The notes beneath the pieces are model-generated. The model did not search any database. It saw only the letters and a program-made list of their open reading frames with translations, and was not told the origin of the DNA. The position numbers and the translations under genes are program-made. Below are positions 1 through 32,132 of a DNA stretch of 32,132 bases, in pieces. Origin of the DNA: a virus. Location: positions 1-32,132 of IMG/VR virus record IMGVR_UViG_3300042691_009403, one strand, 5' to 3'. The first letter of the stretch is position 1. Every line of letters begins with the position of its first letter.

Positions 1-58
1 ATTAGTTGAATTTTGGAGTAAAAAAAATGTAGAATTATTAAAAAAATTGGTAAAATGA
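1..58 (+). CDS. C-terminal end of a small hypothetical protein (cut by window start)
   Basis: The reading frame starting at base 2 is open for 18 codons, ends LVEFWSKKNVELLKKLVK, and stops at TGA 56-58. This stop overlaps the next start in an ATGA junction, so translation of the two genes is probably coupled. The frame joins in phase with the ORF cut at 32132: the last two bases CA plus base 1 make CAA. Together they would make a 34-residue protein if the molecule is circular. Function is unknown. Confidence 0.55.
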   Translation, partial: LVEFWSKKNVELLKKLVK

Positions 59-291
59 AAATGTATTTATTAGCAGTAACAATAATTGCACTAGCTACTG
101 TAATAGATTGGATGGTTGTAGAAACAATAAGCGTAAAGCGTGAAATGAAGCAGTTAACAGATGACTATTTAAAAAAGAATGATAGTTTTATTAATCCGAA
201 CGTTGATGTATATAATGAAGTTATTGAAGATTTAGCAAAAGAAGAAAAATATTTAAACTGGGTTGAAGATGCGAAAAAGGATAATAATTAA
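55..291 (+). CDS. small membrane-anchored hypothetical protein
   Basis: 78 residues. Residues 3-23 form one hydrophobic segment (YLLAVTIIALATVIDWMVV) followed by a basic and acidic, helix-prone tail. This suggests a single-pass inner-membrane protein with its C-terminal part in the cytoplasm; there is no lipobox or obvious cleavage site. The start overlaps the previous stop (ATGA). It lies among small early genes of unknown role, and I cannot assign a function. Confidence 0.7.
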   Translation: MKMYLLAVTIIALATVIDWMVVETISVKREMKQLTDDYLKKNDSFINPNVDVYNEVIEDLAKEEKYLNWVEDAKKDNN

Positions 292-403
292 AGACTGGTC
301 AAAAGCAATGATTAGAAAGCAAAGGTTCTTTAGAAAGGATTTTAGAGCATTTGCAGTAAGTAAAAAGTGTTGTGGTTGGTATGTTAACGAAGAAAACGAC
401 TAA
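269..403 (+). CDS. small basic hypothetical protein
   Basis: 44 residues, beginning MRKRIIIKDWSKAMIRKQRF, very rich in Arg and Lys, with a CC pair near the C terminus. It starts inside the preceding gene (23-nt overlap), and its TAA shares a base with the next ATG (TAATG), which argues for real translation coupling. A later ATG at 308 would give 31 residues and cannot be excluded. Function is unknown; the charge could suit nucleic-acid binding. Confidence 0.5.
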   Translation: MRKRIIIKDWSKAMIRKQRFFRKDFRAFAVSKKCCGWYVNEEND

Positions 404-642
404 TGAAAAAATGCTTTAACTGTAAAGAATTACTAGCCTTAGATAAATTTGATATAGATAATAGAAAGTATCAATTAAAAGCAGACAAAGGAACGTGTAA
501 AGTTTGTATTAAATGTGAAATTGAAAGGACATTAAACGATTTATATACGGTAAAATTCAACTACGAAATAAACAAATTTGAGGTAATCAAGTTTGAAAAC
601 AAGGAAGAAGTTAAACAATATTATAAACTAAAATATGACTGA
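403..642 (+). CDS. small zinc-ribbon protein
   Basis: 79 residues. Two Cys pairs, CFNC at residues 4-7 and CKVCIKC at 32-38, are spaced as in treble-clef or zinc-ribbon knuckles. The N-terminal pattern (CxxC, then about 25 residues, then CxxC) resembles the zinc-binding region of endonuclease VII-type phage proteins, but no catalytic HNH part follows. The C-terminal half is charged and has no recognisable motif. Start and stop are both coupled to neighbours. Probably a small nucleic-acid or protein-binding early protein. Confidence 0.7.
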   Translation: MKKCFNCKELLALDKFDIDNRKYQLKADKGTCKVCIKCEIERTLNDLYTVKFNYEINKFEVIKFENKEEVKQYYKLKYD

Positions 643-889
643 ATTAAACCATAAAAAACTGTTAGCGTGTTGTATTATGATGCCATTACTAGCAGACTTA
701 ATTGAAGACGTTTTAAGCGATGAAAAAATAAGGAAAGACATAATAGATAAGCATTTAGCTAATAATCTTAAAACAGTAATTAAAAAGCTAATTAAAGCAG
801 ATTCAAATTTAATTAACAATGCAGACTTAGAAAGCATTGAACAACAAAACAACGTAAAAATAAAACTAAGACAATTTTTTGAATTATGA
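635..889 (+). CDS. hypothetical alpha-helical protein
   Basis: 84 residues, predicted almost entirely helical and rich in Leu, Ile and Lys, with no Cys pair motif or membrane segment. It overlaps the previous gene by 8 nt and the next by 4 nt (ATGA), consistent with an operon of small early genes. I recognise no family. Confidence 0.65.
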   Translation: MTELNHKKLLACCIMMPLLADLIEDVLSDEKIRKDIIDKHLANNLKTVIKKLIKADSNLINNADLESIEQQNNVKIKLRQFFEL

Positions 890-1245
890 TAGCAATCTCA
901 AAAACAATGCCTATTAAGGTAAAAGTAACTAAACAAAATAAAGAATCATTTGTTGGAACAGTTATAGAAAGTAGTATTATAACCTATAAAATTGGTTACT
1001 ACGGTACTACATGGGATTATGAACAGTTTGAATTACATGAAGAAACAAGCGAAATAAAAACACCTAAACACTACGATAATAGCAAAGGAACACTTTACAA
1101 GGTAGCACAAGAGAGAGGTTGGAATACTTATTTATTTGACATAGTAAAACGTCTTGAGAGAGCAGAAAAGAAAGGGAAATTTAAAGAAGATTTAGAGAAG
1201 TCAATAGCAGTTATACAACTTTATTTAAAAGAGCATGAAATTTGA
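886..1245 (+). CDS. DUF3310-like protein with N-terminal SH3-like region
   Basis: 119 residues. The C-terminal half (about 60-117) has the layout of the phage DUF3310 family: P-x-HY at 60-63, an aromatic helix, a KRLERAEKKGKFKEDLEKS stretch in place of the usual KY-x-R-x-x-KG-x-x-EDLxKA motif, and a final helix QLYL. Such domains are common in phages and are often labelled nucleotide kinase, but their activity is not established. Residues 9-52 look like a small beta-barrel. Family membership is inferred from pattern only. Confidence 0.65.
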   Translation: MIAISKTMPIKVKVTKQNKESFVGTVIESSIITYKIGYYGTTWDYEQFELHEETSEIKTPKHYDNSKGTLYKVAQERGWNTYLFDIVKRLERAEKKGKFKEDLEKSIAVIQLYLKEHEI

Positions 1246-1342
1246 ATATTTAATTAAAACTTTAGAAACTTGCAAATTATATGTAAGTGATAAAAAGAAA
1301 AAAGAAATCGATAAAAAGATAAAAGAATTAACTAAAAAGTAA
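1235..1342 (+). CDS. very small Lys-rich hypothetical protein
   Basis: 35 residues, beginning MKFEYLIKTLETCKLYVSDK and ending in a Lys/Glu helix. It begins inside the previous gene (11-nt overlap) and ends 24 nt before a terminator, so it would be the last gene of its unit. No function can be proposed. Confidence 0.45.
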   Translation: MKFEYLIKTLETCKLYVSDKKKKEIDKKIKELTKK

Positions 1343-1366
1343 TTTGTTAATAAATATATTTAATTT

Positions 1367-1398
1367 AGCAACGTTATTAATTTAGCGTTGCTTTTTTT
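1367..1398 (+). terminator. Rho-independent terminator
   Basis: A 7-bp perfect stem (AGCAACG 1367-1373 with CGTTGCT 1386-1392) with a 12-nt loop is followed by a run of seven T. It closes the small early operon before the metallophosphoesterase gene. Confidence 0.85.
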
Positions 1399-1417
1399 AT
1401 GTATTAATTTTTAATCT

Positions 1418-2536
1418 ATGGTTGAGAATATCGACAGAATATTGGAGTTATATAAGTCAAATAATTCAAAGCGAGAAGTGGCTCGTTTAATGTGTAAAGA
1501 ACTAAATATTGAATTTAACGATAATGTTAGGCGAAATATTGCAAGGCTAATTAGTAGCAGAGTCGATAAAGGTATATTAGACGAATGTGATAAAGTAGGA
1601 ATAGACCCCGAAAAAGTGAAGCATTATTGGTATAAAGGAAAAAACTACTCAATCAATGTTAAAGGAAGTGAAGATAAGTTTAACTATGAAGAGTTTAAAG
1701 ATGACTTCATAAACTCAGTTAAAGAAATAAAACCTAACTACATTCTAATAAATCGAAACACTAGCAAACTAGATACTCATTGCTTATTTATAAATCCAGC
1801 GGATGTACACATTAATAAGTTATGTTCTGCATTTGAAACTGGAGAAGAATATAATTCACAAATAGCAGTTAAACGTGTTAAAGATGGAGTAGCTAGTATT
1901 ATAGAAAAGTCAAAAGGTTTTAACATTGATAAAATTATTTTAATAGTTGGTAATGACATATTAAACACCGATAATACTAAAAATCAAACTACTAAAGGTA
2001 CTCAACAAGATACACATTTAAAATGGTTCGATGCTTTTATAATGGCAAAGCAGTTATACATAGATATAATTGAAACATTAGTATTAATAGCAGATTTAGA
2101 AATAGTTTATAACGTTTCAAACCATGATGAAATGAGCGGATTCTTTTTAATGGATTCACTTTATAGTTGGTTTAATGACCATCCGAATATGTATTTTAAT
2201 AGAACGCCATCGAGTAGAAAATACAGTGTTTATGGTAGTAATTTAATTGGTACAACTCATGGAGATACTGCAAAGATTAGTGATTTACCATTACTTATGT
2301 GCCACGAAGCAAGTGAAAATTGGCATAGATGTAAACACCGTTATTGGTTTACTCATCATGTACACCATAAAACAAGTAAAGATGTTATGAGTGTTCAACT
2401 AGAGTCTTTACGCTCACCAAGTCCAGCAGATAGTTGGCATCATAAACAAGGTTACCAACATTCACCACTAGCTATTGAGGGATTTATATTTCATAAATAC
2501 TTCGGTCAGGTTGCACGATTAACTACAATTTTTTAG
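1418..2536 (+). CDS. calcineurin-like metallophosphoesterase
   Basis: 372 residues. The metal-binding motifs of the calcineurin-like phosphoesterase superfamily appear in order: D129-x-H131, GND 178-180 (usual GDxxD/GDxxN position), NHDE 235-238 (usual GNHD), H281 in THGDT, and HHVH 313-316 (usual GHxH). Members in phages act on nucleic acids or nucleotides, for example the SbcD/Mre11-type nuclease family. The first 120 residues precede the catalytic domain and include a helix-turn-helix-like stretch (about 17-50), which suggests DNA binding. The gene stands alone after a terminator. The substrate is not deducible from sequence. Confidence 0.85.
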   Translation: MVENIDRILELYKSNNSKREVARLMCKELNIEFNDNVRRNIARLISSRVDKGILDECDKVGIDPEKVKHYWYKGKNYSINVKGSEDKFNYEEFKDDFINSVKEIKPNYILINRNTSKLDTHCLFINPADVHINKLCSAFETGEEYNSQIAVKRVKDGVASIIEKSKGFNIDKIILIVGNDILNTDNTKNQTTKGTQQDTHLKWFDAFIMAKQLYIDIIETLVLIADLEIVYNVSNHDEMSGFFLMDSLYSWFNDHPNMYFNRTPSSRKYSVYGSNLIGTTHGDTAKISDLPLLMCHEASENWHRCKHRYWFTHHVHHKTSKDVMSVQLESLRSPSPADSWHHKQGYQHSPLAIEGFIFHKYFGQVARLTTIF

Positions 2537-2585
2537 GCTTATAACCTTAAAATAAAATTAAAATTTAAACAAATAACCTTAAATT

Positions 2586-2801
2586 ATGGCAAAAGTAATA
2601 TTAGAGTTCGATAGTTTTGAAGATGCAGACGAAATAAAAGACTGTATGAACGGTTTTAAATGGCGAATGCTAGTTGTCGAATTAGATAACTACTATCGTA
2701 ATATGTATAAGTATTCAGAAAATAGCGAAGATATTCAATTAGCTGAAAAAGTAAGAACTAAATTACACGAACTACTTTACGAAAATGAATTGTTTTTATA
2801 A
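2586..2801 (+). CDS. conserved phage hypothetical protein, acidic
   Basis: 71 residues. The layout (beta strand VILEFD, acidic turn, helix with WRM, then Y-rich helix and LxEKVRxKLHELLYEN) is one I know from many phages as a small conserved protein of unknown function. It lies just upstream of the strong promoter at 2869 and may be the last gene expressed with the phosphoesterase. Confidence 0.7.
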   Translation: MAKVILEFDSFEDADEIKDCMNGFKWRMLVVELDNYYRNMYKYSENSEDIQLAEKVRTKLHELLYENELFL

Positions 2802-2868
2802 CATTTAACTAATTAATATACGTAAAAGTATTATTTATATAACATTTAAAAAAAATAATTAAAAAGTA

Positions 2869-2896
2869 TTGTATTTAAAATAAATTACTATATTTG
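2869..2896 (+). promoter_or_regulatory. Bacteroidetes-type promoter for the structured RNA and replication genes
   Basis: The -7 box TATATTTG (2889-2896) fits the Bacteroidetes consensus TAnnTTTG. A TTG at 2869-2871 lies 17 bp upstream, in the place of the -33 element. The expected transcription start is around 2900-2903, just before the hairpin-rich leader. Confidence 0.8.
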
Positions 2897-2900
2897 CATA

Positions 2901-2991
2901 CGAAGCGTAGGAAACTTCAAAGAAATTTTATAACAACAAATAAGCTGAGTATAATTGGTAATCCTACGCACCAATTTACTCGGCTTTTTTT
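2901..2991 (+). ncRNA. structured RNA with candidate pseudoknot ending in an intrinsic terminator
   Basis: Downstream of the promoter is a weak hairpin GAAG/CTTC (2902-2905 with 2915-2918) whose loop holds CGTAGG. A long hairpin follows, 2942-2958 with 2971-2986: 16 pairs including one G-U, with one bulged T, ending in a T-run to 2991. Its 12-nt loop (2959-2970) contains CCTACGC, the exact complement of GCGTAGG at 2905-2911. The two can form a 7-bp pseudoknot or a 6-bp kissing-loop. Transcript length would be about 90 nt. It is either a small RNA or an attenuator leader for the replication genes that follow without another clear promoter. The class is not one I recognise. Confidence 0.7.
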
Positions 2992-3032
2992 ATTTAAAAG
3001 TTACTGGTAATCTAAAAACCTTTATTAAAATT

Positions 3033-3233
3033 ATGGTAAGTTTAAAATTTCATGATGTATCATTTAAAGAAGATTACATAGAATTAGATGTAATGATTGA
3101 TTTAGAACAGTTAGTAATATCAATTTCAAAAGGAAATGATAAAGAAGATGATTCTATAATCTTTTTAGATAGACAAACGGCTATAAAATTAAGTAAAGAA
3201 CTTCGCAAACAAATTGCGAGAATGCCTTTTTAA
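3033..3233 (+). CDS. hypothetical protein upstream of the initiator
   Basis: 66 residues, starting MVSLKFHDVSFKEDYIELDV; strands then a C-terminal basic helix. I chose ATG 3033, because the longer reading from TTG 2955 would run through the terminator hairpin. The gene lies 42 nt after that hairpin and ends one base before the initiator start, so it is probably the first protein gene of the replication operon. Function is unknown. Confidence 0.65.
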   Translation: MVSLKFHDVSFKEDYIELDVMIDLEQLVISISKGNDKEDDSIIFLDRQTAIKLSKELRKQIARMPF

Positions 3234-3234
3234 T

Positions 3235-3963
3235 ATGAATATAGGTTGGATAAAATTACACCGACAATTTAAAGATTGGGAGTGGTATAATAAAAGCGAA
3301 ATGGTACACTTATTTATTCATTGTTTAATTAAATCTAATTTTAAAGAGGGTAACTTTCAAGGTATAGAAGTTGAAAAAGGTTCGTTTATTACTTCATTAA
3401 AACACCTATCAGATGAAACAAATATATCAATTCAGACAATTAGAACTTGTTTAAAAAAATTGCAGTTGACAAAAGAAATTGATGTAAAATCAACAAACAA
3501 ACTAACAAAGATAACTATTTGTAAATATGAGAGTTATCAGTTTGAAAGTGATGAAGCTAACAAACAACTAACAAACAATCAACAAACAACTAACAAACAA
3601 CTAACAACAATAGAAGAAAGAAAAGAAAATAAAGAATTAAAAGAAGATGATAAATCATCAATTGATTATGATAAACTTTTAAAATATATAAATTTAACTT
3701 TTGATAAAAAATTTAAAATAATAAACGATAAAGCAAAGAAACAATTTAAGGCACGTTTAAAAGATTATCCTAAAGATACATTTAAAATAGTAATTGATAA
3801 CCTTAAAAATGACGAATACCATAAAGAAACAAGTTATAAGTTTATTACTCCTGAATACATATCTAGAGAAAAAACAGTTGAGTTACATTCACATAAATTA
3901 AACAATGAAGTAATACAAGATGATTATTATTTAAACATAATGAAAAAACTTAATCAACAATGA
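3235..3963 (+). CDS. phage replication initiator / replisome organiser (winged helix)
   Basis: 242 residues from ATG 3235. The N-terminal 100 residues (GWIKLHRQF, DWEWY, then LSDETNISIQTIRTCLKKLQ) match the winged-helix domain of phage replisome organisers of the DnaD/DnaB-like type, which bind the origin and recruit the helicase. A low-complexity linker rich in Asn, Gln and Thr (about 105-125) is encoded by the 11-bp iterons. The C-terminal part (about 145-235) has a helical DnaD-like layout. Its stop overlaps the helicase start (ATGA), matching an initiator-helicase pair. The origin probably lies within this gene, as in lambda O. Confidence 0.85.
   Translation: MNIGWIKLHRQFKDWEWYNKSEMVHLFIHCLIKSNFKEGNFQGIEVEKGSFITSLKHLSDETNISIQTIRTCLKKLQLTKEIDVKSTNKLTKITICKYESYQFESDEANKQLTNNQQTTNKQLTTIEERKENKELKEDDKSSIDYDKLLKYINLTFDKKFKIINDKAKKQFKARLKDYPKDTFKIVIDNLKNDEYHKETSYKFITPEYISREKTVELHSHKLNNEVIQDDYYLNIMKKLNQQ
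3490..3610 (+). repeat. 11-bp iterons inside the initiator gene, probable replication origin
   Basis: Tandem copies of CTAACAAACAA start at 3557, 3568, 3579 (TCAACAAACAA), 3590 and 3601 (last copy one base short). Two further copies lie at 3490-3500 (TCAACAAACAA) and 3502-3512 (imperfect). The 11-bp period puts each copy on the same face of the helix and is not a multiple of three. The regularity is therefore at DNA level, not codon level. An A-rich stretch and the inverted repeat GATGATaaATCATC (3646-3659) follow, as expected for an unwinding region. Confidence 0.75.
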
Positions 3964-4925
3964 TATTAAATTCAGGACATAGTACAAAATTCTTGAATGA
4001 TTACCGAGACGGTAAAGTTCAGAAAGGTTTAGGTTTAGGAATTGAGTTAGATGATTATATTCTTTTTAAGCGTAAACAACTAAATATTATTTTAGGACAT
4101 GATAATGTTGGTAAGTCTTATTGGTTTGAATGGTATATGTTAGCTTTATCAACTCAACACGATTTGAAATGGTGTATTTGGATGGGCGAAAATTCAAGTG
4201 GTCAAGTGATGAGGGATTTAATTCAAATGTATTCAGGTAAAAACTATTTTGATTTAGACTACAAAGAAATTCGTAGATATGAAATGAAAATTGAGCATTG
4301 GTTTAAATTCGTTGACAATTCAAAACTTTATAAACCTGAACAACTTTTAGAAATATTCAACTCTATTGAAGTGGATGGATGTTTTATTGACCCTTTTACG
4401 GGTTTAGATAGAGGAATGACTCATGCAGACAATTACAATTTCTTAAATAATGCACGACAATTTTGTAATCAAACTAATAAAACTATTTATTTAAGTACAC
4501 ATCCAACAAGTGAATCAGGTAGAACATCAATGATTTATCCAGCAAAACACCCTTGGGAGGGACATTTAAAGCCACCATTGAAAGCACATATTGAGGGAGG
4601 TAAACCTTTTTTAAATAGATGTGATGATATGATAGTTATTCATAGACTTGTTAAGCATGAGGGGATGAAGTTTCAAACTTTAATCGATGTTGAAAAAATT
4701 AAAGATAGAGATACTGGAGGTAAACAAACAGAATTAAATGTGCCTTTAATGTTTAATTATAATTATGGTTTAGGTTTTACAAATGGTGGCAAAGATGCAA
4801 TTAAAAGAAAAAATGGTATTGTAAATGATTTAGTTATAAAACCACTTTCAAGTGCTATGAGTGATTTTGATAAACCAATACAAACAGAATTAAAATATGT
4901 TAAACCTGATGACACCCCTTTTTGA
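3960..4925 (+). CDS. DnaB-like replicative helicase / RecA-fold ATPase
   Basis: 321 residues. Walker A GHDNVGKS at 46-53, Walker B with D144 in CFIDPFTGL (141-149), and a sensor-like LSTHP (178-182) identify a RecA-fold ATPase of the DnaB/RepA helicase group. The length fits the ATPase core alone, without the N-terminal primase-binding domain of DnaB, a form common in Bacteroidetes phages. It would unwind the replication fork, loaded by the initiator encoded just upstream (4-nt overlap). It is followed by a 1-nt overlap (TGATG). Confidence 0.85.
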   Translation: MILNSGHSTKFLNDYRDGKVQKGLGLGIELDDYILFKRKQLNIILGHDNVGKSYWFEWYMLALSTQHDLKWCIWMGENSSGQVMRDLIQMYSGKNYFDLDYKEIRRYEMKIEHWFKFVDNSKLYKPEQLLEIFNSIEVDGCFIDPFTGLDRGMTHADNYNFLNNARQFCNQTNKTIYLSTHPTSESGRTSMIYPAKHPWEGHLKPPLKAHIEGGKPFLNRCDDMIVIHRLVKHEGMKFQTLIDVEKIKDRDTGGKQTELNVPLMFNYNYGLGFTNGGKDAIKRKNGIVNDLVIKPLSSAMSDFDKPIQTELKYVKPDDTPF

Positions 4926-5215
4926 TGACACAAATAGAAATTAACTTAAATATTGTAAATTTACGAAGTTTACAAGCTACTTTAAAAATATTGCATTTAA
5001 CGGCATATCAAAAAGATAAACAAGGTAATTATACTAAATTACTAGAAAACTCTTTAGAAGACATTAAAAACGCTTTAAATTGCATTATAGAGTTAGAGAA
5101 GATAGTTAGAAGTAACGAAACATTAATATCAAGCTATCAAATAGCATTGATGAGAGTAGATAAACAATTAGAAGAAGCAAAACAAGAAAACAAAAACTTA
5201 ATAGAATTATTATGA
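4925..5215 (+). CDS. coiled-coil hypothetical protein
   Basis: 96 residues from ATG 4925 (a TTG three bases earlier is less likely). Mostly helical; residues 45-95 are a Leu/Ile/Glu/Lys heptad-like coiled coil ending QENKNLIELL. It is coupled at both ends to neighbours. It may be an accessory factor of the replication operon, but the sequence does not show which. Confidence 0.65.
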   Translation: MTQIEINLNIVNLRSLQATLKILHLTAYQKDKQGNYTKLLENSLEDIKNALNCIIELEKIVRSNETLISSYQIALMRVDKQLEEAKQENKNLIELL

Positions 5216-5499
5216 TTAACAACGAAGTAAAACAAAGAGTAAAAAGTATTTTAGAAGTAAACAAAGATACTAGAGATTGTGATAGGTTATTAATATCAAT
5301 TATATGGTCTGAAGATTCATTCAATATAGAAGATAAAAAAGACTTTTTAGATATGTTAATAAATGGAGAGTTAACAAGTCCAGAAACGATAAGAAGATGT
5401 CGCCAACGTTTGCAGGAGGAAAACGAAACTTTAAGAGGTTATAAATATAAATTAAGAAAACAACTAGGCGAAGAAGTAAGAGCCACAATAAGCAAATAA
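5212..5499 (+). CDS. conserved phage hypothetical protein
   Basis: 95 residues. The pattern VKSILExNKDTRDCDRLLI then LTSPETIRRCRQRLQEENETLRG is one I know from small phage proteins between replication genes. The second half looks like a DNA-binding helix-turn-helix or a coiled-coil clamp with several Arg residues. The start overlaps the previous stop (ATGA). Function is unknown. Confidence 0.7.
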   Translation: MINNEVKQRVKSILEVNKDTRDCDRLLISIIWSEDSFNIEDKKDFLDMLINGELTSPETIRRCRQRLQEENETLRGYKYKLRKQLGEEVRATISK

Positions 5500-5500
5500 G

Positions 5501-5758
5501 ATGAGTACACCAAAACAAATAATAAAATATAAAACACTACTTCACAAACTATTTAGTGAGTGGGTAAGTATAGGATATCATAACGGAATAGATGAATTAG
5601 ATGCTATTTTAAAAAGCAATGCTGATTTAGATAAAGATATAAGTACAAAACTATATACACACGAAGAAATGGAAGCATTAATATGTGAAACAGAGGTACT
5701 ATGTGTTGACTTTGGAATAGAAATAGTAAACCAAAACTTTAAAATAGATGAGGTGTAA
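5501..5758 (+). CDS. hypothetical protein upstream of ninG-like gene
   Basis: 85 residues, acidic, mostly helical, with two Cys residues near position 65 but no metal-binding pattern. It starts one base after the previous stop and overlaps the NinG-like gene by 11 nt, so it belongs to the replication/recombination operon. No family recognised. Confidence 0.6.
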   Translation: MSTPKQIIKYKTLLHKLFSEWVSIGYHNGIDELDAILKSNADLDKDISTKLYTHEEMEALICETEVLCVDFGIEIVNQNFKIDEV

Positions 5759-6266
5759 GCAATGTAAGAACAAGTTTGAACCTAAATGGTTTAATCAAAA
5801 ATACTGCATGATAAACGATGAATGTATAAAACACTTTGCAGAACAAACAAAGATGGAAGCATGGAAAAAAAGAAAAAATAAGGCTAAAGAAGATTTAAAA
5901 TCATTACAAGACTATATTTTAGACGCTCAAAAGGTTTTCAACAAATATATAAGATTGAGGGACAAAGGAAAGAATTGTATAAGTTGTGATAAGAAAGCAT
6001 TAAAAGAAAATGCAGGACATATGTATTCAGCTGGTGGACATTTTAATGTTAGATTTGACGAAAACAATGTACATTTACAATGTGAATACTGTAATACATT
6101 CTTACATGGTAATCTTTTAAAGTATCGTGAAAACCTAGTTAAAAAAATAGGTTACGAAGCATTTGAAAAATTAACAGTAGATTCACAACTAACAAGAAAA
6201 TTTACAGTAGAAGAACTTAAACAAATAATAGAGAAGTATAAACAAAAGATAAAAAACTTTACATGA
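5748..6266 (+). CDS. ninG: NinG/Rap-like recombination nuclease
   Basis: 172 residues, usual length for the lambda NinG (Rap) family. An N-terminal zinc knuckle (C3-x2-C6, C20, C26) is followed by a basic helical segment, then FNKYIRLRDKGKNCISC (64-80), GHMYSAGGHFNVRFDENNVHLQCEYCN in which H91, H98, C112, C115 and N116 stand out, and HGN 120-122. This is the HNH-like core of NinG. Rap of lambda cleaves recombination junctions; here it would act with the ERF annealing protein (28750-29268). The family is clear; the exact activity is inferred. Confidence 0.88.
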   Translation: MRCKQCKNKFEPKWFNQKYCMINDECIKHFAEQTKMEAWKKRKNKAKEDLKSLQDYILDAQKVFNKYIRLRDKGKNCISCDKKALKENAGHMYSAGGHFNVRFDENNVHLQCEYCNTFLHGNLLKYRENLVKKIGYEAFEKLTVDSQLTRKFTVEELKQIIEKYKQKIKNFT

Positions 6267-6302
6267 AATTAAAACGTGTAAAGAAAATTAAAAAAAGTTA
6301 AC

Positions 6303-6440
6303 ATGAAGGATAATAAAGAAGCAAACCAACTGTATAGATTCTTTAGATGGTTTCAATTACACGGAGAAAAGTACATGGGATTAAGTATTGAAAAAATGAT
6401 TGAAATATATTTAAAAGAAAAGCATGAAAAACAAGGTTAA
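6303..6440 (+). CDS. small hypothetical protein
   Basis: 45 residues, beginning MKDNKEANQLYRFFRWFQLH. Aromatic and charged, predicted as two helices, with no membrane segment. It overlaps the next gene by 17 nt. A 12-codon ORF lies between the NinG-like gene and this one and is too short to call. Function is unknown. Confidence 0.5.
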   Translation: MKDNKEANQLYRFFRWFQLHGEKYMGLSIEKMIEIYLKEKHEKQG

Positions 6441-6621
6441 AATACATTTTAGTGAATACTGGTATAAGTGTGGTGATGGTTGTTGCGATGACTACGGAAC
6501 TATAACAACAGTTAATGGTGAAGAACTAGAATTTAGAAATGAAGATACTTCAACAATTGTGAAAGGTATATTAGAGAAGTTAGGTTATGAAGTAGAAATA
6601 ACACACGATTATGATAGTTAA
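6424..6621 (+). CDS. small Cys-containing phage protein
   Basis: 65 residues. Residues 11-24 contain the cluster EYWYKCGDGCCDDYG, a pattern seen in small conserved phage proteins, and the rest alternates strand and helix. The three Cys could bind a metal, but the spacing is not a standard zinc finger. It overlaps the next small ORF by 11 nt. Function is unknown. Confidence 0.65.
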   Translation: MKNKVKIHFSEYWYKCGDGCCDDYGTITTVNGEELEFRNEDTSTIVKGILEKLGYEVEITHDYDS

Positions 6622-6709
6622 CAAATGTAAAAACTGTAACAAAGAATTTGAATCAAATACGAAAATTAAATATTGCTCAAAAAATTGTGCTTGTAATATA
6701 AAAAAATAA
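6611..6709 (+). CDS. mini zinc-knuckle protein
   Basis: 32 residues. CKNC at 6-9 and YCSKNC at 21-26 form a complete four-Cys knuckle of the type found at the N terminus of the NinG-like protein encoded nearby (C-x2-C, then YC-x3-C). The rest is basic. It may be a stand-alone zinc knuckle or a fragment of a longer gene. It overlaps the preceding gene and ends just before the -7 box at 6711. Confidence 0.5.
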   Translation: MIVNKCKNCNKEFESNTKIKYCSKNCACNIKK

Positions 6710-6718
6710 TTATATTTG
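6691..6718 (+). promoter_or_regulatory. Bacteroidetes-type promoter
   Basis: The -7 box TATATTTG (6711-6718) and a TTG 17 bp upstream (6691-6693) have the same spacing as the promoter at 2869. The ATG of the next gene begins only 4 nt after the -7 box, so its transcript would be nearly or fully leaderless. Confidence 0.7.
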
Positions 6719-6722
6719 CTTC

Positions 6723-6908
6723 ATGGAAAACAGAGAACTTCTTAAACAAATACTTCAATTGCCGTTAAGACGTTGGATTATAACTGATTACGGAACGTTT
6801 CAAGACTTTCATAAATCATGTATGTTAATGTATGACGAGTCAGAGTATATAAACGAAATGTATTTACATATTTTAAAGTTCTACAAAGATTTTAAAACAA
6901 AGAAATGA
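6723..6908 (+). CDS. small hypothetical protein after a promoter
   Basis: 61 residues, beginning MENRELLKQILQLPLRRWI; two helices and a Tyr-rich C-terminal end. It is first in the unit that carries the sigma-like gene. The start codon lies almost at the predicted transcription start; if that is right, translation is leaderless. Function is unknown. Confidence 0.6.
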   Translation: MENRELLKQILQLPLRRWIITDYGTFQDFHKSCMLMYDESEYINEMYLHILKFYKDFKTKK

Positions 6909-7018
6909 AACTAAGTAAGCAACTACCAAAGAAAGTACGTAAGATAGTTTACGGTATCTACCTAAAAGGTGCTAATAAGACAATGATGTTTGAACAATTT
7001 ATACAACTGTTTTGGTAA
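6905..7018 (+). CDS. small basic hypothetical protein
   Basis: 37 residues, beginning MKLSKQLPKKVRKIVYGIYL; basic N-terminal half and aromatic C-terminal end. It overlaps the previous gene by 4 nt (ATGA) and the sigma-like gene by 7 nt. The tight packing supports it as a real gene. No function can be suggested. Confidence 0.5.
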   Translation: MKLSKQLPKKVRKIVYGIYLKGANKTMMFEQFIQLFW

Positions 7019-7551
7019 ATCAAATTAACATACTTGCTGCACAACATAAACAATGGGTAGCAATAGTTGAAAAGTTCGGAGAGCATACATTCAGCGAAGA
7101 TATAGTACAAGAAATGTACATGAAAGTTATTAGGTGTAACCATATCGATAAATGCGTTAATAATGGTAAAGTTAACCGTTCATACGTTTACATGATATTA
7201 AGAACGTTACATGGCGACTTTGATAGATACAAAAAGGTTTTAATTAAAAAGAAGTTACCGATTGACGAATGTAGATTTCTAACAGATGAAGAAAGCACTT
7301 TAGACGAACAAGAAGCCTACGAAAACATTAAACAAAAGATAAACGAAGAAACATTAAATTGGCATCCTTTCGATAAATTAACGTTTGATATTTATACCGA
7401 GAAGAAACTAAGTATAAGAAAAATAGCTGAAAAGTCTAATATTCATTACATGACTATATTTACAACGTTAAAGAGATGTAAGCAAAAGTTAAGAGAGAAT
7501 GTAGGCGAAAGCTATGAGGATTATTTAAACAAAGATTACGAATTAATATAA
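7012..7551 (+). CDS. sigma-70-like RNA polymerase factor
   Basis: 179 residues if TTG 7012 is the start; there is no ATG until residue 35 and a stop at 6991 limits extension. Residues 26-40 (HTFSEDIVQEMYMKV) resemble sigma region 2 (AEDLVQE type), and LSIRKIAEKSNIHYMTIFTTLKRCKQKLRE (133-162) is a region 4-type helix-turn-helix that would contact the -33 element. The middle is acidic. It sits a short distance before the late genes and could direct host RNA polymerase to late promoters. It is very divergent, so a different helix-turn-helix regulator is possible. Confidence 0.7.
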   Translation: MVNQINILAAQHKQWVAIVEKFGEHTFSEDIVQEMYMKVIRCNHIDKCVNNGKVNRSYVYMILRTLHGDFDRYKKVLIKKKLPIDECRFLTDEESTLDEQEAYENIKQKINEETLNWHPFDKLTFDIYTEKKLSIRKIAEKSNIHYMTIFTTLKRCKQKLRENVGESYEDYLNKDYELI

Positions 7552-7556
7552 ATAAA

Positions 7557-7943
7557 ATGGCAAGAGTAAGAAGAACAAAAGAACAAATAGAAGCGTCAAA
7601 AGGATTAGGTGACACTATTGAAAAGATAACTACTGCAACGGGAATAAAAGCATTAGTAAAGTTCATTGCAGGAGAGGATTGTGGATGCGACGAACGAAAA
7701 GAGAAACTAAATAAATTATTCCCTTACAAAAAACTTTCATGTTTAGTTGAAGACGAATACAACTTCTTAACTAACTTCTTTAAGGTAACACATAGAGAAG
7801 CAATTAAACCAAGTGAACAAATAGAACTATTAACAATTTATAATAGAGTATTTGGAACAAACGAAGAACCTACTCAATGCGGTTCATGTTGGAGAGAGTT
7901 TATTAACAACTTACAAAAAGTATACAACGAATATGAAAACTAA
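7557..7943 (+). CDS. conserved Cys-rich hypothetical protein of Bacteroidetes phages
   Basis: 128 residues. Features are a basic N terminus, GLGDTIEKITTATGIK (17-32), EDCGCDERKEKLNKLFP (40-56), and CGSCWREFINNLQ near the C terminus. I recall proteins with this layout from Bacteroidetes phages and prophages, with no known function. The two Cys pairs could bind one zinc. It lies between the sigma-like gene and a lipoprotein gene, overlapping the latter by 11 nt. Confidence 0.7.
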   Translation: MARVRRTKEQIEASKGLGDTIEKITTATGIKALVKFIAGEDCGCDERKEKLNKLFPYKKLSCLVEDEYNFLTNFFKVTHREAIKPSEQIELLTIYNRVFGTNEEPTQCGSCWREFINNLQKVYNEYEN

Positions 7944-8181
7944 ACTATTAATACTTATTTCACTAATTGCGTTAAGCTGCAAAAAAGATGAGATTAAACC
8001 AAACAAGCCACAAGAAATTTGTAACTGTGGTTTAGTAGTAAGCGACAACGTACAAGACTATTCAGTAGTAATTAGAAACAGTTGTAGTGGTAACGAAAAA
8101 AGATTTTATCTTCAACAAGGAGATTGGATGAATGCTCATCCAGGAAGTGATTACTGTATTACAAACGTTAATAATTGGTAA
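7933..8181 (+). CDS. phage-encoded lipoprotein
   Basis: 82 residues from ATG 7933. The N terminus MKTKLLILISLIALSCKKDE is a typical lipoprotein signal: Lys, a hydrophobic core, and a lipobox ending at C16. The mature part of about 66 residues contains CNCG, a further Cys at about residue 51 and a C-terminal YCITNVNNW. It would be lipidated and sorted to the periplasm or outer membrane. Small phage lipoproteins are known superinfection-exclusion factors (for example T5 Llp), which is a possible but unproven role here. Confidence 0.75.
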   Translation: MKTKLLILISLIALSCKKDEIKPNKPQEICNCGLVVSDNVQDYSVVIRNSCSGNEKRFYLQQGDWMNAHPGSDYCITNVNNW

Positions 8182-8182
8182 T

Positions 8183-8419
8183 ATGAGTTTAGAAGTAGAG
8201 AGAGTATTTAAGAAGCTAATTAAAAAGATTCCACAAGAGCAAAAGAATAAAGAATTTTATTTACTTTGCTTTGGTTTAGCATTATACAATAAGGAAATGT
8301 ACAAGGGTTATAAAGTCTTTAACATAGAAAGTGAAAGAGATGAAGTAACAATAATATCAAAGGATGACTTTGTAAGAATGTTTACAGAAGATATACCAGA
8401 GGCTAATGTCGTTAATTGA
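8183..8419 (+). CDS. hypothetical protein
   Basis: 78 residues from ATG 8183, one base after the lipoprotein stop; the longer reading from 8132 would overlap the lipoprotein gene by 50 nt. Basic, helical first half (VERVFKKLIKKIPQE), then a strand-rich half with YKGYKVFNIES. It overlaps the next gene by 14 nt. No family recognised. Confidence 0.6.
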   Translation: MSLEVERVFKKLIKKIPQEQKNKEFYLLCFGLALYNKEMYKGYKVFNIESERDEVTIISKDDFVRMFTEDIPEANVVN

Positions 8420-8603
8420 ATTAATAGAGCAACATATAATAGATGCTTGTGTACCTAGAGAAAAGATAAATACTTTTTGGTTATCAGACAAACATAGTGA
8501 AAAAGACTACCAAGAGGTAAGAAACACTTTCAAAGGTGTTAATATAATACTTAGCGAGGGACAAAGAAAAGATAAGACTTTAATACAATATAAAAACTAT
8601 TGA
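8406..8603 (+). CDS. hypothetical protein
   Basis: 65 residues, starting MSLIELIEQHIIDACVPREK; helix, then a strand-turn-strand part NIILSEGQRKDKTLIQYKNY. It precedes the terminase genes by 17 nt. Function is unknown. Confidence 0.6.
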   Translation: MSLIELIEQHIIDACVPREKINTFWLSDKHSEKDYQEVRNTFKGVNIILSEGQRKDKTLIQYKNY

Positions 8604-8620
8604 TTAATCATTAGAATTCA

Positions 8621-8890
8621 ATGGCAGGAACAGGAGGAAAAAGAGAGGGTGCAGGTCGAAAAGGTTTAGCAGATGAAATAAAAGGCTTTACTTTAGCACA
8701 ACCACACGTACAAGATGCGTTTAGAGTTATTGCAGAAATAATGATAGACGAAACTAAAAGACCAACAGATAGAATAGCAAGTGCAAAGATTCTAATTGAG
8801 TACGGTTGTGGCAAACCAAAAGAAACAGTTGACAATAATATTACTATAAATGACTTTAATATAAAAGATATTGTTAAATTTAATAAATGA
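8621..8890 (+). CDS. candidate small terminase subunit
   Basis: 89 residues. The N terminus GGKREGAGRKG (5-15) is the motif seen at the start of many phage small-terminase and other DNA-binding proteins. A helical part follows, with RIASAKILIEYGCGKPKETV (51-70), the usual layout in Bacteroidetes phages. Its position next to the large terminase supports recognition of packaging sites. The gene is short for a small terminase, and the split from its partner by a GIY-YIG gene is notable. An HTH regulator is the alternative. Confidence 0.65.
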   Translation: MAGTGGKREGAGRKGLADEIKGFTLAQPHVQDAFRVIAEIMIDETKRPTDRIASAKILIEYGCGKPKETVDNNITINDFNIKDIVKFNK

Positions 8891-9537
8891 TAGGAATCTA
8901 TAAAATAACAAGTCCAAGTAATAAAGTTTATATAGGTCAATCTATAAACATAGAAAAAAGATTTAGGTCTTATAAAAATCTATTGCATTGTAAAAATCAA
9001 ATAAAGTTGTATAATTCTTTTTTAAAATATGGAGTTATAAATCATACGTTTGAAGTGTTAGAAGAATGTAGCATTGAATTATTAAATACTAAAGAAAGAT
9101 ATTACCAAGACTTTTACAATGTTTTAAATGGTGGTTTAAATTGTCTATTAACAAAAACAAATGATAGGTCAGGAAAGATGTCTATTGAATCTAGATTAAA
9201 GATGTCTAGTAAACTTATTGGAAATAAACGTACATTAGGATTGAAGCGTTCAGATGAACAAAAAACAAGTATATCAAATAGAATGAAAGGAAAAACTGCT
9301 TGGAATAAAGGAGTTAAAAGAACAGATGAAGATTTAATTAAAATATCTTTAAATAGAAAAGGAAAAATGTTAGGAGAAAATAATCATACTTCTAATTTGA
9401 TTTTAAATTTTGAAACGGGCATTTATTATTTTGGAATAAGAGAAGCTAGTGAATCATATGATAATAAGTATCATTCAATGAGAGATAGGTTAAACGGTAA
9501 AACTAATAATAAAACAAGTTTTAAATGTTTAAAATAA
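8887..9537 (+). CDS. GIY-YIG homing endonuclease with NUMOD repeats
   Basis: 216 residues. The GIY-YIG nuclease domain spans 1-88: GIY 3-5, YIG 15-17, Arg 25 and catalytic Glu 70. Three NUMOD3-like DNA-binding repeats follow (about 99-113, 121-140 and 148-163, with xSxxxKG/WNKG turns) and a NUMOD1-like helix-turn-helix at about 177-214 (GIYYFGIREASESY). This is the modular make-up of a free-standing homing endonuclease. It fills the space between the two terminase genes, with 4-nt and 13-nt overlaps. No intron is visible. Confidence 0.9.
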   Translation: MIGIYKITSPSNKVYIGQSINIEKRFRSYKNLLHCKNQIKLYNSFLKYGVINHTFEVLEECSIELLNTKERYYQDFYNVLNGGLNCLLTKTNDRSGKMSIESRLKMSSKLIGNKRTLGLKRSDEQKTSISNRMKGKTAWNKGVKRTDEDLIKISLNRKGKMLGENNHTSNLILNFETGIYYFGIREASESYDNKYHSMRDRLNGKTNNKTSFKCLK

Positions 9538-10733
9538 GTCCAAAGTATAAAAGTTTATTTGAAGGTAATACTAGATATTATGTCATTACTGGTGGTCGTG
9601 GTTCATCTAAATCATTTAGTGTAAATACATTTCTATTATTATTAACGTATGAAGTAGGACACGTTATTTTATTTACACGTTATACATTAACGTCTGCTCA
9701 TGTTTCTATTATACCAGAGTTTATAGATAAAATTGAAATATTAGATAGGTATGACGATTTCTATATTACAAAAGATGAAATTATAAATAAAAAAACAGGA
9801 AGTAAAATATTATTTAAAGGAATTAAAACAAGTTCAGGTCAACAAACTGCAAATTTAAAGTCTTTAAATGGAGTTACTTGTTTTGTATTGGATGAAGCAG
9901 AGGAGTTAACAGACGAGGACGTATTTGATAAGATTGATTTATCTATTCGTAGCCAACTAAAACAGAATAGAGTTATATTAGTCTTAAATCCTGCAACGAA
10001 AGAGCATTTTATATATCAAAAGTTCTTTGAAGCAAAAGGAATTGAAGCAGGAAGCAATACGACAAAAGGCGATACAACGTTTATACATACAACGTATGAG
10101 GATAATATCGAAAACCTTAGTGAAAGTTTCTTAAATCAAGTCTTAGACGTAAAGAAACGTAGACCTGAGAAGTATAAGCATACTATTTTAGGAGGGTGGC
10201 TAGATAAAGCAGAGGGTGTAATATTTACTAATTGGAAAGTAGGCGAGTTTATAGAAGTTAATCCAAGTATATTTGGTCAGGATTTTGGGTTTAGTAATGA
10301 CCCGACAACATTAATCGAAACTTCAATTGATACGGATAAAAAAGTAATCTATGTAAGGTTACATATTTATCAGACACATTTAACCACTTCACAAGTATAT
10401 GAACTTAACAAAACATTTGCGAATGATTCATTAATAATTGCTGATTGTGCAGAGCCTAGATTAATAAACGAGTTACAAGATAGGGGACTTAATATCGAGC
10501 CAGCAGTTAAGGGTGCAGATTCAGTTCGGTTTGGTATTGCATTGATACAAGATTACGATTTAGTAATTGACGAAAGTAGTATTGACTTAATCAAAGAGTT
10601 AAACAACTATTGTTGGTTAGAAAAAAAGAGTGAAACGCCTATTGATAAATACAACCACGCTTTAGATGCTTTACGTTATGCAGTAACTTATCAAATAAAC
10701 GAAAACCAAAATAGTCTACCTTTTATACGATAA
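9525..10733 (+). CDS. terL: terminase large subunit
   Basis: 402 residues, usual length for the PBSX/Terminase_3-type family. ATPase part: Walker A GGRGSSKS (23-30) and Walker B CFVLDEAEE (119-127, D123-E124), then a coupling motif around LNPATKEHF (154-162). Nuclease part: D253 in GQDFGFSNDP, D307 in IADCAEP and D381 in HALDALRYAV, the three metal ligands of the RNase H-like fold. It cuts concatemeric DNA and pumps it into proheads through the portal (22609-24363). The start lies inside the GIY-YIG gene. Confidence 0.95.
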   Translation: MFKISPKYKSLFEGNTRYYVITGGRGSSKSFSVNTFLLLLTYEVGHVILFTRYTLTSAHVSIIPEFIDKIEILDRYDDFYITKDEIINKKTGSKILFKGIKTSSGQQTANLKSLNGVTCFVLDEAEELTDEDVFDKIDLSIRSQLKQNRVILVLNPATKEHFIYQKFFEAKGIEAGSNTTKGDTTFIHTTYEDNIENLSESFLNQVLDVKKRRPEKYKHTILGGWLDKAEGVIFTNWKVGEFIEVNPSIFGQDFGFSNDPTTLIETSIDTDKKVIYVRLHIYQTHLTTSQVYELNKTFANDSLIIADCAEPRLINELQDRGLNIEPAVKGADSVRFGIALIQDYDLVIDESSIDLIKELNNYCWLEKKSETPIDKYNHALDALRYAVTYQINENQNSLPFIR

Positions 10734-10747
10734 TACAAATAATAAAA

Positions 10748-10759
10748 TTAAACGTTTAA
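10748..10759 (+). promoter_or_regulatory. TAAACGTTTA box before a late gene
   Basis: The perfect palindrome TTAAACGTTTAA has its CG centre 11 nt before the ATG at 10765. The same core occurs before the genes at 19991 and 22277 at 11-12 nt. It is either an operator or a translation-start element shared by late genes; the sequence does not say which. Confidence 0.5.
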
Positions 10760-10764
10760 ATAAT

Positions 10765-11460
10765 ATGAAATTAGAGTTAATTATTCCCGAAAGTTTGAAT
10801 GAAGTTCCTTTGCTACATTACCAACAATTTGTTGACGATGTAAAAGGAAGTGAAGATGAAGACTATATAGGGCAAAGATTAGTTGAAAGGTTTTGTGGCA
10901 TTGAATTAAAAGAAATAGTTAAGATAAAGCAAAAGGATATTTTAAACCTTACAAATCATTTTAACGCTTTATTCAAAGCAAAGAATGAATTTAAAACTAG
11001 ATTCAAGATACAAGGTAAAGAATTTGGATTTATAACCGATTTAGAAAACATTACAAGTGGAGAGTATATCGATTTGGAAAAGTATTTACAAGACGTTAAC
11101 ACGCTTCACAAAGCTATGGCAGTAATGTATAGACCAATAGTTAAAGAGAAAGGTGATAAATACGAAATAGAACCATATCAAAGTGCTTTAAACTATTCAG
11201 AGGTTATGCAATATGCACCACTATCAATTGTACTTGCTGCACAGGTTTTTTTTTGGACTTTAGGTCAACAATTGTTGAAAGCTATTCCTACCTTTTTGAG
11301 TCAGGAGATGAAGAAAATGAGCAAGAAACAGCAGGAGATTTTAGTGGAGCAACTCAATTTGCAAAACAATGGGGATGGTATACAAGTATATATGAACTCG
11401 CTCAAGGAGATGTTAGAAGATTCGATGAAGTTACAAAACTTTCCATTCATCAATGCTTAA
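10765..11460 (+). CDS. tail assembly chaperone, short form (gpG-like)
   Basis: 231 residues from ATG 10765. Helical, acidic N-terminal half (LNEVPLLHYQQFVDDVKGSE), then a conserved YSEVMQYAPLSIVLAAQVFFW region (about 144-164), followed by a charged, helical tail. A run of nine T lies at residues 161-164. Normal reading continues to 11460; a -1 slip gives a longer form. This two-product arrangement is the hallmark of lambda G/GT-type tail chaperones, which coat the tape measure during tail assembly. The gene is unusually far from the tape measure gene (16031). Confidence 0.8.
   Translation: MKLELIIPESLNEVPLLHYQQFVDDVKGSEDEDYIGQRLVERFCGIELKEIVKIKQKDILNLTNHFNALFKAKNEFKTRFKIQGKEFGFITDLENITSGEYIDLEKYLQDVNTLHKAMAVMYRPIVKEKGDKYEIEPYQSALNYSEVMQYAPLSIVLAAQVFFWTLGQQLLKAIPTFLSQEMKKMSKKQQEILVEQLNLQNNGDGIQVYMNSLKEMLEDSMKLQNFPFINA
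11246..11254 (+). other. -1 ribosomal frameshift slippery site (T9)
   Basis: The nine T are read GTT TTT TTT TGG in the first frame, so they contain the slippery heptamer T TTT TTT (11247-11253) in the correct phase. Slipping back one base opens the frame that runs to 11507. Confidence 0.75.
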
Positions 11461-11507
11461 CATGGTTAACTTATAAGAAACAAAGACAAGAAATATTTAA
11501 GGAATGA
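11253..11507 (+). CDS. tail assembly chaperone, -1 frameshift extension (gpGT-like C-terminal part)
   Basis: The 84-codon open frame lies in -1 phase to the short form and has no ATG, so it is expected only as a fusion of about 247 residues with the first 163 residues of the chaperone. It holds the sequence FAKQWGWYTSIYELAQGDVR then VTKLSIHQCLTWLTYKK, which I know from tail chaperone extensions of Bacteroidetes phages. Its stop overlaps the next gene's start (ATGA), which shows this frame is the translated, coupled one. The short frame stops 44 nt before that gene. Confidence 0.8.
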   Translation: MDFRSTIVESYSYLFESGDEENEQETAGDFSGATQFAKQWGWYTSIYELAQGDVRRFDEVTKLSIHQCLTWLTYKKQRQEIFKE

Positions 11508-11959
11508 AAGGACACTTACAAATAATAGATGCAATTCGTACACAGTTAGAAGCTGATGAATTTGTTAACACGGTAACAGAGGGTAGTTTGTTCGATATTG
11601 ATTTAAACAAGGTAACTATATTTCCTTTGTGCCATGTAATTGTAAACAGTTTTCAATTTAGTGAAAATGTAATTAGATGTAATCTTTCAATACTTGCAAT
11701 GGATGTTGTTGACATATCAAAGAAAGAGGTTACAGATGCTTTTAAAGGTAACGACAATAAGCAATATGTAATCAATACTGCTTTACTTACTTTGAATAGA
11801 TTATACCAACAATTAAGACATGGTAGCTTAGTTGATAGTGGTTATATTGTAGATGGCACACCAACGGTTGAACCATTTGAGGAACGATTTGAAAACTATA
11901 TTGCTGGTTGCACAATGACATTAGATGTTAACTTTTTCCCTGATATGACAGTATGTTAA
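11504..11959 (+). CDS. tail terminator / neck-like protein
   Basis: 151 residues. Beginning MKGHLQIIDAIRTQLEADEF, it has the layout of phage tail-completion proteins: an N-terminal helix, strands around VTIFPLCHVIVN, a helix with TALLTLNRLYQQLRHG, and a C-terminal strand part CTMTLDVNFFPD. Its place directly after the chaperone and before the gp10-like gene supports a role at the head-tail joint or tail end. Motif evidence is weak. Confidence 0.6.
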   Translation: MKGHLQIIDAIRTQLEADEFVNTVTEGSLFDIDLNKVTIFPLCHVIVNSFQFSENVIRCNLSILAMDVVDISKKEVTDAFKGNDNKQYVINTALLTLNRLYQQLRHGSLVDSGYIVDGTPTVEPFEERFENYIAGCTMTLDVNFFPDMTVC

Positions 11960-12465
11960 AAGATGGTGTAGAAAAGGAATTAAAACGGTTTACAGACTAT
12001 GTAGTTAAAGAAGCACGTACAAATTTAACACGTCTAAAAAAGAATAGCACTAAGTCTTTATACGATAGTTTAAAAGGTAATGTTAAAGTATCAACAAACT
12101 CTTTTGAGATGTCTATTGAGATGGAGGAGTACGGACACTTTCAAGATAAAGGGGTAAGTGGTAAGAAAGTTAAATATAACACTCCATATTCTTATTCTAG
12201 TAAGATGCCACCACCAAGTAAATTAGATAAGTGGATAACTAGAAAAGGTATTGCTCCGAGAGATAAACAAGGTAGGTTTATAAGTAGAAAGTCTTTACAG
12301 TTTTTAATAGCACGAAGCATATTTAACAAAGGAATTAAACCAAGTTTATTTTTAACTAAACCATTTGAGAAAGCATTTAAGGCTTTACCCGATGAACTAA
12401 TTGAAAAGTTCGGTTTAGAAGTATTAGATTTATTTGATTATACATTACAAACACCAAAGAAATGA
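11953..12465 (+). CDS. HK97 gp10-like neck/tail-completion protein
   Basis: 170 residues. The N-terminal helices (VEKELKRFTDYVVKEARTNL) are followed by EEYGHFQDKGVSGKKV (42-57), a PPSKLDKWITRKG stretch and SLQFLIARSIFNKGIKPSLF (115-134). This is the layout of the gp10 (HK97) family, which forms the neck between connector and tail tube. It overlaps both neighbours. Confidence 0.75.
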   Translation: MLKDGVEKELKRFTDYVVKEARTNLTRLKKNSTKSLYDSLKGNVKVSTNSFEMSIEMEEYGHFQDKGVSGKKVKYNTPYSYSSKMPPPSKLDKWITRKGIAPRDKQGRFISRKSLQFLIARSIFNKGIKPSLFLTKPFEKAFKALPDELIEKFGLEVLDLFDYTLQTPKK

Positions 12466-13517
12466 GTAACAGAATTTTTTCAAGGTCGCCTTTCATTATA
12501 GAGGTTAACGAAGCATTACAAACAAGTAGTAAAATAGAGGTCTTTTTGTGGAACTCAGGAAGTGTACCAAGTTCACCACAATACACACTTAGTAAAGCAA
12601 TACCAAGCAGTACTAACTTGCAAACGTTGTATAATGTTTCACCTTTAATTAGAGAGTACATTAAGTTTATTAATCCGTCTTTAAATTATAATTCAGTAGG
12701 TGGTACGGTAAATAGTGAGGCGTTCTGTAACGTGCAAATTAAACGATATAAGAATACGTCTACTTTATTAGATACAACTACTTATTATGCGTTTGATGGT
12801 TATAGTGAATACGTACAAGGTTATAACTATGATAGAGGTAAATACTTACTAGACGAGGGGACTTATTATTATTACTATGATGATAGTTCAACATACGATG
12901 TAACTAAAGTTGGTGATATTACACTAGAGGTTACAAGTGGAGAGAAAGTTAAATATACTAATTTAGTTAGTGGCGTAACAAGTACATTTACTTTTGCAGT
13001 TACGGGTGTTAAAACGGTTCATAGAGTTAACGGAACATACTGGGCTAATGGTAATAAGTTAGAAATTCTTAACGCTTCAAATGTAGTTTTAAGAACTTAC
13101 TATTTCAGACCTATTGAAGAATGTAAATACACACCACTACCGATTGACTTTATTAACAAGTACGGAGCATGGCAAAGAGAGTGGTTTTTTAAAGCTAGTT
13201 TTGATAATATCGAAATTCAAAATACAGAATATAATTTAATGCCTGATGTACTTCCTGGTTATTCATATAGAGAGGGCCAAACTAAAACGTTTAACACAAA
13301 CGCAAAAGAAAGTATTAGAGTTAATACGGGGTGGGTAAATGAAAACTTTAAAAACACTATTCAAGAAATAATGCTTAGTGAAAGGATTTTATTAAATGAT
13401 TTGCCTGTAAGGTTAAAAACTAAATCTATTGAGAAATTCAAGTCTATTAATTCAAAAACTATTAACTACACTTTAGAATTTGATTATAACTACAACACTT
13501 TAAACAACGTATTATAA
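12462..13517 (+). CDS. tail structural protein
   Basis: 351 residues, strand-rich, with many Tyr and Thr; RSPFIIEVNEALQTSSKIEV near the start and YFRPIEECKYTPLPIDFINK in the middle. Proteins of this layout occur next to the large tail protein in Bacteroidetes phages. It starts in a 4-nt overlap and ends in a 1-nt overlap with the 789-residue gene, so it probably forms part of the same tail tip. No enzyme motif is visible. Confidence 0.65.
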   Translation: MSNRIFSRSPFIIEVNEALQTSSKIEVFLWNSGSVPSSPQYTLSKAIPSSTNLQTLYNVSPLIREYIKFINPSLNYNSVGGTVNSEAFCNVQIKRYKNTSTLLDTTTYYAFDGYSEYVQGYNYDRGKYLLDEGTYYYYYDDSSTYDVTKVGDITLEVTSGEKVKYTNLVSGVTSTFTFAVTGVKTVHRVNGTYWANGNKLEILNASNVVLRTYYFRPIEECKYTPLPIDFINKYGAWQREWFFKASFDNIEIQNTEYNLMPDVLPGYSYREGQTKTFNTNAKESIRVNTGWVNENFKNTIQEIMLSERILLNDLPVRLKTKSIEKFKSINSKTINYTLEFDYNYNTLNNVL

Positions 13518-15886
13518 TGAGAAAGGTTGACTTATATATTGAAACGGTAGAGAATAGTGGAAACTACTCTAAAATAGAATTGTTTAATGATGAAGAAATA
13601 ACGGTATCTAGTTCGATTCAAAACATTCAGGATATTAGTAAGATATTCACCGACTATTCTCAATCTTTTACTGTTCCATCAAGCGTTGTTAATAATAAAA
13701 TCTTTGAACACTTTTACAATAACGATGTAGATACTTTACTAGACCATAACCTACGTAGAAACGCTTACATTGAGATTGATTATATGCCATTTAGAACGGG
13801 TAAGATTCAATTGGAAAAGGCAATGGTTAAGAATAACCAAAACGAAAACTATTCGATTACTTTTTATGGTGAAACACTTTCATTAAAAGATAAGTTTGGG
13901 GACACTAAATTAAAAGATTTAGATTATTCATTTGTAACTACTACATATTCGGGTAGTGATATTCAAGCTAGAATTACAGATGCTACGGATTACGATATGC
14001 GTTTTCCTTTGATTAGTTCACAAAGACGTTGGACGTATGGCGACACAACGAGTACAGATATAAGTATTCCTGGTGGGCGAATAGATTACACAGAATTATT
14101 CCCTGCTTTAAAAATTGCACGAATATTTGAAGCAATTGAGAATAAGTTTAGTATTGATTTTCAAGGATTGTTTTTGACTGATAAAAGATTTACTAATTGT
14201 TTTTTATATTGTAAGAATAAAGAAACATTTGAAGTATTTACAACTGCACAAAGAATAGATATAACAAGTTATGATACTTCATACAATAACATATTAGGTC
14301 ATACTTTATGTAATACAACTTTAGACACAATAAGAATAACAAATGAAGCCGTTAATAGTGGATTATATATTAATGGTTCATCATTAGAAATTATCATTTC
14401 AGGATGCACAAATATAAGTGCTATTTATTACATAGACGTTTATAAAAATGGAACTCTATATACAACAATTGTAGGTAGTGGGAATAATACTTATGATATT
14501 TATGGAGTATTAAATCAAATAGTAGATGAAACATTTTATTGTGTTGTAAAATCAAATTTAGCAGTAACTTTTAATGTACAATATTTATATACTAAAAACG
14601 AATCAAAAAAAGAGGTTGAGGGAGGTGGTGTTGTTAAATATACAAACTATAAATATATAGTTCCAATTTATTGCAGTCAAGTTGTATTATCAAGTGCAAA
14701 TTTAGACCTTTCGTCTTTAATGCCTGATATGACCGTTTATGATTTCCTTGCAGGTATATTCAAAAACTTTAATTTAACGTGCTACGCTAAAAGTAAAACG
14801 ATATTTCAGATTGAGCCATTAGAAGATTGGTATAATAAAGGGCGAATAATAGATATAACTAAATACACAACAACTGAAGAAATAAGCGTTTCACGAGTTC
14901 CACTTTATAAGACTATTAAGTTTGAGCATGAGCAAAGTCAATCATTCATGAATAGAGAGTTTTTCGATTTATTTGGCAAGGAATATGGCGACTTAAATAA
15001 TACTTATAATTACGATGGTGCTGACTATCAAATTAAAGTACCTTTTGAAAACTTATTACATTCTGAGTTTGATGGTACAATGACACAAGTAGGGTTTTGT
15101 TTAACGAAAGCACCCGACTTTAAACCGTACATACCTAAACCAATTTTGCTTTATATGTATGACCAACAAGCTACATCTATAAAGTTTTATAACGGTACTA
15201 CAACAAACACGCTTACAACTTATATGCCTTTTGGCCAAGACATGAAACAGAACTCAACTAACTACTCATTAAATTGGGGGAGTGATAATTCAAGTCTTTT
15301 AAATGTGCCTATTACACAAGGTAAATTTGCAACATATTACTATGGTTACTTAGCTAACTTATTTAACAAAAAGAATCGAGTTACAAACGTTAAAACTATT
15401 TTACCATTAAGCATACTTACAACACTTAAATTAAATGATAGGTTAATCATTAGGGATAAGAGATATATCATTAACAAAATGAATAGTAAGTTAACTAACG
15501 GAGAGGTTAATTTAGAATTGATAAACGATTTTAGACCAATACAAGCAACTACAATTATAACAACGGGTAAACCAACAAGCGTAGTTAACACACAAATATT
15601 GTTTCCAAACTTTGTTAAGAGTGCTTTAATAACAACAACTACGGGTGGTGTAACTATTTCACCAAGTACAATTACTAGTGAGCAGTACGTAGATATTACT
15701 ATTCCAACAGATACAAATGTTTACTACGGTAGAATAACAGAAGATGGTAACACACGTGTAACCGAAACGTTTTCTAATAGAATAACAGAGGGTGGTGATA
15801 ACAATGTAATTCCAATTGATATTGAGTATACTTTTGAAGATGGAACTATTGATACTTACTACTCTTACATAATACAAAAACAATGA
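13517..15886 (+). CDS. large tail tip / baseplate-hub protein
   Basis: 789 residues. The N-terminal 150 residues, VENSGNYSKIELFNDEEITV then DYSQSFTVPSSVVNNKIFEH, are characteristic of the large tail protein of Bacteroidetes siphoviruses. Residues 440-690 contain strands and LPLSILTTLKLNDRLIIRDKRY as in baseplate-hub proteins, and the C-terminal 100 residues form a small strand-rich domain. It probably forms the distal tail tip and carries the fibres. Function is inferred from position and length. Confidence 0.7.
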   Translation: MRKVDLYIETVENSGNYSKIELFNDEEITVSSSIQNIQDISKIFTDYSQSFTVPSSVVNNKIFEHFYNNDVDTLLDHNLRRNAYIEIDYMPFRTGKIQLEKAMVKNNQNENYSITFYGETLSLKDKFGDTKLKDLDYSFVTTTYSGSDIQARITDATDYDMRFPLISSQRRWTYGDTTSTDISIPGGRIDYTELFPALKIARIFEAIENKFSIDFQGLFLTDKRFTNCFLYCKNKETFEVFTTAQRIDITSYDTSYNNILGHTLCNTTLDTIRITNEAVNSGLYINGSSLEIIISGCTNISAIYYIDVYKNGTLYTTIVGSGNNTYDIYGVLNQIVDETFYCVVKSNLAVTFNVQYLYTKNESKKEVEGGGVVKYTNYKYIVPIYCSQVVLSSANLDLSSLMPDMTVYDFLAGIFKNFNLTCYAKSKTIFQIEPLEDWYNKGRIIDITKYTTTEEISVSRVPLYKTIKFEHEQSQSFMNREFFDLFGKEYGDLNNTYNYDGADYQIKVPFENLLHSEFDGTMTQVGFCLTKAPDFKPYIPKPILLYMYDQQATSIKFYNGTTTNTLTTYMPFGQDMKQNSTNYSLNWGSDNSSLLNVPITQGKFATYYYGYLANLFNKKNRVTNVKTILPLSILTTLKLNDRLIIRDKRYIINKMNSKLTNGEVNLELINDFRPIQATTIITTGKPTSVVNTQILFPNFVKSALITTTTGGVTISPSTITSEQYVDITIPTDTNVYYGRITEDGNTRVTETFSNRITEGGDNNVIPIDIEYTFEDGTIDTYYSYIIQKQ

Positions 15887-16041
15887 TAGCACAATTGATT
15901 CAACTATTACAAATATCTAACTTTTACGGCGAAAGTGAATTTATAGATATTGCAAAAGGAAAGTTTAAAATTGAAACTACTGTTATAGGTAATTACAAGC
16001 AAGGAGTTAGAAAGATTAAAGCAATAAGAAATGGCTATTAA
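15883..16041 (+). CDS. small hypothetical protein upstream of tape measure
   Basis: 52 residues, beginning MIAQLIQLLQISNFYGESEF; basic C-terminal half. It starts in an ATGA overlap with the tail protein and ends inside the start of the tape measure gene (11-nt overlap). Overlaps at both ends make it a likely real gene, perhaps a small tail-assembly factor, but no family is recognised. Confidence 0.55.
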   Translation: MIAQLIQLLQISNFYGESEFIDIAKGKFKIETTVIGNYKQGVRKIKAIRNGY

Positions 16042-17863
16042 AAAAGAGATTGAATTAGACATAAAAGTTGAAAGTGTAGGTAATCTTAAACAACAACTTA
16101 GAGAGGCACAAAAAGAAGTCGAAGCGTTAAGCGACAAATTCGGTGCAACGTCTGAAGCAGCAATTAAAGCAGCAAAGAAAGCAGCTGAATTAAAAGACCA
16201 GATAGGGGACGCAAAGGCTTTAACAGATGCCTTTAATCCTGACGCTAAATTTAAAGCGTTAACAAGTTCTTTGAGTGGAGTTGCAGCAGGTTTTGGAGCG
16301 TTTCAAGGTGCTTTAGGTTTAGTTGGTGTTGAGGGTGAACAAGTAGAAAAAACTTTGTTAAAGGTACAAAGTGCTATGGCTATTTCTGAGGGGTTACAAC
16401 AACTTGGAGAGGCTAGGGATTCATTCAAACAATTAGGAGCAGTAGCAAAAAGTGTTTTTACGGGTATTAAAGGAGCAGTAGCAGCAACGGGTATAGGTTT
16501 ATTAGTTATCGCATTAGGTACTATCTATACTTACTGGGATGACATTAAAGGAGCGTTAAGTGGTGTTAGTGATGAACAAGATAGGTTAAATGAAAAAGCA
16601 CACCAAAACGTATTAATTGAGCAACAAAAACTAGATAAATTAAACAGTCAAGATAACTCTTTACGCTTACAAGGTTTAACAGAAAAAGAAATACTTAAAT
16701 TAAAAATTGCTCAAACTGATGAAGTAATTAAAAAATCGGAGTTAGAACTAGAGCAAACTATTAATACACATAAAGCACAAGTAGAAGCAGAAGAAAGGAA
16801 TAAGAAAATACTTACGGGTATTATTCAATTCACTACTATTCCATTACAACTTATCTTAAAAACTATTGATAAAGTAGGTAGTTTCTTAGGTAAAGATTTC
16901 AACTTAACTGACAAATTAAATGACTGGAGTTCGTCTTTAATATTCGACCCGAAGAAAGTAAAATATGAGGGTTACTTAGTAGAAAAAGAAGCAAGGGAAA
17001 ACTTAGCAAAACTTAAAGAAAGTAGAGCAGGTTATCAACTACAAATTAATGCTATTGATAAAAATGCAGAAGCAGAGAGAGCGAGAATAAAAAAAGAATC
17101 TTACAAAAATCAAGCAGACGAAGATAAAGCAGAAATGGAAAGACGTGCTATGATGGCACAAGGAGAAATAGACGCAGACGCAGCATCGTATGAATATTTT
17201 GCAGCACAAGACAAAAAGAAAGCTGACGAAAAAGAGGCAGCACGATTAAAGGAGTTAGAAGATGAGCAAATTTTAGCTACTCTTAGAGAACAAATAAGGT
17301 TAAAAGAGGTAAAAGATGAAGAAGATAAACAAGCTAGACTAAAACAATTAAGAGCAAATCAAATCCAAGGTACATTAGACACGTTAAGTCTACTTTCAAA
17401 CTTAGCTGAGCTATTTGCAGGTAAATCAAAGGCTCAACAAGAGAGAGCGTTTAAGATTCAAAAAGCTGCCAACATAGCTGCTACTTTAATTGAAACTTAT
17501 TTAGGTGCGCAAAAAGCGTACACATCTCAAATAATACCATTAGACCCAACGTCTGTAATTAGAGGGGCGTTAGCTGCTGCGGTTGTTGTTAGTTCAGGTT
17601 TATTAAATGTCAAAAAAATAGCTTCAACACAGTTTAATAGTGGTGGCGCTTCAGGTGGTGGAGGTTCTGCAAGTGTAGGTGGAATGGGTGGAGGTGCTTC
17701 AGGTGGTGGTTCATCTGTAATATCGCCAAACTTTAATATAGTAGGTAATAACGGTCAAAATCAATTAGGAAATTTAGCACCAGTTCAAGCATATGTTGTA
17801 AGTGGAGACATGACATCACAACAGCAATTAGATAGAAACAGATTAAGAAATGCAACGTTTTAG
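16031..17863 (+). CDS. tail tape measure protein
   Basis: 610 residues. The N-terminal coiled coil (about 8-62, Lys/Glu/Ala-rich) and alanine-rich helix are followed by a hydrophobic segment at about 146-166 (GIGLLVIALGTIYTYW). A long charged coiled-coil region comes next, then a second hydrophobic segment IRGALAAAVVVSSGLLNV and a Gly/Ser-rich stretch near the C terminus. This is the usual profile of tape measure proteins. At about 0.15 nm per residue the tail would be roughly 90 nm, if the whole protein spans it. Confidence 0.85.
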   Translation: MAIKKEIELDIKVESVGNLKQQLREAQKEVEALSDKFGATSEAAIKAAKKAAELKDQIGDAKALTDAFNPDAKFKALTSSLSGVAAGFGAFQGALGLVGVEGEQVEKTLLKVQSAMAISEGLQQLGEARDSFKQLGAVAKSVFTGIKGAVAATGIGLLVIALGTIYTYWDDIKGALSGVSDEQDRLNEKAHQNVLIEQQKLDKLNSQDNSLRLQGLTEKEILKLKIAQTDEVIKKSELELEQTINTHKAQVEAEERNKKILTGIIQFTTIPLQLILKTIDKVGSFLGKDFNLTDKLNDWSSSLIFDPKKVKYEGYLVEKEARENLAKLKESRAGYQLQINAIDKNAEAERARIKKESYKNQADEDKAEMERRAMMAQGEIDADAASYEYFAAQDKKKADEKEAARLKELEDEQILATLREQIRLKEVKDEEDKQARLKQLRANQIQGTLDTLSLLSNLAELFAGKSKAQQERAFKIQKAANIAATLIETYLGAQKAYTSQIIPLDPTSVIRGALAAAVVVSSGLLNVKKIASTQFNSGGASGGGGSASVGGMGGGASGGGSSVISPNFNIVGNNGQNQLGNLAPVQAYVVSGDMTSQQQLDRNRLRNATF

Positions 17864-17867
17864 AGAT

Positions 17868-18452
17868 ATGAAAAAGATACAAGATATTGAAATGATAATT
17901 AAGGATGAAAACGTAGACGGAGTGTTTGCGATTTCCTTAGTAGATAAACCTGCAATTCAAGAGGACTTTATTTATTTGTCTAGTCATGAGATTGAGTTAA
18001 AGGTTACAAACGAAGAAAAAAGAGAGGTTGTCGGTATTGCTTTAGTGCCTGATAAAAAGATTTATCGTAACATAGATGGAGAGGAATTTAATATTTATTT
18101 CACGGCTCAAACTATCGAAAAGACAAATGAACTTTTCATGAAGAATCTAAACCTAAATAAAATCACTTCACAACACGAAAGAGATGTTGAAGGAGTTAGC
18201 GTTATTGAAAGTTGGATAGTTGAAGATAGCAAACAAGACAAATCAAATATTTATAACTTAAACGCACCTGTAGGAAGTTGGATTGTAAAGATGAAAGTTT
18301 ACAACGATAGCGAGTGGGTACGTGTTAAGAATGGAGAGTACAAAGGTTTCTCTATTGAGGGTAAATATAAGGAAGCAGAAGTAAAAGCGAGTGAGCAAGT
18401 TTCTGAAACAGACGAATTAATCAAAGAAATCGAAAACTTAATTAATGAGTGA
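17868..18452 (+). CDS. prohead protease (XkdF-like, S78_2 type)
   Basis: 194 residues from ATG 17868, the first ATG after the tape measure stop; an earlier ATG at 17850 would overlap it. DGVFAISLVDKPAI (17-30), H103 in TSQHERDVEGV, ESWIVEDSKQDKSNIYN (114-130) and S162 in KGFSIEG (159-165) are the conserved blocks of the XkdF-like capsid protease family; H103 and S162 are the likely catalytic pair. It would mature the scaffold and capsid encoded next. Confidence 0.8.
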   Translation: MKKIQDIEMIIKDENVDGVFAISLVDKPAIQEDFIYLSSHEIELKVTNEEKREVVGIALVPDKKIYRNIDGEEFNIYFTAQTIEKTNELFMKNLNLNKITSQHERDVEGVSVIESWIVEDSKQDKSNIYNLNAPVGSWIVKMKVYNDSEWVRVKNGEYKGFSIEGKYKEAEVKASEQVSETDELIKEIENLINE

Positions 18453-19737
18453 GATACCATATTTCGTAAGGTATAAAGACGTAACCACTTTAGACGGTAC
18501 GGAAAGCATTTATTTAGATGCTGCTGATTCTGACGTTCCAAAGAAAATATTGTATAGTAATTTCGCTTCTGGCATTAGTGCAATATCTAGTGGGAATATA
18601 GTTTTCGTTTCTAGTAAATCAGATTTACCAACTGCTAGTGGTGGAGTTATAACTTTAGAAAATACAATTACTTATTTTTTTACTACAACAGTAGATTTAT
18701 TAGGTGACCGTTTAGTATGTGGATTGAATACTGTAATACTAGGAGCAAGTTCTGAAAACTGTTATTTAAAATCGACTGGGCTAAATTCATCAACTGCATT
18801 AATTACTTCGGTTTATTCTTTACCAATTCGTAATATATCATTCACTCACGGTACTGTATTTAATCTTGACGGTGATGGAGTTACAACTGCTTTAGATTGG
18901 TTTGGTATTAACTTCGTAGATTGTCCAACTATTGGAACGATTAAAGACTATACTAACTTTGTAATGGGGGATAGTGCTTTTCTTAATTCTGCGGGAATGA
19001 CATTCAACGGAAGTATTGGAACAATTGCCTTTGGAAACTGTTTATTTGATTGTTCAACGGGTGGAACTGCTATTACATTAGCAAGTACATTGACCGTTTC
19101 AAGACGTTTTAGAATTATATACTCTTCATTTGTTACATTGTCAGGGGAAACATCTATAAACGTTTCAACTTCTGCAACGATTAGCGACGAAAGATATATT
19201 TTAGATACTGTAAATTTTTCGGGTGGTGGTACTTATATCAGTGGAGTTACTCAAACATCTAATAAAACTTTATTTACCAATTGTGTAGGTATAGCGAACA
19301 CAACTACAAGAGGTTTTTATTACATGGTTAACAATACAACAGACACACCAATAGGAGTAATAAACGTTAACACATGGGTAAAGGCATTAGGCACAACAAC
19401 TGCAGACTCAAACAATTCTAAATTTACACATTCAAATAATAGGCTAACTTATACGGGAGCTTTTAACACTTCGTTTTTAGTTACTGTAAATACTGCAGTT
19501 AGAGCGGGAGCAAGTAATCAAAACATTAGTATAGGCATAGCCAAAAACGGTACAATATTACCAAATTCAGAAATGACAATTAGAACGTCAACGTCTAACC
19601 AAGAACATCCAGGTTCTACTCAATATCAAATTGATTTAGTTACAAACGATTACGTTGAGTTATTCGTTAAAAATAGTCAACAAACAGATGTGAGAGTTTC
19701 AGATTTAAATTTTTCAGTAGTTAAAATTTTAGTTTAA
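18445..19737 (+). CDS. beta-helix fibre-like protein with jelly-roll C terminus
   Basis: 430 residues. Residues 60-300 have the repeating strand-turn pattern of a right-handed beta-helix (short strands with many Asn, Ser, Thr and Gly), as in tail spikes and fibres. The last 110 residues, from about 320, match the jelly-roll domain often found at the end of phage fibres (TGAFNTSFLVTVN, ISIGIAKNGT, VTNDYVELFVKN). It may be a head fibre or a capsid decoration, given its place between protease and scaffold genes. A host-binding tail spike is the alternative. Confidence 0.65.
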   Translation: MSEIPYFVRYKDVTTLDGTESIYLDAADSDVPKKILYSNFASGISAISSGNIVFVSSKSDLPTASGGVITLENTITYFFTTTVDLLGDRLVCGLNTVILGASSENCYLKSTGLNSSTALITSVYSLPIRNISFTHGTVFNLDGDGVTTALDWFGINFVDCPTIGTIKDYTNFVMGDSAFLNSAGMTFNGSIGTIAFGNCLFDCSTGGTAITLASTLTVSRRFRIIYSSFVTLSGETSINVSTSATISDERYILDTVNFSGGGTYISGVTQTSNKTLFTNCVGIANTTTRGFYYMVNNTTDTPIGVINVNTWVKALGTTTADSNNSKFTHSNNRLTYTGAFNTSFLVTVNTAVRAGASNQNISIGIAKNGTILPNSEMTIRTSTSNQEHPGSTQYQIDLVTNDYVELFVKNSQQTDVRVSDLNFSVVKILV

Positions 19738-19749
19738 TATATAATAAAA

Positions 19750-19950
19750 ATGGGAAGAAAAAAGAAAACAGAAAGCCTTACAAGTCCACAAGGTGGTAAT
19801 AGAGGTTGCCTATGTGAAGATGGTACATACAACGTAAATTGTTGTGATGGAAGTTTACAAGCACAAGGAGTTGGAAGTTTACAACAACATACTATCTCAA
19901 ACGTTAACAACACGAATGTAGAACGTACAATAACCGTAGCTAGAGGTTAA
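19750..19950 (+). CDS. small Cys-containing virion-region protein
   Basis: 66 residues. A basic start GRKKKTES is followed by GCLCEDGTYNVNCCDGSLQA (19-38), with four Cys, and a strand-rich tail. I recall similar small proteins near capsid genes of Bacteroidetes phages, function unknown. The Cys group could bind a metal or form disulfides. It stands 40 nt before the next gene. Confidence 0.6.
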   Translation: MGRKKKTESLTSPQGGNRGCLCEDGTYNVNCCDGSLQAQGVGSLQQHTISNVNNTNVERTITVARG

Positions 19951-19973
19951 GTATATATAACAGAGTAATTAAC

Positions 19974-19983
19974 TAAACGTTTA
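19974..19983 (+). promoter_or_regulatory. TAAACGTTTA box before the scaffold gene
   Basis: TAAACGTTTA, with its CG centre 12 nt before ATG 19991, matches the box before the tail chaperone gene. No TAnnTTTG box is visible here, so this could be an operator or a start-site element. Confidence 0.5.
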
Positions 19984-19990
19984 AAGAATA

Positions 19991-20596
19991 ATGAAAGATA
20001 AATTAAAAAGCGTTAGAGAGTTTTTAGAGCAAAAATTCAACGTGAAATTAAAGTTAGAACAAATGGAGGTAAAATTAGCACAAATGAAACTTGCTGATGG
20101 TGTTACTGTTTTAGATTTCGATGCCTTAGAAGTTGGAAAAGAAATTTTCATTGTTTCAGAAAATGGAAATGTACCAATGCCTATTGGAGAGTATGAACTT
20201 GAAGATGGTAATATGTTGGAAATTTATGAAGATGGTATTATTGGAGAGATTGCATCTAAAGAAGAGGAGCAACCACCAATGGAAGAAAAAGAGCCAGTTG
20301 CAGAAGTTCCAGTAGAGGCATCAGTTGAAGCACCACAAGTAGCAAAGAAAACAGTTGAAACAGTATCTAAAGAAACGTATTTCTCAGAAATGGAAGAATT
20401 AAAGAGAGAAATTACTGAACTTAAAGAACAGTTAAAACAAAAAGAGGAGGTTAAAGAAGTAGTATTAGAGGAAACTCCAAAACCTATTACTTTCAATCCT
20501 GAGAATGTTCAGAAAATGGAGCAAATTAAATTAACTGCTCAAACACAAATGTCTAATAGAGATAGAATTTTAAACACAATTTACAACAACAAATAA
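19991..20596 (+). CDS. capsid scaffolding protein
   Basis: 201 residues. A small beta domain at about 34-82 (LADGVTVLDFDALEVGKEIF, YELEDGNMLEIYEDG) is followed by an acidic, Pro/Glu-rich linker, a coiled coil at about 128-155 (EMEELKREITELKEQLKQKE) and a basic C-terminal helix. The acidic, coiled-coil character and position between protease and capsid are typical of scaffolds. It would be removed by the protease during maturation. Confidence 0.75.
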   Translation: MKDKLKSVREFLEQKFNVKLKLEQMEVKLAQMKLADGVTVLDFDALEVGKEIFIVSENGNVPMPIGEYELEDGNMLEIYEDGIIGEIASKEEEQPPMEEKEPVAEVPVEASVEAPQVAKKTVETVSKETYFSEMEELKREITELKEQLKQKEEVKEVVLEETPKPITFNPENVQKMEQIKLTAQTQMSNRDRILNTIYNNK

Positions 20597-20608
20597 AATA
20601 AATAAACA

Positions 20609-21562
20609 ATGCCAACAACAACTTCAATTACAAGTACATATTCTGGAGAGTCTTCAGGGAAATATGTTAAAGCTGCTTTATTAAGTGGAAACACTTTAGC
20701 GAGTGGAAAAATTACAATTTTACCAAATGTAAAATACAAAACAGTTTTACATCGTTTACTTACTGATGATTTATTGAAAGACGCTTCATGTGATTTTACT
20801 GCTACTTCAACAGTTACTTTAAATGAAAAGGTATTAACTCCTAAAGAACTGCAAGTTAACCTACAATTGTGTAAAAAAGACTTTATTTCAACATACCAAT
20901 CTGAAGAAATGGGAATGTCCGCACATGATGTTTTACCTAAATCTTTCGCTGATTTCTTAATCGCTTACGTTTTAGAAAAAGTTTCTGCTCAAGTTGAGGT
21001 TGCTATTTGGAGAGGTGCAACGGGAACTTCAGGTTCAATCGATGGATTCATGACACAATTAACTGTTGACGCTGCTTTACCAACTGCTAACGAAATTGCT
21101 TCAACTTCGGTTACTGCTGCAAATGTTATCGATGAGCTTCGTAAAATTTCTACGGCTATCCCAGCTACATTGTTTGGTCGTGATGACTTACATATCTTTG
21201 TATCACAAAATATTTACCGTGCTTATATTCAGGCATTAGGAGGGTTCTCTGTAGCTGCAACTTCTAACAATGGTGTAGGAAATAACGGAACACAATGGTT
21301 TAACGGTCAAGACTTAACTTTTGATGGAATCAAATTATTTTGTGCAAATGGTTTAGCTTCTAACACTGCAATGGCTACAACTTCAGATAACTTGTTCTTC
21401 GCAACTGGTTTATTGAATGATTCAAACTTGGTTAAAGTTTTAGACATGGCAGATTTAGACGGTTCTGAAAATGTAAGATTCGTTATGAGAGCGACTGCTG
21501 CAGTTGGTTACCATACAGTTGGAGATATCGTCACATACGGAATTACTAACGCCGCAAATTAG
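20609..21562 (+). CDS. major capsid protein
   Basis: 317 residues, length and layout of an HK97-fold capsid. The N-terminal arm is Ser/Thr-rich, the long helix region includes FADFLIAYVLEKVSAQVEVA (111-130), and the A-domain-like part ends RFVMRATAAVGYHTVGDIVT. The codons are the least AT-biased in the window (many GCT and GTT), as expected for a very highly expressed protein. It is followed by a terminator. Confidence 0.85.
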   Translation: MPTTTSITSTYSGESSGKYVKAALLSGNTLASGKITILPNVKYKTVLHRLLTDDLLKDASCDFTATSTVTLNEKVLTPKELQVNLQLCKKDFISTYQSEEMGMSAHDVLPKSFADFLIAYVLEKVSAQVEVAIWRGATGTSGSIDGFMTQLTVDAALPTANEIASTSVTAANVIDELRKISTAIPATLFGRDDLHIFVSQNIYRAYIQALGGFSVAATSNNGVGNNGTQWFNGQDLTFDGIKLFCANGLASNTAMATTSDNLFFATGLLNDSNLVKVLDMADLDGSENVRFVMRATAAVGYHTVGDIVTYGITNAAN

Positions 21563-21587
21563 TAACTAACTGATAATTAGTATTTAA

Positions 21588-21616
21588 GAGGGGAGGTTAA
21601 ATGCCTTCCCTTTTTT
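21588..21616 (+). terminator. Rho-independent terminator after the capsid gene
   Basis: GGGGAGG (21590-21596) pairs with CCTTCCC (21604-21610) with one G-U, loop TTAAATG, then TTTTTT. It is placed to limit read-through from the highly expressed capsid gene. Confidence 0.85.
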
Positions 21617-21641
21617 GTTTAACAAATAAAATTTTAAAATT

Positions 21642-22190
21642 ATGGCTTGTGATTTAGCAAACGGTAGAGCGGAGAGTTGTAAAGATGCAGTAGGTGGTAT
21701 TGATATCATCTACATTGCAAACTTCAACCCAACAATGCAGAGTGATTTAACGTACGATGTAACGTCTACGGATATGATTACTGATGTAAATAATATTAGT
21801 AACCTTTATAAATTCTCTTTAAAAGGGAATAATTCATTTGTACAAAAGGGAACTTCTTCAAGAGAGAACGGAACAACGTTCTTTGAGCAAACATTAACTA
21901 TTGACTTGAAAAAACAAGATGTTGCAACTACTAAAATGGTAAAATTATTATCTTATGGTAGACCACACATTGTTGTAAGAAATAGACAAGGACAATACTT
22001 CTTAGCTGGTTTAGAGTTCGGAATGGATGTAACAGAAGCAACAATTGACAATGGGACTAACATGGGAGATTTCAACGGTTATAAACTTACATTCACTGGA
22101 ATGGAGAGAATACCAGCAAATCATTTAAACTGTTCAACTGAGGCTGCATTAGCGACTTTATTTAGTTCAGCAACTATTGTTACTTCATAG
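21642..22190 (+). CDS. major tail tube protein
   Basis: 182 residues. MACDLANGRAESCKDAVGGI then YIANFNP at the start, a TLTIDLKKQDVATTKMVKLL block (99-118) and GYKLTFTGMERIPANHLNC (about 146-164) match the layout of tail tube proteins of Bacteroidetes siphoviruses. Terminators before and after make it a separate, probably strongly expressed unit, which suits a protein present in many copies. Its place between capsid and portal is unusual. Confidence 0.8.
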   Translation: MACDLANGRAESCKDAVGGIDIIYIANFNPTMQSDLTYDVTSTDMITDVNNISNLYKFSLKGNNSFVQKGTSSRENGTTFFEQTLTIDLKKQDVATTKMVKLLSYGRPHIVVRNRQGQYFLAGLEFGMDVTEATIDNGTNMGDFNGYKLTFTGMERIPANHLNCSTEAALATLFSSATIVTS

Positions 22191-22210
22191 TAATTAACTA
22201 CTACTACATG

Positions 22211-22241
22211 AAAGGCTATCTTTAATTAGGTAGCCTTTTTT
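22211..22241 (+). terminator. Rho-independent terminator after the tail tube gene
   Basis: AAAGGCTATC (22211-22220) pairs with GGTAGCCTTT (22229-22238), 10 bp with one G-U, loop TTTAATTA, then a T-run ending at 22241. Confidence 0.9.
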
Positions 22242-22259
22242 ATTTAACAAATTATTGAT

Positions 22260-22270
22260 TTAAACGTTTT
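22260..22270 (+). promoter_or_regulatory. TAAACGTTT box before a virion gene
   Basis: TTAAACGTTTT has its CG centre 11 nt before ATG 22277, like the boxes at 10748 and 19974. The sequence differs only by one extra T. Confidence 0.5.
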
Positions 22271-22276
22271 AAAGAT

Positions 22277-22609
22277 ATGATAGTTTTAAAAGAATTAAAT
22301 ACTGCTCAAACATTTAGTTTCATTCCTCGTAGTGATACTTATACTACTATGACTATAACGGATGAACAAACGAATGTAACCACAACGGTTGCTATTACTA
22401 GTTCAACTAATGTAAGCTATTACCATACGATTACGGCAACTTTCTCACTAATTGAGGAGCATACATATAGGTTAGAGGTTTTAAACTCAACTACACCAGT
22501 TTATATTGATAAAATATACTGCACTAATCAGACAATTTCAGACTATACTATAAATAAAGATGTGTACACAAGTACAACAACATCAAATGACTTCATAATT
22601 TTAGATTAA
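22277..22609 (+). CDS. beta-rich virion-region protein
   Basis: 110 residues, strand-rich with Thr, Ile and Tyr throughout: MIVLKELNTAQTFSFIPRSD at the start and YIDKIYCTNQTISDYTINKD near the end. I know proteins of this kind next to portal genes of flavobacterial phages. It may decorate the head or plug the neck, but no motif shows this. It overlaps the portal gene by 1 nt (TAATG). Confidence 0.6.
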   Translation: MIVLKELNTAQTFSFIPRSDTYTTMTITDEQTNVTTTVAITSSTNVSYYHTITATFSLIEEHTYRLEVLNSTTPVYIDKIYCTNQTISDYTINKDVYTSTTTSNDFIILD

Positions 22610-24363
22610 TGGATAACGAAAAAATACAAGTAATCAACCTTGCTGAATATAAAGCACCGATTATTAACGAAAGTACACGTGAAGACTGGGTTGAATATGG
22701 TGAAGATAATAACTACTTTCAATTCTTAATTGATAGGCATATAAATTCGGCTACAAATAACGCAGTAATTAACAATATTACTAGACTTATTTACGGTAAA
22801 GGGTTGACTGCATTAGATGCGAATAAAAAGCCAAATGAGTTCGCTCAATTAATTACTTTGATTAGTTCGGATGACTTAAGAAAAATTAGTGTTGAAGCGT
22901 ATTTATTAGGTCAATGTGCTATTCAAGTACACTACGATAAAGGACATACTAAGATATTAAAAGCGTATCATATACCTGTTCAATTATTACGTGCTGAAAA
23001 GTGCAATGAAGATGGAGAGATTACGGGTTACTATTATTCTGATAATTGGGAGGATGTTAAAAAATACAAACCTAAAAGATTAGATGCTTTTGGATTTGGT
23101 AAATCAGAGATTGAAATACTTTATGTTAAGCCTTATTCGGTAGGTATGAAGTATTATTCTAACGTTACATATACGGGTGGTTTACCTTATACGATAATGG
23201 AGGAGGAAATTGCTGAGTATTTAATTAACGATGTTCAAAATGGTTTTTCGCCTACAATGATAGTTAACTTCGTAGGTGGTACTGGAACAGAGGAGCAAAG
23301 AAGACAAATTGAAGCACAAGCTAATAAAAAGTTAACGGGTTCAAAAGGTAAAAAGATTGTTTACTCATTCAATAAAAACAAGGATAACGCTACTACGGTT
23401 GAATCTATTCCTTTGAATGATGCACCTGCACATTATCAGTATTTGAGTGAGGAGTGTATGCGTAAAATATTACTTTCGCATAACGTTACTTCGCCATTAT
23501 TATTTGGTATTGCAACAACAACTGGTTTTAGTTCAAATGCTGATGAGTTAAAAAACTCTTTATTAATATTTGATAACTTGGTAATTAAACCTTATCAAAA
23601 CTTAATTATAGATGCAATAGATAAAATTTTAGCAGTTAACGGTATTAGTTTAAAATTATACTTCGAGGGTTTAAATCCTTTCGAGGATATGTTTGCTAAA
23701 AAAGAAGAAGCAATTGCACAAGATACAACATTGAGTGAGCATAAAAGTAAATTAGAAGTTTACTTAGATTCAATAGGTGAAGTTATAGACGAAAAAGAAT
23801 GGGTAATTGTAGATGAAAGAGATGTTAATTTAAATGAAGAAGAAATCTTAGATAGACAAATTGAGTTGTTAAATAATCCAAAAAAGAACTTTTTACAAAA
23901 ATTAGCGAGTGCAGTTAAAGCAATACCAAACGCAAAGAGTGAGCAAGATGCAACTATTAAAGGAGTTAACTATAAAGTAAGATATAAATATTACGGCAAT
24001 CCTAATCCTGATAGAGATTTTTGTAAGGTAATGATGAGAGCAAATAAGTTATACCGTAAAGAAGATTTAGAAAATGTAAATTCTAATTTGGTTAATCCTG
24101 GTTTTGGGCATAATGATGAACCTTATAATGTGTTTCTTTTTGCTGGTGGTCCACGATGTAAACATTTCTTTAGACGTGTTACATTTATGTCAACTAATGG
24201 AATAGATGTAAACTCTCCAAATGCTGAAACTATAAGCACTGAAACGGCAAGTAAAAGAGGTTATAGAGTTACAAATCCTTACCAGGTAGGAGTACAAAAA
24301 AATAATTTACCTTTAAAAGGTTTTCATCCAGATAATAAGAATTTACCCTCAGACGTTAAATAA
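22609..24363 (+). CDS. portal protein with C-terminal zinc-binding domain
   Basis: 584 residues. Residues 1-420 have portal features: REDWVEYGEDNNYFQFLIDR at the start, LIYGKGLTALDA, an SAxAYLLGQCA-like helix, and SSNADELKNSLLIFDNLVIK (316-335). It would form the dodecameric DNA gate for TerL. Residues about 450-540 are a separate module: VRYKYYGNPNPDRDFCKVMM and GGPRCKHFFRRVTF, with Cys and His spaced like the zinc-binding ends of Mu F-like head proteins. The gene lies after capsid and tail tube. Confidence 0.85.
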   Translation: MDNEKIQVINLAEYKAPIINESTREDWVEYGEDNNYFQFLIDRHINSATNNAVINNITRLIYGKGLTALDANKKPNEFAQLITLISSDDLRKISVEAYLLGQCAIQVHYDKGHTKILKAYHIPVQLLRAEKCNEDGEITGYYYSDNWEDVKKYKPKRLDAFGFGKSEIEILYVKPYSVGMKYYSNVTYTGGLPYTIMEEEIAEYLINDVQNGFSPTMIVNFVGGTGTEEQRRQIEAQANKKLTGSKGKKIVYSFNKNKDNATTVESIPLNDAPAHYQYLSEECMRKILLSHNVTSPLLFGIATTTGFSSNADELKNSLLIFDNLVIKPYQNLIIDAIDKILAVNGISLKLYFEGLNPFEDMFAKKEEAIAQDTTLSEHKSKLEVYLDSIGEVIDEKEWVIVDERDVNLNEEEILDRQIELLNNPKKNFLQKLASAVKAIPNAKSEQDATIKGVNYKVRYKYYGNPNPDRDFCKVMMRANKLYRKEDLENVNSNLVNPGFGHNDEPYNVFLFAGGPRCKHFFRRVTFMSTNGIDVNSPNAETISTETASKRGYRVTNPYQVGVQKNNLPLKGFHPDNKNLPSDVK

Positions 24364-24365
24364 AG

Positions 24366-24866
24366 ATGGCAGAAGCACTATTAATTAATAGAACAGATTT
24401 AGTTAAGCACACTAGCTTAAACGGAAATATTGATACTGATATATTTATTCAGTACGTTAAAATAGCACAAGAAATTCATATTGCTAATTATTTAGGTACT
24501 GATTTATTTAACAAGTTAAAAGCTGATATTGTAGCAAATACTTTAAGTGGTAACTATTTGACGTTATTAACGACTTATGTTAAACCGATGCTCATTCATT
24601 GGGCAATGGTTGAGTGGCTACCGTTTGCAAGTTACACAATTAACGGAAAAGGTATATTCAAACATAGTTCGGAAAACGCTAGTAATGTAGATAAAAACGA
24701 AATAGACTTTCTAATTGACAAAGAAACTAGTTTGGCTCAACACTATACAGAAAGGTTTGTTAGATACATGAGTTTTAATCAAACTTCGTTCCCTGAGTAT
24801 AATAGTAATTCAAATGACGATACTTACCCCGACCACGATACTAATTTTACAAGTTGGATAATATGA
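24366..24866 (+). CDS. head-tail connector (DUF6712-like head completion) protein
   Basis: 166 residues, helical, beginning ALLINRTDLVKHTSLNGNID then IAQEIHIANYLGTDLFNKLK (31-50) and a C-terminal acidic tail. This matches the connector/head-completion protein that usually follows the portal in Bacteroidetes phages. It would bind the portal ring and receive the neck protein. It overlaps the next small ORF by 4 nt. Confidence 0.7.
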   Translation: MAEALLINRTDLVKHTSLNGNIDTDIFIQYVKIAQEIHIANYLGTDLFNKLKADIVANTLSGNYLTLLTTYVKPMLIHWAMVEWLPFASYTINGKGIFKHSSENASNVDKNEIDFLIDKETSLAQHYTERFVRYMSFNQTSFPEYNSNSNDDTYPDHDTNFTSWII

Positions 24867-24952
24867 AGAAAGAAGCTAAAAATAACAACCTAAAAAAGTT
24901 AACGTTATTATTAAAGAAGTTAGAACAAAATGAGCAATCAAAGAATAAGTGA
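24863..24952 (+). CDS. very small Lys-rich ORF
   Basis: 29 residues, beginning MKKEAKNNNLKKLTLLLKKL; a basic amphipathic helix. ATGA overlap at the start and 23-nt overlap with the next gene. It may simply bridge translation between its neighbours. No function is evident. Confidence 0.4.
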   Translation: MKKEAKNNNLKKLTLLLKKLEQNEQSKNK

Positions 24953-25373
24953 ATTAACAACAAGTAGTGTTCCAATTAAGGCAACTGATTTTTTAGAAGT
25001 ATCAGTTTACAACGGTACAACATACGACACTAAAAAAGTTAATTCTGAATACTTAAAACCTTATAAAGTATATTCTGCTTTGATTTCACAAAGTGGAACT
25101 TCTGCACCTACTGTTACTGTATTAGAAAATACAATCGGTACAATAGTTTGGGCAAGGAGTGCTTCAGGTGATTATAACGGAACGTTAACGGGTGCATTTA
25201 CGGCTTCAAAAACATTTGTAAGTTTAACACTTAATTATGTTGGTGCTTCTGTTACTGGTTATGGTGTAAGGTCAAATAACAATGTAGTATTAGTTCAAAC
25301 AATAGACGCAACAAATACGGGTGTAGATAGCAAATTAAATGTTGCAAGTTTAGAAATTAGAGTTTACCAATAA
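24930..25373 (+). CDS. beta-rich virion protein
   Basis: 147 residues. ISELTTSSVPIKATDFLEVS near the start is a pattern seen at the start of fibre and structural proteins of these phages; the rest is strand-rich and ends SKLNVASLEIRVYQ. It may be a fibre or decoration subunit. Confidence 0.6.
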   Translation: MSNQRISELTTSSVPIKATDFLEVSVYNGTTYDTKKVNSEYLKPYKVYSALISQSGTSAPTVTVLENTIGTIVWARSASGDYNGTLTGAFTASKTFVSLTLNYVGASVTGYGVRSNNNVVLVQTIDATNTGVDSKLNVASLEIRVYQ

Positions 25374-25386
25374 AATATAAAATAAA

Positions 25387-25656
25387 ATGAGTTTACCAAA
25401 CATAGACAAATTAGTTGCAAGCAAAGGAGTTTACATTTGCAACGATACAACAGCAGTAACAAAAACAATTGCAGGAATTTTAGTATTAGAAGATACGGTT
25501 TTTAGTGCTATTCGTGTGGCGGGTACAGATGTTAAATCTAGTTATATCTCAACTCCTGCAACGGCAGTAAAAGCAGGTGCTTATATTACGGGTTTAGGTG
25601 TTCTATTCAGTGGAGTTACTTTAACTAGTGGTTCTGTTGCTTTAGTTATCGGATAA
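25387..25656 (+). CDS. small beta-rich virion-region protein
   Basis: 89 residues, strands with Val, Thr and Ala: GVYICNDTTAVTKTIAGILV then AGTDVKSSYISTPATAVKAG. Similar small proteins precede the receptor-binding gene in related phages. It overlaps the next gene by 1 nt (TAATG). Function is unknown. Confidence 0.55.
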   Translation: MSLPNIDKLVASKGVYICNDTTAVTKTIAGILVLEDTVFSAIRVAGTDVKSSYISTPATAVKAGAYITGLGVLFSGVTLTSGSVALVIG

Positions 25657-26462
25657 TGTACGGAGTAGGATTTGGAATAGGTGCAATAGGTGCTACTACT
25701 AAAAGAAGTAGTGGTGTCGCTATTGACACAGACGCACAAGCATTTTTCACGGCTAGTGGTATTACGGATTTAACGCAAAAGAGTGCAGTTAATCAATTAG
25801 TTTTAGACTTAAAAAGCAATTCGCTTTGGACTAAAATGAAGGCGTTATATCCAATAGTAGGTGGTAATGCAACGGCTCATTCTTATAACCTTAAAAATAC
25901 TTCTCAATTTCAATTAAGTTTTTCAAGTGGTTGGACTCATTCAAGTACGGGTATGCTACCGAATGGTACAAGTGCTTACGCAAATACTGGATTAAATACT
26001 TCAACTGTATTAAATGAAAATAGTTCTCACTATTCTATTTATTTAAATACAAATACCGATGGATTTTATATTGATTTAGGTAATAGAGATGCAGATTCTG
26101 AAAATATTTTTATACCTAAAACTGGTAACAGTACTTTTATAAATGTAAATACTACTTATGGACTTAGAATATCAGTTTCTAATACTGATTCTAGAGGTTT
26201 ATACGTTTTAAGTAGAACGACATCTAATTTAATGACTTATTTTAAAAATAATTCAAAAATAACTACAAGTTCAGCTTCTAGCGGTTCGGTAAATGGCAAT
26301 TTTTATTTATCAGCTTGGAATGATAACGGCACTCCTAATTATTTTTCCAATAGAAATATATCTATATGTACAATTGGTGACAGTTTAAGCGATACAGAAT
26401 CAACTAATTTATCTACTTGTATAAACACATTCAACACAACACTAGGAAGAAACACGTATTAA
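25656..26462 (+). CDS. receptor-binding / fibre protein with concanavalin-like domain
   Basis: 268 residues. IDTDAQAFFTASGITDLTQK (23-42) then LVLDLKSNSLWTKMKALYPI is a block common to fibre proteins of Bacteroidetes phages. The rest is a strand-rich fold like a concanavalin/LamG jelly roll. It would sit on the virion and recognise a host surface glycan, which is inference. Of the virion proteins here, genes of this kind often vary most between phages. Confidence 0.65.
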   Translation: MYGVGFGIGAIGATTKRSSGVAIDTDAQAFFTASGITDLTQKSAVNQLVLDLKSNSLWTKMKALYPIVGGNATAHSYNLKNTSQFQLSFSSGWTHSSTGMLPNGTSAYANTGLNTSTVLNENSSHYSIYLNTNTDGFYIDLGNRDADSENIFIPKTGNSTFINVNTTYGLRISVSNTDSRGLYVLSRTTSNLMTYFKNNSKITTSSASSGSVNGNFYLSAWNDNGTPNYFSNRNISICTIGDSLSDTESTNLSTCINTFNTTLGRNTY

Positions 26463-26463
26463 G

Positions 26464-26685
26464 ATGAACGGAATTAAACTAACAATAGAACAAAAGAACG
26501 CTATTCAAGGAGTATTCTACAATGAAAATACTTTTTTTAATTGTGTTCAAGATATTAACTCAGATTGGTTTTTATTTTTAAGCGAATCAGATAAAGCTGA
26601 ATTACTTAATACTGAATTTAGTTATTTATTATCATTGACTGAATTAGAGTATATACCACCAATTATTGAAAATCCTTTTATCTAA
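26464..26685 (+). CDS. small hypothetical protein after the fibre gene
   Basis: 73 residues, [20 protein letters not shown] then [20 protein letters not shown] and [10 protein letters not shown] at the end. A protein of this layout usually follows the fibre gene in such phages; a fibre chaperone is possible. It overlaps the next gene by 1 nt. Confidence 0.6.
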
Positions 26686-26969
26686 TGAATGAATTTGAGA
26701 AAACAGTTGTAGGTATAGTAAGTGCGGTTATAGTTGGTGCAATTGCTAGGTTATTTACTAGCCACGCTAAAAACCATGATAATTTAATCAAATTAGAAGT
26801 TGAGGTTAATCAAATTAATGCTTCTAAAGACCACAATCACGAGCAACTAGAGAAACTATTTGAAGAACGTTTTAAACGCTTTGAAGATAAGCTAACACAC
26901 ATGGACAACACTATACGAACTAACTCAGAGTATTTCAAAGTATTAGTAGACGAAATAAAAAAAAAATAA
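26685..26969 (+). CDS. membrane-anchored coiled-coil protein of the lysis region
   Basis: 94 residues. One membrane segment at about 7-25 ([17 protein letters not shown]), then a coiled coil of about 60 residues ([38 protein letters not shown]). Position before a holin-like gene suggests a holin partner or spanin-like factor, but no lipobox or spanin pair is seen. Confidence 0.6.
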
Positions 26970-26995
26970 CGTAAAATTTAACTAAATTGTTAATT

Positions 26996-27202
26996 ATGAA
27001 CATAATAGAAAACATTAAGAAGCCTACGCCTAGAAAACACAAAATAGCTGGTAGAATCGCAACGGCTTTATCGGTGGCAAGTTTAACAATTGCTGAAAGT
27101 GGTTTAGTTGATGCACGACCATTAATTAAAATAGCTTTACAAACAGTTAGTGCAGTATTCGGTACACAGGCAGTTTACCACGCTCAAAAGACTTTAAAAT
27201 AA
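26996..27202 (+). CDS. holin-like small protein
   Basis: 68 residues from ATG 26996. A basic N terminus KKPTPRKHKIAGR is followed by two moderately hydrophobic segments (IATALSVASLTIAE; LIKIALQTVSAVFGTQAVYH). Such proteins are usual just before the endolysin gene in Bacteroidetes phages. It would permeabilise the inner membrane. The stop and next start form TAATG. Confidence 0.65.
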   Translation: MNIIENIKKPTPRKHKIAGRIATALSVASLTIAESGLVDARPLIKIALQTVSAVFGTQAVYHAQKTLK

Positions 27203-27279
27203 TGGTTGAACTAATCGCAGTGTTTTTGATTTTAACTACTGCTATGATTCTAAAAAATATAGATAATGGAGAACATTAG
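27202..27279 (+). CDS. 25-residue membrane peptide of the lysis cassette
   Basis: Sequence MVELIAVFLILTTAMILKNI then DNGEH: a single short membrane helix (residues 2-18). It is coupled to the holin-like gene (TAATG) and overlaps the endolysin gene by 14 nt. It may assist lysis or serve translational coupling. Confidence 0.5.
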   Translation: MVELIAVFLILTTAMILKNIDNGEH

Positions 27280-27679
27280 TAAACATATAACATTTAAAGA
27301 AGCTACATTTTCGGCAACTGCTCAAAGATTAGGTATTAAAAACGAGCCAACATTAGAGCATTTAAAAGCAATGATGACGGTTGCAGAAAAATGCTTTGAA
27401 CCTTTACGAGAATGGTACGGTAAACCACTTAGAATAAACAGTTTTTACAGGGGAAAAGACCTTAATCGTGCAGTCAAAGGGAGTTTGTCCTCGCAACATT
27501 GCAAAGGTGAAGCTATCGACATTGATGCAGGAAGTGTTTCAGAAAATAAAAAGATACATGATTGGATTAGAGATAACCTAGAATTTGACCAATTAATCAA
27601 TGAATTTGGCTATCAATGGTGTCATGTATCATTTACAACAAAAAGACCTAACAGAAAGCAATTATTAGTAATAAAATAA
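27266..27679 (+). CDS. endolysin, M15-type peptidase
   Basis: 137 residues. SQHCKGEAID (76-85) fits the SxHxxGxAxD zinc motif (H78, D85), and WCHVSF supplies H120, the third ligand. This is the M15_3 D-Ala-D-Ala carboxypeptidase/endopeptidase fold, which cuts peptidoglycan cross-links. There is no signal peptide, so it needs the upstream holin-like proteins for release. The preceding small membrane genes support this role. Confidence 0.9.
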   Translation: MENISKHITFKEATFSATAQRLGIKNEPTLEHLKAMMTVAEKCFEPLREWYGKPLRINSFYRGKDLNRAVKGSLSSQHCKGEAIDIDAGSVSENKKIHDWIRDNLEFDQLINEFGYQWCHVSFTTKRPNRKQLLVIK

Positions 27680-27714
27680 CTATCTTTACAACGCATATTT
27701 TCTATTTTAGTTTT

Positions 27715-27743
27715 AAGAGTGTAAAGAAATTTACACTTTTTTT
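27715..27743 (+). terminator. Rho-independent terminator at the end of the late region
   Basis: AGTGTAAA (27718-27725) pairs perfectly with TTTACACT (27730-27737) across a GAAA tetraloop, followed by a T-run to 27743. It ends the lysis unit. Confidence 0.92.
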
Positions 27744-27754
27744 ATTAAATATAG

Positions 27755-27784
27755 TTTGTAATTAAATAAAATTAGTTACATTTG
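27755..27784 (+). promoter_or_regulatory. Bacteroidetes-type promoter of the cassette island
   Basis: TTTG at 27755-27758 and TACATTTG at 27777-27784 (TAnnTTTG), spaced 18 bp: both elements of the consensus are complete. Transcription would start near 27790 and run into the first palindrome. Confidence 0.85.
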
Positions 27785-27805
27785 TCAAAACTAATAATAA
27801 GAAAT

Positions 27806-27898
27806 ATGAAAGAATTTAAGATACATTTATACCGACTAACGTTTTGGTGCTTAGCGAAACGGCTTAAGCGTTATGTACTTGTCGAGCCGATTTGCTAA
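27806..27898 (+). CDS. 30-residue ORF read through the first palindrome
   Basis: MKEFKIHLYRLTFWCLAKRL then KRYVLVEPIC, basic and aromatic. It starts about 16 nt after the predicted transcription start and covers most of the palindrome 27831-27913. It may be a leader peptide, or only a by-product of the repeat. Function is unknown. Confidence 0.35.
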   Translation: MKEFKIHLYRLTFWCLAKRLKRYVLVEPIC

Positions 27899-27913
27899 AC
27901 ACCTGTTATCGGT
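27831..27913 (+). repeat. large imperfect palindrome (attC-like element 1)
   Basis: The left arm 27831-27864 and right arm 27885-27913 pair over about 26 bp in blocks (5, 4, 4, 5, 3 and 5 bp), with a bulged C, small internal loops and a 20-nt loop. The outer ends are ACCGAcTAAC and GTTATCGGT. The element is richer in G and C than its surroundings. The blocky stem with unpaired bases resembles integron attC sites, though the ends do not match the standard cores. Confidence 0.7.
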
Positions 27914-27941
27914 AGTATTTTATTCACACATAAAATAAATT

Positions 27942-28145
27942 ATGAAAATAGTATTTAAAAGACCAAGTGGTTTAGACACTAATAAAAAAATATACACATG
28001 CTCTACTTGTGGTAATTTGTTTAATTGGAATAGTCAATCTTCATGGTTTGGCTCTCAAATGGATTTAGAAAATAATCCTGAAAAGATAAAGTTTGCTTGT
28101 AGTGATAATTGTCAATTCATTGTTCCTTCAAAGTCAAACGGGTAA
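27942..28145 (+). CDS. cassette ORF A: small zinc-finger-like protein
   Basis: 67 residues. CSTC (20-23) and C53-x3-C57 with W30 and W35 between them form a treble-clef-like finger. The gene lies between the two palindromes and is bracketed by the perfect 10-bp inverted repeat GTTATCGGTA (27905-27914) and TACCGATAAC (28158-28167). Codon use is not obviously different from neighbours. Function is unknown. Confidence 0.6.
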   Translation: MKIVFKRPSGLDTNKKIYTCSTCGNLFNWNSQSSWFGSQMDLENNPEKIKFACSDNCQFIVPSKSNG

Positions 28146-28157
28146 CTAACATCATAT

Positions 28158-28288
28158 TACCGATAACGGTTTGCAGATAGGCGAAGAAGCCGTAACGAGA
28201 ACTTAATTAGAAACGATAAATTTGATACTTATGAAAAATATCCTTATAAAACTGAAACGGCTTTTTTGCCTATGTGCTGTTAGCCGTT
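28158..28288 (+). repeat. large imperfect palindrome (attC-like element 2)
   Basis: The left arm about 28165-28193 and right arm 28257-28288 pair over about 26 bp, including a perfect 7-bp inner end (AAGCCGT/ACGGCTT) and 5-bp outer end. The 63-nt loop (28194-28256) contains a TAnnTTTG box and the ATG of ORF B. The left end TACCGATAAC is the complement of the right end of element 1. Confidence 0.7.
28217..28224 (+). promoter_or_regulatory. -7 promoter box inside the loop of element 2
   Basis: TAAATTTG fits TAnnTTTG and lies 6 nt before ATG 28231. No good -33 element is seen at the right distance, so it may be weak. Confidence 0.5.
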
Positions 28289-28428
28289 CGTTGCTTTCTG
28301 ATGATGAAATTAGACACGCATTAGAAAATAGCATAAAGAAGTACAATATTAATGATACGACAAAAGAAATATGGATTGATGGAGCAAAATGGATGCGTGA
28401 TTATATGGCTGGTCGCAATGACGGCTAA
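28231..28428 (+). CDS. cassette ORF B: small hypothetical protein
   Basis: 65 residues from ATG 28231; a TTG at 28222 would add three. The first 20 residues (MKNILIKLKRLFCLCAVSRS) are encoded by the palindrome arm and may not be part of the native protein. The remainder DDEIRHALENS then WIDGAKWMRDYMAG resembles small proteins carried in mobile cassettes and phages. Its stop codon lies inside ACGGCTAAC (28421-28429), which pairs with GTTAGCCGT (28279-28287). Function is unknown. Confidence 0.5.
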   Translation: MKNILIKLKRLFCLCAVSRSLLSDDEIRHALENSIKKYNINDTTKEIWIDGAKWMRDYMAGRNDG

Positions 28429-28429
28429 C
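28421..28429 (+). repeat. terminal half-site of the cassette island
   Basis: ACGGCTAAC is the exact complement of GTTAGCCGT at the right end of element 2. It looks like the left core of a third palindrome whose right half is missing. Confidence 0.55.
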
Positions 28430-28454
28430 TAGCTGATAAGTCTACCATCAATTT

Positions 28455-28490
28455 AAAAGTGTTAATTATAAACTAGTTAACACTTTTTTT
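28455..28490 (+). terminator. Rho-independent terminator after the cassette island
   Basis: AAAGTGTTAA (28456-28465) pairs perfectly with TTAACACTTT (28477-28486), 11-nt loop, T-run to 28490. Confidence 0.92.
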
Positions 28491-28533
28491 ATTAAAAACA
28501 ATCCTATATTAGTTATATAACAAGAATTATCAC

Positions 28534-28541
28534 TATATTTG
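28534..28541 (+). promoter_or_regulatory. Bacteroidetes-type promoter of the recombination operon
   Basis: TATATTTG fits TAnnTTTG, 21 nt before ATG 28563. The -33 element is weak here. It drives the gene series from 28563 on. Confidence 0.75.
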
Positions 28542-28562
28542 TAAAAATTAAATAATAGAAAT

Positions 28563-28745
28563 ATGGCAAAAGTACAAGTAGAATTACCCGATAACATTTA
28601 CAGCATCGGTGAAGAAATAGCTTTTAAAAACAAGCTAAAACCATCTAAGGTTAAAGTAAATGACTTACTTATTAAAATTGCGTTAGACTGCATTAAATAC
28701 CTAGATGATGAAGATTTCCAACAAATAACTGGTTTAAAAAAATAG
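28563..28745 (+). CDS. small hypothetical protein, ribbon-helix-helix-like
   Basis: 60 residues. MAKVQVELPDNIYSIGEEIA then VNDLLIKIALDCIKYL: a first strand followed by two helices, the layout of ribbon-helix-helix DNA-binding proteins. First gene after the promoter, so it may control its own operon, which is inference. No Arc/CopG signature is certain. Confidence 0.55.
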   Translation: MAKVQVELPDNIYSIGEEIAFKNKLKPSKVKVNDLLIKIALDCIKYLDDEDFQQITGLKK

Positions 28746-28749
28746 ATAT

Positions 28750-29268
28750 ATGGAAAGTTTAAAACACATTCAAAGCGAATTAAAGGCTAATAAGACTCAA
28801 TTCAATTCATTTGGTAAATACTATTACCGTAGTTGCGAAGACATCTTAGAAGCGTTAAAACCACTATTAAAAACGTATAATTGTACTTTAACAATTAGTG
28901 ATGAAGTTAAAGAAGTGGGTGGTTTAGTTTTTATTCAATCAGAAGCGAGAATAATCGACAATGAAAGTAAAGAAGAAGTATTTGTAACGGCACAAGCTGG
29001 AATTGATATTAACCGTAAAGGAATGGACGTTTCACAATGTTACGGTAGTAGTTCTAGTTATTCACGTAAATACGCTTTAAACGGTTTATTTTTGATTGAT
29101 GACACTAAAGATTCAGATTCAACAAACGACCATAAGAAACAAACTATTGACAATGTTAGATTTGAAAAGGCATTAGAGCAAATAAGTAAAGGGACTTATA
29201 CAGTTGAAAAATTAAAAGCTAACTTTGAGTTAAGCGAGTTACAAGAAAAAGCATTATCATTACTTTAA
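28750..29268 (+). CDS. ERF-family single-strand annealing protein
   Basis: 172 residues. FGKYYYRSCEDILEALKPLL (21-40), GMDVSQCYGSSSSYSRKYAL then GLFLIDDTKDSDS (about 97-125) are conserved blocks of the ERF superfamily. The family anneals complementary single strands in phage recombination and repair. It would act with the SSB-like protein (30042-30329) and the NinG-like nuclease. Residues after 125 form a flexible linker and a C-terminal helix. Confidence 0.88.
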   Translation: MESLKHIQSELKANKTQFNSFGKYYYRSCEDILEALKPLLKTYNCTLTISDEVKEVGGLVFIQSEARIIDNESKEEVFVTAQAGIDINRKGMDVSQCYGSSSSYSRKYALNGLFLIDDTKDSDSTNDHKKQTIDNVRFEKALEQISKGTYTVEKLKANFELSELQEKALSLL

Positions 29269-29280
29269 AAAATTAGAATT

Positions 29281-29757
29281 ATGCAAAATAGAGAAGAACA
29301 ACAGTACATGGAAGAAAACTACAACGGTGTAACTTTAACCACAGATTCAATTAACGTTATTCAAAATCAAATTGATTTAGTAATCAGAAACGTAGATTTA
29401 GGATTCACAAACTCACTTGAAGCGTTTGCAGTATTTAAAGAACTAGAGAAGCGTTTTAACGAAGCGAAAAAGCAAATAGATGAATTAGCTTACAATGAAT
29501 CAGAAAAGTATGACAAAACGTTTAAAATTGGCTCTTATCAATTCACACGAGTTGAAGGTAGAAAGCAATTCGATTTTAAAAATATTGATGAGTGGAAAGT
29601 TGCTAAAGAAAACCTGGTTCAAATTGAGAATAAATATAAATCAGTTTACGAGAATAATAAAAACGGTATTAGTTCATTGAATGAACAAACGGGAGAGGTG
29701 TTGCAAACTCCGATAGTAACGTTTAGTAAAAGTAGTTTATCAGTTAAAAATAAATAA
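29281..29757 (+). CDS. conserved phage coiled-coil protein
   Basis: 158 residues. Long helices at about 40-75 (FKELEKRFNEAKKQIDELAY), a strand GSYQFTRVEGRKQFDF (83-98), and a C-terminal part ending TFSKSSLSVK. Proteins of this layout often accompany ERF genes in Bacteroidetes phages; function is unknown. It may be a Gp157-like recombination accessory. Confidence 0.6.
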   Translation: MQNREEQQYMEENYNGVTLTTDSINVIQNQIDLVIRNVDLGFTNSLEAFAVFKELEKRFNEAKKQIDELAYNESEKYDKTFKIGSYQFTRVEGRKQFDFKNIDEWKVAKENLVQIENKYKSVYENNKNGISSLNEQTGEVLQTPIVTFSKSSLSVKNK

Positions 29758-29758
29758 A

Positions 29759-30019
29759 ATGGAAAGTAAATTAGTAAATCTTAATGTGAGATTAAGTGAA
29801 GAAGAAAAAAGTAATTTAATTGACATAGCTGCTGCTAACTATATGAATATGTCGGATTATATTAGGCATTTAGTATTTAATAAAAATAATCATAACGCTA
29901 TAATGTTAATTGATGATGTAATTGATATTATTAATAAAGCTATTAAAGAAAAAGAAACATTAAATGACCCGTATATGTTTATAGTTACATTGTCAGCAAT
30001 AAAAGAATTAATTAAATAA
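29759..30019 (+). CDS. ribbon-helix-helix protein
   Basis: 86 residues. LVNLNVRLSEEEKSNLIDIA then NMSDYIRHLVFNK (5-42) is the strand-helix-helix of a MobC/Arc-like domain, which dimerises and binds DNA through the strand. The C-terminal half is an acidic helix region. A repressor or accessory DNA-binding role is likely. It starts 1 nt after the previous stop. Confidence 0.7.
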   Translation: MESKLVNLNVRLSEEEKSNLIDIAAANYMNMSDYIRHLVFNKNNHNAIMLIDDVIDIINKAIKEKETLNDPYMFIVTLSAIKELIK

Positions 30020-30041
30020 TAACCAATAATAAATAATAAGT

Positions 30042-30329
30042 ATGTCAGCAATTTTAAATTTAAGTATTGATTTATCAAAGGTAGATAAAGGTAGATTAGT
30101 AGATGGTAAGTATTTAAACACACAAATATTTATCAATGATGAGTCCAAGTTTGGTAATAATGTTTCAGTTGCTTACAGTCAATCTAAAGAGCAAAGAGAA
30201 GCTAAAGAACCTAAACAGTATATCGCTAATGGTAAAGTCGTTTGGACAGACAACGTTATCAAAGTAGCTGAAAAGGAAGTTGAAAACGTAGTTAATGAAC
30301 CTAAAAAAGATGATAGTTTACCATTTTAA
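30042..30329 (+). CDS. single-stranded DNA-binding protein-like
   Basis: 95 residues. ILNLSIDLSKVDKGRLVDGK, INDESKFGNNVSVAYSQSKE and NGKVVWTDNVIKV form a shortened OB-like series of strands. The C terminus KKDDSLPF is the acidic tail with terminal Phe that SSBs use to recruit partners. I know such proteins from Bacteroidetes phages. It would coat single strands and recruit helicase or annealing protein. Confidence 0.75.
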   Translation: MSAILNLSIDLSKVDKGRLVDGKYLNTQIFINDESKFGNNVSVAYSQSKEQREAKEPKQYIANGKVVWTDNVIKVAEKEVENVVNEPKKDDSLPF

Positions 30330-30351
30330 CAAAAAATAATTTAATATTTTT

Positions 30352-30384
30352 AAGTCTAGCTATCAATTAGTTAGACTTTTTTTT
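30352..30384 (+). terminator. Rho-independent terminator after the SSB-like gene
   Basis: AAGTCTAGCTA (30352-30362) pairs with TAGTTAGACTT (30368-30378), 11 bp with one G-U, loop TCAAT, then a T-run to 30384. Confidence 0.92.
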
Positions 30385-30438
30385 GCAATAAACTTAAAAT
30401 ATTTTACTATTTCATGTAATTAATTAAAATTAAATACA

Positions 30439-30446
30439 TATCTTTG
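30439..30446 (+). promoter_or_regulatory. Bacteroidetes-type promoter before the last early unit
   Basis: TATCTTTG fits TAnnTTTG, 31 nt before ATG 30478. The -33 element is not clear. It would drive the series 30478-32132 and, across the junction, the first genes of the window. Confidence 0.7.
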
Positions 30447-30477
30447 TTTCAACAAAAGGAAATAAAACTTAGAAATT

Positions 30478-30693
30478 ATGGAATTAGAATTGAAAATTGG
30501 AGATAGAGTAAACGTTGAAACAAATGTAACTCAAAATTGGCAAACAAAATATTTTTGTCAAAATGCTTTTATTAGAGAAATAAAAGGAAATTGCTACTTA
30601 ATTTCAGCTGATGATAATACTATTTACAGCAAATCAGGTAATACTCCATTAGGTTGGTTATACACTTCAAGTTATTTAATTACTAAAAAATAG
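30478..30693 (+). CDS. small beta-rich hypothetical protein
   Basis: 71 residues, strands around LELKIGDRVNVETNV and YLISADDNTIYSKS, as in small SH3-like barrels. First gene after the promoter. No family recognised. Confidence 0.6.
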   Translation: MELELKIGDRVNVETNVTQNWQTKYFCQNAFIREIKGNCYLISADDNTIYSKSGNTPLGWLYTSSYLITKK

Positions 30694-30697
30694 AATT

Positions 30698-30907
30698 ATG
30701 CAAAGTAGAACAGTAAATTTTAAAGAAGTAGAATTAGAAGTAGAGTTTGAAGTAGAACAAAGCAACTACGGAGATATTGACCACGTTGAATTATTCGCTA
30801 TTTATTTAGATGGTAGTGAGCAAAACATTATTTCTTTATTAGAAAGGGATTTAGATGATTTAGTACAAATGATTGTTGAACAAATAAAGCCATATTATGA
30901 GATTTAA
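30698..30907 (+). CDS. acidic hypothetical protein
   Basis: 69 residues, strongly acidic with an alternating strand VELEVEFEVEQ near the start and a helix LLERDLDDLVQMIVEQIK at the end. The acidic surface could mimic DNA or bind a basic partner. It overlaps the next gene by 11 nt. Confidence 0.6.
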   Translation: MQSRTVNFKEVELEVEFEVEQSNYGDIDHVELFAIYLDGSEQNIISLLERDLDDLVQMIVEQIKPYYEI

Positions 30908-31082
30908 TGAAGACTGGTTAATTAACCAATACGAAAAACGAATTGAAACTTATGAGAATGAAATAAAACAATGTACTCATATTTCAGATTCAGAAACTAG
31001 ATTAAAATATAGAGCTTTAATAATAGCGACAAAAGAATTTATAAAAGATTTAAAAGAACTAAAAGAAAGTAAAAATGTATAA
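30897..31082 (+). CDS. coiled-coil hypothetical protein
   Basis: 61 residues, nearly all helix: YEKRIETYENEIKQ then YRALIIATKEFIKDLKELKE. It overlaps both neighbours (11 and 8 nt). Function is unknown. Confidence 0.6.
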   Translation: MRFNEDWLINQYEKRIETYENEIKQCTHISDSETRLKYRALIIATKEFIKDLKELKESKNV

Positions 31083-31437
31083 ATTTATGTTACCAGCGAA
31101 TTACAGAATAATGATGCTTACAGATGATGCAAAATACACTAGTCAAGCATTAGCAAGAGTTAAAGAGTTAATCGAAAAATACAGTATTTGTGTTGTTAAC
31201 CGAAAAAAAGAATTAGTATTTAAACGTCAATTGATTTGTTGGTATTTAAAAAAGAATACTAAATTAACACTTCAAGAAATAGGAGATATTTGTGGAGGTA
31301 AAAATCATGCCACTGTATTACACGCAGTAAGAAGCATAGACAATTATAAAGGTTATAACGATAAATACTTTACAGAGGTTACGGATGAACTAAACACCGA
31401 CTTAAAAAATACATTTATTAACGGAACTAAATTTTAG
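31075..31437 (+). CDS. stand-alone DnaA domain IV-like DNA-binding protein
   Basis: 120 residues. Residues 39-92 match the C-terminal DNA-binding domain of DnaA: RKKELVFKRQLICWYLKK (43-60), LTLQEIGDICGGKNHATVLH (64-83), in which GGKNHATVLHA corresponds to the DnaA signature GGRDHSTV. There is no ATPase domain, so it can bind DnaA boxes but not form the active complex. It may compete with host DnaA or mark a phage site. The N-terminal 38 residues are helical. Confidence 0.85.
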   Translation: MYKFMLPANYRIMMLTDDAKYTSQALARVKELIEKYSICVVNRKKELVFKRQLICWYLKKNTKLTLQEIGDICGGKNHATVLHAVRSIDNYKGYNDKYFTEVTDELNTDLKNTFINGTKF

Positions 31438-31440
31438 ATT

Positions 31441-31611
31441 ATGAAACTATTTAAAACTAAAACAGTAAAAAAAGCGGATTGGAGTGAAAACGTTTACATT
31501 CCAAAAAACAATGGAGTTACTAAATCAGTTGCACAGTTATGGTGGGAGCAGTCGGGTAATTTTAATTCAAGTTTGTACGATAGATTAATGATGATTAAAA
31601 ATAGTAAGTAA
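31441..31611 (+). CDS. small hypothetical protein
   Basis: 56 residues, basic, beginning MKLFKTKTVKKADWSENVYI then SVAQLWWEQSGNFNSSLYDR. The stop shares a base with the next ATG (TAATG). No family recognised. Confidence 0.6.
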   Translation: MKLFKTKTVKKADWSENVYIPKNNGVTKSVAQLWWEQSGNFNSSLYDRLMMIKNSK

Positions 31612-31847
31612 TGGAAAAGTCAGATAAACAATTAATGCGAGAGGGTAACTATCAGGAAGCATTAGGAGACAACTATAATTATAAACCAATTTATGTTATG
31701 TTATTTAAAGATGGGGAATGTATTGACCAATTAAAAGAAAGGTTTGAAAGCAAAAAAGATGCGATTGAATGGCTAGAAGAAAATACAGAACCTTTAGAAG
31801 ATGGAATAGAATGGTGGTTAGGAAATATTAATGCAGATTGGTTATGA
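31611..31847 (+). CDS. acidic hypothetical protein
   Basis: 78 residues, acidic. YKPIYVMLFKDGECIDQLKE and KKDAIEWLEENTEPLEDGIE suggest a small alpha-beta fold. It overlaps the next gene by 4 nt (ATGA). Function is unknown. Confidence 0.6.
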   Translation: MEKSDKQLMREGNYQEALGDNYNYKPIYVMLFKDGECIDQLKERFESKKDAIEWLEENTEPLEDGIEWWLGNINADWL

Positions 31848-32089
31848 TTAAAAACGGTGGAATAAGCGAAGAAACAAGGAACGAAAACAAAGCGATTAGA
31901 GAAAGTATTTATTTATTAGAAAGTACTTATGTAGCTAAAGGAGAAAAAGGTCGTAGAATCATCTCTAAACAACTAATAAACGAATTTAATATGTGTAACA
32001 CTTCATTGAATTTATGGTTGAATAGGCATATAGACTTTAAAAAAGAGAATTTAAACAGAGTAAAAGAATTTTTAAAACAAGTAAAATGA
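31844..32089 (+). CDS. hypothetical protein, possible helix-turn-helix
   Basis: 81 residues from ATG 31844; a TTG at 31838 is less likely. The C-terminal part RRIISKQLINEFNMCNTSLN then LWLNRHIDFKKENLNRVKEF has the turn spacing of a helix-turn-helix. Identification is weak. It overlaps the next ORF by 4 nt. Confidence 0.55.
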   Translation: MIKNGGISEETRNENKAIRESIYLLESTYVAKGEKGRRIISKQLINEFNMCNTSLNLWLNRHIDFKKENLNRVKEFLKQVK

Positions 32090-32132
32090 AACCAGTAAAC
32101 AACAAATCATTATTACATTTCTTATTTGACCA
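32086..32132 (+). CDS. N-terminal end of a small protein (cut by window end)
   Basis: MKPVNNKSLLHFLFD and a partial codon CA. Joined with base 1 it continues in frame into the ORF that ends at 58, giving 34 residues. I know NNKSLLxFL starts from small phage proteins of unknown role. The ATGA start overlap fits an operon. Confidence 0.55.
   Translation, partial: MKPVNNKSLLHFLFD

Follow-up and report, generated by a model that had tools for sequence, protein, structure and literature searches.

A small-gene island in a tailed-phage genome is very likely an array of two cassettes belonging to a widespread integron-like system carried by phages

The window, that is, the whole stretch of 32,132 nucleotides analyzed here (IMG/VR record IMGVR_UViG_3300042691_009403, positions 1 to 32,132), is a tailed-phage genome with terminase, portal, tape measure, and endolysin genes; a GIY-YIG/NUMOD3 homing-endonuclease-like gene at 8887-9537 adjoins the terminase gene. 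It holds an island laid out, on the + strand like its flanks, in the order element, ORF, element, ORF, core. On the left, the upstream gene ends in an intrinsic terminator (27706..27749), an inverted repeat followed by a T run that is conserved in contigs L021-L024. The fixed left flank (ATGAAAGAATTTAAGATACATTTAT; 27750..27831) is a promoter-like region with a start codon entering the array; it is 95% identical in contig L257 and contains a TAnnTTTG motif, seen by eye, which we take to be of the Bacteroidota promoter type. The idea that 27808-27835 is a relic of an ERF start was dropped; L257 shows this flank to be fixed. Element 1 (27833..27912), an attC-like site also recovered by site scanning, has the cores CGACTAAC and GTTATCGG with spacers of 5 and 1 nt, and encodes a mini-ORF (27873..27938; MYLSSRFAKHLLSVVFYSHIK) that, on translation, stops just before ORF A. 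The latter, identified from the ORF list (27942..28145), encodes 67 residues with two CxxC/CxxxC-type motifs and is the cargo of cassette 1. Element 2 (28160..28286) is a second attC-like site with the cores CCGATAAC and GTTAGCCG. ORF B (28231..28428; 65 residues) starts inside element 2, from which its translation takes the start codon and the first ~16 residues (MKNILIKLKRLFCLCA), and its stop codon lies inside the terminal core. This core, ACGGCTAAC, and the attI-like site formed by TAAC followed directly by TAGCTGATAAG occupy 28421..28440 and close the array, as they do for different arrays in L021, L023, L256, L257, and L260. The right flank consists of a terminator and promoter unit (28441..28562), within a stretch from 28418 to 28752 that has 93% identity to L257, and a gene for 60 residues outside the cassettes (28563..28745), which is common to L257 and absent at this place in L021-L024. 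No family match was found for ORF A or ORF B, the former falling below all Pfam cut-offs.

All four cores were confirmed and each is unique in the window (GTTATCGGTA at 27905, TACCGATAAC at 28158, GTTAGCCGT at 28279, and ACGGCTAAC at 28421), and exact complementary cores bracket both cassettes. The original prediction of two palindromic elements with exact cores, each followed by an ORF, in an island between two terminators and with its own promoter therefore held, except that the element boundaries were refined and that two terminator/promoter units enclose the island. These units are repeats of each other, with 71% identity between 27722-27808 and 28469-28565. Within the refined boundaries, each element comprises an imperfect stem of ~20 bp and the outer cores, with a 5-nt spacer on the left and a 1-nt spacer on the right. 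Folding of the + strand beats that of dinucleotide shuffles (z = -4.9 for element 1 and -3.5 for element 2, with 0 of 200 shuffles as good), and the - strand folds less strongly (z = -3.3 and -1.5, respectively). That the folded single strand is the substrate for recombination is inferred, as only the stronger folding of the + strand has been computed. A cross-paired element pair like that of the island did not arise in 10 shuffles of the window, and no matching Rfam family was found for the elements. REP/RAYT elements were considered and dropped, since neither such a motif nor a transposase was seen.

The key lead to a wider family of sites came from a protein search with ORF B, because the matches, in two other viral contigs, were confined to the first 20 residues, which element 2 encodes; the corresponding search of viral contigs with ORF A gave no match. 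DNA alignment revealed that the whole of element 2 is common to other contigs, where copies with 93% (L004), 92% (L203), and 87% (L003) identity precede other cargo and the likeness ends at the cores. A 19-base pattern from element 2 retrieved 11 viral stretches, and a left-arm pattern from related sites retrieved at least 120, a lower bound as the scan stopped at its limit. Scanning a genome collection with the right arm of element 2 returned only five matches, all unrelated chance hits, and a Blast comparison of the island with named phages and plasmids gave nothing above chance level. With a scanner for the pattern AAC-spacer-stem-loop-stem-spacer-GTT, we found 223 sites in 79 loci drawn from the pattern-matched viral stretches, compared to 33 when the sequence was reversed as a control. 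Most of the excess falls on unequal left/right spacings, namely 5/1 (120 versus 2), 5/2 (34 versus 1), and 6/2 (26 versus 1), and the sites in any one contig lie nearly all on a single strand.

The 341 unique sites collected share unequal spacers and a covarying 20-bp stem with a sharp end, in which nearly every position accommodates several Watson-Crick pair types. Stem positions 12-20, which played no part in finding the sites, share this variety, and in the main class 75-89% of their pairs are Watson-Crick, except for a conserved G.T at position 14. Across the (5,1), (5,2), and (6,2) classes (L107-L225), we also observed that a conserved G.T at position 13-14 is accompanied by G.G/C.A mismatches at positions 4-5. 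Such fixed mismatches could possibly be strand-choice marks that replace extrahelical bases. Sites with the spacing of this family occur in Polaribacter phage P12002L, and members of the family are also present on Chryseobacterium plasmid NZ_CP041688 (L240/L241) and Emticicia plasmid NC_018742 (L242), where they have the classical position: all six plasmid sites inspected lie at the 3' end of a gene. The Emticicia plasmid stretch also holds kwaA, kwaB, and an RloB family gene.

The mobile unit can be deduced from two features of these arrays. First, over 134 intervals, the right core of one site and the left core of the next are complementary at a mean of 7.16 of 8 positions and perfectly so in 94 cases, compared to 5.41 (sd 0.08) for permuted pairs; cores within an element pair only at chance level (5.36). 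Pairing across cassettes is expected from cassette insertion, since both ends of a cassette join into one site in the circular form. Second, DNA blocks of 200 nt or more that are shared between contigs start at an AAC core in 17 cases (GTT in 4) and end at one in 28 (GTT in 0), where ~2% would be expected by chance for each. Whole units recur in different surroundings, for example between L118 and L196 (341 nt, 100% identity), L006 and L206 (654 nt, 99.8%), and L146 and L154 (459 nt, 100%). As shared blocks start and end at the AAC of the left core, the mobile unit is a site and an ORF, in that order. In all 115 clear cases among the phage cassettes, the ORF reads away from a site at its 5' end; phage cargo is thus inverted relative to the site when compared to the classical layout seen in the plasmids. 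A classical layout, with the leader being part of the preceding cassette, had been entertained and was reversed by the block-breakpoint and Freya analyses, so that the site is now seen to lead its ORF rather than to trail it.

The locus in the window is a natural gene-swapping slot, in which cassettes have been exchanged between the same flanks. L257 matches the window on the left (94.9%, 27675-27849) and on the right (93.4%, 28418-28752), yet the array enclosed is a different and larger one of ~2.2 kb, in which an 82% copy of element 1 leads another ORF and one cassette resembles those of L124, L152, and L200. The terminal site, in which TAGCTGATARG follows TAAC, ends other arrays in L021, L023, L256, and L260, with ERF on one side and the next gene on the other wherever both can be seen; L024 has no terminal site in that ERF-adjacent position. 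None of L021-L024 has the island at the position it occupies in the window.

Turnover of cassettes is also evident in cultured phages. The isolates of Polaribacter phage Freya (from Polaribacter sp. HaHaR_3_91) are 99.8-100% identical around the array in the stretches compared, but the content of the array differs. Gains and losses are clean, with every breakpoint at an AAC core, and the changes abut AAC followed by ACCCCTATAAC, 46 nt before the recombinase ATG. Freya_1, 2, 5, and 9 track Freya_10 to four different AAC cores before jumping to AAC followed by ACCCCTATAACAACAATAAG, 46 nt upstream of the integrase ATG. In Freya_8, one interior segment is missing from core to core; compared to Freya_5, Freya_6 has an insert of 472 bp at the recombinase-proximal site; and Freya_9 and Freya_10 differ by exactly 307 bp, with a junction that shares only AAC. 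Overall, the junctions share merely 3-7 nt, and AAC is part of this in every case. The sites of Freya itself show less regularity than those of the main class.

In some phages, a tyrosine recombinase of 264-319 residues is encoded at the 3' end of the array, in the same reading direction as the ORFs; the arrays of L106/L105 and L013 end directly in a gene for a 264-residue enzyme. Such a gene was found in nine of 48 array-bearing records searched, and at eight of ten recombinase loci of array-bearing contigs the gene is closely preceded by sites on its own strand. A lone terminal core precedes nearly all phage recombinases and in most cases complements the last GTT core exactly. Polaribacter phage Leef_1 (L229) has the same layout, and the recombinases of Freya and Leef, with arrays directly upstream, are ~35% identical to that of L106. 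The best family match of the phage recombinase is XerA / NF040815, "site-specific tyrosine recombinase/integron integrase" (3.4e-48), yet its 164.5 bits remain below the 220-bit family cut-off. The IntI model matches in two pieces (153.5 bits versus a cut-off of 265), and alignment with IntI4 reveals that the phage enzyme is without ~48 residues, being split where IntI has its extra insertion. The solved structures nearest to its predicted structure (pLDDT 84.5, pTM 0.59) are those of XerA (5hxy) and IntI4 (2a3v). The adjacency of these genes to the arrays is observed, but the role of the encoded enzyme as catalyst is inferred. A separate case is the 246-kb contig IMGVR_UViG_3300025030_000041 (L232, L239), which has two different array-linked recombinase genes with sites directly upstream of each.

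The window itself, with two sites and an attI-like site, is among those without an identified recombinase: neither its record nor five relatives, some of them fragmentary, yielded a tyrosine recombinase. We infer that the enzyme acts in trans, presumably from a co-infecting phage or the host. The original prediction that it must come from the host needs correction; since other phages also encode the recombinase, its source need not be the host chromosome. The interpretation of the last core as half of a lost third element failed, because such arrays end in a lone core as their normal attI-like terminus. The proposal of recombination sites of a cassette system that moves small genes into phages held, and its assignment to Bacteroidetes is supported indirectly, in that the nearest cultured phages and the site-carrying plasmids are flavobacterial or cytophagal. 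The checks proposed beforehand came out in its favor: many copies beside unrelated small ORFs (in other phages), related phages with the same flanks but different cassettes or none, and breakpoints at the TAAC/GTTA cores.

As the site is at the 5' end of the cassette, it often encodes the start codon and N-terminus of the cargo. Among frames that stay open for at least 120 nt past the GTT core, 95 of 143 (66%) have an in-frame ATG inside the site, compared to 90 of 372 (24%) among those closing earlier (p = 1.5e-18). Several cassettes have no other plausible start, and the methyltransferases in L128, L131, and L127 begin only in the site. Homologous protein bodies occur with and without a leader (L203/L146, L121/L224, and L124/L200). 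Conversely, one leader can precede different bodies, as in L111/L194, L206/L222, and the window with L003 and L203; the element 2 leader of ORF B is joined to other cargo in L003/L004 and L203. For at least five distinct lipoprotein-like cargos, the signal peptide is largely site-encoded. A segment of the element 1 mini-ORF, FAKH-LLSVV, resembles leaders encoded by elements elsewhere, such as FAKH-VLPAV in L128. The open frames through the sites are established, but that the leaders are translated is inferred from them in the absence of translation data.

Taken together, we consider it very likely that the island consists of two cassettes arrayed at an attI-like site and belongs to a widespread integron-like system carried by phages. 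In the proposed mechanism, a small tyrosine recombinase, acting in trans in the present case, would act on folded attC-like hairpins and recombine their AAC/GTT triplet. Cassettes, in which an ORF follows its hairpin, would be inserted next to TAAC, ahead of TAGCTGATAAG, and excised core to core, and the 5' hairpin would often provide the first residues of the protein along with its start codon, as for ORF B, or a coupled mini-ORF, as before ORF A. The site family, the cassette boundaries, and the exchange of cassettes both in the window locus and in cultured phages have been shown.

Three rival explanations were considered. The one that survives best, although still very unlikely, is a classical phage CALIN, that is, cassettes with 3' attC sites that derive from a host chromosomal integron and are moved only by the host IntI. 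In its favor, CALINs are known in phages and one phage-borne Polaribacter attC is recombined by IntI1 (Qi et al. 2023, PMC9892861), and the Chryseobacterium and Emticicia plasmids have the same site family in the classical position. Against it, the site is on the 5' side in 115 of 115 clear phage cassettes and shared blocks are site plus ORF, phages encode their own array-linked recombinase, and the movement of cassettes between near-identical isolates takes place at a site that the phage itself encodes. Mosaicism through homologous or illegitimate recombination between similar palindromes, without any site-specific enzyme, is likewise improbable to a high degree: elements of the same subfamily are up to 93% identical between phages and could thus serve homologous recombination, but the Freya junctions share only 3-7 nt and breakpoints always fall at the same triplet in dissimilar elements. 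Finally, fixed RNA structures (attenuators or regulatory leaders) located around small genes by coincidence would fit the overlap of the hairpins with start codons and their folding on the coding strand, but are all but excluded, as the elements recur before unrelated ORFs, the cores pair across cassettes and not within elements, whole units of site and ORF are present or absent, Rfam offers no match, and the exchange of arrays between flanks shared by the window and L257 refutes such a main function. A secondary effect of the hairpins on translation remains possible.

The phage system shares the cassette logic of integrons: arrays, imperfect-palindrome sites ending in AAC/GTT, and insertion next to a recombinase gene, with end cores that are complementary across the cassette, crossover within the GTT/AAC triplet (Freya_9 and Freya_10 share exactly AAC, and blocks end at AAC), and, in Freya, an attI-like entry site next to the recombinase gene. 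Classical attC sites have roughly equal spacers and extrahelical bases. The phage sites instead have spacers of 5-6 versus 1-2 nt and stem mismatches at fixed positions, and do not meet the integron core consensus RYYYAAC / GTTRRRY, with GTTA nearly fixed and the next position mostly T in the main class. Moreover, integron attC sites lie at the 3' end of the ORF and phage sites at the 5' end, and the phage recombinase lacks the extra insertion of IntI and scores under the integron-integrase cut-off. A further difference is the common reading direction of ORFs and recombinase gene, with the latter at the 3' end of the array. Since several tests that define classical integrons failed, we file the system as a variant. 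Phage-borne attC sites as such were already known; the phage CALINs of PMC9892861, including that of P12002L, are similar in that virulent phages lacking an integrase carry small cassettes with attC-like sites, but the relevant sections of that paper report no such phage recombinase, reversed layout, translated sites, or turnover between isolates. What we describe is accordingly a new variant.

Short ORFs in attC and ORF-11 of attI1 act by translational coupling, as reviewed in PMC8876359, and resemble the phage sites in that a start codon in the recombination site helps translation of the cassette. In those systems, however, the short ORF stops and the cassette restarts, whereas the phage frame often continues across the core, and the N-terminus itself is thereby encoded by the site; only the mini-ORF of element 1 resembles coupling of that kind. 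Systematic in-frame fusion of site and cargo was not found in the literature searched. A bolder reading, which we lean towards without much confidence, is that of a phage-encoded integron class with a translated site, in which cassettes are inverted and the hairpin supplies the start codon and N-terminus of the cargo, sometimes including a lipoprotein signal peptide. If so, site-specific recombination would deliver ready-to-express, sometimes pre-addressed, proteins into phage genomes. The recombination hairpin would have to serve DNA folding and protein coding at once, and in-frame fusions of site and gene bear on how new cassettes arise, which is an open question.

The system would constitute a dedicated gene-capture platform of phages, apparently active in cultured isolates. 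In the paper on the isolation of Freya and Leef (PMC8776804), the integrase was presented as evidence of a potential temperate lifestyle; the sections bearing on it do not discuss the array differences of Freya. We observe that these "lysogeny integrases" (Freya, L243-L255; Leef_1, L229) sit at array ends and look like cassette recombinases, and an integrase gene may hence be an unreliable sign of lysogeny in flavobacterial phages. The gain and swap of accessory genes by phages, such as those for DNA methyltransferases, Mom, and lipoproteins, becomes directly testable. Among 143 cassette proteins, the recognizable families are mostly DNA methyltransferases (eight N6/N4 and one C5), with single matches to Mom, P22_AR_N, Rad52, RNA ligase, and others. 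The prevalence of methyltransferases, with one Mom protein, among the recognizable cargo (in L014, L127, L128, L131, L138, L213, L220, and others) suggests selection for anti-restriction functions.
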